A stretch of 50,580 nt of DNA from contig VXRD01000147.1 of NCBI GenBank assembly GCA_009838845.1, forward strand, positions 1-50,580. Direction: 5' to 3'. Positions 1 to 50,580 of the stretch are shown here, one piece after another. The first letter of the stretch is position 1. Every line of letters begins with the position of its first letter. The position numbers and the translations under genes are program-made. A model generated the notes under the pieces. The model was not told the origin of the DNA and did not search any database. It saw only the letters and a program-made list of their open reading frames with translations. The stretch comes from Gemmatimonadota bacterium (lineage in GTDB: Bacteria; Latescibacterota; UBA2968).

Positions 1-2466
1 CGGAATGACCAGTATCATAAAGAAAATCACGCCTCGAATCACATCGTTTTGCGTTGCTTTCACGTCTGGATAGGCGCGCGATTCGAGGCCCATGCCCGCA
101 CGCGTGTGTTTGACAAACAAATCCCATTTCTTGTCTTGCATCGACTCTTCGGCCAGATCCAGATGCTTTTTGGCCTGCTCGTGCAAATTGGTCATCCGCT
201 GGTTTTCAATCGAATATTTCGCCAATTCGCGTATTCGCGCCTCATTCAGCGTCCACATATCTTTTGCGGCCTGGAACGAAGAGTGAATAAACGACCCGTG
301 TTGCAAAGTCTGAAACCCATCGCCGCGCGCGACTTCCACGCTTTCCGCGCTTTTTGAATTCAGCAACATATAGCGCACGCCTATATCCAGTGACCTGCCC
401 CCCAACCGCATCACAATTTTGACCCGTTCACCCGGCGTTGTAAAAATGGTTCCCACTGGTTCTTCTGGACCAAAGCCAATGGCATAGCCGTATTCCTGCG
501 GCGCAGTATTGCCGGGACCGAGCACGCTGATGCTCGACAATTTGGATAAATAACGGGGATCGACTGTATCGTAAAAATCCGTTGCAATACACGGGAACAA
601 AATCCGCGTGCGCTTGGATATCCACCAATCCATATTAAACTCGCCCCGGTATATGCGCGCCTGACGACCGTGATTGGGCGCGTACGTAATTTCGCCGCTT
701 TCTGGATCCATATAAAAAGCCTTCACATCCACGCGGCGCTCGGCAATGCCCGGCATGTAAAATTCGCCATTTTCGTCGGCAATATCGTAGTAGATGCGGC
801 GCACGCCTTTGATCGATTTGTCAACGCCCATTCGCAGCGAAGCCACGGCACCGGGACGGGGGCGATCAGGGATAATGCTTCGTCGGGGAAATGTGCGCAC
901 AAAACCCTGTAAACCGCGCATGCGATCGTCGGGATCCAGCTTGTAATCGGGCAAAAAATCCTCGGAATTTAACCCGAGATCGAGCACACCGGCAAGCAGG
1001 CGTATCTGCCCGGTGAGATTTTTGAAATTTACATGTTCGGATTTATCCAGTGGGGTATCTACTCTGAAACGCGCATCGTTGACCGTAATGAGCGACAGTG
1101 CCGGTGTACCCGCTTCCAAAACGACCTCGCCATCTGTTTTCAGGATTTTCCCCGGAATATACATATCCCAGTTCATGCCGCCTTTGGGATTGATCCCATC
1201 GATGAGGGCATCGGCCGGGTCCAGGTCAAAGCGCTCGGCTATCGCCTCTGAATAATGTATAAACGACTTGCCAAATGGCGTAAAGAAACGCTTGTAATAA
1301 TAATTGCGCGTACTGTTCCAAACCCCGATTTCATCTGTCTGGCTCGTCAAATCCAGAGAAATCAACAGCGGCAATTCGAGGGGTTCGGTCATCAATGCGG
1401 CAAAATGCTTTTCCTTCCGCGAATGCCTGCTCAAAAAATCGCAAATACCTCTGAATCCGAGATGGTGTGCGGAAGAAGCGAGAAACAAAAGCGTGTGTTT
1501 GGGCGGGTACTTGCTAAAATATTCGACCAACTTCATCATGCCCACAATCCCACACGCCATCTCTGCGCCCGGCGCACGCGCGGGCACCACAGACATCGCA
1601 TCGTAATACGTATTGATCACCACAATTTTTTCGCTCAATACGGGATCGGTTCCGCGAATCCAGCCCAAAATATTCCGCGTCTCTTTCTTTTCCCAATCCA
1701 TTCGCGCCTTCAAAGTAACATTAACCTTATCCTTTTGCGCGACCAATTCTTTTAGTTTTTCGCCGCTCTTTTTGTCGATCCAGAAACGCTCTACACTATT
1801 GGGCACCTGCAAAAATTTGGTCTCTGACTGCGCGGTAAATGTGGAATCGGGTTCAACAAATATTATCTGCTGCGCGCCGAGCATGGCAGCATTGAGCCAG
1901 TTGTTCCACGAATTAAATTCCATCAACACCACCGCACCCTCTACATTGCGCCCATTAAATTCCGATACATCACCATCGCCACCCCACAAGAGATGCCCTC
2001 GCACGCCCCCCGTGGGCAAAGTGGTCGTCTTGACCAGATTGGGCCATAAACCGTGAATGGAAAAAACCTCTCCCGTGTCTTCTACCGTCAGGGTTCCACC
2101 ATAGTCTATAGGCACGGCCACGTCATAGGTCTCGGCTTCGACGTCTTCCATGCCAAAACGCCGAAACTCAGAAATGATAAAATCCGCGGTTTTTTCATGC
2201 CCTTCATAACCCACCACGCGCGATTCGTGTTGCGTAAACTGGTCCATCAACGTGCGAATCCCATCTTCGCGCACAGCATCTAAAACCCGTGTCCCTACTT
2301 CCTCTGCTCGCGGAACGGGTACAGGAGGAACCTCGCTGGGCATTTCCAATCCCAACAAAGCAGCTATATGGGGATTTACGCGATAGGGACCGGCAATCAG
2401 GAGCGCGGTGATAAAAATCCCCAAACCAATGAGGCTCAATGCGATGAGCTTGTAATATTTATCCAT
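1..2466 (-). CDS. Membrane-anchored M28-like peptidase homologue (partial, probably inactive)
   Basis: The frame stays open from ATG 2466 to the left edge of the window (822 codons), so the 3' end is missing. The protein starts with a membrane anchor (about residues 7-27), then a PA-like insert (about 120-200), then an M28 metallopeptidase fold (about 270-490), a region resembling a carboxypeptidase regulatory domain (about 540-620), a helical stretch, and a new membrane segment at the edge. The M28 metal ligands are mostly gone. The usual HYD motif reads YYD (287-289), the bridging Asp region reads GAEMA (301-304), the catalytic GEE reads AHH (333-335), and the late His is absent near FRVDTP (467-472). 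Only Asp289 and Asp372 fit. I infer a non-hydrolytic or altered-metal homologue. The start overlaps the stop of the upstream gene within ATGGATAA, which implies translational coupling. Confidence 0.7.
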   Translation of the reverse strand, partial: MDKYYKLIALSLIGLGIFITALLIAGPYRVNPHIAALLGLEMPSEVPPVPVPRAEEVGTRVLDAVREDGIRTLMDQFTQHESRVVGYEGHEKTADFIISEFRRFGMEDVEAETYDVAVPIDYGGTLTVEDTGEVFSIHGLWPNLVKTTTLPTGGVRGHLLWGGDGDVSEFNGRNVEGAVVLMEFNSWNNWLNAAMLGAQQIIFVEPDSTFTAQSETKFLQVPNSVERFWIDKKSGEKLKELVAQKDKVNVTLKARMDWEKKETRNILGWIRGTDPVLSEKIVVINTYYDAMSVVPARAPGAEMACGIVGMMKLVEYFSKYPPKHTLLFLASSAHHLGFRGICDFLSRHSRKEKHFAALMTEPLELPLLISLDLTSQTDEIGVWNSTRNYYYKRFFTPFGKSFIHYSEAIAERFDLDPADALIDGINPKGGMNWDMYIPGKILKTDGEVVLEAGTPALSLITVNDARFRVDTPLDKSEHVNFKNLTGQIRLLAGVLDLGLNSEDFLPDYKLDPDDRMRGLQGFVRTFPRRSIIPDRPRPGAVASLRMGVDKSIKGVRRIYYDIADENGEFYMPGIAERRVDVKAFYMDPESGEITYAPNHGRQARIYRGEFNMDWWISKRTRILFPCIATDFYDTVDPRYLSKLSSISVLGPGNTAPQEYGYAIGFGPEEPVGTIFTTPGERVKIVMRLGGRSLDIGVRYMLLNSKSAESVEVARGDGFQTLQHGSFIHSSFQAAKDMWTLNEARIRELAKYSIENQRMTNLHEQAKKHLDLAEESMQDKKWDLFVKHTRAGMGLESRAYPDVKATQNDVIRGVIFFMILVIP

Positions 2467-4450
2467 AGCGATGTACCCAATGTCCGCGTTCTGGGAACCA
2501 GATGATGTCAATACCCACTGACAAAGTCACGCCGAGAATATATCCGACGAGCAAACCGATGAACAGGGGCCTTGATTTGCGATAAACCGTTGGCCCCCCC
2601 ACTTTTATGATCACAAACTTAATCAACCACGCCAGAAAAGTTGTAAAACTGGTGCGCCGGACCAGATAAGAACCCGAAATCGCCAGCCCCACGGGATGCA
2701 GCGGCCACCACGCAAAGCGATAGCGCATATAGATCAACCCGGCCATCAGCAGACCGCCAATGCCAAAAAATACCGCTTGTTCGGGATGTTCCTCGTAAAA
2801 CGGTGGCTCGTCGGGTTTTTTAATTACATTAACTGTACCTTGGAAATGGCGTTCGGCTGCCCGCGTAATCTCCCAACTGTTGAAATTATAAGCCCCTTGA
2901 TCGTAACCCAACCACACGGTGAACAACATATTAAACAGCAAACTGACCATAAACACCAGCCCAATAGCCCCCATCAGCAGCCGCCGCTGATTGCCGGGAA
3001 CGCCCTCGGAGACGCGCCCTGCATGGGCCAGCGCGGGCAAAAACAACCCCTTAAAATGCCCGGTAATCAAACCCGAATAGCGGTAAGCGACATGGGTAGC
3101 AAGCGGGATATTGCGCCGTCCAAAAAACGGTGCAACCATACTCCAGGCACCTATGGGTGTATTGGTAAATGGCATGCCAGTATCGGCCAGGATCTTCGCC
3201 ATACCCGTATAGACAAAAATCACGGCGAGAAGGAGTAAAAATCCTTGCAGCGGATCGAAATTCATCTGCGTCAGCCAGACAAACAGATATACCAGGCTGC
3301 ATAGCAGGCCGATACAAGCGGCGCGATAAGACATCAATTCATTGGAGTCATCCACCGTGGGATCCCTCCCGAGTGCCTTCATCAACACATCTCGCAAATG
3401 TCTTCTCGCAACCCAGAACGTCGAACACACAAAAACAATAAATGCCCCTGCAATCTGCCAGTAATACACCCCCGTGCGATAATAAGGGGTGATGGCTCTA
3501 TAGCCCCACTTATTGAGCTGACCACCCTCAAAGATAAACAACAAATCAAAAAACCAGATTGAAAACAGAACATCCAGGCTGGCAAAATAAGAAAAAAGTA
3601 TGGTAAAAATGCCAAAATATCCCCTGATAGGCGGCCATTGCCAATCAATCCAGTACCACCGCGATCGGTAAATGGGAAAACGCGGAAAGCCCGGTACAAA
3701 GTAATTGATACAATTCCAGGCCAGCACGCCAAACGCAATGGCAAATCCGATCCAGAACAAGCGGTTGCGCGTAAACTCGGGCAACCATCCCTCGCCATCG
3801 CCCGGTTTAGAAACTATATCGATCAACGGCGCCATCGCGGGAAAAACCAGGCGTTCGTTTTGCACCCATTGTTTTCTCAAAATAGTGGCGACACACGCCA
3901 GCATCAAAAAAGCCGCCGCCACAACCGTCGTCCACCAGAACAGGGGCAATACCCAAACGTCCCAGGGGATAGCAGCACCGCTCGGCAAGCCTTCGTAAAA
4001 CCACGCAACGGCATTGCCCTCGGGACTTGGCAAGAGCCAGTTGGGCAAAAGCGGATGCAAATGCTCAGCCCACTCATTTTCTTCCGTAGCAAAATAATAA
4101 GGCGCCGTGATATAGCCGATCAAATATCCCGTCAGACCAAAACACGGCAGTGCCGCGCCCACGAGGCCCATCGCCAGAATCGCATGCCATTCGCCTGGTG
4201 AGAGCGCCCAGCCGGTCATTTTGGCAACAATGGCGAGTCCGATCATCAGGATCATCAGCACGATCAGCATGGCCATTGGGATATGGCTATACGTCATCAA
4301 CGGAGCGTGCAAGATGTAGCGCACACAAATAGCCAGCAGATCGAGGGCGACGACCAGAAATAGCCCCAATCCCACAGCGCGCAATGTTACCGCGGGTTGT
4401 GAACTCGCATCATCTGCTTCCGTCTGAATATTTTGTGTATCAAGAGCCAT
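2459..4450 (-). CDS. Polytopic membrane protein, DUF6785/DUF6784 family
   Basis: A 663-residue integral membrane protein with roughly 12-14 hydrophobic segments spread over its length, including strong ones near residues 30-50, 60-82, 90-115, 170-190 and the C-terminus. Aromatic-rich loops (for example FWIGFAIAFGVLAWNCINYF) and conserved Pro/Gly-rich loops resemble the DUF6785 (N-terminal) and DUF6784 (C-terminal) families, which I recognise from planctomycetes and uncultivated FCB-type genomes. The substrate is unknown; the topology suggests a transporter. It is the first gene of a two-gene unit with the M28-like protein, whose ATG overlaps its stop codon. No clear ribosome binding site precedes ATG 4450. 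The family name rests on recognition of overall sequence character and not on a search. Confidence 0.65.
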   Translation of the reverse strand: MALDTQNIQTEADDASSQPAVTLRAVGLGLFLVVALDLLAICVRYILHAPLMTYSHIPMAMLIVLMILMIGLAIVAKMTGWALSPGEWHAILAMGLVGAALPCFGLTGYLIGYITAPYYFATEENEWAEHLHPLLPNWLLPSPEGNAVAWFYEGLPSGAAIPWDVWVLPLFWWTTVVAAAFLMLACVATILRKQWVQNERLVFPAMAPLIDIVSKPGDGEGWLPEFTRNRLFWIGFAIAFGVLAWNCINYFVPGFPRFPIYRSRWYWIDWQWPPIRGYFGIFTILFSYFASLDVLFSIWFFDLLFIFEGGQLNKWGYRAITPYYRTGVYYWQIAGAFIVFVCSTFWVARRHLRDVLMKALGRDPTVDDSNELMSYRAACIGLLCSLVYLFVWLTQMNFDPLQGFLLLLAVIFVYTGMAKILADTGMPFTNTPIGAWSMVAPFFGRRNIPLATHVAYRYSGLITGHFKGLFLPALAHAGRVSEGVPGNQRRLLMGAIGLVFMVSLLFNMLFTVWLGYDQGAYNFNSWEITRAAERHFQGTVNVIKKPDEPPFYEEHPEQAVFFGIGGLLMAGLIYMRYRFAWWPLHPVGLAISGSYLVRRTSFTTFLAWLIKFVIIKVGGPTVYRKSRPLFIGLLVGYILGVTLSVGIDIIWFPERGHWVHRYG

Positions 4451-4502
4451 TGGCGCGATTTTTGTGATATGAAGTAAAATTCCTTAGAAAATGTGCGGGA
4501 AT

Positions 4503-4531
4503 AATTAACCCCCGCCCCTTGCATTTGTCAA
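4503..4531 (-). promoter_or_regulatory. Possible sigma-70 promoter for the DUF6785 operon
   Basis: On the minus strand TTGACA (4531-4526) is followed after 17 bases by TTAATT (4508-4503). The -35 element is perfect and the -10 is weak. Transcription would start near 4495, about 45 bases before ATG 4450. Confidence 0.35.
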
Positions 4532-4610
4532 ATGGTTTATCTGTTTATAATTGTAAACCTGCATATAGCGCAACATCGCTTCTGTTTGCGAAAAAACGTA
4601 CGCAAGAACC

Positions 4611-4639
4611 TTGACACCAATCAGCCGTTTTGTTAAATT
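4611..4639 (+). promoter_or_regulatory. Sigma-70 promoter of tRNA-Phe
   Basis: TTGACA at 4611-4616, a 17-base spacer, then TAAATT at 4634-4639. Initiation is predicted near 4646, about 20 bases before the mature tRNA 5' end, as expected for a separately transcribed tRNA. Confidence 0.7.
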
Positions 4640-4664
4640 TTCCAATCTTATCGGGAAAGATGAT

Positions 4665-4740
<76 letters not shown>

Positions 4741-4792
4741 TTTTTTAGTTGACCATACACAGACGTAGATTTTCTCGTACAAGTTCCAATTA

Positions 4793-4829
4793 AAAAAGGG
4801 TGTGAACTTACAGTGTTCACACCCTTTTT
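4793..4829. terminator. Bidirectional rho-independent terminator
   Basis: A perfect 15-bp stem (4793-4807 with 4815-4829) and a 7-base loop. The A-run on the left and T-run on the right give a U tract in both directions. It ends tRNA-Phe transcription on the plus strand and the SUMF1-like gene on the minus strand. Confidence 0.9.
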
Positions 4830-4851
4830 GTTTTTGGTAAAAAAATTGAAG

Positions 4852-5643
4852 CTATAAACTCTGAGCAACCCGAAACCCCACATAAAGGCTCCCGGCAAAG
4901 GTCCTGTGCCGGTCACGAGCAGCCGAGCGAAGGAAATAGCCTTCCAGGTACCATGCACCGCCGCGCACTACGCGCGCAGTAGAATCGCCGACCTCCCACG
5001 CAGACCCGTCATTAGGTGCCCCCACATATCTATTATTATACCGATCCAGAGTCCATTCCCAAACATTGCCGTGCATGTCGTGAAGCCCCCAACTGTTGGC
5101 CTCGAACGATCCCACAGGTGCTGACATCTCATTATCCCACTGACTGCCGCACCCATTGCAATTGGCGCGGTTGTGGCCGAGATTATTCCCCCAGCTATAC
5201 CTCGTCGCTGTTCCCGCGCGAGCCGCATACTCCCACTCTGCCTCACTTGGCAAACGATAGTTCTTCCCCGTCTGTTCCGATAACCAGGCTGTGTACGCCA
5301 CCGCATCATCCCATGTGACATTGATCACGGGACGACGTCCTCGCCCAAAACCCCTGTCATCTGCTCGCTCGCGCCCCGTCGCATCTGTGAAGACATCGTA
5401 TTCCTCAAACGTCACCTCGTACTTCGACAGTGCAAACGACGCAATCGTCACCTCATGCACCGGCCTCTCGGCATTGGTGCAACTTCTCCCTGAAACGCAC
5501 CCCATCTTAAAACTTCCCGCGGGAATCACCACCATCTCTGGCGACTTAAAAGAAGCCCCTTCCTCCTGTGAAACCCGAGCGGATACAACCGTGAAAAATC
5601 CCAACAAAAATAGAACGGAAAAGCTACTGATGATTCCCCGCAT
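4852..5643 (-). CDS. Exported SUMF1/FGE-sulfatase-fold protein without catalytic cysteines
   Basis: A 263-residue protein with an N-terminal signal peptide (MRGIISSFSVLFLLGFF...) followed by one formylglycine-generating-enzyme (SUMF1) domain. Family hallmarks seen are MVVIPAGSFKMG, YEVTFEEYDVF, PVINVTWDDAVAYTAWLS, RLPSEAEWEYAARAG, HGNVWEW, RVVRGGAW and a closing VGFRVA. The active-site Cys normally found in the RYCR-like segment is replaced (YFLRSAARDR), so formylglycine formation is unlikely. Such proteins usually act as binding or structural modules. I chose ATG 5643 over an upstream in-frame start because AGGAGAG sits 6 bases before it and the signal peptide then begins the protein. It lies 80 bases downstream of the HlyD-like gene and is probably co-transcribed from the same sigma-54 promoter. 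Confidence 0.85.
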   Translation of the reverse strand: MRGIISSFSVLFLLGFFTVVSARVSQEEGASFKSPEMVVIPAGSFKMGCVSGRSCTNAERPVHEVTIASFALSKYEVTFEEYDVFTDATGRERADDRGFGRGRRPVINVTWDDAVAYTAWLSEQTGKNYRLPSEAEWEYAARAGTATRYSWGNNLGHNRANCNGCGSQWDNEMSAPVGSFEANSWGLHDMHGNVWEWTLDRYNNRYVGAPNDGSAWEVGDSTARVVRGGAWYLEGYFLRSAARDRHRTFAGSLYVGFRVAQSL

Positions 5644-5723
5644 GATATCTCTCCTGTCATTATTATTTAAATGCGCATCACATAGAAAATAAGACAACTT
5701 CTTAGGGATGAGAAACATATTTT

Positions 5724-6476
5724 TCACCTTCCTATAGTCACATTGACCAGGGCACCGGGTCTGACATGCTTTCCCGCATTCAAAAAAAGACCTGTTACTT
5801 TGCACGTCCCATTTTCCGGATCAATAACAGGACTGATCCCGATAACGCGCCCGGGCAGCGCGCGCTTTCCGCCAGCGGTCGGCACGGCAGACAGCGGCAT
5901 ATTCATTCGGATCGCGTTCAGCCTTTTCTCGGACACAAACAGATGCACCTGAAGATCCTCGGGGTCAATGACCCGCGCGACCGCGGTGTAAGCCAGTATC
6001 CAGTCGCCTGCCTTTACATTGACCTCAACCACCATCCCGTCCTGGGGCGCGATGATTGCGGTTCTGTCCAGTTCCATACGCGCGGCAACCCAGTTATAGT
6101 GTGCGACCTCGGCATCGAAGCGGACATTTTCGAGCTGCTGATCACTGACCAGATTCTTATCGTGCAACACTTCCAATCGCGCTTTCAGGGTCTGCGCCTT
6201 CTTCAGTGCAATTCGAGCCGCGGCTTCCTTTACGCGCAAATCCCGACGGGATAATACCATGAGGGTATCCCCTTTTACCACCCGGTCTCCCACCTCAAAG
6301 TTGACCTGCTGCATCCGCGCGTTCATCCCGGCATAGACCGTCGCCGATTGCACAGGTACTAAAGGTGCCCTCAATATCAGTTCTTCTGCATTGACCCTTG
6401 CGGCAACGAGCATGAGGAACAGACCGCATAGAAACATCGCGTTGTATATCATAGTTGCAAGTGACTGGTGAACCAT
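5724..6476 (-). CDS. HlyD/RND-type periplasmic adaptor (membrane fusion protein)
   Basis: A 250-residue protein with an N-terminal signal or anchor (about residues 9-30). A lipoyl half-motif follows (VNFEVGDRVVKGDTLMVLS, about 55-75), then a short alpha hairpin (about 80-130), the second lipoyl half (IIAPQDGMVVEVNVKAGDWI), and a beta-barrel portion with the family signature of RND efflux adaptors. It is shorter than typical adaptors (about 350-400) and lacks most of the membrane-proximal domain. AGGAGGG precedes ATG 6476 by 7 bases. No RND pump, ABC permease or TolC is adjacent, so it is an orphan adaptor. A consensus sigma-54 promoter lies 55-70 bases upstream, so its expression probably depends on an enhancer-binding activator. 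Confidence 0.85.
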   Translation of the reverse strand: MVHQSLATMIYNAMFLCGLFLMLVAARVNAEELILRAPLVPVQSATVYAGMNARMQQVNFEVGDRVVKGDTLMVLSRRDLRVKEAAARIALKKAQTLKARLEVLHDKNLVSDQQLENVRFDAEVAHYNWVAARMELDRTAIIAPQDGMVVEVNVKAGDWILAYTAVARVIDPEDLQVHLFVSEKRLNAIRMNMPLSAVPTAGGKRALPGRVIGISPVIDPENGTCKVTGLFLNAGKHVRPGALVNVTIGR

Positions 6477-6530
6477 GGGAATACCCTCCTGTATGGGGTT
6501 GGAATTGAAACTTCGTGCCCTTCATATAGG

Positions 6531-6545
6531 GCAAAAACTGTGCCA
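6531..6545 (-). promoter_or_regulatory. Sigma-54 (RpoN) -24/-12 promoter
   Basis: On the minus strand TGGCAC, 5 bases, TTGC (6545-6531) matches the RpoN consensus at every conserved base, with the GG and GC doublets correctly spaced. Initiation would fall near 6519, giving a leader of about 43 bases to the HlyD-like gene. Confidence 0.75.
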
Positions 6546-6622
6546 AAATTCACAAAAAACCCGTAACTGATTGCAGGAGAGCGTGTTGTTAAAAAATGCC
6601 GAAAAAAGGATGTGCGGAAAAC

Positions 6623-6680
6623 TGTGTCATATGACACCTTAGGTGTTTCAAATGAAACAGTAAGTGTTCCAAATGAAACA
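6623..6680 (-). promoter_or_regulatory. Three phased palindromic activator sites upstream of the sigma-54 promoter
   Basis: Three inverted repeats of form TGTKTCA-NN-TGAMAC(A/C) are centred at 6630.5, 6651.5 and 6672.5, spaced exactly 21 bp (two helical turns). The middle site is perfect (6644-6659), the third has one mismatch (6665-6680), and the first contains a perfect 14-bp palindrome (6624-6637). They begin about 80 bp upstream of the -24 element, the usual position of enhancer-binding-protein sites. A degenerate fourth half-site may lie at 6694-6700. No activator gene is in the window. Confidence 0.7.
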
Positions 6681-6724
6681 GTTGGGATTAGAATGAAATA
6701 GGGGGATTACGAAGGAAGATTACA

Positions 6725-6756
6725 CAAAAAATGCCCTGAAGAACACAGGGCATTTT
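6725..6756 (-). terminator. Rho-independent terminator of the EF-hand/beta-helix gene
   Basis: An 11-bp perfect stem (6728-6738 with 6746-6756), a 7-base loop, and a U run on the minus strand (6730-6725). It lies 74 bases past the stop of the secreted protein gene and insulates it from the sigma-54 unit. Confidence 0.85.
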
Positions 6757-6829
6757 GGAAGGTTTTTGGAGCATACCATACAACGGGCTGTCATCATCGG
6801 TCCTGCGGACATTGTTTGCGTTTTGCCAT

Positions 6830-9337
6830 TCAATTTTCCCTCCCGATCTGTGTTCTGGTCGCCACGGCTTTTACAGCTTCTATACCCAGGCGGTCTTCGA
6901 GTTGTTTCAAGTACAAACTGCGCGGAGAGACCTTCCGCCCGTGTGATTCCCAATATCCATCTTCACGCCTGTACCAGCCGTCTCGTTTCTCGCCGATGCA
7001 ACCAATGGCATAATTTTGTGATGTTGGGGGTTTTTGCACGATAAAGCTCTCTGCTTCGCAATTCCACAATACTTTTTGTGCGCCCGCCCAACCGTGGCCA
7101 GTGCCCGAACCTTGCCGATCCTGAACATTGATGGCATTGCCGTTCACGATTACGTTGTCAAATAGGGTGCAAACAGACCACCGGTGATGGGGGCCTGAAT
7201 CATTATGCGCGATATCTGCCGTGCAATCCAAAAACACATTTGGCCCCGGTACGCGGGCGTGTAGCACATAATCGTGACGCCCTCGCCGGGTATAACACCG
7301 TTGCACGAGAGACAATTGCCCGTGGATGGGAAATGAATATCGCCGTCCCCCGGTGATCTGTGATACGGGATCCAGACACTGGCTATCCTGCACGGTCATC
7401 CATTTTGCCAGGTTGCCAATGGTTACACACGCATATCCAAAGTGAACCGAGGTGATATTGCGCGCCCACGCATTCTGCACGCGTGAAAATACGACAAAAT
7501 TCCAGGCGTGATCTTCATCGATAAACTCATCCTCCCTACTTTCATCTTTTTCGCTGTCATCAAACTCCGATACGCCGCGCAAGTTCTCGATGCCGACCTG
7601 TTCAATGCGCCCGGGATATTCGTATTTGAGAACCCACCCGCCGCCGTATTCGCGTTCAAATGCATTGCCCATTGGTGCGTCGATTGTTATCCGGTTGCCT
7701 TCTATGGCAGTTATGGTGCGGTCAAAGCGAAAGTCATAAGTGCCCGGTTCCCACTGCCGAACGTCGGGATGTGACATCTCAATGCGATCCATCCCTATTG
7801 CGGCAATCCACTGAGCCTTACTGGGGCGATGCACGAGGATGTTATCGCCAACTGCAAAACCCGAAGCATCTTCTATGGAAAATATTTTTGCGCCTACGGG
7901 GACATAATCATCTACAATGGCCTGTCGCGTTCCCCCTACCTCTTGCCAGAATGATCTGCCTTCAAACTCGATCAATGTGCGCTGTTCTGTTCCCGTTGCA
8001 ATCAATACCGTGCCGTTTTCACCTTCGCCTTCACCGCGCAGTACGACGCCACTTGCCCGAATGTACAGGGTCCCACCAATCCGATATTTTCCGCGCTTGA
8101 GTAACAAGGTCCCGCGAAATCCATTGGCGTCCAGTGCGCGCGCAGATACGTCGTCAATTGCCGCTTGCAATCGCGCTGTGTCGTCTCCCCCGGCCTGTGG
8201 CTGTACCGTCATCGCCACTGGCACATCTGGCAGAGCCACACCACCACCCATATAGCCACAATGTGAAAAGTCTGGAATGATATTGCCCTTCTCATCTGGT
8301 ACATAGGCCAGTCGCCCGTCAGGTCCCGAATATACCAGTTTACTGTTCTGAGGTACATAAGATACCGAACTGCTCCGCGTTTGGATAAAATCTGCAACTT
8401 GCGCCCAAATTGGGATAGGATATATGGAGGGGTCGCGTGAGGCGATAATATCCCGAGGAATTGGCACGCGGATCCGGGTTATTCCCGCCTCAATCGTCTG
8501 TGTCAATAAAATCTGCGTTTCGGTTCCCACCACAATGTTTAATGGTTGTGTGGTGGCGTTTTCAAGTGTGATGGGTATGTACCACTCCGTGCCGCCAGAT
8601 CCGAATCCAGCAGCGAAGGTGAGGAAATCCCCAAAACCGATTTGTCCGTCAGAATCGAGATCGTAGATGGGATCATATCCCGCATCGGTCTGCGTTGCAC
8701 CAAATTTCTGAACAAAGAGGATAAAATCACTAAAACCAACGGCTCCATTGTCATCGAAATCGAGATGGTCAATGGAATTTATTTCCTGTACTGGCGCGTC
8801 AACTTGCCATGAAAAGGTCTGATCGACGGTTGCAATATGATCGATGAACAGGCGCGCGTTTGAATTTTGACTGGTTTCTGTTCTATACGTGATGTATCGC
8901 CTGTTGTAATCGGGGTCTCTGCCCCAGATCTCGTGGGGTTTTGCCAGTTCGACAACGGCAAGTTGCCAGCCCTGAGGCGGTGTTTGTCCCTCCCAGATCG
9001 TATATATGGCTTCCCTACCGCCGCCCAGAGGGTGGTTGCGGACCTTGATTTTGAGATCCCTCAGGCCATTGCCCTCTACTTTCCACCAGAAGCTCAAGCT
9101 GTGTCTTTGGGAGATATCCTGCCCCGTGCTAAAAAAATTGTAGGTAAAGAATCCCGTTTGACCGGCTGGTGGGGAAGCAACGATGGCAAACCGACCCTCC
9201 TGGGCATCTCTGGATAACTGGACATTGTTGGACCAACCGGAGAGATTGTCGCAATAGGTCAGCGTTTGCACCGGATCGCTGGCAGAGCAAGGACAGGCCC
9301 ACAGAAATAGAATTGTGCAGGTGATAATTGATCGCAT
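6830..9337 (-). CDS. Secreted beta-helix (pectate-lyase-like) protein with dockerin-like EF-hand pair
   Basis: An 835-residue protein. It starts with a signal peptide (MRSIITCTILFLWACPCSA), then a carbohydrate-binding-like beta-sandwich (about 25-185). Two EF-hand loops follow at about 193-204 (DFDDNGAVGFSD) and 226-237 (DLDSDGQIGFGD), each with a GF-containing helix, in a dockerin-like arrangement. A linker leads to a right-handed beta-helix of the pectate lyase superfamily 3 type (about 370-790), beginning GGDDTARLQAAIDDV and TLLLKRGKYRIGGTLYI. It is probably an extracellular polysaccharide-binding or lyase/hydrolase protein; no specific catalytic residues can be assigned. ATG 9337 is preferred because AGGAGA lies 7 bases upstream and the signal peptide starts there. 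It is a single-gene unit with its own promoter candidate and terminator. Confidence 0.8.
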   Translation of the reverse strand: MRSIITCTILFLWACPCSASDPVQTLTYCDNLSGWSNNVQLSRDAQEGRFAIVASPPAGQTGFFTYNFFSTGQDISQRHSLSFWWKVEGNGLRDLKIKVRNHPLGGGREAIYTIWEGQTPPQGWQLAVVELAKPHEIWGRDPDYNRRYITYRTETSQNSNARLFIDHIATVDQTFSWQVDAPVQEINSIDHLDFDDNGAVGFSDFILFVQKFGATQTDAGYDPIYDLDSDGQIGFGDFLTFAAGFGSGGTEWYIPITLENATTQPLNIVVGTETQILLTQTIEAGITRIRVPIPRDIIASRDPSIYPIPIWAQVADFIQTRSSSVSYVPQNSKLVYSGPDGRLAYVPDEKGNIIPDFSHCGYMGGGVALPDVPVAMTVQPQAGGDDTARLQAAIDDVSARALDANGFRGTLLLKRGKYRIGGTLYIRASGVVLRGEGEGENGTVLIATGTEQRTLIEFEGRSFWQEVGGTRQAIVDDYVPVGAKIFSIEDASGFAVGDNILVHRPSKAQWIAAIGMDRIEMSHPDVRQWEPGTYDFRFDRTITAIEGNRITIDAPMGNAFEREYGGGWVLKYEYPGRIEQVGIENLRGVSEFDDSEKDESREDEFIDEDHAWNFVVFSRVQNAWARNITSVHFGYACVTIGNLAKWMTVQDSQCLDPVSQITGGRRYSFPIHGQLSLVQRCYTRRGRHDYVLHARVPGPNVFLDCTADIAHNDSGPHHRWSVCTLFDNVIVNGNAINVQDRQGSGTGHGWAGAQKVLWNCEAESFIVQKPPTSQNYAIGCIGEKRDGWYRREDGYWESHGRKVSPRSLYLKQLEDRLGIEAVKAVATRTQIGREN

Positions 9338-9371
9338 TGTGTGTTCTCCTGGCCGCTGACAGCTTGTTTCT

Positions 9372-9385
9372 ATATTTGCAAATAT
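9372..9385. promoter_or_regulatory. 14-bp perfect palindrome at the predicted transcription start
   Basis: ATATTTGCAAATAT reads identically on both strands and sits just downstream of a -10 candidate for the secreted beta-helix gene, a typical repressor-operator position. Confidence 0.35.
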
Positions 9386-9389
9386 CTGC

Positions 9390-9418
9390 AATTTACTCGA
9401 AAAAACAGGGGCTTGCAA
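9390..9418 (-). promoter_or_regulatory. Possible sigma-70 promoter of the beta-helix gene
   Basis: On the minus strand TTGCAA (9418-9413), a 17-base spacer, then TAAATT (9395-9390). The predicted start is near 9383, about 46 bases before ATG 9337. Confidence 0.4.
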
Positions 9419-9476
9419 TGGCATTTTGGCGTATAATGCAGGCGTTGTTGGAGGCGAACCTGACAGAACTATGGAG

Positions 9477-9540
9477 GTGTCCCTATTGAGATAGACAATT
9501 GTGGGATAGTGTCCCTATTGAGACTGACAATTGCAGGATT
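9477..9540. repeat. Two tandem copies of a 32-bp repeat
   Basis: GTGTCCCTATTGAGA followed by a GACAATTG core occurs at 9477-9508 and 9509-9540, head to tail, with a few differences. Repeats of this kind (TGTCCC..TTGAG..CAATT) are reminiscent of the multiple terminal repeats of IS21-like elements, but no transposase is nearby. The rest of the 314-base gap 9338-9651 holds the promoter candidate and the terminator at 9566-9600; I see no gene in it. Confidence 0.6.
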
Positions 9541-9565
9541 ATGTCTATAACTACGTAACATTACC

Positions 9566-9600
9566 AAATTAAATAGGGCAGACCTTGTGTGGCCTGCCCT
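9566..9600 (-). terminator. Terminator of the LolD-like ATPase gene
   Basis: AGGGCAG (9575-9581) pairs with CTGCCCT (9594-9600) around a 12-base loop, followed on the minus strand by an AT-rich ATTTAATTT tail. The short stem and imperfect U tract make it moderate. Confidence 0.5.
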
Positions 9601-9651
9601 GTTATTGGAATTATTTTGCTTCAGGTGAATCCAGAAACGCCTTAACGCTGT

Positions 9652-10431
9652 TTACTCAGCCGTGGGATCAAAACCTTCAATACGCCCTTCCTGAATCTCG
9701 ATCTCATCGCGGCGTCTCACCCGCTCAACCTGTCCATCGCGCAAATCGACCACGCGATCAGATACCCCGAGCATCTTGTGGTCGTGGGTATTGGTCACAA
9801 TGGTCACACCGCTTTCGCCCTGCATCTTGAGCAACAACTCGATAATTTCCTGCCCGGTCTTCAAATCGAGATTTCCCGTCGGCTCATCAGCCAAAATCAA
9901 ATCGGGGTCATTGGCCATAGCCCTGGCAATTGCCACGCGCTGCTGCTGTCCGCCCGACAATTCGTAGGGTTTGTGATGCAAGCGATCAGAAAGGCCCACC
10001 AGCGACAATTTGTGCGCGGCCTTTTCCTCGTAATCTTTGCGCGACATACCCGAAAACACCATGGGCAAAGCCACATTTTCAAGCGCCGTCATCACGGGAA
10101 TCAGGTTAAACGACTGAAAAATATACCCCACACTGTGGCAGCGCAAATAGGCAATTTGCCCCTGGCTCATATCGCCCATATTGGCACCGTTGACCAATAC
10201 AGTTCCCTTCGTGGGTGTATCCAATGCCCCGACCATGTTAAACATCGTGGTTTTTCCCGAGCCAGAAGGACCCATAATGGACAAATACTCACCGCGAATC
10301 ACATCGAGGTTCACGCCTTGCAGGGCATGCACTTCCTGGTCGCCCATCCGATAGGTCTTCCAGACCCCTTGAACTTTGATAATATAATCTTCAGCATCAA
10401 CCTGTTGTTCAGCAGCCGATTCCTGAGCCAT
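9652..10431 (-). CDS. ABC transporter ATP-binding protein, LolD/MacB family
   Basis: A 259-residue ATPase. Walker A is GPSGSGKTT, the Q-loop is in YIFQSFNLIP, the signature is LSGGQQQRVAIARA, Walker B is LILADEPTGNLD, and the H-switch region is NTHDHK. The FNLIPVMTALENVALPM and ADEPTGNLD wording is characteristic of the LolD/MacB/FtsE-like group that drives FtsX-type permeases (lipoprotein release or mechanotransmission). The N-terminal 25 residues and the acidic C-terminal tail (about 230-259) extend beyond the core. ATG 10431 has AGGAG 7 bases upstream and is preferred over the longer in-frame start. No permease is next to it, so its membrane partner must be encoded elsewhere. Confidence 0.9.
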   Translation of the reverse strand: MAQESAAEQQVDAEDYIIKVQGVWKTYRMGDQEVHALQGVNLDVIRGEYLSIMGPSGSGKTTMFNMVGALDTPTKGTVLVNGANMGDMSQGQIAYLRCHSVGYIFQSFNLIPVMTALENVALPMVFSGMSRKDYEEKAAHKLSLVGLSDRLHHKPYELSGGQQQRVAIARAMANDPDLILADEPTGNLDLKTGQEIIELLLKMQGESGVTIVTNTHDHKMLGVSDRVVDLRDGQVERVRRRDEIEIQEGRIEGFDPTAE

Positions 10432-10475
10432 TGTGTTCTCCTCTGAAACAATAAAGTTCACCATTGAACTCACGT

Positions 10476-10504
10476 ATGGTAGCGAAAACCCATGGGCATG
10501 TCAA
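10476..10504 (-). promoter_or_regulatory. Sigma-70 promoter of the LolD-like gene
   Basis: On the minus strand TTGACA (10504-10499), a 17-base spacer, then TACCAT (10481-10476). The leader to ATG 10431 is about 38 bases. Confidence 0.6.
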
Positions 10505-10622
10505 GCCATTTTAATCGCAATAAAATTCTACGTGATTCTACAAGTATCTTCTACTATATTCTAAAACCGCATTGTGCTATAGACCTGTCGCATCACCAGA
10601 ACCAATACGAAAGGATCGCATC

Positions 10623-11447
10623 ATGAAACTCGCAGTATGCAATGAATTTTTTGAAGATTGGAAAATCGAGGACGTCTTTAACTACGCAGCGGAAATTGGC
10701 TGTGACGGCGTAGAAATCGCGCCTTTTACACTCGCGGAAAGCGTCACAAGAATTTCTGCCAAACAGCGCAGCGACATTCGCAAAGCCGCAGAAAAAGCCG
10801 GCGTCGAAATCGTTGGCCTGCATTGGCTACTCGCCAGTCCACCGGGGCTTTATCTCACGCATCCGGACAAAGCCATCCGCGCCAAAACTGAGGATTATAT
10901 CAAAGCATTGATCAACTTCTGTGGCGATTTGGGCGGACAGGTTATGATCCACGGCTCACCGGCACAGCGCAACATCCAAAAAGGCTGGGACCGCGAAGAA
11001 TGCTGGAAATACGCCGTCGATGTCTTTTCGAACTGCACCGCAGAAATGGTGCAAAACAACGTCACCTATTGCATCGAAGCCCTCACGGGCAAAGAAACCA
11101 ATATCCTGAACTCCATCTCTGAAGCCCTCAAAATGGTTGCCGATGTCGGTCACCCAAACTTCCAGACCATGGTCGATACCAAAGCCGCAGCCGCTGAAAA
11201 CAAATCCCATGTGGATGTAATCGCCGAAGCCGGCAAAGCCATGCGCCATGTCCATGTGAACGACCCCAATTTGCGCGGTCCGGGATTTGGCGACTTGAAA
11301 TTTGCATCCATCCTCCGCGCCCTCAAAGACCGCCACTACGATGGTTATGTATCCGTAGAAGTCTTTGACTTCACACCCGATGCACAAACCATTGCCGCAC
11401 GCAGCATCGGATACCTCAAGGGTATTTTGGAAGGATTGGAAAATTAG
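10623..11447 (+). CDS. Sugar phosphate isomerase/epimerase-like TIM-barrel protein
   Basis: A 274-residue AP-endonuclease-2/xylose-isomerase-like TIM barrel. Family features seen are an opening KLAVCNEFF, CDGVEIAPFTL after strand 2, VEIVGLHWLL, a central GGQVMIHGSPAQR, TYCIEALTG carrying a likely metal Glu, MVDTKAAAA, AMRHVHVNDPNLRGPG with the HVND metal/substrate motif, and GYVSVEVFDF near the end. Members isomerise or epimerise sugars or act on inositols; the substrate here is not determined. ATG 10623 follows AAAGGA by 8 bases, and a longer upstream reading lacks support. It converges with the SDR gene with only 2 bases between their stops. Neighbouring single-gene units of carbohydrate and amine metabolism suggest a catabolic role. 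Confidence 0.85.
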   Translation: MKLAVCNEFFEDWKIEDVFNYAAEIGCDGVEIAPFTLAESVTRISAKQRSDIRKAAEKAGVEIVGLHWLLASPPGLYLTHPDKAIRAKTEDYIKALINFCGDLGGQVMIHGSPAQRNIQKGWDREECWKYAVDVFSNCTAEMVQNNVTYCIEALTGKETNILNSISEALKMVADVGHPNFQTMVDTKAAAAENKSHVDVIAEAGKAMRHVHVNDPNLRGPGFGDLKFASILRALKDRHYDGYVSVEVFDFTPDAQTIAARSIGYLKGILEGLEN

Positions 11448-11449
11448 AA

Positions 11450-12280
11450 TCAATGTTCCGGCAACCGCTCTGCCACAAAACCCAATTCTTCTTTAATTCG
11501 ACTCACATCGTAAACACTATCGTATTCATGCCCGGGCCGTTCAAAATGCGACAGATCCACCTCTTCGCCCCACCAAGCGCGAAAAATCTCCGCCACGGGT
11601 ACGGCAACCCACGCCTTTGGACCCGCGGCATTCATAATGCGAACCCCGGGTTTGTGCAGCGATAGCGCAGACAGCGCGAATGCCCGAACTGCATCTGGCA
11701 AATCCATAATGGTCATGGAGCCCAAGCCCCACTGTCGCGTCGGAGAAATATTGCGCAAAGGCGGCAATCCAGCGTGCGGCACCGAAGACAGGCGCAAATT
11801 AATCACATCGATATCGCCATTTTGCCGCGCATAGAACTTTGTGATCTCCTCCATCAAAAATTTCGACAAACCATACCCATTGCGATCCAGACATGGGTGT
11901 TCATCGGGAATCGGCAATGTCTGTGGACGAAAAGCCTCATTCTGCATCCCGACTGCTGCGATCGAACTCGCCATCACAAATTTGCGGCATCCGCGATCCA
12001 TCAAATAGCGCATCAAACACCGCGTGCCCTCCACATTGACAATCAGCGCGTCGCGCTCCGAACAACCGCCGGTCACAGCCGCGAGGTGAATCACAACATC
12101 AATCGACTCATCATTGAGCTGTTGCAAATCTTCAAAAGAGCCAAACTCGCCGTTCACATAGCGCAAATCCAATTCTGGATTATTTCGACTCATACAAATC
12201 ACCCTGTGATCTTCCGCCATCGAGACCGACAGTGCCCGACCGATAAAACCACTCGCTCCGGTAATCAGTACTGTGCCCAC
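11450..12280 (-). CDS. NAD-dependent epimerase/dehydratase (extended SDR)
   Basis: A 276-residue extended short-chain dehydrogenase. The nucleotide-binding motif is TGASGFIGRA near the N-terminus. An acidic/LAAVTG strand follows (VVIHLAAVTGG), and the catalytic YxxxK is in NGYGLSKFLMEE, with an upstream Ser in VMASSIAAVG. It likely epimerises or reduces a nucleotide sugar or a related polyol. I chose the GTG at 12280 because GAGGAGG lies 4-5 bases upstream. The longer ATG frame from 12313 would overlap the upstream amidohydrolase gene and has no ribosome site. It follows the amidohydrolase by 13 bases on the same strand and is probably co-transcribed with it. Confidence 0.85.
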   Translation of the reverse strand: MGTVLITGASGFIGRALSVSMAEDHRVICMSRNNPELDLRYVNGEFGSFEDLQQLNDESIDVVIHLAAVTGGCSERDALIVNVEGTRCLMRYLMDRGCRKFVMASSIAAVGMQNEAFRPQTLPIPDEHPCLDRNGYGLSKFLMEEITKFYARQNGDIDVINLRLSSVPHAGLPPLRNISPTRQWGLGSMTIMDLPDAVRAFALSALSLHKPGVRIMNAAGPKAWVAVPVAEIFRAWWGEEVDLSHFERPGHEYDSVYDVSRIKEELGFVAERLPEH

Positions 12281-12293
12281 AATCCCTCCTCGT

Positions 12294-13526
12294 TTAATCA
12301 ATAAAAATATCACTCGCCCCGCCTAAAACATCTGCTATAACCTCCCCCTCTTTCATCACCATCTTCACCTGTCGCAAGCATGCAATATCTTCAAGCGGAT
12401 TGCCCGACAGTGCAATCACATCTGCGAACATCCCAACGCCAAGATATCCAACGCAATCCGCCATACCCAACATCTCAGCCGTATTCGTCGTTACCGCCTT
12501 TAACGCATCCACCTCTGACACCCCCAACCCAACGAGTTCTTTTGCCTCGCGCCAGAGCGTTGCATGCGTACTATCGGTACCCAAACACACTTTCACACCC
12601 GCCCGCACGGCTTCGGGAATATATTTTGCCGTCGATTCGCGCGCGCGTTCAACCCGCTCGCGCCACCAATCCCACGTCCACGTATCAAAAGACGCAAAAC
12701 CCACTTCATCGTCGAAAAACAGTTGCAAATTTGGATCGCTCAAATACGCGCCCGATTTCACAAACAAAGCCACATCCTCTTCGGTCAACAAATTGGCGTG
12801 TTCAATACTATCGATCCCAGCTTCCATCGCCCAGCGCATTGCCGGTCCGCCAATCGCGTGTGCGGCCACGGGAAGTCCCAGATCGTGTGATACAGCAATC
12901 GCTGCATCAATTTCCCGCCTCGAATACGCAGCCACATCTGTCAGGTCGCCTCGAATATAGTCCTCATAAGAATCGCCCTGCCGCACATTGGTAATAAACA
13001 ACTTGGTCCAATCCGCACCCTGAGAAAAATTCTCTCTGATCTTAAGCGTCAGATCTTCTACCCCATCCGCGGAAAAACACAAAAAAGGCGCAGTCCCGTG
13101 ACCTGGTCTCAATGCCCGCACACACACCTTCAACCTCGGCCCCACGGCTTCGCCGCGATCAATCGCACCCTGAAAAGCCTTCTCAACACCCGGCCGATCT
13201 CCCAGAGTGCGCATGGTCGTAACGCCTGTACTCAGATCACTTCGCAAATTCATCGCACCGCGCAACACAGCCGTTGTCGCATCCAGATCGAAATGCGCAC
13301 TCAAAGGCAACTGGAACCGATTGTTAATCGTAATATGTACATGAGAATCAATCAACGCTGGCATCACAGTATATGCTGAACAATCCACCACCTCGGCGTT
13401 TGGAGGCACATCTACTTCCGTCCCAACACCGACCACGCGCCCCTTATTCACCACAACCATCCCCTGCGGAACGGGTGCACAATCGGGATGAACAATCAAC
13501 AAGTTGGATTTAATCACTTTTGACAT
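12294..13526 (-). CDS. Amidohydrolase, imidazolonepropionase-like
   Basis: A 410-residue metal-dependent hydrolase of the COG1228 type. The order is an N-terminal beta-sandwich (KSNLLIV..VVNKGRVVGVG), the HxH metal motif in ALIDSHVHIT, a GVTTMRTLGD strand, the metal His in PVAAHAIGG, SIEHANLL, and the final metal Asp in VCLGTDSTHATLW, closing with a second sandwich segment (GMFADVIALSGNPLEDI). It likely cleaves a cyclic amide or dipeptide-like (prolidase-type) substrate, possibly a xenobiotic; the exact substrate is not visible. ATG 13526 is the first methionine compatible with the family start; no strong ribosome site is seen before it. It is divergent from the flavin monooxygenase, and the 69-base gap holds a promoter candidate. 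Confidence 0.88.
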   Translation of the reverse strand: MSKVIKSNLLIVHPDCAPVPQGMVVVNKGRVVGVGTEVDVPPNAEVVDCSAYTVMPALIDSHVHITINNRFQLPLSAHFDLDATTAVLRGAMNLRSDLSTGVTTMRTLGDRPGVEKAFQGAIDRGEAVGPRLKVCVRALRPGHGTAPFLCFSADGVEDLTLKIRENFSQGADWTKLFITNVRQGDSYEDYIRGDLTDVAAYSRREIDAAIAVSHDLGLPVAAHAIGGPAMRWAMEAGIDSIEHANLLTEEDVALFVKSGAYLSDPNLQLFFDDEVGFASFDTWTWDWWRERVERARESTAKYIPEAVRAGVKVCLGTDSTHATLWREAKELVGLGVSEVDALKAVTTNTAEMLGMADCVGYLGVGMFADVIALSGNPLEDIACLRQVKMVMKEGEVIADVLGGASDIFID

Positions 13527-13546
13527 ATTTATTTTGTTTGTATAAT
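13520..13546 (+). promoter_or_regulatory. Possible promoter of the luciferase-like gene
   Basis: TTGACA (13520-13525) and a perfect TATAAT (13541-13546) are present but separated by 15 bases, shorter than ideal. The -10 is strong. The -35 overlaps the start codon of the divergent amidohydrolase gene. Confidence 0.4.
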
Positions 13547-13595
13547 GTAGGTGGAACAACAAAACACCGTCATTTTGATCACCGGAGATCTATTC

Positions 13596-14846
13596 ATGCA
13601 ATTTGGCATCTTTTACGAACACCAGATTCCCCGCCCCTGGGCAGAAGGCGAAGAACACCAGCTTTTCAAAGACGCGCTCGAACAAGTCGAAGTCGCCGAT
13701 CGGATTGACATTGAATATGTTTGGGAAGTTGAACATCACTTTTTGGAAGAATACTCCCACTCCTCAGCCCCCGAAGTCTTCCTCGCGGCCTGTAGCCAAC
13801 GATCAAAAAATATCCGCCTGGGACACGGCATTGTACTCATGCCCCCCAATTACAACCATCCGGCCCGCGTTGCCGAACGCATCGCAACCCTCGACCTGAT
13901 CAGCGACGGACGCGTCGAATGGGGCACGGGTGAATCGGCCTCTCGCGCAGAACTCGAGGGATTCAACGTCCCACCCGGAGAAAAAAAAGCAATGTGGGCG
14001 GAAACCGTACGGGAAACCGCCAAAATGCTCGCATCAGACCCGTATCCCGGATATGACGGCGAATTTTTCTCAATGCCCGAACGCAACGTCTTGCCCAAAC
14101 CCCTGCAAAAACCCCACCCGCCGCTGTGGGTCGCCTGTTCCAACCGCGAAAGCATTCGCTGGGCGGGAAAACACGGCATTGGCGCGCTCACCTTTGCCTT
14201 TATCGAACCTGAAGACGCCAAATACTGGGTTGACGAATACTACACCGCATTTGAAAACGAATGCGAACCTCTCGGACAAGCCGTCAACCCCACCATCGCC
14301 ATGGTCGCTGGATTTATGTGTCACGAAAACGGGGAAAAAGCGCGCGCACAGGGCCTCGAAGGATTCCAATTTTTCGGCTATGCACTCTCCCATTACTACC
14401 GACACGGGACTCACATCCCCGGCAAATTTGACATCTGGGCAGACTTCCAGCAAAACAAACCCGAACGGAAAAAAGGTTCGGGATCAGGTTGCATTGGCAC
14501 CCCGGACGAGATTCGCGCCCATCTCGAAGCAATGGAAGAAATCGGCGTCGATCAGGTCGTCTTCCTGCAGCAAGCCGGCAACAACAGACACGATCATATA
14601 TGCGAATCACTCGAATGTTTCGCACAAAATGTATTGCCAGACTTCAAAGCGCGACACGAAATATACGCCGCACAAAAAGCAGAACGCCTCGGCCCTGCCA
14701 TCGAAAAAGCACTCTCTAAAATTCCACCGATAGACAAACCCAAATCCACACCCTTCGAAGCCTATCCACTCTTAAAATCACCCGACGAAAAGCAAGAAGA
14801 CCTCGAAATTGTGGAATCTGTTGCGGGGAAACGAATCAACGAATAG
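13596..14846 (+). CDS. LLM-class flavin-dependent oxidoreductase (luciferase-like monooxygenase)
   Basis: A 416-residue TIM-barrel flavin enzyme. It opens MQFGIFYEHQIPRPW. Family segments are EYVWEVEHHFLEEYSHSS (the EHH motif), IRLGHGIVLMPPNYNHP, RVAERIATLDLISDGRVEWG and later PPLWVACSNRESIRWAGKHG and GTPDEIRAHLEAMEEIGVD. These enzymes use reduced flavin to oxygenate small organics. ATG 13596 follows CCGGAG by 9 bases. The C-terminus runs beyond the normal end by a charged tail, and its last codons and stop (AAC GAA TAG) lie inside the left arm of the intergenic repeat at 14839-14902. It converges on the aminotransferase gene. Confidence 0.9.
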   Translation: MQFGIFYEHQIPRPWAEGEEHQLFKDALEQVEVADRIDIEYVWEVEHHFLEEYSHSSAPEVFLAACSQRSKNIRLGHGIVLMPPNYNHPARVAERIATLDLISDGRVEWGTGESASRAELEGFNVPPGEKKAMWAETVRETAKMLASDPYPGYDGEFFSMPERNVLPKPLQKPHPPLWVACSNRESIRWAGKHGIGALTFAFIEPEDAKYWVDEYYTAFENECEPLGQAVNPTIAMVAGFMCHENGEKARAQGLEGFQFFGYALSHYYRHGTHIPGKFDIWADFQQNKPERKKGSGSGCIGTPDEIRAHLEAMEEIGVDQVVFLQQAGNNRHDHICESLECFAQNVLPDFKARHEIYAAQKAERLGPAIEKALSKIPPIDKPKSTPFEAYPLLKSPDEKQEDLEIVESVAGKRINE

Positions 14847-14902
14847 ACGAATCAACGATAGCAGTTGGGTGGTAGGGCGGGGTTCGTCTATTCGTCTATT
14901 CG
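14839..14902. repeat. Palindromic intergenic repeat, copy A
   Basis: A perfect 13-bp inverted repeat (ACGAATAGACGAA at 14839-14851, TTCGTCTATTCGT at 14883-14895) flanks a 31-base G-rich loop. The right arm is made of 8-bp units TTCGTCTA. The 38-base part from 14865 to 14902 recurs at 19851-19889 with two substitutions and one indel. Both convergent neighbours stop inside the arms: the plus-strand gene at 14844-14846, the minus-strand gene at 14890-14888. It may act as a transcription terminator for both. Confidence 0.75.
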
Positions 14903-16099
14903 TCCAATCGCCTCGCGCACAGCTTCTATTGTATCTTCAATATCCGCCTCTGTATGTGCCAGGGAGAGAAACATCGGATGCGAGGGATGTAAATAATACC
15001 CACGCGCAAGACATCCCCGCAACACCGCCATGCAGCGATCGCGGTCAGAATCGTCTATCACTGGACGCGGCATTGGCCCGACGCCAATGAGATGATAACT
15101 CAGTCCTCCTGCTTCGCAAACGGCGTTGATACCTTCGATCAATCGGCTTCCAATTTTCCATTGATAGGCAATGCCATTCCGCCTCTGCAGTTCCCCTATC
15201 ACGACCTCCATAGCCGTCAAACTGAGCGGATCCCCGTGCGCGGTACCTGTCATCCACACCGACTGACACGCTTTTGCCCCCAGAATCTCGCGCTTCCCGG
15301 CAATAAAACTTCCCGCATACCCATTGCAACACGCTTTGCCAAACGTCGCAATATCGGGTACAACCCCATAATATTCCCCCCCACCGCCCATCGCCACGCG
15401 AAAACCCACCTTTGTCTCGTCAAACACGCAGACCGCGCCGTGTGCATGCGCCAGATCTACACACCCTTGCAAAAACCCATCCGGTGGCCCGTTTCCTTGA
15501 ACCGTCTCCATCACCACACACGCCACCTGATTGTCATACTTCTTCAAACACGCTTCCAGAGCGTCTAAATCGCCGTAGGGAACCGCACAGGTCAGCTCAC
15601 TGACGATTTTCGGAACACCCTCATCGCCGGGACGAGCCCAATCGTGCCAGCCGTGATACCCGCACGTAATCACTCTATCGCGCCCCGTATATACCCGCGA
15701 CAGGCGCACCGCGCTGGAAGTCGCCGCACTGCCTCCAATAAAAAACCCCACCATCTCAGCACATGGAATCACTTCAATGAGCAATTCCGCAACCGTCAAC
15801 TCCCTGGGATATGCCAGACTGTACACCGTCCCATTCGCCACCTGCTCGTGTATTGCACGGCACACAGCAGGGTCATCATACCCCAGAACAATCGGCCCGA
15901 AACCCATTACATAATCCAAAAACTCATTGCCATCCACATCCCAAAATCGCGCGCCCGCTGCGCGCTGTACAAATGCGGGATAGTCCATATCGACCTGGCC
16001 AAAAATATTCTTATGCGGAATGTACCCGCGAACCAGAACATCGCCATAGCGATTCAGAAGAGCCTTTGACTTTGCAATGGTATAATTTTTTTTTGACAT
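14888..16099 (-). CDS. Class-III aminotransferase (glutamate-1-semialdehyde aminomutase-like)
   Basis: A 403-residue PLP enzyme of fold type I. Seen are the substrate segment ARFWDVDGNEFLDYVMGFGP, the phosphate-binding FIGGSAATSSAVRLSR (the usual GSEA has Ala for Glu), CGYHGWHDW, VVMETVQGNGPP, VCVFDETKVGFR (the PLP-ring Asp region), and ATFGKACCNGY, which carries the Schiff-base lysine. This resembles glutamate-1-semialdehyde aminomutases and omega-aminotransferases; with no haem genes nearby, an aminotransferase acting on an unknown amine is more likely than HemL. AAGGAGG lies 7 bases before ATG 16099. The last residues (GRIDE) and the stop are encoded by the right arm of palindromic repeat copy A. 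Confidence 0.88.
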   Translation of the reverse strand: MSKKNYTIAKSKALLNRYGDVLVRGYIPHKNIFGQVDMDYPAFVQRAAGARFWDVDGNEFLDYVMGFGPIVLGYDDPAVCRAIHEQVANGTVYSLAYPRELTVAELLIEVIPCAEMVGFFIGGSAATSSAVRLSRVYTGRDRVITCGYHGWHDWARPGDEGVPKIVSELTCAVPYGDLDALEACLKKYDNQVACVVMETVQGNGPPDGFLQGCVDLAHAHGAVCVFDETKVGFRVAMGGGGEYYGVVPDIATFGKACCNGYAGSFIAGKREILGAKACQSVWMTGTAHGDPLSLTAMEVVIGELQRRNGIAYQWKIGSRLIEGINAVCEAGGLSYHLIGVGPMPRPVIDDSDRDRCMAVLRGCLARGYYLHPSHPMFLSLAHTEADIEDTIEAVREAIGRIDE

Positions 16100-16282
16100 T
16101 TATGACCTCCTTCGCGCGTAAATTTGAACCTCTTATTCAACAAATGAACTTCTCACACAGACACAAGCACAAAATAGACTGCTTCTGTGCTCCTATTGTA
16201 CTTGCCCCCCGTCTTTTCTTGTCTTATCCTATTTTCAATAGGGAGATAGCTTTCATACTTCTCAATTCTAACCGGAGAATTT

Positions 16283-17317
16283 ATGCCACGCGAACTCATT
16301 GCAGACCGACCGGGGCATACGACCTTGCAGGAATACGACGAAGAACCCTTAAAACCCGATCAAGTGCGCGCAAAAAGCTTGTTTTCAGCAGTAAAACACG
16401 GCACGGAGTTCCGGGGTTTTCAGGCCAATACACTCGATGCGTCCGATATTTTTAGCTGGGAATGGCGCATGCACCTGCGCGGACAAAAACAGAAAGACGC
16501 GTTCCCCAAACGGTTGGGCAATATGTATGTCGCCGAAGTGACGGACGTGGGACAAGACGTCTCAAATATTCGGGCAGGAGATCGAGTTTTTGGTCATGGT
16601 CCCGTTCGAGAGACGCATACACTTTCGGCGGATCGCGTAGAAAAAGCCCCTGAAGGTATCTCGTGGCAGGCTCTAATGGCTACAGACCCCGCGGGCGTTG
16701 CCCTCGGCGGCGTCAGAGATGCCAATATTCGCATTGGGGATCGCGTCGCGGTCTTTGGTCTGGGAGCGATTGGATTGATGACCGTACAACTCGCCCGCAT
16801 CGCTGGCGCGCGCTGGGTTGCGGCAATTGATCCCATTGAAAAGCGATGTCTGATTTCCGAAGCCTACGGTGCAGATATCGTCCTGGACCCGCGCGAAGCT
16901 GATGTGGGCATGGTCATTAAACAAGCCACCGCAAAACTCGGCGTCGATGTATCCATGGAAACCAGTGGATCGTCCGCCGCAATGACCGACGCGCTGCGTT
17001 CAACGCGCTATCAGGGCACCGTTGTATCCACAGCCTATTACAATGCCCCCATGCAAAACCTGCATTTGACCGGCGAATGGCACCGCAACCGGATTCGCAT
17101 TATATCCGTGAGATCCGACAGCGAACCCTGGCTGGATTACGGATGGGACAAAAAGCGCGGAAATAAAGAAGCCTTCGACCTGCTCGTTGAAGGCCGTCTA
17201 AACGCCGAGGGCCTAATCGATCCCATCGTGCCATTTAACCGCGTTGCCGAAGCCTATATGCAAATGAATGAACATCCCGAAACCGGGATTAAACTCGGTG
17301 TTGATCATTCCCTTTAA
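16283..17317 (+). CDS. Zinc-type alcohol dehydrogenase-like protein (MDR family)
   Basis: A 344-residue medium-chain dehydrogenase/reductase. It has a GroES-like N-terminal half (about 20-140, including AEVTDVGQDVSNIRAGDRVFG) and a Rossmann half with RIGDRVAVFGLGAIGLMTVQLARIAGA (dinucleotide motif GLGAIG at about 160) and DVSMETSGSSAAM. The usual structural-zinc cysteine cluster and the catalytic GHE motif are absent, so it may be zinc-independent or bind one metal only. It probably oxidises a polyol or sugar derivative with NAD(P). CCGGAG lies 7 bases before ATG 16283. It is 22 bases ahead of the DUF5916 gene and may be co-transcribed with it. The 183-base gap before it holds only a small hairpin (CCTATT-TTC-AATAGG) and nothing else I can name. 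Confidence 0.85.
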   Translation: MPRELIADRPGHTTLQEYDEEPLKPDQVRAKSLFSAVKHGTEFRGFQANTLDASDIFSWEWRMHLRGQKQKDAFPKRLGNMYVAEVTDVGQDVSNIRAGDRVFGHGPVRETHTLSADRVEKAPEGISWQALMATDPAGVALGGVRDANIRIGDRVAVFGLGAIGLMTVQLARIAGARWVAAIDPIEKRCLISEAYGADIVLDPREADVGMVIKQATAKLGVDVSMETSGSSAAMTDALRSTRYQGTVVSTAYYNAPMQNLHLTGEWHRNRIRIISVRSDSEPWLDYGWDKKRGNKEAFDLLVEGRLNAEGLIDPIVPFNRVAEAYMQMNEHPETGIKLGVDHSL

Positions 17318-17339
17318 TGGGTGATCCACCACTTTACCC

Positions 17340-19805
17340 ATGCAAAAAATTCAAACCATAGCGATATGTCTATCCATCCTGTTGACCACCACGAACCTGC
17401 TGGCGAGTGAGGGAACAGTGCAGCAAGTTTCGGGAGACCTCGTTTACGTCACGGGCATGAACGGTTTGGCTCCGCTCTGGTCAAATCTCACAGTGCAGAA
17501 CGGACAGGACACAGGCGCAAAACTCGAAGTCATCAAAGAATTGCCAGAACTGGTCATAGCAAGAGTCGTAGAGGCCAACGGAACAGCAGTGAATACCGGC
17601 GATGCAGTGGTGCTGAGTACCGCACAACCAGACGTATCGGCGCGAAAAGCCAGACGGACTGTTTACGCCACCCGCGTTGACAAAAATCCAAATGTAGATG
17701 GCGTACTGGACGACCCCGTATGGTCGCGGGCAACGCCGATCAAGGGTTTTGTACAGCGCGATCCAAACTACTGGATGCCGAGCCCCGAACAAACGATCGT
17801 GCGGATTATCTACACGGACAAAAGCATCTACTTTGGCTTTGAATGCCTCGTCCCGGACTCCTCTCAATTTATCGCAAACAACATGCGACGAGATTCTGAA
17901 ATCCGCGGCGATGACAATATTCAAATCCTGCTCGACACGTACAATGATCGGCAAAATGGCTTCTTTTTCTCTGTCAATCCCCTTGGGGCGCAAAGCGATC
18001 TGATGCTCTCCAACGAGGGGCGAACCTATAACCGCGATTGGGATTGCAATTGGGTCGCCCGTACCAAACACTATCCCGACCGATGGACAGTCGAAATCGA
18101 AATCCCGTTCAGCCAACTGCGGTTTAAGCAAGCTGCCGACGCCACATGGGGCATCAATCTCGCGCGCTATATTGCCCGAAAAAATCTGGCGACCCAGCTC
18201 GTCGTCGGCCAGCAGAATTCTTCATCCACAGAGCGTTACCGCACGGCGGACATCGGCGAACTTCACGGCCTCCAACACATTCGCGCCAGACGTCCGATAT
18301 ATATCAAACCCTACGCTTTGCCGGGCACAACCATGGACGATCAGGCAATCAATCCCTCTGAAAGCCGCACATTTGAAACGGGTCTCGATCTGCGCTATGG
18401 CATCACGTCAAACATCTCGCTCGACTTATCCTACAACACGGATTTCGCACAGGTCGAAGGCGACCAGGAACAAACCAACCTGACGCAGTTCCGCCTCTTC
18501 TTCCCCGAAAAACGCGAGTTCTTCCTCGAGGGCGCCAACCTCTTCCAATTTGGCGAACTGGCGCGCGTAACCGGCAGCGGTACCAGACCGCCTACCCTCC
18601 TTTTTTACACCAGACGCATCGGCCTTGAAAAAGGGAAAAAAATCCCGATTATCGTCGGTTCAAAAATTGCCGGAAAAGAAGGGCGAACCAGTATTGGCGG
18701 CCTCAATGTACTGACCGACGCGGCATTGTTTGAAGACGAGGATGACACAATCCAGGTACACCGCACCAACTACTCGGTCCTCAGCATAAGACGCGACATC
18801 TTTGCGCGGTCAAACTTTGGTTTCATCATGGTCAACAAACAAATCGATGATCCTCACGAAGGATGGAACCATTACAACCGTGCGGGGGGCATTGATTTCA
18901 ACTATTCTCCAACGTCAACCTTGAATTTCCAGGCTTTTGCAGCGCGAACATGGGATTCACAAATTGGAGATGCAGACGATGCGCGATTTGTATCTATGAA
19001 TTATCGCGGCACCAGGTATTGGGCGCGTCTCAAATTTCTCGATGTCGAGGACCAATTTGAGCCCGCCGTGGGATTCATCAATCGCAGAAGTGGATTGGAA
19101 GGTTTCAGGCGCTATGACCTGTATGCGCGCTACAGACCCAGACCGAAATTCGGCAATATTCGCTACATGTCAATCGGTCCCGAAGCACAAATCTTTACAG
19201 ACCACAACAACAATGTGAAATACTGGACACTCGAACTCTCGGCATTTACCATTTTTAATACCGGTGACTACTGGCGGAACGAATTAAAACGCACGCGCGA
19301 CGTGGTCGATGAAGAATTCTCTCCCTCTGCGCGAAACAAAGATGTGATCATTCCCGCCGGAACCTATACCTTCACATCATTTACCACGGGACCGCGTCCC
19401 AGCCGATCCCGAAAACTGCGCCCCGGCATCAACTTTGAAGCCGGCACATACTACACTGGAAGACGCTATACCATACGCTCGGAAAGTTCTTTCCGCCCCT
19501 CTGGCCAACTGTCTTATGAAGTGGAATATCAGGGCGACTGGGTCCGACTTCCCCAGGGTAATTTTAACATCCACACACTCAGCAATCGCCTGCAGTACTC
19601 CTTTTCCACAGACTTTTTTGTCAAACTCTTTGTCCAGTGGAACAACGACAAAGAGTTCGCCAGCGCGAACTTTCTCCTCAACTACCGATATCGCCCCGGC
19701 AGCGACATCTTTCTCGTCTTCGACAGCGCTTATGGCACCGATCCGACTTTAACCCGACGAAACCGCTCAGTGCTCCTCAAGCTCTCCTATCTCCTGGGTC
19801 TGTGA
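17340..19805 (+). CDS. DUF5916 outer-membrane protein with CBM9-like N-terminal domain
   Basis: An 821-residue exported protein. A signal peptide (about 1-22) is followed by a small beta domain (about 24-95). A carbohydrate-binding family 9-like domain comes next (about 105-290), starting with the hallmark VDGVLDDPVWSRAT and containing RRDSEIRGDDNIQILLDTY and RWTVEIEIPFSQLRF. The rest (about 320-821) alternates short hydrophobic/aromatic strands and polar turns, ending in LSYLLGL, as in an outer-membrane beta-barrel; FFPEKREFFLEGANLFQFG is the typical DUF5916 segment. The function of the family is unknown. It may be a sugar- or polymer-related outer-membrane protein. No strong ribosome site is seen before ATG 17340. 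Its stop lies directly against the 8-bp tandem units of repeat copy B. Confidence 0.85.
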   Translation: MQKIQTIAICLSILLTTTNLLASEGTVQQVSGDLVYVTGMNGLAPLWSNLTVQNGQDTGAKLEVIKELPELVIARVVEANGTAVNTGDAVVLSTAQPDVSARKARRTVYATRVDKNPNVDGVLDDPVWSRATPIKGFVQRDPNYWMPSPEQTIVRIIYTDKSIYFGFECLVPDSSQFIANNMRRDSEIRGDDNIQILLDTYNDRQNGFFFSVNPLGAQSDLMLSNEGRTYNRDWDCNWVARTKHYPDRWTVEIEIPFSQLRFKQAADATWGINLARYIARKNLATQLVVGQQNSSSTERYRTADIGELHGLQHIRARRPIYIKPYALPGTTMDDQAINPSESRTFETGLDLRYGITSNISLDLSYNTDFAQVEGDQEQTNLTQFRLFFPEKREFFLEGANLFQFGELARVTGSGTRPPTLLFYTRRIGLEKGKKIPIIVGSKIAGKEGRTSIGGLNVLTDAALFEDEDDTIQVHRTNYSVLSIRRDIFARSNFGFIMVNKQIDDPHEGWNHYNRAGGIDFNYSPTSTLNFQAFAARTWDSQIGDADDARFVSMNYRGTRYWARLKFLDVEDQFEPAVGFINRRSGLEGFRRYDLYARYRPRPKFGNIRYMSIGPEAQIFTDHNNNVKYWTLELSAFTIFNTGDYWRNELKRTRDVVDEEFSPSARNKDVIIPAGTYTFTSFTTGPRPSRSRKLRPGINFEAGTYYTGRRYTIRSESSFRPSGQLSYEVEYQGDWVRLPQGNFNIHTLSNRLQYSFSTDFFVKLFVQWNNDKEFASANFLLNYRYRPGSDIFLVFDSAYGTDPTLTRRNRSVLLKLSYLLGL

Positions 19806-19889
19806 CGAATCTGCGAATCTACGAATCTGCGAATCGAAGCTCGTAGTGATTTGGGGTGGTTGGGCGGGATTCGTCTATTCGTCTATTCG
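19806..19889. repeat. Palindromic intergenic repeat, copy B
   Basis: Left side: 8-bp units CGAATCTG/CGAATCTA repeated almost four times (19806-19835). Right side: inverted units TTCGTCTA (about 19870-19889), with a G-rich middle. The segment 19851-19889 matches copy A except for two substitutions and one indel. As with copy A, it lies between convergent genes. Here the minus-strand thiolase frame reads through it. Confidence 0.75.
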
Positions 19890-21075
19890 CGCTTTTCTCG
19901 TCTATCCGTCTAACAGCCAGCGCGACGGCTTCGCCTCCGCCAATGCAGAGTGAGGCAATGCCAATGCGCTTGTCGGCGCGTTTCAGGGCATGAATAAGAG
20001 TTACGAGAATGCGCGTGCCGCTCGCCCCAATGGGATGCCCCAGCGCGACAGCACCGCCATTGACATTGAGTTTTTCCCCCGGAATGCCCAGATCTTGGGC
20101 CGCCGCCATTGGAACGCCGGAAAAGGCTTCGTTGATTTCAAACAGATCGACATCCGAGACCGCAAGGGAGAGTTTGGACAAAAGTTTGGATATGGCACCG
20201 ATAGGCGCGAGTGTGAACCACTCCGGCTCCTGTGCATGTGTGGCATAACCCAAAATCTCAACTTCGGGAGCAATACCGCAATCTTCTGCTTTTTCGTCAG
20301 AAAGGACAATAACAGACGCCGCGCCATCGTTGATACTCGACGCATTGCCAGGCGTCACAGTGCCGTCTTTTGAAAACGCAGGGCGCAGTTGGCGGAGTTT
20401 GTCCTCGTCAAATCTCAGGGGTTCTTCATCCCTGTCTATCGTTGTAATTGTCTTGCCAGAAGGTGCTTTTACGGGTACAATCTCGCTGCGGAATCGACCT
20501 TCACTATCGGCGCTAAGTGCTCTGTTATAGCTACTGATGGCAAAATCATCCTGATCTTCGCGCGAAAAATCGTAGCGTTCAGCACATCGGTCACCACAGG
20601 TCCCCATGTGCAGATCATTGTACACATCCCATAAGCCATCGCGGATCATTGAGTCAACGAGTTCGCCAGTCCCCAGTCTGTACCCCGTTCGCGCTTTTTC
20701 GAGAAGATAGGGCGCGCGGCTCATGTTTTCCGTGCCTCCTGCGAGAATCAGGTCGGCATCGCCACACTGGATGGCCTGCGCAGCGAGCATGATGGATTTG
20801 AGGCCCGAACCACAAACTTTGTTAATCGTTGTCGCCCCCACCGACGTATCGAGACCCGCGCCAATAGCAACCTGACGCGCGACATTTTGACCCAGCCCCG
20901 CACTGAGCACATTGCCAAAAATCACTTCATCGACATCATCGCCGATTATGCCCGTCTGCGCTATCGAAGCTGCCGCGACCACACTGCCCAATTCAGGAGC
21001 AGACACCTCGGCAAAGCCGCCCATAAATCCACCAATAGCTGTGCGCTTGCTCCCGGTAATATAAATGTGTTTCAT
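19819..21075 (-). CDS. Acetyl-CoA C-acetyltransferase (thiolase) with repeat-derived C-terminal tail
   Basis: A 418-residue thiolase. The nucleophile Cys88 is in NKVCGSGLKS, followed by GGTENMSRAPYL, NEAFSGVP, the catalytic His in VALGHPIGASGTR, and the second Cys in SLCIGGGEAVALA. It condenses or cleaves acyl-CoA (acetoacetyl-CoA or longer 3-ketoacyl-CoA). ATG 21075 is preferred over an in-frame ATG two codons upstream because GGAGG is 7 bases from the former and abuts the latter. The canonical fold should end near residue 390; the last 28 residues (IDEKSANRRIDES...) are encoded by intergenic repeat copy B and its flank. It is convergent with the DUF5916 gene; their stop codons lie 13 bases apart. 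Confidence 0.92.
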   Translation of the reverse strand: MKHIYITGSKRTAIGGFMGGFAEVSAPELGSVVAAASIAQTGIIGDDVDEVIFGNVLSAGLGQNVARQVAIGAGLDTSVGATTINKVCGSGLKSIMLAAQAIQCGDADLILAGGTENMSRAPYLLEKARTGYRLGTGELVDSMIRDGLWDVYNDLHMGTCGDRCAERYDFSREDQDDFAISSYNRALSADSEGRFRSEIVPVKAPSGKTITTIDRDEEPLRFDEDKLRQLRPAFSKDGTVTPGNASSINDGAASVIVLSDEKAEDCGIAPEVEILGYATHAQEPEWFTLAPIGAISKLLSKLSLAVSDVDLFEINEAFSGVPMAAAQDLGIPGEKLNVNGGAVALGHPIGASGTRILVTLIHALKRADKRIGIASLCIGGGEAVALAVRRIDEKSANRRIDESRPTTPNHYELRFADS

Positions 21076-21145
21076 GGTCATACCTCCATTTTACTATCAA
21101 GATACGTCCAGACCTGAAAATAATGCAAGAAATAAGAGGTAAGAA

Positions 21146-21496
21146 GTGAAACATCTAATCGCCATTGCCCTGTGTAGTATTTTATGTGCATTAATCCTCC
21201 TGATGGCCTGTTCTGCACCCCCCGATGGCAAAACCGTATTTATCGAATCGGGCTGTACAAGATGCCATGAAATCAACGGCTCTGGCGGTTCTCAAGGACC
21301 ACAATTAGAGGGCTTACAGAGCAAATGGACACCCGAATCACTGGAAGAATTTCTGAGTGATCCCCCTGCGTACGCAAAAGATAATGCTCGATTGCTGGCG
21401 TATCAAAAAAAATACCCAACGCCAATGCCCAGACTTGAAATCGCGCCCGCACGGCGAAAAATACTCGTCCAATATCTCCTTAAAAGGTATCCATGA
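21146..21496 (+). CDS. Small c-type cytochrome lipoprotein
   Basis: A 116-residue exported protein. A lipoprotein signal ends at LMAC (Cys22 would be lipidated). One haem site follows, CTRCH (37-41), with a plausible axial Met94 in TPMPRL. The size and the SGCTRCHEINGSGGSQGPQL pattern match monohaem class I cytochromes. It probably carries electrons at the periplasmic face of a membrane. GTG 21146 is the start; AGAGGTAA lies just upstream. Its stop overlaps the start of the next gene (ATGA at 21493-21496), so the two are translationally coupled despite unrelated functions. Confidence 0.8.
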   Translation: MKHLIAIALCSILCALILLMACSAPPDGKTVFIESGCTRCHEINGSGGSQGPQLEGLQSKWTPESLEEFLSDPPAYAKDNARLLAYQKKYPTPMPRLEIAPARRKILVQYLLKRYP

Positions 21497-21813
21497 GAAA
21501 TCAGATCGATAAAAAATACGAGCGGATATACAGAGAAGTTGCCAAAATCCCCGAAGGTACTGTGGCAACTTATGGACAGATTGCCGAACGGGTTGGGTGT
21601 GGACCGCGCGAAGTGGGCAGGGCGCTATCGGAATTGCCTCCTCACACATCCTGTCCCTGGCATCGGGTCATCAACGCGCGGGGAATGGTGTCCATTCGCA
21701 GCGGGAATCACATGGCACATCACAACCAGGAAGCCCGCCTTGAACGAGAAGGCATTGTATTTGTCAATGGCCGCGTCGATCTCGAAATTTACAGGTGGGA
21801 GGCAGATTTTTAA
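21493..21813 (+). CDS. Alkyltransferase-like protein (ATL, MGMT family)
   Basis: A 106-residue protein corresponding to the C-terminal DNA-binding domain of O6-alkylguanine-DNA alkyltransferase. Seen are PEGTVATYGQIAERVG, a helix-turn-helix with GPREVGRALS, and PWHRVINARG (PWHR at 55-58). Tryptophan replaces the alkyl-acceptor cysteine of PCHR. This is the mark of ATL proteins, which bind O6-alkylguanine without repairing it and hand the lesion to nucleotide excision repair. ATG 21493 overlaps the stop of the cytochrome gene by 4 bases. Confidence 0.9.
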   Translation: MRNQIDKKYERIYREVAKIPEGTVATYGQIAERVGCGPREVGRALSELPPHTSCPWHRVINARGMVSIRSGNHMAHHNQEARLEREGIVFVNGRVDLEIYRWEADF

Positions 21814-21857
21814 GGCCTGAATACAATATCACCAGCAAGAGCATGCAAATTTGTGTA

Positions 21858-21886
21858 TTGACAAGGGTACCCGGTTTTTTTATCAT
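21858..21886 (+). promoter_or_regulatory. Sigma-70 promoter of the HU gene
   Basis: TTGACA (21858-21863), a 17-base spacer, then TATCAT (21881-21886). The leader to GTG 21938 is about 45 bases. Confidence 0.75.
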
Positions 21887-21937
21887 TCACGCGCTTAGGG
21901 GAGAAATACGTCTGTAAATAATGAGAAAGGGGATGCA

Positions 21938-22234
21938 GTGACCAAAGCTGATATTGTCAATCAGATTGCCGGAGCTACGGGATTGACCAAAACAGATACT
22001 TCTGTCGTTGTAGAGGGCTTTCTCACCTCGCTCATCGCGGCAATGCAGCAGGGTGAACACATCGAAATTCGCGGTTTTGGCACGTTTAAGGTTGTTCATC
22101 GCGCACCGCGCACAGGTCGCAATCCCAAAACGGGCGAGGTTGTCAAAATTCCCTCGCGCGCAATGCCCGTGTTCAAGCCCTCACGCGAACTGCGTAATTC
22201 TATTTCTGAGGCTTCTGTTCTTCCATCCGGCTAA
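21938..22234 (+). CDS. HU/IHF-family DNA-binding protein
   Basis: A 98-residue nucleoid protein. TKADIVNQIAGATGLTKTD and a helical body precede the DNA-binding arm. HIEIRGFGTFKVVHRAPRTG and RNPKTGEVVKIPS carry the GFGTF and RNP(x)TG hallmarks of HU/IHF. It bends and compacts DNA as a dimer. The C-terminus is about 6-8 residues longer than the 90-residue norm. GTG 21938 is preceded by GAAAGGGGA. Its own promoter lies at 21858, and the tiny basic protein gene follows after 21 bases. Confidence 0.93.
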   Translation: MTKADIVNQIAGATGLTKTDTSVVVEGFLTSLIAAMQQGEHIEIRGFGTFKVVHRAPRTGRNPKTGEVVKIPSRAMPVFKPSRELRNSISEASVLPSG

Positions 22235-22255
22235 TGCACCCACAGGAGGTAGCTC

Positions 22256-22348
22256 TTGCCCAGCGGAAAAAAGCGCAAACGCGCAAAAATCGCAACGCAT
22301 AAGCGAAAAAAAAGGCGCCGAAGAGACCGACATAAAAAGAGAATCTAA
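22256..22348 (+). CDS. 30-residue basic protein, AURKAIP1/COX24-domain type
   Basis: TTG 22256, with AGGAGG 6 bases upstream, opens a 30-codon frame ending TAA 22348. The peptide starts MPSGKKRKRAKIATHKRKK, and about two thirds of its residues are Lys/Arg/His. The MPSGKKRKR..ATHKRKKR pattern is the one I know from the short AURKAIP1/COX24 domain proteins of Bacteroidota and relatives, related to mitochondrial ribosomal protein mS38 and presumed ribosome-associated. It sits 21 bases after the HU gene, in the same transcript. It is too short for many gene callers. Confidence 0.75.
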   Translation: MPSGKKRKRAKIATHKRKKRRRRDRHKKRI

Positions 22349-22370
22349 AGGCGACCTACTATACTGATGT

Positions 22371-22471
22371 TATGGATTTAGCCCCTCTGGACCTGGATAT
22401 GCCGACGTTTTCAGCCACAAACGGCTGTGATACACGCTGGTATAGACCATAAAGGCAGGGGCCTATCCATA
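22371..22471 (+). ncRNA. Candidate structured RNA between the HU unit and tRNA-Arg (family unknown)
   Basis: A long closing helix brings 22371-22386 (TATGGAT..GCCCCT) against 22457-22471 (AGGGGC..ATCCATA). Inside are hairpins CAGCC/GGCTG (about 22411-22426) and TGGT/ACCA (about 22438-22449). The 3' side can instead pair GGCAG (22454-22458) with CTGCC (22474-22478), which would disrupt the closing helix. I do not recognise a known riboswitch or sRNA. It could be a leader or processing element for tRNA-Arg, or a small RNA. This is hand folding only. Confidence 0.35.
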
Positions 22472-22482
22472 GTCTGCCCTCT

Positions 22483-22559
22483 GCGGCATTAGCTCAGTTG
22501 GATAGAGCACTGGTCTCCGGAACCAGAGGTCACAGGTTCGAATCCTGTATGTCGCACCA
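22483..22559 (+). tRNA. tRNA-Arg (anticodon CCG)
   Basis: A 77-base cloverleaf with the 3' CCA encoded. The acceptor is GCGGCAT/ATGTCGC (one G-T pair), the D arm GCTC/GAGC, and the anticodon stem CTGGT/ACCAG with loop CTCCGGA giving CCG. The T arm is ACAGG/CCTGT around TTCGAAT. It reads CGG codons. A strong terminator follows at 22569. No separate promoter is obvious, so it may be processed from the HU transcript. Confidence 0.96.
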
Positions 22560-22568
22560 CAACCAATA

Positions 22569-22604
22569 GGGCGAGAGTCGTTTGTAACTCTCGCCCCATT
22601 TTTT
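22569..22604 (+). terminator. Rho-independent terminator after tRNA-Arg
   Basis: A 10-bp perfect GC-rich stem (22569-22578 with 22587-22596), an 8-base loop, then CATTTTTT. It separates the HU/tRNA-Arg unit from the convergent obgE operon. Confidence 0.92.
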
Positions 22605-22618
22605 GCGTCTCACTTCGC

Positions 22619-23599
22619 TTATGCGTCTATTTGTCTTATCAGATCCCGTAACTCCTGAATCAGCGCGTCCAGACCCTGACCTGTGACAGAGGAAATTCCC
22701 ATATTTGTTTGTCCCTGAAAAAATGGCGCCCTGCGGTGTTCGGGTGGCAACAAATCCAGCTTAGTGGCAATGAGCATCGCGGGTTTCTCGCGCAATTTGG
22801 GACTGAAACGATCGAGTTCTTCTCTCAAAACTGACAGGTCGTATTCGGGATTGAGGCTGGTGACATCGACCATAAAAAGGAGAACGCGTGTGCGTTCAAT
22901 ATGGCGCAAAAACTGAAACCCAAGCCCTTTGCCGCGATGCGCCCCTTCAATCAGGCCGGGAATGTCTGCCATAACAAAGCTATCGTAATCGCCGCATTTG
23001 ACAATGCCCAGATTGGGTTGCAGGGTCGTAAAGGGGTAATCTGCGATTTTGGGTCGCGCCGCAGATACTCTTGATAGAAGAGTCGATTTACCCGCATTTG
23101 GATGGCCGACCAGACCGACATCGGCGATGAGTTTGAGCTCGAGCTCCAGATGGCGTTCTCGTCCCGATTCTCCGGGCTGGACATACTCTGGCGCTCTGTT
23201 TGTCGGCGTGGCAAAACGCGCATTGCCACGGCCCCCGCGACCGCCCTCAAGCAAAACAACGCGCTGATCTGATTCAGTCAAATCCGCGAGAATTTCACCC
23301 GTTTCTGTATCCTTGATAAGCGTGCCAACCGGTACGGGAATTTCAGCATCATCGCCCCGCCTGCCCGCTTTCTTTTGCCCCGACCCATGTTCTCCATGCC
23401 CTGCGCTCAGGTGTTGTTGATACCGATAATCGAGCAGCGTGGAAAGGCGCGGGTCTGCAATAAAAACGACATCTCCCCCCTTGCCACCATCGCCGCCATC
23501 TGGCCCCCCTCGCGGCACATGCTTTTCTCGGCGAAAACTTTTGCATCCATTGCCGCCGTTGCCCGAACGGGCATAAATTCTGGTTAGATCAACGAACAT
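22619..23599 (-). CDS. obgE: GTPase ObgE/CgtA
   Basis: A 326-residue GTPase. The glycine-rich Obg fold (1-158) contains YARSGNGGNGCKSFRREK and GGPDGGDGGKGGDVVF. The G domain follows with G1 GHPNAGKST, G2/switch in DYPFTTLQPNLG, G3 DIPGLIEGAHRGKGLG, G4 TKLD and G5-like SSVTGQG. It acts in late 50S subunit assembly and stress signalling. There is no C-terminal OCT extension, as in many short Obg proteins. It is the last gene of the minus-strand run from sprA and starts 11 bases after the NYN gene stop. Confidence 0.97.
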   Translation of the reverse strand: MFVDLTRIYARSGNGGNGCKSFRREKHVPRGGPDGGDGGKGGDVVFIADPRLSTLLDYRYQQHLSAGHGEHGSGQKKAGRRGDDAEIPVPVGTLIKDTETGEILADLTESDQRVVLLEGGRGGRGNARFATPTNRAPEYVQPGESGRERHLELELKLIADVGLVGHPNAGKSTLLSRVSAARPKIADYPFTTLQPNLGIVKCGDYDSFVMADIPGLIEGAHRGKGLGFQFLRHIERTRVLLFMVDVTSLNPEYDLSVLREELDRFSPKLREKPAMLIATKLDLLPPEHRRAPFFQGQTNMGISSVTGQGLDALIQELRDLIRQIDA

Positions 23600-23610
23600 G
23601 GGAAAATTCG

Positions 23611-24369
23611 CTATGTTGCGGACTCTGCCTGTGCGCTATTTCTCAAAAGCAGAGCCTCTTCAATGGGGATGTGCTCATCTGCGCTGTTGATGAGGTCCCT
23701 CGCCGTATTGTAGGTAAAGGAAATGACCTCAACGCGCGGTCCCAGAGTTTTAACGAGATCGACCAGAGGTACAAAATCACCGTCACCACTCACGAGAACC
23801 ACGACATCGAGTTTATCGACAAATCTCATGATATCAATGGCCATGCCCATGTCCCAATCGCCTTTAGCCGATCCATCGCTGCGCTGCCGCAAATCTTTTC
23901 TTTTTACTTCATAGCTCTTTTGTTGAAGCATTGAGATAAAGTTGCTCTGGTCAACATCTGGCGATTGCACGACATAGGCAATAGCGCGGATCAAGCGGCG
24001 TTTACCCACACTGAGTTCCAGCAGTTTTTCAAAATCGAGACGCGCATTAAACGGTTTTGCGGCATAAAAGATATTCTGTACATCGACAAATATCCCAACC
24101 CGCAATTCCGGCGCGGGAATGTCTGTGCGCCGATCTAACCGGGCTCTGGCATTGGCCTGTAGAGCGGCGATACTTTTCTGAATGGCATCGAGAGTAGCAA
24201 AAATTTCCCGACGCTCTCGAGCACCGCTAATAGCTTCTTTATAGACCCTATTCTTAATCTCTCGAAGGTCTCGAATCGAAGCCTGTGCTATGTTAATCTG
24301 ATCTAATTTTTGCTCAATGCGCGCTATTGCCTCTTGTATTTCCACAATCTGATCTTTAAAGTCTGCCAT
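23611..24369 (-). CDS. NYN-domain (LabA/DUF88-like) putative RNase with N-terminal coiled coil
   Basis: A 252-residue protein. Residues 1-85 are a heptad-rich helical region (QIVEIQEAIARIEQKLDQINIAQ). Residues about 90-235 form a NYN domain of the PIN-like nuclease superfamily. It has the metal Asp in VGIFVDVQNIFYAA, GDWDMGMAIDIMRF, and VVLVSGDGDFVPLVDLVKTLG with the SGDGDF hallmark. Such proteins are predicted metal-dependent RNases. The coiled coil probably drives oligomerisation. It lies between the PilM-like and obgE genes with gaps of 3 and 11 bases, so it is part of a tight operon. Confidence 0.88.
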   Translation of the reverse strand: MADFKDQIVEIQEAIARIEQKLDQINIAQASIRDLREIKNRVYKEAISGARERREIFATLDAIQKSIAALQANARARLDRRTDIPAPELRVGIFVDVQNIFYAAKPFNARLDFEKLLELSVGKRRLIRAIAYVVQSPDVDQSNFISMLQQKSYEVKRKDLRQRSDGSAKGDWDMGMAIDIMRFVDKLDVVVLVSGDGDFVPLVDLVKTLGPRVEVISFTYNTARDLINSADEHIPIEEALLLRNSAQAESAT

Positions 24370-24372
24370 TTG

Positions 24373-25227
24373 TTATGGAGTCTCCGATATTAGTTTGTGT
24401 AACCCTGCGCCAAGGGCAAGGGCAAATCTGCTCGCCTGTCCGAGTTCTTCGCGATCTCGTTTTGGCAACTGCGCAGTATCTATACCGAGAAATATGGGAT
24501 ATTCCTCAAGGCTGAGACTGGCTGGTGGATCAATGGCCGGTATGTCCCCCGACAGATAAACCCGTTTGCAGGGGCGGTGTGAAGAACTGGCGAGAGAGAA
24601 CCAGCGTTGCAGACTTGAAGAATTGGGAACAGTTGTTTCAACACCGATTAAAATACCATTTTCAACGGCAACGTAACAAGACCCATCGGGATCGCTGTGA
24701 ATAGCCATTTTCCTACCTGCCTCCCATACGCGAGCGGGTAGGCCAGCACAAAATAGAGCCAGCGGAGCGACGGAGAGATGCAGGTGGGTTTCGCCCAGTG
24801 CAGAACACAGGGTTTCGTGTGCGTCAATCACCCCGTTGCGCACTGCGGTCCAAAAAGCCACGCGGCCCACCGCAATAAAGTCGATCACACTATTGTCAAC
24901 AGGAGAAATAAGTGCCTGAGATGCTTCCCAAAAAATCTGCTCTCGGCGGTCTTTTTCTCCCGCGACTTCGAGAGGAATTTTTTGGATGTGATACAGGCCA
25001 CCCGAAAGACAAAAAGAAAGCGTGCCAATCGGTTTTGGCAGGCTTTCAAGTGCTTGTCCCAATTCCTCAACAAAGGATTTGGACACTTCTTTTTCGGGAT
25101 CAAAATCAAAAGCCTCCGATACGCGCTGGTTAATAAGACCCCTGAGATAATATGCATTATCCAATTTTTCAAGATGGACCACGCGCAAGGTGTTGCCCGA
25201 AATATGAATGCCCGTCGCTGTACTCAT
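24373..25227 (-). CDS. PilM-like actin-fold protein
   Basis: A 284-residue protein with an actin/FtsA/PilM-like pattern. It opens GIHISGNTLRVVHLEK (phosphate-1-like strand pair). Helix SFVEELGQALESL precedes TLSFCLSGGLYHIQKIPLEV, the segment PilM proteins use around their FSLP strand. REQIFWEASQALISP and HLHLSVAPLALFCAG follow the order of PilM subdomains. The classical second phosphate motif is weak. PilM proteins sit at the inner face of type IV pilus and competence machines. Association with the ComEA-like gene, whose stop overlaps this start by 4 bases (ATGA), supports a role in DNA uptake or in membrane assembly. The assignment rests on pattern recognition. Confidence 0.55.
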   Translation of the reverse strand: MSTATGIHISGNTLRVVHLEKLDNAYYLRGLINQRVSEAFDFDPEKEVSKSFVEELGQALESLPKPIGTLSFCLSGGLYHIQKIPLEVAGEKDRREQIFWEASQALISPVDNSVIDFIAVGRVAFWTAVRNGVIDAHETLCSALGETHLHLSVAPLALFCAGLPARVWEAGRKMAIHSDPDGSCYVAVENGILIGVETTVPNSSSLQRWFSLASSSHRPCKRVYLSGDIPAIDPPASLSLEEYPIFLGIDTAQLPKRDREELGQASRFALALGAGLHKLISETP

Positions 25228-25676
25228 GGCGTACTCATCGTAAGGTGTGGCCGCAAGCGATCTAGGGTTTTGGAACCAATACCCTTGACCTTTGTAATAT
25301 CGTCAATGCGCTTAAATGCCCCATTCTCTTCGCGATAAGCCACAATGCGTCCCGCAAGTTGAGGCCCAATACGGGGCAGACGCTCAAACTCTTTTGCCGT
25401 TGCCGAGTTGATATCGATTAATTCCCCCGCCGGAGAAATTTCTACTTTTTCTTTTTTTTCAGAGGCGTCCTCTTTTCCGTCGGCTTTGGCTGGCGACAGG
25501 TATTGGTGAACTTCTACTTCTTCTCGCGGTGGAACTTCCACAGCATTTTTTCGCACCTCAAAATCGGGAATGCGATCCGGATCTTTACTGTCGAGATAAC
25601 GGATAACAATCCCCACAATAAGAACGCCGCAAAGCATCAACAGAATAATTTGTTCGTTGCGGTTAAAAGTGAACAT
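25224..25676 (-). CDS. ComEA-like helix-hairpin-helix protein
   Basis: A protein of about 150 residues with one N-terminal membrane anchor (about 10-26), a charged linker (about 30-80), and a double helix-hairpin-helix domain at the C-terminus. The domain shows LIDINSATAKEFERLPRIGPQLAGRIVAYREENG followed by FKRIDDITKVKGIGSKTLDRLRPHL. This is the ComEA fold, which binds duplex DNA in the periplasm during transformation. ATG 25676 is preferred over a TTG four codons upstream that abuts the sprA stop; neither has a clear ribosome site, so coupling to sprA translation is likely. It overlaps the PilM-like gene by 4 bases. Confidence 0.82.
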   Translation of the reverse strand: MFTFNRNEQIILLMLCGVLIVGIVIRYLDSKDPDRIPDFEVRKNAVEVPPREEVEVHQYLSPAKADGKEDASEKKEKVEISPAGELIDINSATAKEFERLPRIGPQLAGRIVAYREENGAFKRIDDITKVKGIGSKTLDRLRPHLTMSTP

Positions 25677-25688
25677 GGAAAAGTCCAA

Positions 25689-28600
25689 TTATTGAAATCC
25701 GATTTCACCCCAGAATCGAAAATCCCAGGTCACATTGGTGAGGTCGCGCAGGTGGTCTTTGCGCCGTTCATGGCGAAACGTAGTCCCGCCTGTAAATCGC
25801 GAGCTAAAGGCATATTGCGTACCCAGGCTAACAGACCAGGATGTCGAGTTTTGACGGATAATGGGTTCGGCTGGCACATCGGGTTCGGCACTTCGGGGCA
25901 TTTCGGTTTGTGTATTCAAATTGCGTGAAAAGGAAAGCGTAAGGTCGAGAGTGCGCTGAAATCTTCCGCGCAGTGAATAGCGCACATCTGCTTGCAATGT
26001 GCCGTTTTCCGTCAAAGTGGTTCCGATCAGGCGATCGGCAAGGGTCGGTTGAACAGAAGCTGTATCGGCAGTCACATTGCGCTGATAGCGAATTTCATCG
26101 TTGCGGCTCTGGCGGCGGCTAAATGTCGTATTCACATCGCCCTTCCAGCGCGCGCTCCACTGAAAAAGCGGATTGTATGATATTTCTCTTGCATCACTTG
26201 TCAGATAACGCGACGAGAGACTGAGACTGCCATCACCCCGTCGGGTGCGCGATTCCTGGTACCCAAAAGTGGCATTGGAACTGACCCAAAACCAGCCGAT
26301 CAAAGGCACGCGCTCAAGACCGCGCCAACTCGCGTCAAATTTGGGAAAGATGACCTGATCATCTTTGCCGAGTGTATTGCCCGTACGTTCGTTTTCGGAA
26401 TAATTGGCAGAGGTGTTAAAATTCAGCCCCAGGGGCAGCCGAATACCACTGGATACCTGCGCCTGTCTTCGCACATTGCTGGCATTGGTTCTCGTTCCCG
26501 TGCTCGCGACCACAATGGGGACCTGGATCGTATCTTGAAAACCAAATTGATAGGCCAATGAGGGACGGGCCGTGAGACCAAACAAATTATTTGATTTGTT
26601 CTGAGAAACACTGCTCGTCACATTCTGAAGGCGGCCACCCACTTTTCCAATCCACTGCAAAATGGAAAAACCATCGTCTTTACCGGACTTGCGCGTCCAG
26701 CGTTGAAACAAGCTGGGCAAGTTGAGATTGATGCGCGCATTCGCCGTTTGCTGGTTATTGACCGTGAGTCCGCGCCTAACGCTACCGTACTGCACGCGCT
26801 CCCCACCGATTTCGAAGCGATCCGTGTACGTAGCCGAATACGACGGATTCACGGTGATCCAGTTGGAAATACGCGGCGTAAATCTGAAATTGAGCGATTG
26901 ATTGCGCGATATTTCGCGTCCAAATTGGAGTTGGGTCAGGGCGTATCCATTTCGCAAATCGCGGTTGAGAGTGAGCGAATAATCGGCATTCAGACTGCGA
27001 AATGGCGAGAGTTTAATGGCATAACTTTCGGTCAGGTTGAAAGTCTCTCGCACTGTATCAATCACATTTGAAGTGTCGCCTGCGATGGCGCGAAATGAGG
27101 TCTGATCCGATACTCCGCGATTAAAGCGCAGATTGTAATTGATGCTGGAGGGCAGGTAAAAAAACTGCGCCTCTTTGAGCGGTTTGTAAAAGGGCACCCA
27201 CTTGAAAATGGCGAGAGCTTCGCGCTGAGACCACACCTGATTATAGGTCATATTGCCGTTTAGGTTCTCGTTCAGGCTTCGCCTGCGCTGTGTAATCGCA
27301 CCCGTTGTCGATGCGTCAGAACTATAGTTGAGTGACGTGGAGGCTTTGTCAAACAAAATGCGAGACAGCAGGCTCGGGTCTTCGCGTGCTGGCCGCTTTC
27401 TCAGCGAAAGGGTAAAGCGCGTCTGAGAGCGCACATCGCTTTCGTTGATTTTTTGTTCGGGAGTGAGCACAATATCCGATCCCGGGCGTATGCGGGGGCT
27501 TGATGTATAGCGATTATAGCTGAATCGGACGGGCAGGGAGGTATTCCACTCTTTGGGAAAGAATTTGTCGATATTGAACTGGCTGTCAAAGTTGAAGCGC
27601 GTGGTGGTGTTGCCCGAAGCCCTGCCTTGCAGATCTTGGAAATCACCGCTTCGGCGTTCCAAATTGACCGTCAAATTGCCCAAATCGGCCAGGGTTATGC
27701 GCGTATCGGCCAGGGCAGATAAGGCGGATTTTTTGCGGATATCATCAACGCGCAATTCATCCATCCAAACTTCGTTTTCGCCAATGAAAATCTCATCGCC
27801 GCGGTTGCGAATCCCCACGGTAAAGGCTCTGATCGAAGCCAACGCGGGATTGCCGCGCACGATATAGGTGCGACCATCCACATCGATCTCTATGCGATTG
27901 CCCTCTTTGTCGTAGCGAGCGAGAAAATCGCCACGGCGAAGCGACACACTAACGGTATCAGACACTTGCTCGGTGGCTTGAAGACCCAGCAATTGGCCTT
28001 TGAGTTGCGACATGACCTCGAGGTCTAAACGGACGGTATTGGTCTCTTCTGCCCAACCGCGATAAACCCGCGAGCGGTATTCGTAATAGTTGAGAGAATC
28101 GTCATTGATAGGGGCAAAACGCATAAAAAATTCGATGGGACTGGGGCCCGTACTCAAGGAATCTGCGGCGTCTGAAAAATTGGTGCTATACGTCGGATCG
28201 GCCGGGTTGCCGCCATGCAAAAACAGCGTCATAACACCGTATTCGGTATAGTCCTCGCCATTGGCAAAACTGCGGGATGCAGAGATGGATTCGCCCGGGT
28301 AGAGATCGACAAATTCGAGCACCAGAGAATTTTCAGACAAACGAATACCCGTGGTGGGGTCAATTTCTCGCTCGAGACCCGGAGGAGATTCGTAAAAGGA
28401 GTTGTTTGTGCCGATAGTCGAAACCTGAAAATCGCCCGATAACTGCCCGAAAGCGACCGGGTCTTCCTGCCATTCACTGCCGGTCGCACTAAATGTATAG
28501 ATTTCGACAGAGGTGGTGTCGTTGTGTTCGAACCAGACGCGCACAAAGTCAATCTCGCTGGCAAATGTGGTGTCGGGACTACCCTCAAAGGTACGGGGCG

Positions 28601-31600
28601 CGTCTTGCCCTTTGAGGGGAATGCGCAATAAACGCCACGGGGGATCTGTAATGCCGCCCAATTCGGGAAAGAGATCGGATTCCGTGCCGGGCACAAGCAT
28701 AGATGGGCCAGTAAAGGCGCCCGATGCGGGAGACAGGCCCCTATTGCTGGACAAATCGACGCTGTATCGGATAAAACTGTCGCGCTGGTCGAGAAAACCA
28801 TTGCCGTTGAGGTCTTCGGTATCGGGTCGTGATTGGCGCTCTGCCCTGTTGCCCTCTGTCCCATTGAGACCAGAGGGATAGCGACGCAAGATATCCGTCG
28901 TGTTTTGATCCACATCTTCAAAATTATCTCCCGAAGGATCGTTGGGCACAGTTACACCTGGAAATATTTTTCGAAAGATCTCGACTTCTTCGGCGTCGGT
29001 CAATCCATCCAGACCAATGTCTTCTTCGTCAATGACGATATCGTCTCCTGTGGGCAAGCCGCCGATGGGTTTGTCTTCTGTGCGAAAACCACTTGGAAAT
29101 CGCTCTCGGTCACTGGGATCGTTGTACATGGGGTGATCAAGGGGCAGGCGGACGCGCTCAGAAACATCGCCCAAATCGATGTGCAGATGCCCATCGTCTC
29201 CCCGAATCCAGAGTTCGAGAAATTTAGACCGCGACAAATCGAGACCATTGACATAGCGCATAATCCCCGCCCATGATTGTTGGGGAATGCCATTTTCGTT
29301 GTTCTGAGAACGGATGGGAAATCCATTACTGCGCGCTGGATCAAATCTCAGTTTGAGAATATCGACAATGTCTTGTTCCGCGCTTATGTCATCGCGGGTG
29401 GGCTGAATTCGAGAAAGAGATGCCCTGTCGCGGTCAATGGGATTATACCACGTCAATCGCCCCTGTGGCAATGTGAGCATTCTGCTGTTGCGAAGGGGAA
29501 CACTTGCGCGATTCCACCCTATTTTGCCAATCGCAAACGCCGTGCTGTTCAGAGCGCCTTCAAAATCATCGATATAGGCCACATTTTTGGTATTGGGATT
29601 TGGCAAACTCTGCGCGATTTCAAAGTCCATATCGATAGACGACGGTGCCTGCGTGTTCACGAGTGGAATGGAATTGACGAGATCGCTCAACAGTTTGGGT
29701 TGCATCCGGAAGCGCGCATTGGCATCCCACAAAATAGTGCGCGTGGGTTCCTGCCCAACCCGCACGCGCGGCGAAGCAGTACTTTGACTGCCGTAGAGCA
29801 AGGTCATGCCAATAAGCGAATACTGATCGTCAAAGGGCCGCTCGAGACGCACGCCCAAAAGGCTTTTGGACTGACCAAAACCAAATTGGTCTTTGGTCTG
29901 ATACGATATGTCCAGATCAGAGGAAGGATCCGAAACCTCGTTTTCGGCATCGCCAATAAATCTCAAACGGCCTGTCACATAATTTATCGTGTAGTCTGTA
30001 TCGCGTGTTAAGGTTCGGTTGTTCAGACGAACGACTTCGCTGTCTTGAAGCAGTCCGCCAAATCCGAGGTTGTATTCGGTCGATTTGCTCGTCGAACTCA
30101 CCCGCAACTCATACCGCCCCGCTTCCTGGCGGTTGGACGTGTTGGTCTCGTTGTAAATGCCCGGCACGCGCACCTCGAGGTCGGGTGCTCCCAACCCCTC
30201 CTCGCCAAAAGGCTCGAGAAAGGGAAAGACGAGATGCCCTCTGGCGAGACTCAGCCCGGGGATCTCATTGCCCGTACCAATATCGATGAGTCGATCTGGT
30301 GGAGAAGATTCAGAAGACCCGTTGGTATGCCGGTCGAGGCCAAAAATTTCCAGGTATGATCTGCCCTCCTGATTGTCCTGCGGACTTTCACCGGGCACAT
30401 TGCGAAAAATGCCGACGAACAGGCCCTCGGGACTGACGTTGCGCCCGCCCAGGCGATAAACATTGCGCCACGCAAGCCCCCATGTCGGGTCTGTGGGGCG
30501 TTGTTGCCTGGCTTTGATGAGCTTGAGCTGGATTTTTTTATCTGGATTTCCCGGATCGGGAATAAATTGTATGTCGCCAAAATTTTCACCAGACGCGGTT
30601 TGATAAGCCACCGCAAGCGTGTAGCCCCGCGAAATCCGACCGCGTTCATGGATAAGAAAGCCTTCGGGTAGAGGCGTAAATTCGGAGGGGTCAAGCTCGT
30701 GAAACGTGCCTTCTTCAACGCCCTTGTCAGAACGACGCGACGCACCTTCATCGGGCGATCCATTGTTCCACACGAGGTATGCGATACCGGGAATGGCCGA
30801 GTCTTCGAGGTCGTTTTGCGCGTTGTAGTCGTTTATGAATACGCGCACGCTTTGCTCAGTGACGCGATCGCCCGGCGCGGGTAACAAGCCGTTGCGGAAA
30901 TTTTCTCGATAGATATTGTCGAGAAAAAAGTAGGTGTTTTCGATGTAGCTGTAATCGGGAATTGCATCAGCCCTTCCTTGCCCTTGCCCCGTCTGCTCTT
31001 GCCCCGTAAAGGTTTGGCGACCACTCGACGATTTGTCCTGAGATGTAACAACCGTAAAATTGATGGCACCAACCCGCCCCCGCGTTTTAATGCCAAACAG
31101 CCCGCCTCTACTGCCGCCGCTAAATCCAATCAGTCGCGTGCCGGGCAAAGCCAGTGTCGTATTGCCCGCTTCTATGGTTTCAATAATGCCGTCTTCATCG
31201 CCTTTGTATTGCAGGCGCAGGCCCTCGGTCAGATCAAAGCTTTGTCGTTCGCTATCTTGCTCCAGCGAAACCAGGATCCGATCGCCAATGGAGCCTTCAA
31301 CAGTGAGTCGAGCTTCTTGCTCAAAATTGATGGTGGGAAAACGCGATGTGCGCGTGAGAGCTGCTTGCGCCTGTCCCAAAGTGTATTGCGAGAGGCCCGA
31401 CAATTCGATGCGGCGGTACCCCCGTATGGTGAGATTGGCAGCCCCTTCCCCGGTAATAGCACTCAAACGCTGGGGGACGCGAATCGGAATTTTGACATCG
31501 ATTATACCCTCACCTTCTCCATCCTCATCCAGGCGACCTCCCAATCGCTCCAGTGCAAGGCGATGGGTATCATGGTAGAACTTGTAGCGCATAAAGTCGC

Positions 31601-31892
31601 CCAGACTGATAATCACCGGAAGGCCGTAAGGTGTACCGCCCAGATCGCGGAACACCATCAGTGTATATTCGGCTTCTGTTTCTATCAGTTGCGCCGCAGG
31701 AGTCGCATATGGGCGTCTTCTGGGAAAATAAGGAGTGGATCCGGGTGTATCGCGCAAAAAGGCTTCAAGCGTTGCCACACCTATTTGCGGGCGCAAACCC
31801 GGCGTGGCAAGGGCAATACTCGGGCAGAGCAACGCGAGAGAAAACAGAACACTGAGGCCGCGCGACCACAGGTAAATGTGAATAAACTTCAT
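25689..31892 (-). CDS. SprA-like giant outer-membrane protein (type IX secretion translocon homologue)
   Basis: A 2067-residue exported protein. The signal peptide is MKFIHIYLWSRGLSVLFSLALL... The body is rich in alternating beta-strand patterns up to the C-terminal Phe-containing end (RFWGEIGFQ). SprA landmarks include PEGFLIHERGRISRGYTLAVAYQT, the FGQSKSLLGVRLERPF region, and AYIDDFEGA at about residues 770-780, followed by long barrel segments with LNYSSDAS- and FRFTPRISNW-type strands. In Bacteroidota SprA is the 36-strand pore of the type IX secretion system. At about 2070 residues it is slightly shorter than typical SprA (about 2300-2500). ATG 31892 is preferred over an upstream in-frame start because the signal peptide begins there. 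It heads the run sprA-comEA-pilM-NYN-obgE. Confidence 0.85.
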   Translation of the reverse strand: MKFIHIYLWSRGLSVLFSLALLCPSIALATPGLRPQIGVATLEAFLRDTPGSTPYFPRRRPYATPAAQLIETEAEYTLMVFRDLGGTPYGLPVIISLGDFMRYKFYHDTHRLALERLGGRLDEDGEGEGIIDVKIPIRVPQRLSAITGEGAANLTIRGYRRIELSGLSQYTLGQAQAALTRTSRFPTINFEQEARLTVEGSIGDRILVSLEQDSERQSFDLTEGLRLQYKGDEDGIIETIEAGNTTLALPGTRLIGFSGGSRGGLFGIKTRGRVGAINFTVVTSQDKSSSGRQTFTGQEQTGQGQGRADAIPDYSYIENTYFFLDNIYRENFRNGLLPAPGDRVTEQSVRVFINDYNAQNDLEDSAIPGIAYLVWNNGSPDEGASRRSDKGVEEGTFHELDPSEFTPLPEGFLIHERGRISRGYTLAVAYQTASGENFGDIQFIPDPGNPDKKIQLKLIKARQQRPTDPTWGLAWRNVYRLGGRNVSPEGLFVGIFRNVPGESPQDNQEGRSYLEIFGLDRHTNGSSESSPPDRLIDIGTGNEIPGLSLARGHLVFPFLEPFGEEGLGAPDLEVRVPGIYNETNTSNRQEAGRYELRVSSTSKSTEYNLGFGGLLQDSEVVRLNNRTLTRDTDYTINYVTGRLRFIGDAENEVSDPSSDLDISYQTKDQFGFGQSKSLLGVRLERPFDDQYSLIGMTLLYGSQSTASPRVRVGQEPTRTILWDANARFRMQPKLLSDLVNSIPLVNTQAPSSIDMDFEIAQSLPNPNTKNVAYIDDFEGALNSTAFAIGKIGWNRASVPLRNSRMLTLPQGRLTWYNPIDRDRASLSRIQPTRDDISAEQDIVDILKLRFDPARSNGFPIRSQNNENGIPQQSWAGIMRYVNGLDLSRSKFLELWIRGDDGHLHIDLGDVSERVRLPLDHPMYNDPSDRERFPSGFRTEDKPIGGLPTGDDIVIDEEDIGLDGLTDAEEVEIFRKIFPGVTVPNDPSGDNFEDVDQNTTDILRRYPSGLNGTEGNRAERQSRPDTEDLNGNGFLDQRDSFIRYSVDLSSNRGLSPASGAFTGPSMLVPGTESDLFPELGGITDPPWRLLRIPLKGQDAPRTFEGSPDTTFASEIDFVRVWFEHNDTTSVEIYTFSATGSEWQEDPVAFGQLSGDFQVSTIGTNNSFYESPPGLEREIDPTTGIRLSENSLVLEFVDLYPGESISASRSFANGEDYTEYGVMTLFLHGGNPADPTYSTNFSDAADSLSTGPSPIEFFMRFAPINDDSLNYYEYRSRVYRGWAEETNTVRLDLEVMSQLKGQLLGLQATEQVSDTVSVSLRRGDFLARYDKEGNRIEIDVDGRTYIVRGNPALASIRAFTVGIRNRGDEIFIGENEVWMDELRVDDIRKKSALSALADTRITLADLGNLTVNLERRSGDFQDLQGRASGNTTTRFNFDSQFNIDKFFPKEWNTSLPVRFSYNRYTSSPRIRPGSDIVLTPEQKINESDVRSQTRFTLSLRKRPAREDPSLLSRILFDKASTSLNYSSDASTTGAITQRRRSLNENLNGNMTYNQVWSQREALAIFKWVPFYKPLKEAQFFYLPSSINYNLRFNRGVSDQTSFRAIAGDTSNVIDTVRETFNLTESYAIKLSPFRSLNADYSLTLNRDLRNGYALTQLQFGREISRNQSLNFRFTPRISNWITVNPSYSATYTDRFEIGGERVQYGSVRRGLTVNNQQTANARINLNLPSLFQRWTRKSGKDDGFSILQWIGKVGGRLQNVTSSVSQNKSNNLFGLTARPSLAYQFGFQDTIQVPIVVASTGTRTNASNVRRQAQVSSGIRLPLGLNFNTSANYSENERTGNTLGKDDQVIFPKFDASWRGLERVPLIGWFWVSSNATFGYQESRTRRGDGSLSLSSRYLTSDAREISYNPLFQWSARWKGDVNTTFSRRQSRNDEIRYQRNVTADTASVQPTLADRLIGTTLTENGTLQADVRYSLRGRFQRTLDLTLSFSRNLNTQTEMPRSAEPDVPAEPIIRQNSTSWSVSLGTQYAFSSRFTGGTTFRHERRKDHLRDLTNVTWDFRFWGEIGFQ

Positions 31893-31958
31893 AAGGACTT
31901 TGGGAAACAGGCGGAAAGTTGTATGAGAGTGCGGGTAATAGGTCGTTAGACAAAGTAC

Positions 31959-31986
31959 ATAATAGCACAAGCCACATGAAAGTCAA
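31959..31986 (-). promoter_or_regulatory. Sigma-70 promoter of the sprA operon
   Basis: On the minus strand TTGACT (31986-31981), a 16-base spacer, then TATTAT (31964-31959). The leader to ATG 31892 is about 60 bases. Confidence 0.6.
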
Positions 31987-32103
31987 GGTAAAATCCGCAG
32001 AAATTGGCGGGAGATAAACATCGGTAAGCGCGTCTTTTTTTCAGAGGTAAAAAGCCGTATATTCCGTTGATCGTTAAACTCATTTTTTTAAAAAAGGTTC
32101 CTC

Positions 32104-33378
32104 ATGCGCTTGCGCCGGTATGTGATATCCGAACTGATAATGCCGTTTTTATTTGGTTTTTCCGTGATCATCTTCCTTCTCGTCATCGATCTCATTTTGC
32201 AAATGCTCGACCGCATTCTGGGAAAAGGCGTACCCATAGGTGTGGTTTTTGAGTTGTTTTTTTTAAACACGGCCTGGATGATTGCCCTCGCCGTTCCGAT
32301 GGCTGTGCTGGTCAGTACCCTGCTGGCATTTGGTCGCTTGAGTGCCGCGGGTGAAATTGTGGCCATGCGCGCATTGGGCATTGGGATTCATCAGGTTGTT
32401 GTGCCGGTTCTGCTTGTCGCCGCGCTGCTGGGAATTGGGCTGGTGATTTTTAATGATCGCATTTTGCCCGAATTTAATCACCGCGCCCGCGTTTTGATGA
32501 CAGATATTCACCGCAAACGCCCCGCGGTTGCACTCGCAGACAAAGCCGGTGTAATGATTGGCGATTTCAAAAATTACCAGATTTTATTTGATCGCGCTGA
32601 TGCAGGCGGAAATATACTCCATGACGTACTGGTATATAGCTTTAATAGCGATGGGTTTCCCGAAACAGCGGTTGCCGATTCGGGCGTTGTCGAATTTGAC
32701 GAAGCGCGAGACGAGGCCCTGCTCTATCTCTTTAATGGGGAAATGCACCGCATTGATCCAGACGATCCCACAGTCTATGCGCTCACAACATTTGCCAAAG
32801 CCAGATTGCGGCTCGGAGATGCGGGCCAACAGTTGTCGCGGTCGTCATCGGCATATCGCAATGATCGAGAAATGGATATCGCCACCATGCAGCACAAAAT
32901 TGCACAGTACGAAAGCGAATTACACCAGGCGAAAGTCAAAAGAGCAAATCTCCTGAATGCGTTTGTGCGCGAAGTGTTAATAGATTCTACAGATACAAAA
33001 CCCGTGCAGTCGCTGCGCGCTGTATTGGGGCGCGTGGCAGCCGATACGCGAATTGCACGCCATAAGTTGAGAGCAGCAGACCGGTTGCGCGTGGAGGTAC
33101 ACAAAAAATTTTCAATTCCCGCAGCCTGTGTGGCATTCGTGCTGGTGGGCGCGCCAATCGGCGTGTGGGCGCGCAGCAACAGTGTGGCAATTGGCGCGGC
33201 GATCAGCATTGGCTTTTTTTTGGCGTGGTGGATTTTTCTCATCGGAGGTGAAAAACTGGCTGACCGCGGGGTGCTCATGCCCTGGTTTGCGATGTGGATA
33301 CCCAATGTATTGACCGCCCTCGTAGGCGTTGTTCTATCTGCTCGTATTATCTGCGAGTGGGGCGTAAAAAGGAGATAG
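32104..33378 (+). CDS. LptF/LptG-family lipopolysaccharide export permease (first of pair)
   Basis: A 424-residue permease. Three N-terminal membrane segments (about 12-32, 50-80, 95-118) contain the family pattern PMAVLVSTLLAFGRLSAAGEIVAMRALGI, with the coupling helix that meets the LptB ATPase. A periplasmic beta-jellyroll (about 120-245) and a helical insert (about 255-300) follow. The last three membrane segments (about 330-420) include FVLVGAPIGVWARSN. With its partner it would extract LPS from the inner membrane and pass it to LptC/LptA. The coiled helical insert is longer than in E. coli LptF. It overlaps nothing upstream and ends 2 bases before the second permease, so the two form one operon. 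Confidence 0.88.
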   Translation: MRLRRYVISELIMPFLFGFSVIIFLLVIDLILQMLDRILGKGVPIGVVFELFFLNTAWMIALAVPMAVLVSTLLAFGRLSAAGEIVAMRALGIGIHQVVVPVLLVAALLGIGLVIFNDRILPEFNHRARVLMTDIHRKRPAVALADKAGVMIGDFKNYQILFDRADAGGNILHDVLVYSFNSDGFPETAVADSGVVEFDEARDEALLYLFNGEMHRIDPDDPTVYALTTFAKARLRLGDAGQQLSRSSSAYRNDREMDIATMQHKIAQYESELHQAKVKRANLLNAFVREVLIDSTDTKPVQSLRAVLGRVAADTRIARHKLRAADRLRVEVHKKFSIPAACVAFVLVGAPIGVWARSNSVAIGAAISIGFFLAWWIFLIGGEKLADRGVLMPWFAMWIPNVLTALVGVVLSARIICEWGVKRR

Positions 33379-33380
33379 CC

Positions 33381-34451
33381 GTGCGTATTATGAGCCGCTA
33401 TGTCGTCGTCCAATTTGCAATGCCTTTTGGCCTCAGTTTGCTAGCTTTTACCACTGTTTTTGTCGTAATTGATCTGGTAGATCGCCTCAGCGCGTTTATA
33501 GACCGCGAAGTTGGCTTGGGAACAATTCTATCTTATTATTTCTGCTATTTGCCCTATATTGTTGTCCTCGTGCTTCCAATGGCGGTCTTGCTCGCGGGGT
33601 TGTTCTGTATGGGCGGGCTGATACAGCGCGGGGAATTGCTGGCAATGAAAAGTGCCGGCATAAGTCTTTATCAAGTCGTGATTCCCTTGCAAATACTGGC
33701 CCTTGGAATCAGTATTTTGGCCGCTATAATGGCAGATCAAGTCGTGCCGCGAGCAAATCGGGCACGATCGAAAATCGAGCAACCGCGCCGATCAGCAGTC
33801 GGGCCTCAGTCCATCCGCGTGCAAATCGCGTTGCGAGATACGGGCAGGCGCGTTTTGTCAATGAGAGAATACGACGCCCAGGCCATGAAAGGACGGCAGG
33901 TGTTGCTCGACAAATATAAAGGCGGGTCACTCGCAGAGCGCGTTCGCGCCGAAGAAGCGGTTTGGACCGCCGAAGAATGGCATTTTATAAATGGAGATCG
34001 GCGCGTATTTTCAGATAAAAAAGAATTTTATCGCACATTTCGCGTGTGGGCGGCAAAAGATATAACACTAACGCCTGAAGACCTCGTACGCGATGTCGTG
34101 CCCGAAGATCAGATGACGTATTCTGAACTGACGGATTTTATCCATCGCAAATCGCGCAACGGCAGCCAGACGCTTCGAGAATCTGTGGCACTTCACATGC
34201 GTTTGGCATTTCCATTTGCGAACTTCGTTATCGCCCTTTTTGGCCTGCCTCTGGCCTCTCGCATGCAGCGGACGGGACGCCCCATCCAAATTGGCATGTG
34301 CCTGCTAATCTGCTTTGCATTTTACGGGTGCATTCAACTCGGGCGCGCTATGGGTTGGAACGATGTGCTATCTCCTGCCTGGGGAGCCTGGGGGGCAAAT
34401 GCGATCTTTGGCGCAATCGGGATCATCACGCTTCTCACAACGCGCAAATAG
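33381..34451 (+). CDS. LptF/LptG-family lipopolysaccharide export permease (second of pair)
   Basis: A 356-residue permease with the same architecture as its upstream neighbour. Three N-terminal membrane segments are followed by the coupling region PMAVLLAGLFCMGGLIQRGELLAMKSAGIS. A periplasmic beta domain (about 115-255) comes next, and three C-terminal membrane segments include FANFVIALFGLPLASRMQRTG. The two would form the LptFG heterodimer. GTG 33381 is the start because GGAG lies 6 bases upstream and the longer ATG frame overlaps the first gene with non-family sequence. An alternative ATG three codons downstream (33390) is possible. Confidence 0.88.
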   Translation: MRIMSRYVVVQFAMPFGLSLLAFTTVFVVIDLVDRLSAFIDREVGLGTILSYYFCYLPYIVVLVLPMAVLLAGLFCMGGLIQRGELLAMKSAGISLYQVVIPLQILALGISILAAIMADQVVPRANRARSKIEQPRRSAVGPQSIRVQIALRDTGRRVLSMREYDAQAMKGRQVLLDKYKGGSLAERVRAEEAVWTAEEWHFINGDRRVFSDKKEFYRTFRVWAAKDITLTPEDLVRDVVPEDQMTYSELTDFIHRKSRNGSQTLRESVALHMRLAFPFANFVIALFGLPLASRMQRTGRPIQIGMCLLICFAFYGCIQLGRAMGWNDVLSPAWGAWGANAIFGAIGIITLLTTRK

Positions 34452-34479
34452 TTAAACACCTTAACATTCGAGGATCCAC

Positions 34480-35931
34480 ATGAAATACAATATTCTCCTG
34501 ATGATCTCCGATCAGCACAGCAAATATCACATTGGTGCTTACGGAGACCCCCTCGTGCGCACGCCCCATCTCGACCAACTGACGGAAAACGGTATGCGCT
34601 TTACCAGTGCGTATTGCGCCTCACCCGTTTGCGTGCCCAGCCGCATGTCATTTATGACGTGCCGCATGCCTTCGGCCAATCGCGTGTGGAACAACAATCA
34701 CCTGCTGCATTCGGGCATTCCCACCTGGGCACATGCCATGGGATTGGCCGGGTATGAAACATCGCTTATTGGGCGGATGCACTTCAACGGACACGACCAG
34801 CGACACGGCTTTGAAAATCGTCCCTTCGGCGAATACGGTGCCACACATCCGGGTGCAAACAGGCAGGGCGCGCCCCTCTTCAAAAGCATTTCAACGGCGA
34901 CCACCGGACAAAATCGCACGGCCGTCGAAATTGCCGGACGGGGATATGGCTCATATCACGTTTTTGACGAAATGGTCGCGGAAAAAACCAGCGCGTATTT
35001 GCGCGACAAGGCGAAAAATCCCGGCGACCGCCCCTTTGCTGCCGTGGCGGGATTTCTGTTGCCTCACTGTCCCTTCATCGCACACAAAGAGCTTTTTGAT
35101 TATTATTACAACCGCGTCGATATCCCCCAACACACGCCAAATGAACCCGCAGCCATTCGCAAATTCAAACAACTTCGCGGCCTCTACCCCCCCCTTGACG
35201 AAGAACGCATCCGCGTTGCCCGCGCCGCTTATTTTGGCATGTGCGAATACCTCGACCTGCAAATCGGGCACATCCTTCAGACCCTGCGGGAGACGGGCCT
35301 TGACCGCAACACTCTGGTCATTTATTGCTCGGACCATGGCGAAATGGCCGGAGAACACGGCTGCTGGTGGAAAAGCAGTTACTACGAAGGCTCTGTCGGC
35401 GTTCCCCTCATCACAAGCCTTCCAGGCGTAATCGCCCCAAATACAGAAAGCAACCAGATATGTAATCTGATGGACATTGGTCCCACCCTGCTCGACATGG
35501 CGGATGGAAATCCCTTGCCGGACATTCACGGGCACTCGCTCTGGCCGTTGCTTACAGGGCGAGATTCAGGCGATCACCCCAACGAAACATTCAGTGAACA
35601 CCTGGGGATAGAACGCACACCCTCGTGTATGATTCGAACGGGACCCTGGAAATGTTACACATACCACGACGATACCGCGCCTGTTCTGTACAATCTTGAA
35701 GACGATCCCAATGAAATGTGCGACCTGGGTACCGATCCCAATTATGAACACATCCGCGACCGCCTCATATCCCGCATTTTTGAACACTGGGATCCCGAGT
35801 ATGTACTCAAAGAATGCGCGAATATCGACCGCGATATACGCCTGATTACCCGCTGGGGACAGACCATTCAACCCATCTTGCCCGATAGCGTCTCGGTGCC
35901 CGATGACGCTGAAGATATTGAATGTCTGTGA
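34480..35931 (+). CDS. Sulfatase (formylglycine-dependent, type I)
   Basis: A 483-residue sulfatase of the alkaline-phosphatase fold. Metal ligands are at ISDQHS (Asp11), and the activation motif CVPSR is at 51-55, where Cys51 would become formylglycine. It also has GRMHFNG, a long alpha/beta body, the second metal site YCSDHGEMAGEHGCWWK, and a C-terminal subdomain ending near SVPDDAED. It hydrolyses a sulfate ester, presumably on a sulfated polysaccharide or small sugar. No signal peptide is visible, so it may be cytoplasmic. The SUMF1-like protein at 4852-5643 lacks the cysteines needed to activate it, so the maturase must be elsewhere. GAGGA lies 6 bases before ATG 34480. Confidence 0.92.
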   Translation: MKYNILLMISDQHSKYHIGAYGDPLVRTPHLDQLTENGMRFTSAYCASPVCVPSRMSFMTCRMPSANRVWNNNHLLHSGIPTWAHAMGLAGYETSLIGRMHFNGHDQRHGFENRPFGEYGATHPGANRQGAPLFKSISTATTGQNRTAVEIAGRGYGSYHVFDEMVAEKTSAYLRDKAKNPGDRPFAAVAGFLLPHCPFIAHKELFDYYYNRVDIPQHTPNEPAAIRKFKQLRGLYPPLDEERIRVARAAYFGMCEYLDLQIGHILQTLRETGLDRNTLVIYCSDHGEMAGEHGCWWKSSYYEGSVGVPLITSLPGVIAPNTESNQICNLMDIGPTLLDMADGNPLPDIHGHSLWPLLTGRDSGDHPNETFSEHLGIERTPSCMIRTGPWKCYTYHDDTAPVLYNLEDDPNEMCDLGTDPNYEHIRDRLISRIFEHWDPEYVLKECANIDRDIRLITRWGQTIQPILPDSVSVPDDAEDIECL

Positions 35932-35978
35932 AGCGAGAGACTGGGACCGGGGGAGACACAGGGACCACTGACGGCTAA

Positions 35979-36014
35979 TCACTTTTGTTTTTAAGTGACA
36001 AATGATTCTTTTTT
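35979..36014 (+). terminator. Weak terminator after the sulfatase gene
   Basis: TCACTT (35979-35984) pairs with AAGTGA (35993-35998); a T-rich run follows at 36007-36014. The 6-bp stem and 8-base gap before the T run make this tentative. Confidence 0.3.
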
Positions 36015-36096
36015 ACTTTACTTTAACACCCCCAAATTATCCGTTGTCGCATTTGACTGAATAGTTCTTCGAACTATTTTTACAGAGGGCATATTT

Positions 36097-38904
36097 ATGC
36101 AACGCAAGTTTTTAATCCCAACCATATTTGTTATTGTCATCGGGTTCGCGTGGTTATCATCCTATTATACCGACTGGCTGTGGTTCTCGAGCCTCGATTT
36201 TCAAGCTGTCTTCTGGACCACCCTGAAAGCGCGTTTCCTGTCCGGCATATTTTACGGTCTTATTGCCGCTGTAGTCATTGGTATCAACCTCCATTATGTC
36301 GGACGGTTCACCCGCTCCGCTCTGGAAGCAGACGCCTCACTTTACGAAGGTGAAATGCCTGGCGCAAGCCTGTTGCGCTCAAATACTGGCTATATGTTAA
36401 TCGCCGCTGTCCTCGTCCTCATTATGGGCAATGTCGGATCCTCCCAGTGGCCCACCCTGTTGCGTTACTGGTATGGGGGATCATTTGGCACTTCCGATCC
36501 CATCTTTGGACGCGACGTTGGGTTTTATGTCTTTGATTTGCCCTTTTACCAATTTACAGTCGGTTTTCTCATCGGCACAGTAATCGTATCAGCCCTGGCA
36601 TCAGGGGTTATTTACATGGCCACAGGCGGTATTCGCTTGCAGGAAAGCATTCAGGTCATGCCGCGCCCCGTCGCACACCTGTCTGCCCTTGCCGGGCTAT
36701 TCTTGCTGTTTTCGGCTATCAATTATTACCTCAAAATCTACGGCCTGCTCTATTCTCCGGGCGACGTCTTTTTCGGTGCTGGGTTTGTCGATGTCAACGT
36801 TCAGCGCTGGATATATTGGCTCCTCATCATTGCCTTTGTCGCAACCGGCATCATGCTCTTGCGAAATATCAAAGCACGTGAAGCGCGCCCACTTCTCATC
36901 GGTGTTGGCGTCTTTCTCGTTGGAACCATAGGACTGGGCAGCATCCCGGGTGCAATTGTGCAAAAACTCATCGTAGATCCCACCGAACTCCAGCGCGAAA
37001 CCCCCTATATCAAGAATAACATCGACTTTACGCGAAAAGCATACGCCCTCGACAGGATTGTGGAACAACCTTTTGAAGCATCCGAGAATCTCACCGCAGC
37101 GGATATTGCCGCCAATCCTTTGACCATCCGCAACATCCGCATCTGGGATGAGCGCCCAATGGTGCAAACCTATCAGCAGGTTCAGGAAATTCGTCCCTAT
37201 TATGTCTTTCCCAGTGTTGATGTTGATCGCTACACTGTTGACGGCGTATATCGACAGGTCATGCTCTCGGGTCGCGAACTCGACACCAATCGCCTACCGG
37301 CTCAGGCGCGCAACTGGGTCAATGAAACCCTGCAATATACACACGGATATGGGGTTGCCATGAGCCCGGTTACCCACGTCACCCCCGAGGGTTTGCCAGC
37401 GTTTATGATCAAAGATATCCCTCCGGTATCCGACTGGGCAGAGCTACAAATTTCCCGTCCGGAAATCTACTATGGCGAACGTACCTACGGCAACGTGGTC
37501 GTCAAAACCAGTGCCGAAGAATTTGACTATCCCCAGCGCGATGGCAATGCGTTTACCACCTACGAAGGCAATGGCGGGGTACCCATGGGGAGTTTCATCA
37601 ACCGCCTGGCATTTACCATTCGCATGATGGATCCCAATTTGCTCTTGAGTACCTACATCCTATCTGAGAGCAAAATCATGTACCACCGGCAGATCGCCCA
37701 ACGCGCACGGGAGATCGCGCCCTTCCTCTTCTTCGACTCCGACCCCTATCTCGTTATCTCAGAAGGCCGTCTGTACTGGATTCTGGATGCTTACACAACC
37801 ACCAACATGTATCCCTATTCCAAACGCATGGGTCGGTCGCAGATCAACTACATCCGCAATTCGGTCAAGGTCGTCATGGATGCCTATCACGGTTCTGTCA
37901 CCTTTTATCAGGCTGAGGATGAACCCGTGATTGCCGCTTATGCCGCGATATTCCCCACCCTGTTCAAATCAATTGACACCATGCCTGCTGACTTGCGCAC
38001 CCATGTGCGCTATCCCGTTGACCTCTTCCGCATTCAAGCGACGATGTATCGCGAATATCACATGCAGGAAGTGCAGGTATTTTACAACCAAGAAGACCTG
38101 TGGGAAATTCCAAATGAGATCTACGGCCAAAACGATCGCACACAACCGATGGAACCGTATTATATCATCGTCAAATTTCCCGGTGAAGAACGCGAGGAAT
38201 TTCTGCTGCTCGTGCCCTTCACACCTGCCAAAAAGGACAACATGATCGGCTGGCTTGCCGCGCGATGCGACGGAGAAAACTACGGCGACTTGCTGGTCTA
38301 TCTCCTGCCAAAAGAAAAACTCATCTTTGGTCCCATGCAACTCGAAGCCCGCATCGATCAGCAGCCAGATATATCGAGCCAACTCACCCTGTGGGGACAG
38401 GGCGGCTCCGAAGTCATTCGCGGCAACCTTTTGGCCGTACCCATCGAATCATCTTTCCTGTACGTTGAACCCATCTACCTGCAAGCCCGCCAGGAATCCG
38501 AGCAATTCCAACAACAGGGCTTTGAGGGCGAAGGCGGTGGACAGCCGCAGCAGGGACAACCACCGCGTCAACTCCAGCAGAGCACGGCCATCCCAGAACT
38601 CAAGCAAGTGATCGTCGCATTTGGTGGACAGGTCATCATGCGCGATACATTTGAAGATGCCCTCAACGAACTGTTTGGCTCTGGTGCGGGGAAAACCCTG
38701 GAATCCCCAGGTTCCGAAGAAACATCCACAACAACATCAGAACAACCCGCTGAACGCACCGCAGCAGCGTTGGCCTCAGAAGCAGATATGCAATTCCAGC
38801 GCGTGCGGGAATCGCTTCAAAAGTGGGATTGGACAACCGCGGGTGAAGCGATGAAGCAGTTGGAACAATCGATTCTCGAATTAAAAAAGACACTGGAGCA
38901 ATAA
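36097..38904 (+). CDS. UPF0182 (COG1615) large membrane protein
   Basis: A 935-residue protein with about seven membrane segments in the first 300 residues (opening FLIPTIFVIVIGFAWLSSYYTDWLWF, a UPF0182 hallmark). A large soluble domain follows (about 310-800) containing NNIDFTRKAYALD, IRIWDERP, QEIRPYYVFPSVDVDRY and RSQINYIRNSVKVVMDAYHG, all typical of the family. A Gln/Gly-rich linker (about 800-830) and a helical tail (about 895-935) close it. The function is unknown; the soluble part should face outside. GAGGG lies 8 bases before ATG 36097. It is a single-gene unit followed by two terminator hairpins. Confidence 0.9.
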   Translation: MQRKFLIPTIFVIVIGFAWLSSYYTDWLWFSSLDFQAVFWTTLKARFLSGIFYGLIAAVVIGINLHYVGRFTRSALEADASLYEGEMPGASLLRSNTGYMLIAAVLVLIMGNVGSSQWPTLLRYWYGGSFGTSDPIFGRDVGFYVFDLPFYQFTVGFLIGTVIVSALASGVIYMATGGIRLQESIQVMPRPVAHLSALAGLFLLFSAINYYLKIYGLLYSPGDVFFGAGFVDVNVQRWIYWLLIIAFVATGIMLLRNIKAREARPLLIGVGVFLVGTIGLGSIPGAIVQKLIVDPTELQRETPYIKNNIDFTRKAYALDRIVEQPFEASENLTAADIAANPLTIRNIRIWDERPMVQTYQQVQEIRPYYVFPSVDVDRYTVDGVYRQVMLSGRELDTNRLPAQARNWVNETLQYTHGYGVAMSPVTHVTPEGLPAFMIKDIPPVSDWAELQISRPEIYYGERTYGNVVVKTSAEEFDYPQRDGNAFTTYEGNGGVPMGSFINRLAFTIRMMDPNLLLSTYILSESKIMYHRQIAQRAREIAPFLFFDSDPYLVISEGRLYWILDAYTTTNMYPYSKRMGRSQINYIRNSVKVVMDAYHGSVTFYQAEDEPVIAAYAAIFPTLFKSIDTMPADLRTHVRYPVDLFRIQATMYREYHMQEVQVFYNQEDLWEIPNEIYGQNDRTQPMEPYYIIVKFPGEEREEFLLLVPFTPAKKDNMIGWLAARCDGENYGDLLVYLLPKEKLIFGPMQLEARIDQQPDISSQLTLWGQGGSEVIRGNLLAVPIESSFLYVEPIYLQARQESEQFQQQGFEGEGGGQPQQGQPPRQLQQSTAIPELKQVIVAFGGQVIMRDTFEDALNELFGSGAGKTLESPGSEETSTTTSEQPAERTAAALASEADMQFQRVRESLQKWDWTTAGEAMKQLEQSILELKKTLEQ

Positions 38905-38923
38905 CCTCTCCAGTCCATTTTTC
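38892..38923 (+). terminator. Terminator overlapping the UPF0182 stop codon
   Basis: ACTGGAG (38892-38898) pairs with CTCCAGT (38908-38914), and CCATTTTT follows. The stop codon at 38902-38904 is in the loop. Confidence 0.55.
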
Positions 38924-38932
38924 CCGATTCAA

Positions 38933-38972
38933 ACATGGATAGGCGGAATAATTCTGTCTATCCGTGTTTTTT
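38933..38972 (+). terminator. Second terminator after the UPF0182 gene
   Basis: A 10-bp stem with one G-T pair (38933-38942 with 38958-38967), a 15-base loop, then a run of T to 38972. Together with the hairpin just upstream it forms a tandem terminator. Confidence 0.75.
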
Positions 38973-38995
38973 AGGACTCTACAGAAAGGAAAAAA

Positions 38996-39973
38996 ATGGC
39001 TGTAAAAGTCGGATTTATCGGAACTGGCGGCATTTCACGCCCCCACCGGAAACATCTCAAAAATATGGATGACGTAGAAGTGGTCGCAATGTGCGATCTG
39101 GAAGAAGACCGCGTCGCAGAAGCCGCCGAAGAATGGAATGCAACTGTCTATACAGATTACAAAACAATGCTTGAAAACGAAGAAATGGACGCGCTATACG
39201 TGTGCATCCCGCCCTTTGCACACCAAGAGCAGGAAATCATGGCCGCTGAAAAAGGCATAGCTCTCTTCGTGGAAAAACCCGTGTCTGTCACAATGGAAAA
39301 AGCCCGCGAAGTCGATGCGGCCATTCGCAAAAACAACGTCGTATCATGCGTTGGATTTCAAGGACGCTATTTAGACATTATCGCACAGACAAAAGACCTG
39401 CTCAAAGATCGCCCCGTTGGCCTGGCAATGGGATACTGGATGGGAGGAATGCCGCAAGTGCCCTGGTGGCGGCGCAAAGAAATGTCGGGCGGACAGGCCG
39501 TTGAGCAAACCATTCACGTCACCGATATGGCGCGGTATCTCTTTGGCGAAGTAAAATCCGTCTATGCGGCCGGGCGCACGGGTTTAATGACCGACGTGCC
39601 CGACTACAACATCGAAGACAGCAGCGCAGCCACGCTCGTTTTTGAAAACGGTCTGGCCGCCACCATCTTCTCCGCGTGTTTTCTATCGGGAGGGCGAGGC
39701 AGAGGCGGCATTGAAATCTTCACCAAAGACATGAACATCGAATATCGCGAGCGCAGATCCATCACCATCATTCAAAATGGCAATTCGGAACTGGTCGAAG
39801 TGCAAAACGATTACTGGCAAGACATGGACAATGACTTTATAGATGCCGTGCGAAAAGGCGACGACTCCGCACTCAAAACCACGTATGCCGATGCCGTTAA
39901 AACACAGGAAGTCGTCATGGCCGTAAACCGATCAATAGAAACGGGCGAAGTGGTTCAGATATCGGATATGTGA
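38996..39973 (+). CDS. Gfo/Idh/MocA-family oxidoreductase
   Basis: A 325-residue NAD(P)-dependent dehydrogenase. The Rossmann start is VKVGFIGTGGISRPH, followed by VEVVAMCDLEEDR. YVCIPPFAHQEQ and ALFVEKPVSVTMEKA carry the conserved EKP lysine. GFQGRYL precedes a C-terminal beta-sheet domain with GGQAVEQTIHVTDMARYLFG, where the His of the substrate site sits. Family members oxidise sugars, inositols and related polyols. AGAAAGGAA precedes ATG 38996. Its stop TGA overlaps the ATG of the next gene (TGATG), although base composition changes sharply there. Confidence 0.9.
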   Translation: MAVKVGFIGTGGISRPHRKHLKNMDDVEVVAMCDLEEDRVAEAAEEWNATVYTDYKTMLENEEMDALYVCIPPFAHQEQEIMAAEKGIALFVEKPVSVTMEKAREVDAAIRKNNVVSCVGFQGRYLDIIAQTKDLLKDRPVGLAMGYWMGGMPQVPWWRRKEMSGGQAVEQTIHVTDMARYLFGEVKSVYAAGRTGLMTDVPDYNIEDSSAATLVFENGLAATIFSACFLSGGRGRGGIEIFTKDMNIEYRERRSITIIQNGNSELVEVQNDYWQDMDNDFIDAVRKGDDSALKTTYADAVKTQEVVMAVNRSIETGEVVQISDM

Positions 39974-40422
39974 TGAAACGAAGAACCATGGATTGGATAT
40001 ACGGCAAAACGCTATCTCGTGGCAGAGCAAGTGATCGTTTTGACATAACTACTGAGTTGGCGCAAAAAGTCAAAGAGATGAATTTGTATGAGAATTTTTC
40101 AGTCCAACGAGGAACAATCAACATTTGTTTAGAACAGGATTTAATTTTTGAATGGGAAGCTGTAATTCATAAATTCCTCTGGAAATCATCAAATATTTAT
40201 TGTGGAGCAAAACTACATAAGTGTACTTTGGGCTGTAAAAATGAAGAAGGCGAATGGGAAGATTCTGTAGCATACCTTTATGATCCTGACAATGAAAATG
40301 ATGATTACAGGGATAATTCTCGCAAATGGGAAGTATTAGCCGAAACGGAGTTTTCTTGGCTTCGATGTCGGGGAGATAAACAATTTGATGTGAGGATCAA
40401 ACTGTCATCGAATGAATTTTGA
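39973..40422 (+). CDS. Hypothetical protein, AT-rich, start of the accessory island
   Basis: A 149-residue protein I do not recognise. It is acidic and aromatic-rich with several Cys (around YCGAKLHKCTLGCKNEEGEW), no signal peptide and no membrane segment. It could be a small cytoplasmic immunity-like or binding protein, but nothing in the sequence shows this. ATG 39973 overlaps the Gfo/Idh stop; a second possible start is 39988. The DNA is clearly more AT-rich than the flanking genes, suggesting recent acquisition. Confidence 0.55.
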   Translation: MKRRTMDWIYGKTLSRGRASDRFDITTELAQKVKEMNLYENFSVQRGTINICLEQDLIFEWEAVIHKFLWKSSNIYCGAKLHKCTLGCKNEEGEWEDSVAYLYDPDNENDDYRDNSRKWEVLAETEFSWLRCRGDKQFDVRIKLSSNEF

Positions 40423-40512
40423 GATAAAGTATTGATCCATATCCGATCGCGTCAACTCATCGCAATAGATACATCTCACTGCTTTACTTCTTTGCCAGCC
40501 TGAGAGGTTATC

Positions 40513-40698
40513 ATGACAAAAATATCGATTTTGCCTATACCAACTGATCGTGGTGATCTTTCATACCACGCTATAGCTGGGAAAACATACGCTCTGGGCA
40601 AAACGGCCATTGACGAGCAGACTGAACTGGAGAAATTGGTCGAAGTAAAGTTGCACGCCTCCGAGGATCGGGCGACGAAGAGTTTTAGAATTGGCTGA
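40513..40698 (+). CDS. Small hypothetical protein (61 residues)
   Basis: ATG 40513 has GAGAGG 5 bases upstream. The peptide opens TKISILPIPTDRGDLSYHAIAGKTYALGKTAIDEQTELEKL. The GDLSYHAIAGKT..GKT pattern recalls a family of short proteins of unknown function common in cyanobacteria; the match is from memory only. The C-terminus (SEDRATKSFRIG) may be truncated relative to that family. It lies just upstream of the dynamin pair and may belong to the same island. Confidence 0.5.
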   Translation: MTKISILPIPTDRGDLSYHAIAGKTYALGKTAIDEQTELEKLVEVKLHASEDRATKSFRIG

Positions 40699-40744
40699 CA
40701 AAGCCTGAATAGTTTGCAACAGACTTATATATATGGAGACAGAA

Positions 40745-41668
40745 ATGTCAGAGTACTCCGGGGCCGATCAGGAGGGTAAGAAAATGTCGAGAAATCACTT
40801 GATCGCTGGTCCCGCCGATCAGAGTGATGGCGACCACGCTTTTGTCGCATCGGTCATTGAGCATGCTTTAGAGCACATGGCGCAAGCTACCCAGGTCATC
40901 AAGGACACACAGACGAGCGGAGGAAAGATATCTGCTTTAAAGGGAGAAATTCCTGAGGTGCAAATGGCTCTCAACGCTGCGGCGAGCGCAGTTCAAAATA
41001 AGACTTCCCTACTAAGACAAGAGCTTGATCACTACCGGGACGGACTGGAGTGGAATAAGCTCTGCGTGGTGATGTATGGCCCCACCAACTCGGGTAAGAG
41101 TACGATTATAGAAGCACTCTCCTATGGTGATGGACAGACCATCGGGACAGGAGAAAAAGACTACACACAAACCTCTCAAGAGATCGAATTCGGGCCACTT
41201 CTGCTGGTGGACACTCCGGGAATTGAGGGGAACGAGGGAGTATTGCGTCTTCGCACACAAACTGCCATTCGCAAAGCGCATGTTGTCCTTGTCATCACAG
41301 GTACGGGCAAAGAACCCGAAGCGGGCGCGCTGAGCAAGCTTGGTGAGGACGCACAGCGTGCTGGGGAAGTCTTGTCTATCCTCAATTTGCGGGGGCGCCC
41401 CAGTGCATACAGATACCGGCGTCGCTTGCACACACGGAGTACCTCTGAGCTTGAAGAACGCATACGGCAAGCCTTATTACAAGTTTTTGCAGATCGGTAC
41501 ACTGAACACTTGAGTCTCAACGCCTACCTTGCTTTTGTCACCTCTCCCGGTGGAATGTCCAGATTCCCGGACAAGCAGCACCGAAGAGATCGAAAACTTA
41601 CTGATGAAATCTTCGGCTCTCTTGACCAGGCGGCTACTCTCTCGGGTATTGGTCAATATAGTTGCTAA
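40745..41668 (+). CDS. Dynamin-like GTPase, LeoBC/LeoC-like N-terminal part (frameshifted gene, part 1)
   Basis: This frame encodes about 307 residues. A helical N-terminal region (about 30-100) precedes a dynamin-type G domain, with P-loop MYGPTNSGKSTIIEAL, switch region TGEKDYTQTSQEI and G3 LLLVDTPGIEGN. No clear NKxD is seen. After the SRFPD segment at 41572 the reading loses its coding character and stops at 41668. The continuation lies in the +1 frame, so 40745-42803 is best read as one gene of about 685 codons interrupted near 41573. ATG 40745 has GGAG 6 bases upstream; ATG 40784, with AGGAGG upstream, is equally possible. Together with the next two frames it forms the Eleos-like dynamin pair. 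Confidence 0.7.
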   Translation: MSEYSGADQEGKKMSRNHLIAGPADQSDGDHAFVASVIEHALEHMAQATQVIKDTQTSGGKISALKGEIPEVQMALNAAASAVQNKTSLLRQELDHYRDGLEWNKLCVVMYGPTNSGKSTIIEALSYGDGQTIGTGEKDYTQTSQEIEFGPLLLVDTPGIEGNEGVLRLRTQTAIRKAHVVLVITGTGKEPEAGALSKLGEDAQRAGEVLSILNLRGRPSAYRYRRRLHTRSTSELEERIRQALLQVFADRYTEHLSLNAYLAFVTSPGGMSRFPDKQHRRDRKLTDEIFGSLDQAATLSGIGQYSC

Positions 41669-42803
41669 GCTCGATGAATTAGTGCGCGAAGCGAGACCTC
41701 GCATCCTCTGGAGTAACGGCTTCAAGGCCATCACGGCACTGGGAGATGTGAGTTCAACCCTCTTAAAAGCCTCCTCATCAATGAACAAAGCGGCCAAACT
41801 CTGGAACAAGGCTATTCGAGATGCTAAAGCTGAATCGAGCTCGACCATCAAGCGCTCACGAATCAGAGTAGGACAGATGATCTCGTCTCGGCTGTCCCGG
41901 CTGTCCAACGAGTTGAAGGGTACCTTCAAAGACGGACTAGATAAAGGTTTCTCATCAAGTAAGTTGAAGCAGGAGTTCCGCTGTGCCATTGATGACGTCA
42001 AACCCGACCTGCAGGACATCGTTGACAAGGAACTCAACGTGCTCCGTGAGGAACTGAAGGTGGAGATGAACCGGCTTCACGAGCGAATGAACTTACGGCT
42101 CTTTGTCACCGACTTCGACCTCCCCGACATGGATGAAATTCTCCGTGACGCCTCCCTGTCCGTCGGACGGGAAGTGATCGATGTGCTTCTAAGCGTTTTG
42201 GGCATAGTACTCCTAGCTTTGGCCAACATCATTGCCGCGATTGTCGCAGGGGTCATGGCAGTGCTGCGAAAACTTTGGGAATGGTTCGGTGGCGGCAAGC
42301 GAAAGCGGAAGCGTGCGGCGAGAACTAAGGCCCGGCGCCAAATCGACAGCGAGATGACCAAAATTCGGAAAGTGTTGGAAGACACTCTCGACGAAGGTTG
42401 GGACAAATTGGGGGCCCAAGTCTCGCTACGCCTCAATGCCGCGGCTCGACTGGTCTCAGCCTTCCAAGATGCCTCCACCAGTCTAAAAGAAAAGGCCATC
42501 ACTCTCGACACCACCGCCACGCAACTCACCACCCGTTTCCTAAAAGCCGATAACAGCACCCCGAAACACGACTTGCTGATTCCGGTTCAGAAGTCCGGAG
42601 GTGGTCACATTGATATGCTCGTGCATGTAGGCAAGGGACCGTGGAAGTTGCCACGACTTTCATCGCTCCCCAAATTCCGCAGCTATCCCGACGCCTACGC
42701 CGTTCGACAAGCACAGGACTTGAAGCGAGGTCAGCGAGACCATGTCTATATGGTGGTCAAAAGGATGTGGAACTCAGAACGGAAGAGGAAAATCCATGGA
42801 TAG
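41529..42803 (+). CDS. Dynamin-like protein, C-terminal helical/membrane part (frameshifted gene, part 2)
   Basis: The genuine coding in this frame probably begins near 41574 (SSTEEIENLLMKSSALL), after a skip of one base from the previous frame; the TTG at 41529 only marks the open frame. It continues with long amphipathic helices (about 60-200 of this frame). A hydrophobic hairpin suited to membrane insertion follows (VIDVLLSVLGIVLLALANII, then AAIVAGVMAVL), with a very basic patch KRKRKRAARTKARR after it. More helices and a small C-terminal domain complete the frame. The stop overlaps the start of the second dynamin gene (ATGGATAG at 42796-42803). No independent ribosome site supports separate translation. 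Confidence 0.7.
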   Translation: MLLSPLPVECPDSRTSSTEEIENLLMKSSALLTRRLLSRVLVNIVAKLDELVREARPRILWSNGFKAITALGDVSSTLLKASSSMNKAAKLWNKAIRDAKAESSSTIKRSRIRVGQMISSRLSRLSNELKGTFKDGLDKGFSSSKLKQEFRCAIDDVKPDLQDIVDKELNVLREELKVEMNRLHERMNLRLFVTDFDLPDMDEILRDASLSVGREVIDVLLSVLGIVLLALANIIAAIVAGVMAVLRKLWEWFGGGKRKRKRAARTKARRQIDSEMTKIRKVLEDTLDEGWDKLGAQVSLRLNAAARLVSAFQDASTSLKEKAITLDTTATQLTTRFLKADNSTPKHDLLIPVQKSGGGHIDMLVHVGKGPWKLPRLSSLPKFRSYPDAYAVRQAQDLKRGQRDHVYMVVKRMWNSERKRKIHG

Positions 42804-44427
42804 TGTGAAAATAAACGATTTCACAAACGCGAAAGATCAGGCGAGGGAACGCTTGGCTCTACTACAACAAACTTGCCAGCAGTATGCAGAGTTTCTTCCC
42901 GTCGAAACCCGAGACGTGCAGGAGAAGATGGCTCGTGTGCGAATCCGGCTCGAACAGGAGGTATTCGAGGTCGCGTTTTTTGGAGCATTTAGCGACGGAA
43001 AGTCCACCATAATCGCTGCGTTGACTAAATCTCTTGATATCCCCATAGCCGTGGAACCCACAACAGATAAGGTAGAACGCTATAGCTACGGCGACTGGAT
43101 ATTTGTGGACACGCCTGGCACCTTTTCGAACAAGCTACTGCACGACGACGTCACCCAGTCATACATCTCCGAGGCGGACTTGGTGGTATTCGTAGTGAAC
43201 GCCGTTAACCCCCTCCCAAAGAGTCAGGAGGATCTGGTGCGGTGGCTCTTAATGGATCTTGGTAAGGAACCGCATGTCATCTTCGCTATTAACCGCATGG
43301 ACGAGGTTGCCGACCTGGAGGACAAAACCGACTTTGAACACCACGGGAAAGTGAAGCAACGGACCCTGTTAAAGACACTGAATGATATATGTGGTAAGTC
43401 GTTCAGTCCCACCGTGGTCACTATCTCAGCCGATCCCTACGAGATGGGAATTGAGGAATGGCTAGATAATCCTGAAGAGTATGAGCATCTATCGAGGCTC
43501 CAAAGCCTAATCGGTGCCATTGAGGAGCACCTTAGTAGGGCCGCAGAACAGATCCAGGCCAACGCAGGCATGGCATCCGTGCGGGATGGCATTGATATGA
43601 TCCTCGAAAGGCTCGAAGATCTCAATAAGGACCTTCAGAATGCCCATGACATGCTGGCGCAACGAGCAACGGAACTCGCACAGGAGCGCGACAGACTTGA
43701 GCAACTGGTGAGCCAAGCCCATCTGGGCATTCGAGAAGACGTCGAATCTATGCGCCGTGATCTACTGGACGGCTTGGACGCCTGCGTAGATCAACGTGCC
43801 CTCAAGAACTTGATTGACCGCGACATCGGAGAGGACGGCAAACATCTGAAGAGGAGGGTAAACATCATCGTGGAGCGCTGGGGGCAGACACTGAGGGGCC
43901 AGGCCAAGCCTATCTTCGAACGAGTCACCGCGAGCATGGAGGAGAACGATAGCCTCCTTGGCGATCTCTTAAAGCGTGGCGGACCGGCACTGGGCAAGGT
44001 ACTCCAGAAGGTCTTTGGCGGAAACGCCCGTCAGATCGCCGACGGCATCCTGCGCATACGGAACATACTGAATATTCCCATCAAATTCAAGCCTTGGGGA
44101 GCCATGAAACTTGCCAAAAATCTTAAGGCAATCGTCTGGCTGGCCCCTCTTTTGGAGGGACTGCCTACTGCGTTCGACATGATCCGAGAGCGCAAGTTGG
44201 CCTCTGCAGTCGCCGAACTCAAAGAATCTATAGATCAAGGGCTGGAAGAATTTTTCGAGACCTTCACCCGTGATGAATTCGAGCAACAGGCCTGTCCGGA
44301 ACTGATCGAGATAAGGCAGATGGCCAAGGAACAAGAGACTAAATTCCGAGATGTCAAAGAAATGCTTCGAGCCAGTGGTGACGCGGTCATTGAATTTCGG
44401 GACCTGAGGCGTAATGAATGGGGATAG
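42796..44427 (+). CDS. Dynamin-like GTPase, LeoA-like
   Basis: A 543-residue protein. An N-terminal helix bundle segment (1-50) precedes the G domain (about 55-260), which has P-loop AFFGAFSDGKSTIIAALT, G3 IFVDTPGTFSN and G4 FAINRMDE, followed by a predicted G5 region near TVVTISADP. Long helices (about 275-400), a hydrophobic stretch around KLAKNLKAIVWLAPLLEGLP (about 435-455) and a C-terminal helical tail complete it. Its length fits LeoA (about 570), the dynamin-like partner of LeoBC in the Eleos anti-phage system. GAAGAGGAAAA lies just before ATG 42796, inside the end of the upstream gene, so the two proteins are translationally coupled and likely act together at the membrane. Confidence 0.75.
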   Translation: MDSVKINDFTNAKDQARERLALLQQTCQQYAEFLPVETRDVQEKMARVRIRLEQEVFEVAFFGAFSDGKSTIIAALTKSLDIPIAVEPTTDKVERYSYGDWIFVDTPGTFSNKLLHDDVTQSYISEADLVVFVVNAVNPLPKSQEDLVRWLLMDLGKEPHVIFAINRMDEVADLEDKTDFEHHGKVKQRTLLKTLNDICGKSFSPTVVTISADPYEMGIEEWLDNPEEYEHLSRLQSLIGAIEEHLSRAAEQIQANAGMASVRDGIDMILERLEDLNKDLQNAHDMLAQRATELAQERDRLEQLVSQAHLGIREDVESMRRDLLDGLDACVDQRALKNLIDRDIGEDGKHLKRRVNIIVERWGQTLRGQAKPIFERVTASMEENDSLLGDLLKRGGPALGKVLQKVFGGNARQIADGILRIRNILNIPIKFKPWGAMKLAKNLKAIVWLAPLLEGLPTAFDMIRERKLASAVAELKESIDQGLEEFFETFTRDEFEQQACPELIEIRQMAKEQETKFRDVKEMLRASGDAVIEFRDLRRNEWG

Positions 44428-44453
44428 AATGCACATGTCTAGATGACATTCAT

Positions 44454-44957
44454 TCACCCCTCCACAAAATCGGAAGATAATACACCTTCATAAGGCGTAC
44501 CAATTTCTGGATCGCGGTACATTCGCAGGCGATATCCCGCGATACCAAATCCTTGAGCTTCCCAAAAAGACAGGGCCATCGGATTATCTCGGCGCACATT
44601 GAGATCCAATTGCCGAATGCCCTTCTTATCGAAGTATTCAAACATCCAGCCCACCATTTTTGATCCATACCCCTTGCGCCGGTATTCCACAGCGATATAA
44701 AAGTCGTGTACATAAGCGGTCGTACTTTCAATTTCAAAAGAGACAAACCCAATCGGCTGTCTCCCAATAAGTGCCCAGTGAGGATGTCGATTGCCGCCAG
44801 CCCAGGTAAACGTCTCTTCAAAAAAAGAATCGCGCGATTCCCGCGACTTACACACTTGTGCATCGGGCATTAAATCTCGCCAATAAGCCTCGGCCATAGC
44901 GCGGAATTGCTCACGCGCTTCAACGGGTACGGGTTCAATGTAAAGATCGCTTGTCAT
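44454..44957 (-). CDS. GNAT-family N-acetyltransferase
   Basis: A 167-residue acetyltransferase. The acetyl-CoA pyrophosphate loop is YRRKGYGSKM after the beta4 strand (AYVHDFYIAVEYR). NVRRDNPMALSFWEAQGFGIAGYRLRM is the characteristic C-terminal half, and GFVSFEIES supplies the preceding strand. The substrate is unknown. It is convergent with the LeoA-like gene (26-base gap). The 144 bases between this gene and the antitoxin gene hold no feature I can support. Confidence 0.88.
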   Translation of the reverse strand: MTSDLYIEPVPVEAREQFRAMAEAYWRDLMPDAQVCKSRESRDSFFEETFTWAGGNRHPHWALIGRQPIGFVSFEIESTTAYVHDFYIAVEYRRKGYGSKMVGWMFEYFDKKGIRQLDLNVRRDNPMALSFWEAQGFGIAGYRLRMYRDPEIGTPYEGVLSSDFVEG

Positions 44958-45101
44958 AGAAACGCGAAAGGTGAGACAGTCACCGAACCCCCAATCAATA
45001 AACCCGAAAATTTGCCATTGTAAAACGCGATAGTCGGCAAATAATTCATCGAGATCGAGCCATTATTCCCCGATGTTCCCTTCGTCTCTTCAATGCTCTG
45101 G

Positions 45102-45350
45102 TCACGGCAAGCGGTCATTGGGTTCCGGCGGTTGGCCTCCGACCCGCCGAATAATGCACCGTGCCGTCTCAATATCGGCCTCGGCGGCGCGTGCAGCGAA
45201 GAATTCAGCGGTTCTCATAGCGGATACCTTTTCCGCTACTGCTGTCACCACGAACTGATTGATGCTCGTGCCATCTTTCTTGCTGAGTTCGGCGACAGCC
45301 TCCTTTAGAGAAGCGGGCAGCCGCAATGGATAGGTGCTCGGTTTTCTCAT
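45102..45350 (-). CDS. Ribbon-helix-helix antitoxin
   Basis: An 82-residue protein. Residues 5-45 form a ribbon-helix-helix (YPLRLPASLKEAVAELSKKDGTSINQFVVTAVAEKV), the DNA-binding fold of Arc/HicB/VapB-type antitoxins. The rest is a flexible toxin-binding tail rich in Ala and Pro. It should neutralise the PIN toxin encoded immediately upstream and repress the shared promoter. Its ATG overlaps the toxin stop by 3 bases (ATGA), so the order is toxin first, the reverse of most VapBC operons. Confidence 0.82.
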   Translation of the reverse strand: MRKPSTYPLRLPASLKEAVAELSKKDGTSINQFVVTAVAEKVSAMRTAEFFAARAAEADIETARCIIRRVGGQPPEPNDRLP

Positions 45351-45769
45351 TCAGATATCCTCCTCAATGCCTCTTGGGGTGACAACACCGCGATTCCAAA
45401 GCGTTCGGGGGCATCGCCGAAATGCCGCCGGTTGAAAGTAACCAATCCGTCGGCGTTGCCGTTGATGGCGGCCTCGAGTACCATCTCATCGGCCGGATCG
45501 CGCAACTGAGGACGCCACAGAAACCACATTACAACAGGCTCCGCAACCTGGCAAAGCGCGGAGATGACCGTTCCCACGTCTGCTTCGCTAAGACCCGAAG
45601 CGATTCGTTGCGTCTGATCACAGCACACCGCCTCATATTCGAGTGTCAGTGCCACAGAAAGAAGCAACGTGAACGCCCGGCACAAGGCCCGATCAATCAG
45701 TGCTGCTGAGGCACCAGTTGGGCTACGCAGCCCGGCGACGATAACGTCAGTGTCCAGTACGTAACGCAT
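45347..45769 (-). CDS. PIN-domain toxin (VapC-like, COG1569 type)
   Basis: A 140-residue PIN nuclease. The first acidic motif is in VLDTDVIVAGL (Asp6, Asp8), a Glu lies in TLEYEAV, and the later acidic cluster is in RDPADEMVLEAAINGNADGLVTFNRRHF, the typical signature of the COG1569 putative toxin family. It likely cleaves RNA (a tRNA or rRNA target). It is the first gene of the pair, preceded by a promoter with a built-in inverted repeat. The DAO oxidoreductase gene ends 42 bases upstream. Confidence 0.85.
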   Translation of the reverse strand: MRYVLDTDVIVAGLRSPTGASAALIDRALCRAFTLLLSVALTLEYEAVCCDQTQRIASGLSEADVGTVISALCQVAEPVVMWFLWRPQLRDPADEMVLEAAINGNADGLVTFNRRHFGDAPERFGIAVLSPQEALRRISE

Positions 45770-45774
45770 ACTTC

Positions 45775-45803
45775 AATATATGACATCATATACGATGTCG
45801 CAA
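45775..45803 (-). promoter_or_regulatory. Toxin-antitoxin promoter with operator in the spacer
   Basis: On the minus strand TTGCGA (45803-45798), a 17-base spacer, then TATATT (45780-45775). A perfect inverted repeat GACATC-6-GATGTC (45782-45799) fills the spacer, a natural binding site for the ribbon-helix-helix antitoxin. The predicted start is within 10 bases of the toxin ATG. Confidence 0.55.
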
Positions 45804-45811
45804 TGGCGTTA

Positions 45812-46948
45812 TCACGGCGACCGCTCGAGGCGATATCGCCTCAAAAAATCTATTCGAGCACCATCCAAAATCTCAATCGCCGCGCATTCGCCAATTAAAG
45901 GTGCGAGCGTAACCCCGCTGTGTGTCACAGACAAATAGAGATTTGGAACCCGTTGAGCAAATCCGAGAATCGGGTGTCCGTCCTTTGGAATTGGCCGTCG
46001 CCCGCGCCGGACCTCGCGCACGGGCACGCCTTCAATTGCAGGCAAAAAACGCGCCACGGCATCGACCACCTGCTGCACTTCTCGATCATCCTGCCCGAGC
46101 GAACCACCATCGTACACGCGACCGTGCGCCCCGCCGTGAAGCATCACCGAACCGTTGGGCAACTGCCTGAAATTGGTCTGCGGAGGACAATCTCGGGGCG
46201 AATGCACCACCGATGCGTTTTCAAAAACAGGTGGCACAGGCTCTGTCAAAATCGTACATCCAAACGTGTAATACACAGGCACATCAACATCTGCCATTGC
46301 CGCGAGACTTGCCGTATCTGCTCCCCCTGCAAGCACAACTGCATCACACGCAATCTCTCCCCTGTCCGTCACCACAGCCTCTATATCTGCCCCCGAACGC
46401 GCCAGCCCTGTGACGTGTGTCCCCAAAAAAATATCCGCGCCCCATTCCTCCAACCGTTCGACACATGCCCCAACAACAGCCCCTGTATCTGCGTGTCCTT
46501 CTATATCCGTATAAGAAGCTGCCGTCACAACGCCCGGCGTCAAACGCGGCTCTAATGATGCAACCTCCCCCCCATTCAACAGACGGATGGGATATCCCCA
46601 AGACTGCAAAACGCCCGCACGCTTCACAATTTCCCGCGCCCCATCATCCGTAGATGCCCACCGCAATTCACCGCCCCATGTCGCGCTTTGCGGTATGCCC
46701 AGTCGCTCGACAAATCGCGCCCACATATCCAGCGAACGCCGGTTGAAAAGATGATAATATCTGGGGTTTTTGTCACGTGCATTCATCCATGCAAAAGATA
46801 CAGCAGTTGCCGGTTGAACTGCTGATCTTTTCCCGGGTTCGCCCGCGTCAATCAGCGTGACCTTTGCACCGCGTCTCGCCAGGTGAAATGCGATTGATGC
46901 CCCTACGATACCCGCGCCAATCACAGCGATATTTGAAAAATTGTTCAT
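45812..46948 (-). CDS. FAD-dependent oxidoreductase, DAO (D-amino acid oxidase/glycine oxidase) family
   Basis: A 378-residue flavoprotein. The dinucleotide-binding N-terminus is IAVIGAGIVGASIAFHLARRGAKVTLID. FAWMNARDKNPRYYHLFNRRS resembles the substrate-binding start of the family, CDAVVLAGGADTASLA is the second FAD-contact strand, and the closing PNLYLSVTHSGVTLAPLIGECAAIEI is the canonical C-terminal FAD motif. It oxidises an amine or amino acid. ATG 46948 is preferred over a longer frame because it starts the FAD domain and AAAGGG precedes it. It lies directly downstream of the AGCS transporter gene, separated by a terminator; uptake and oxidation of an amino acid is a plausible joint role. 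Confidence 0.88.
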   Translation of the reverse strand: MNNFSNIAVIGAGIVGASIAFHLARRGAKVTLIDAGEPGKRSAVQPATAVSFAWMNARDKNPRYYHLFNRRSLDMWARFVERLGIPQSATWGGELRWASTDDGAREIVKRAGVLQSWGYPIRLLNGGEVASLEPRLTPGVVTAASYTDIEGHADTGAVVGACVERLEEWGADIFLGTHVTGLARSGADIEAVVTDRGEIACDAVVLAGGADTASLAAMADVDVPVYYTFGCTILTEPVPPVFENASVVHSPRDCPPQTNFRQLPNGSVMLHGGAHGRVYDGGSLGQDDREVQQVVDAVARFLPAIEGVPVREVRRGRRPIPKDGHPILGFAQRVPNLYLSVTHSGVTLAPLIGECAAIEILDGARIDFLRRYRLERSP

Positions 46949-46965
46949 TTCCCTTTCACCCTTAT

Positions 46966-47002
46966 AAAGAAAACGGGTTCCCCCCAAAGGCGAACCCGTT
47001 TT
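46966..47002 (-). terminator. Rho-independent terminator of the AGCS symporter gene
   Basis: An 11-bp perfect stem (46970-46980 with 46992-47002), an 11-base loop, and TTTTCTTT on the minus-strand side. It separates the symporter gene from the FAD oxidoreductase gene. Confidence 0.88.
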
Positions 47003-47021
47003 ATCTTGCAGCACAGCTCAA

Positions 47022-48554
47022 TTATTTATACACCGTCAACTCACCCGCCTTGTAACGAGCCCAGTATTCTTTGAGCACAGCCTTGATCTGCGGGCTTAAG
47101 ATAACACCGCAAATAATATTCGGGAATGCCATACCCAGAATCATCGCATCGGAAAAATCGAGCACACTCTGTAATGCTGTAACAGACCCGATAAATACAA
47201 AACACACAAAAATAATGCGATAAACCAGAATGGATTTCACACCAAAAAGATATTCCCAGGCACGCTCGCCGTAATAAGACCACGAGATCATAGTCGAATA
47301 GGCAAAAAGCATCACCGCAAATGCGAGCACATAACGCGCCCCGGGAATAAACGAATCAAATGCCGCAGCCGTCATTTTAGCACCCACGAGAGATTCCCCC
47401 TGCTGAAACTCCAACTGATACGCACCCGTAATCATACAAACCAATGCTGTCATCGAACAGATAATAACGGTATCGATAAAAGGTCCGATCATCGCAACCA
47501 TACCTTCACGCGCGGGTTCATCGGTCTGCGCTGCAGCGTGGGCAAATGCCGCAGAACCCAGACCCGCCTCATTGGAAAAAGCCGCCCTGCGCACCCCCTG
47601 GACCAGAACCCCCAGGAAGCCACCATACATAGCTTCTGGCGTAAACGCCTGTGAAATAATATTCGCAATAAGAGATGGAACTTCTGTGATATTCGTCAGA
47701 ATAATCAAAATCGAGGTCAGAACATATAGTCCACACATAAAGGGCACAACGCGCGATGTCACATTGCCAATGCGCTTAATACCACCAATAATGACAACAG
47801 CGACCATCAATGCCATAAAAAGCCCGATAACCCAGTTATATGTCTTAAATCCCTCGGCCACAGTTCCGAGAATTTCAACTGTCTGATTTGCCTGAAACAT
47901 ATTGCCGCCACCCAGAGAACCGCCAATCGTCAACAGGGCAAAAAGGATGGCAAATGGACGCCCCAATAGCCTGAGACCTTTTTCTCCAAGACCGTGTTCC
48001 ATATAATACATCGGGCCACCCGACACGCGACCATCGGGATGAATTTCTCTGTGCATAACCGCCAGCGTACAGGACGCCAGCTTTGAAGCCATACCAAAAA
48101 ACGCCGAGACAATCATCCATAAAACAGCGCCGGGTCCCCCGGCACTCACAGCAATGGCTACACCTGCAATATTCCCCAACCCCACTGTTGCAGACAGCGC
48201 ACTGGTCAATGCCTTAAAATGCGAAATTTCCCCCGGATGATCGGGGTGGTCATACCGACCGCGAATCACATTGAGCGAATGCTTGAACCCGCGGAAAGTA
48301 ATCCAGCCAAAATAAAAAGAGTAATAGACTCCCCCCCCAACCAACACAATAATGATCAATGGCAAGTCCAGGCCAAAATCAAAGAAAAAAATTGAAAACA
48401 GGAAATTAGCTGCACCGCCCACATAATCATTCAATATTCCGATAAACATCTGAATCACCCCGGGCGACTCTCCGTAAGATGTATCCTGTGCAAACGCAGC
48501 ACTGGACACAAACGGCCCCATAATTAAAGCGAATAGACCAAGTCTAAAAGACAT
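47022..48554 (-). CDS. Alanine/glycine:cation symporter (AGCS family)
   Basis: A 510-residue sodium-coupled amino-acid carrier. A cleavable or first hydrophobic segment (1-22) precedes an AQDTSYGESPG spacer. About 11 membrane helices follow with the AGCS signatures GLGNIAGVAIAVSAGGPGAVLWMIVSAFFGMASKLASCTLAVMHRE, GGPMYYMEHGL and RAAFSNEAGLGSAAFAHAAA, the last containing substrate and sodium ligands. It imports alanine, glycine or a related small amino acid. AAAGGAGGG lies 7 bases before ATG 48554. A terminator follows and a weak promoter is seen at 48618-48646. Confidence 0.95.
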   Translation of the reverse strand: MSFRLGLFALIMGPFVSSAAFAQDTSYGESPGVIQMFIGILNDYVGGAANFLFSIFFFDFGLDLPLIIIVLVGGGVYYSFYFGWITFRGFKHSLNVIRGRYDHPDHPGEISHFKALTSALSATVGLGNIAGVAIAVSAGGPGAVLWMIVSAFFGMASKLASCTLAVMHREIHPDGRVSGGPMYYMEHGLGEKGLRLLGRPFAILFALLTIGGSLGGGNMFQANQTVEILGTVAEGFKTYNWVIGLFMALMVAVVIIGGIKRIGNVTSRVVPFMCGLYVLTSILIILTNITEVPSLIANIISQAFTPEAMYGGFLGVLVQGVRRAAFSNEAGLGSAAFAHAAAQTDEPAREGMVAMIGPFIDTVIICSMTALVCMITGAYQLEFQQGESLVGAKMTAAAFDSFIPGARYVLAFAVMLFAYSTMISWSYYGERAWEYLFGVKSILVYRIIFVCFVFIGSVTALQSVLDFSDAMILGMAFPNIICGVILSPQIKAVLKEYWARYKAGELTVYK

Positions 48555-48617
48555 AGACCCTCCTTTGTATCTGATTTATACTCTCCAATGGAAAACGGCA
48601 TGAGACCAACGAAAAAC

Positions 48618-48646
48618 ATAATACAAACAAATTAGAGGGATGTATA
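48618..48646 (-). promoter_or_regulatory. Possible promoter of the AGCS gene
   Basis: On the minus strand TATACA (48646-48641), a 17-base spacer, then TATTAT (48623-48618). The stretch before the -10 (TTTGTTTG) also precedes TATAAT at 13541, so a shared extended element is possible. Confidence 0.3.
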
Positions 48647-48743
48647 GCACTTTTATACCCTCCGTGACTTTCTCCTTGCACTTTCCCCTCGCGTTGAGCA
48701 GATTAAATATCCGGATAAAACAACCATACGATATGGAATACGC

Positions 48744-50516
48744 ATGTCAAATTCACTACTTCATCGCTATCTGCCTTTTCTCAACTGGATTGGAGAACTC
48801 AAAGATCGGCACATCCTGCGCGCCGATCTTATTGCGGGCATCACCCTGTCGCTGGTATTGATCCCACAGGCCATGGCCAATGCCCAACTGGCCGAGATGC
48901 CGCCCTACTACGGCTTCTATGCGTCATTTGTACCCATCATCGTCAGCGCCCTCTTCGGGTCTTCTCGCCAACTTTCCACAGGACCGGTCGCACTCGTCGC
49001 CTTGATGGTCGCTTCTGAATTGGGACAACTGGCAGTTGACGAACAGGCGTATATCGCCTATGCGATCCTGCTGGCTCTCATGGTCGGCCTGTTGCAATTC
49101 GGGCTGGGCGTATTGCGCCTGGGCGTATTGGTGAACTTTCTCTCACATCCGGTAGTACTCGGCTTTACCAATGCCGCGGCCATCATTATCGGCACATCGC
49201 AAATCGACAAATTATTCGGCGTCACCGTAGAACGCGGCGGCGCTCATTACGAACGCATGATACGCATGTGGGACGTGATATCAGCGGGCTTTCACACCCC
49301 CACCCTGATCATGGGCCTCTCTGCCATCGCATTATTATTTATTTTGCGCCGCATCAACCCGCAAATTCCGGGTGTGCTAATTGTCGCCATCACAACAACA
49401 GGTGTTTCGTGGCTCATCGGATTTGAGCAAAATTACGGCGGACAGGTCGTGGGCAACATCCCCGAAGGCATCCCCGCATTTGCACTGCCAATAATTGACT
49501 GGGGCATCGTACCACATATTCTCAGCGCCACCATCACCATCGCACTCATCGGATATCTGGAAACCATTTCAATCGCCAAAGCCATTGCCACGCAAACCCG
49601 TCAACGCATTGACGCCAACCAGGAATTACTCGCACAGGGCTTGAGCAATATCGCTGGCAGTTTCTTTCAGAGCTTTCCCGTCTCCGGCTCTTTTGTCCGT
49701 TCAACCGTCACATTGCGCGCTGGCGGACAAACCGGCTTTGCATCTGTCATTGCCGGGCTGGTGGTCATCCTGCTACTCCTTTTCTTTACCCAACTCTTAT
49801 ACCACATGCCCCTATCCACCCTGGCGGCAATCGTCATCGTCTCTGTCACCGCACTGATTAACGTCAAACCCATTGTAAGCGCGTGGAAAGTACACAAACA
49901 CGACGGCATTGTCGCCATATCGTCATTTGCACTCACCCTCATCTTCGCGCCACACCTCGACCAGGGCATCTTGATCGGTGCGTCCTTATCAATCGCCCTC
50001 TATCTCTATCGCACGATGAAACCGCGCGTGGCCTTCCTCGCCCGCCATCCCGACGGCGCGTTTCGAGACGCAGTAGAACACGATCTGGAATTGTGCGATG
50101 CAATAGCCACCATCCGATTTGATGGCTCGTTGTATTTTGGTAGCGCGGGTGCTTTTGAAGACACTGTATTGGAACGGATTCGCGATCCCAAATTGCGCTA
50201 TGTGATTGTCGATGCCGAAGGCGTAAATGAGATTGATGCAACTGGAAAAGAAATGCTGGTCGGCGTGGTGCAGCGGCTCCACGAGGCTGGTATTGAGGTA
50301 CTCTTCACACGCACAAAGAAACAGATCATGGACGCGCTCAACCGTGCGGGAGTACTCGAAGAAATCGGTAGAGATCGATTTTACACCACTCTCGATCGCG
50401 TATTAGCTCATGTTTGGGAGGCATTGGAAGATCAGTATCCCTGCGACAGATCGTGCCCTACCGAGTGCCCACTTCATCGCCCCAGGCCAGATGGAGACGT
50501 ATTTTATAGCTTGTAG
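48744..50516 (+). CDS. SulP-family inorganic anion transporter with STAS domain
   Basis: A 590-residue carrier. The N-terminal half has about 10-12 membrane helices and the SulP signatures ITLSLVLIPQAMANAQLAEMPPYYGFYASFVP and GSSRQLSTGPVALVALMV, then ANQELLAQGLSNIAGSFFQSFPVSGSFVRS. The cytoplasmic STAS domain (about 440-555) contains IRFDGSLYFGSAGAFED and VIVDAEGVNEIDATG. It probably imports sulfate, bicarbonate or another anion. A short Cys-rich tail (CDRSCPTECP) follows the STAS domain, which is unusual and could bind metal. No strong ribosome site precedes ATG 48744. Confidence 0.94.
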   Translation: MSNSLLHRYLPFLNWIGELKDRHILRADLIAGITLSLVLIPQAMANAQLAEMPPYYGFYASFVPIIVSALFGSSRQLSTGPVALVALMVASELGQLAVDEQAYIAYAILLALMVGLLQFGLGVLRLGVLVNFLSHPVVLGFTNAAAIIIGTSQIDKLFGVTVERGGAHYERMIRMWDVISAGFHTPTLIMGLSAIALLFILRRINPQIPGVLIVAITTTGVSWLIGFEQNYGGQVVGNIPEGIPAFALPIIDWGIVPHILSATITIALIGYLETISIAKAIATQTRQRIDANQELLAQGLSNIAGSFFQSFPVSGSFVRSTVTLRAGGQTGFASVIAGLVVILLLLFFTQLLYHMPLSTLAAIVIVSVTALINVKPIVSAWKVHKHDGIVAISSFALTLIFAPHLDQGILIGASLSIALYLYRTMKPRVAFLARHPDGAFRDAVEHDLELCDAIATIRFDGSLYFGSAGAFEDTVLERIRDPKLRYVIVDAEGVNEIDATGKEMLVGVVQRLHEAGIEVLFTRTKKQIMDALNRAGVLEEIGRDRFYTTLDRVLAHVWEALEDQYPCDRSCPTECPLHRPRPDGDVFYSL

Positions 50517-50580
50517 AAAAACCCGGTCCTTTTTAGTGTAAAAACTGTAAAAAATTTAACTATTTATTAAAATTTTAATT

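Follow-up and report, generated by a model that had tools for sequence, protein, structure and literature searches.

An Eleos-family dynamin gene pair with a frameshifted leoBC in a small accessory block

Identification of the dynamin-like gene pair as Eleos

The window analysed here (a single 50,580-nucleotide stretch of DNA) carries two dynamin-like genes in tandem at positions 40745-44427, and this locus raises the question of whether they encode an Eleos (LeoBC + LeoA) system, as proposed by a sequence-only reading that took them for a candidate anti-phage pair, or housekeeping dynamins of the DynA/DynB or BDLP type. Both genes lie on the forward strand, leoBC at 40745-42803 followed by leoA (intact, 543 aa) at 42796-44427, and its database matches assign the pair to the known Eleos family, of which it is an unremarkable representative. 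In PADLOC both proteins matched the Eleos profiles (PDLC03841 and PDLC03839) over nearly their full length: LeoA matched the LeoA profile PDLC03839 at 1.4e-83 (profile positions 4-543 of 559), and the two frames of leoBC matched consecutive parts of one LeoBC profile of 601 positions at 4.9e-48 (16-274) and 1.2e-20 (280-565). The intact LeoBC proteins of two related genomes, G047 and G050, matched the same profile at 4.7e-70 and 3.9e-71. LeoA also scored above the cutoff of NCBIfam NF041922 (LeoA/HP0731 family; 377.9 bits, cutoff 325) and matched Pfam PF18709 (DLP_helical) at 3e-42, while its top PDB match was the solved LeoA structure 4aur (9.3e-44; runner-up 3.9e-05), to which it is homologous across residues 25-520. 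The genetic traits expected of Eleos, namely a LeoA and a LeoBC protein encoded by co-directional, adjacent and overlapping genes with an accessory, patchy distribution, were found at this locus.

A housekeeping dynamin was rejected as the identity of the pair. The score for the DynA profile NF052648 was 30 bits, where the cutoff is 1600, no BDLP structure occurred among the PDB matches, and the pair is not conserved at this locus, with empty sites in six congeners. DynA of Bacillus subtilis likewise has two dynamin units, but it is a single fused protein with no family-level match to the window pair. A phage origin was also rejected, as no relative was found in viral contigs and there was no useful PHROGs match. 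Identity to the enterobacterial members of the family is low (LeoA 26%, LeoBC 19%; 19-26% when enterococcal members are included), and a scan of genome contigs for relatives returned only Cohnella, at 33% identity. The assignment places Eleos in a phylum represented here by 64 genomes; the biology of the pair is unsurprising.

Gene structure and motifs

The overlap between the two genes noted in the sequence-only reading is real and spans 8 bases, ATGGATAG, at 42796-42803; G047 and G050 likewise have an overlap of 8 bases. No single frame spans the first gene, which is instead open in two, one running from 40733 or 40745 in frame 2 to a TAA stop at 41666-41668 (311 aa from 40733) and the other, in the +1 frame (frame 3), ending at 42803. 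The likely start is 40745, where GGAG lies a few bases upstream of the ATG, and from this position the joined protein has about 685 residues, as had been estimated.

A P-loop and a DTPG motif are present in both proteins, in agreement with the same reading. LeoA has the P-loop GAFSDGKST, DTPG and NRMD, and LeoBC has the P-loop GPTNSGKST, DTPG, and N-L/V-R-G where NKxD would be expected. The earlier suggestion that the first protein lacks a clear NKxD was borne out, but this does not single it out as a divergent variant, since none of the eight aligned LeoBC proteins (window, G047, G050, G011, Cohnella, Enterococcus, Chryseobacterium and Raoultella) has this motif; its absence is common to every LeoBC compared. 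The Enterococcus, Chryseobacterium and Raoultella proteins differ from the other five in a long insert that follows the P-loop. LeoBC of the window type also differs from known Eleos members in having about 85 C-terminal residues beyond the profile-matched part.

Membrane-suited hydrophobic segments had been claimed for both proteins. LeoBC does have a strongly hydrophobic stretch, LSVLGIVLLALANIIAAIV, with a mean Kyte-Doolittle hydropathy of 2.7 over 19 residues, which lies within a hydrophobic hairpin encoded at 42183-42266 (forward strand) and is a candidate membrane paddle, but the best mean in LeoA was only 1.4. The predicted structure of read-through LeoBC, from a two-sequence alignment, had a mean pLDDT of 54 and was used for secondary structure only; it suggests an alpha/beta head, long helices and a small C-terminal strand pair, the two strands in the 85-residue extension being predicted with low confidence.

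An accessory block between conserved flanks

The leo genes lie within an accessory block of approximately 5.8 kb (39978-45819), which six of ten congeners lack at this position. In these six genomes (G006 to G011) the empty sites are clean, the equivalents of 39977 and 45820 in the window lying only approximately 11-15 bases apart, and the block flanks are approximately 90-95% identical in most congeners. On one side the flanking genes encode a membrane protein, which we take to be UPF0182-like, and a Gfo/Idh oxidoreductase, and on the other an FAD oxidoreductase. At the same site G013 and G014 carry other guests, a 177-aa unknown protein (with a 180-aa partner in G014) and a GNAT acetyltransferase, and G012 retains a remnant.

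The block itself begins with an AT-rich, unrecognised 150-aa ORF at its left edge (39970-40422, forward strand), which matches no protein family and has no homologue in the 14 further genomes of the host's taxonomic family, followed by an unrecognised 61-aa ORF (40513-40698, forward strand), also without family matches. Downstream of leoA, on the reverse strand, are a GNAT acetyltransferase (44454-44957; PF00583, 5.8e-16), which is the guest shared with G013 and G014 and present as a remnant in G012, an antitoxin-like ribbon-helix-helix protein (45102-45350; NF041551 above cutoff, weak HicB match) and a PIN-domain toxin-like protein (45347-45769; PF13470, 3.8e-20; TIGR00305 above cutoff). No full copy of the PIN/antitoxin pair (45102-45769) was found among the ten congeners. 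The description of these surroundings as a defence island was overstated: the PIN/antitoxin pair and two unrecognised ORFs are there, but the block is only 5.8 kb long, sits between metabolic genes and is not defence-rich. Similarly, AT-rich DNA is confined to 39600-40800 (42-45% GC), while the leo genes have 50-55% GC.

Distribution and horizontal movement

Six of the 64 genomes of the phylum had a LeoA-profile match at 1e-15. LeoA-like and LeoBC-like matches were both present in G000, G011, G047 and G050, and the remaining two, G030 and G031, had one weaker, partial match each. In G047 and G050, which belong to another family of the same class, the Leo pair is found at a different chromosomal site, flanked by a PpiC-type and an enolase-family protein, with approximately 76% DNA identity to the window and protein identities of 70-74% for LeoA and 67-70% for LeoBC. 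Homology to the window is restricted to approximately 40796-44432, that is, to the operon alone, plus some 80 bases upstream in G050 (40677-40757). The corresponding site in the sister genomes G042, G043 and G046 holds a 177/180-aa gene pair and no leo genes. Because the window site is empty in congeners and the operon lies at another site that is itself free of leo genes elsewhere, horizontal movement is supported, and the operon was most likely acquired horizontally. The leoBC-leoA operon is the unit common to two unrelated chromosomal sites in different genera. Plasmid-borne relatives adjoin DUF262, WYL or PD-(D/E)XK genes.

A frameshift in leoBC

DNA alignment of leoBC with G047 and G050 (75% and 74% identity, respectively) revealed that the window copy of TGGTCAATATAGTT is longer by a single base, located near 41657 (41655-41661, forward strand), and the remaining gaps from 40955 on are of three bases each. 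As leoBC is intact in both relatives (724 and 723 codons), the first protein needs joining because of a single-base frameshift in the present copy and not because of a family trait. The first frame ends between the GTPase head and the stalk of LeoBC. A functional copy would have both genes intact; the extra base bears on the activity of this copy, not on its family membership.

Nei-Gojobori dN/dS values between the window and its relatives were 0.16-0.17 before the site and 0.25-0.28 after it for LeoBC and 0.14-0.19 for LeoA, compared with 0.25-0.34 between G047 and G050, and thus no relaxed constraint is visible in either half of leoBC or in LeoA. Of the other long ORFs of the window, almost every one has a full-length counterpart in G013 or G011. 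With the other long genes apparently intact and both halves of leoBC under purifying selection, the event is either recent or a lone sequence error. We favour a real, recent mutation, and regard a sequencing or assembly error, in which case the operon would be intact and active, as a possibility to be taken seriously but the less probable one. The assembly is a 172-contig draft, no second lesion occurs within 2 kb, and the purifying selection on both halves is similar to that seen between G047 and G050, all of which would suit an error; against it, the extra base is not in a homopolymer, and the unbroken long ORFs suggest that the assembly is not generally poor.

It is far less probable that LeoBC is deliberately made as two pieces, by frameshifting or by re-initiation just past the stop, in the manner of E. 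coli leoC/leoB. Such a split leoBC occurs, and has been re-sequenced, in E. coli H10407 (PMC4159319), whose LeoA is the homologue solved as 4aur, and a GTG occurs in the second frame approximately 13 bases past the stop. However, the E. coli split falls inside the GTPase domain and the window break after the head, no clear ribosome-binding site precedes the GTG, and G047 and G050, the closest relatives, keep one unbroken frame at this position, for which reason programmed frameshifting was rejected. Were LeoBC nevertheless produced in this way, a GTPase head and a separate stalk/paddle polypeptide would represent a second, independent way of splitting the protein. Under the favoured reading of a recent mutation, LeoBC ends after its GTPase head, so the Eleos system as assembled is probably inactive in the present genome unless the extra base is a sequence error, and the broken leoBC suggests that this lineage has lost the system.

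Proposed function

Eleos has reportedly been shown to be anti-phage by Millman et al. in 2022. A survey places Eleos among dynamins acting in defence (PMC11811056), and DynA has been reported to delay lysis after phage infection but not to stop replication (PMC8844932). LeoA is a dynamin; on its own it bound no nucleotide, and a heterodimer with LeoBC has been proposed (PMC4159319). We consider it highly probable that the window carries an Eleos-type operon of coupled LeoBC and LeoA dynamins that arrived horizontally at a small variable site and would encode a membrane-acting anti-phage pair, with leoBC broken in this copy. In this model the two genes would be translationally coupled, and in the intact relatives the two GTPases would most likely form a hetero-oligomer, in which the hydrophobic hairpin would let LeoBC dock on the inner membrane and the heads of LeoA and LeoBC would pair across their GTP sites. 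Phage attack would trigger assembly at the membrane, which would be protected or remodelled, so as to limit phage release or bring about abortive infection.

Several observations count against an anti-phage role, among them the low identity to enterobacterial members, a neighbourhood that is not defence-rich, and the fact that LeoA of E. coli H10407 was connected with vesicle secretion and not with defence; in that strain, mutants in LeoA and LeoB release fewer vesicles (PMC4159319). A dynamin pair serving membrane maintenance or vesicle release instead of defence is nonetheless improbable in our view: such a role predicts fixed presence at one locus, which was looked for and not seen, the congeners having clean empty sites and the phylum a patchy distribution, and the match to DynA is poor.

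Other Leo-like proteins and guests

The congener G011 carries a second, distant LeoBC/LeoA pair of the genus (18-21% identity) that is split at contig ends (L038:17391-19226 and L039:17675-19408) and matches PADLOC profiles at 1.5e-89 and 4.9e-113. The partial matches in G030 and G031 correspond to a 626-aa protein (L048:8432-10312 and L049:2140-4020; LeoA profile, 3.7e-16 and 3.0e-18) for which no LeoBC partner was seen. The overlapping 177/180-aa gene pair is present in G047 (L036:5734-6796), G042, G043, G046, G014 and G035, with the first gene alone in G013, and had no match in Pfam, NCBIfam, PADLOC or PHROGs. It occurs as a guest at two places, the Leo site of genus g11 and, in genus g1, the site of the window block, and may represent an undescribed toxin-antitoxin or defence module.
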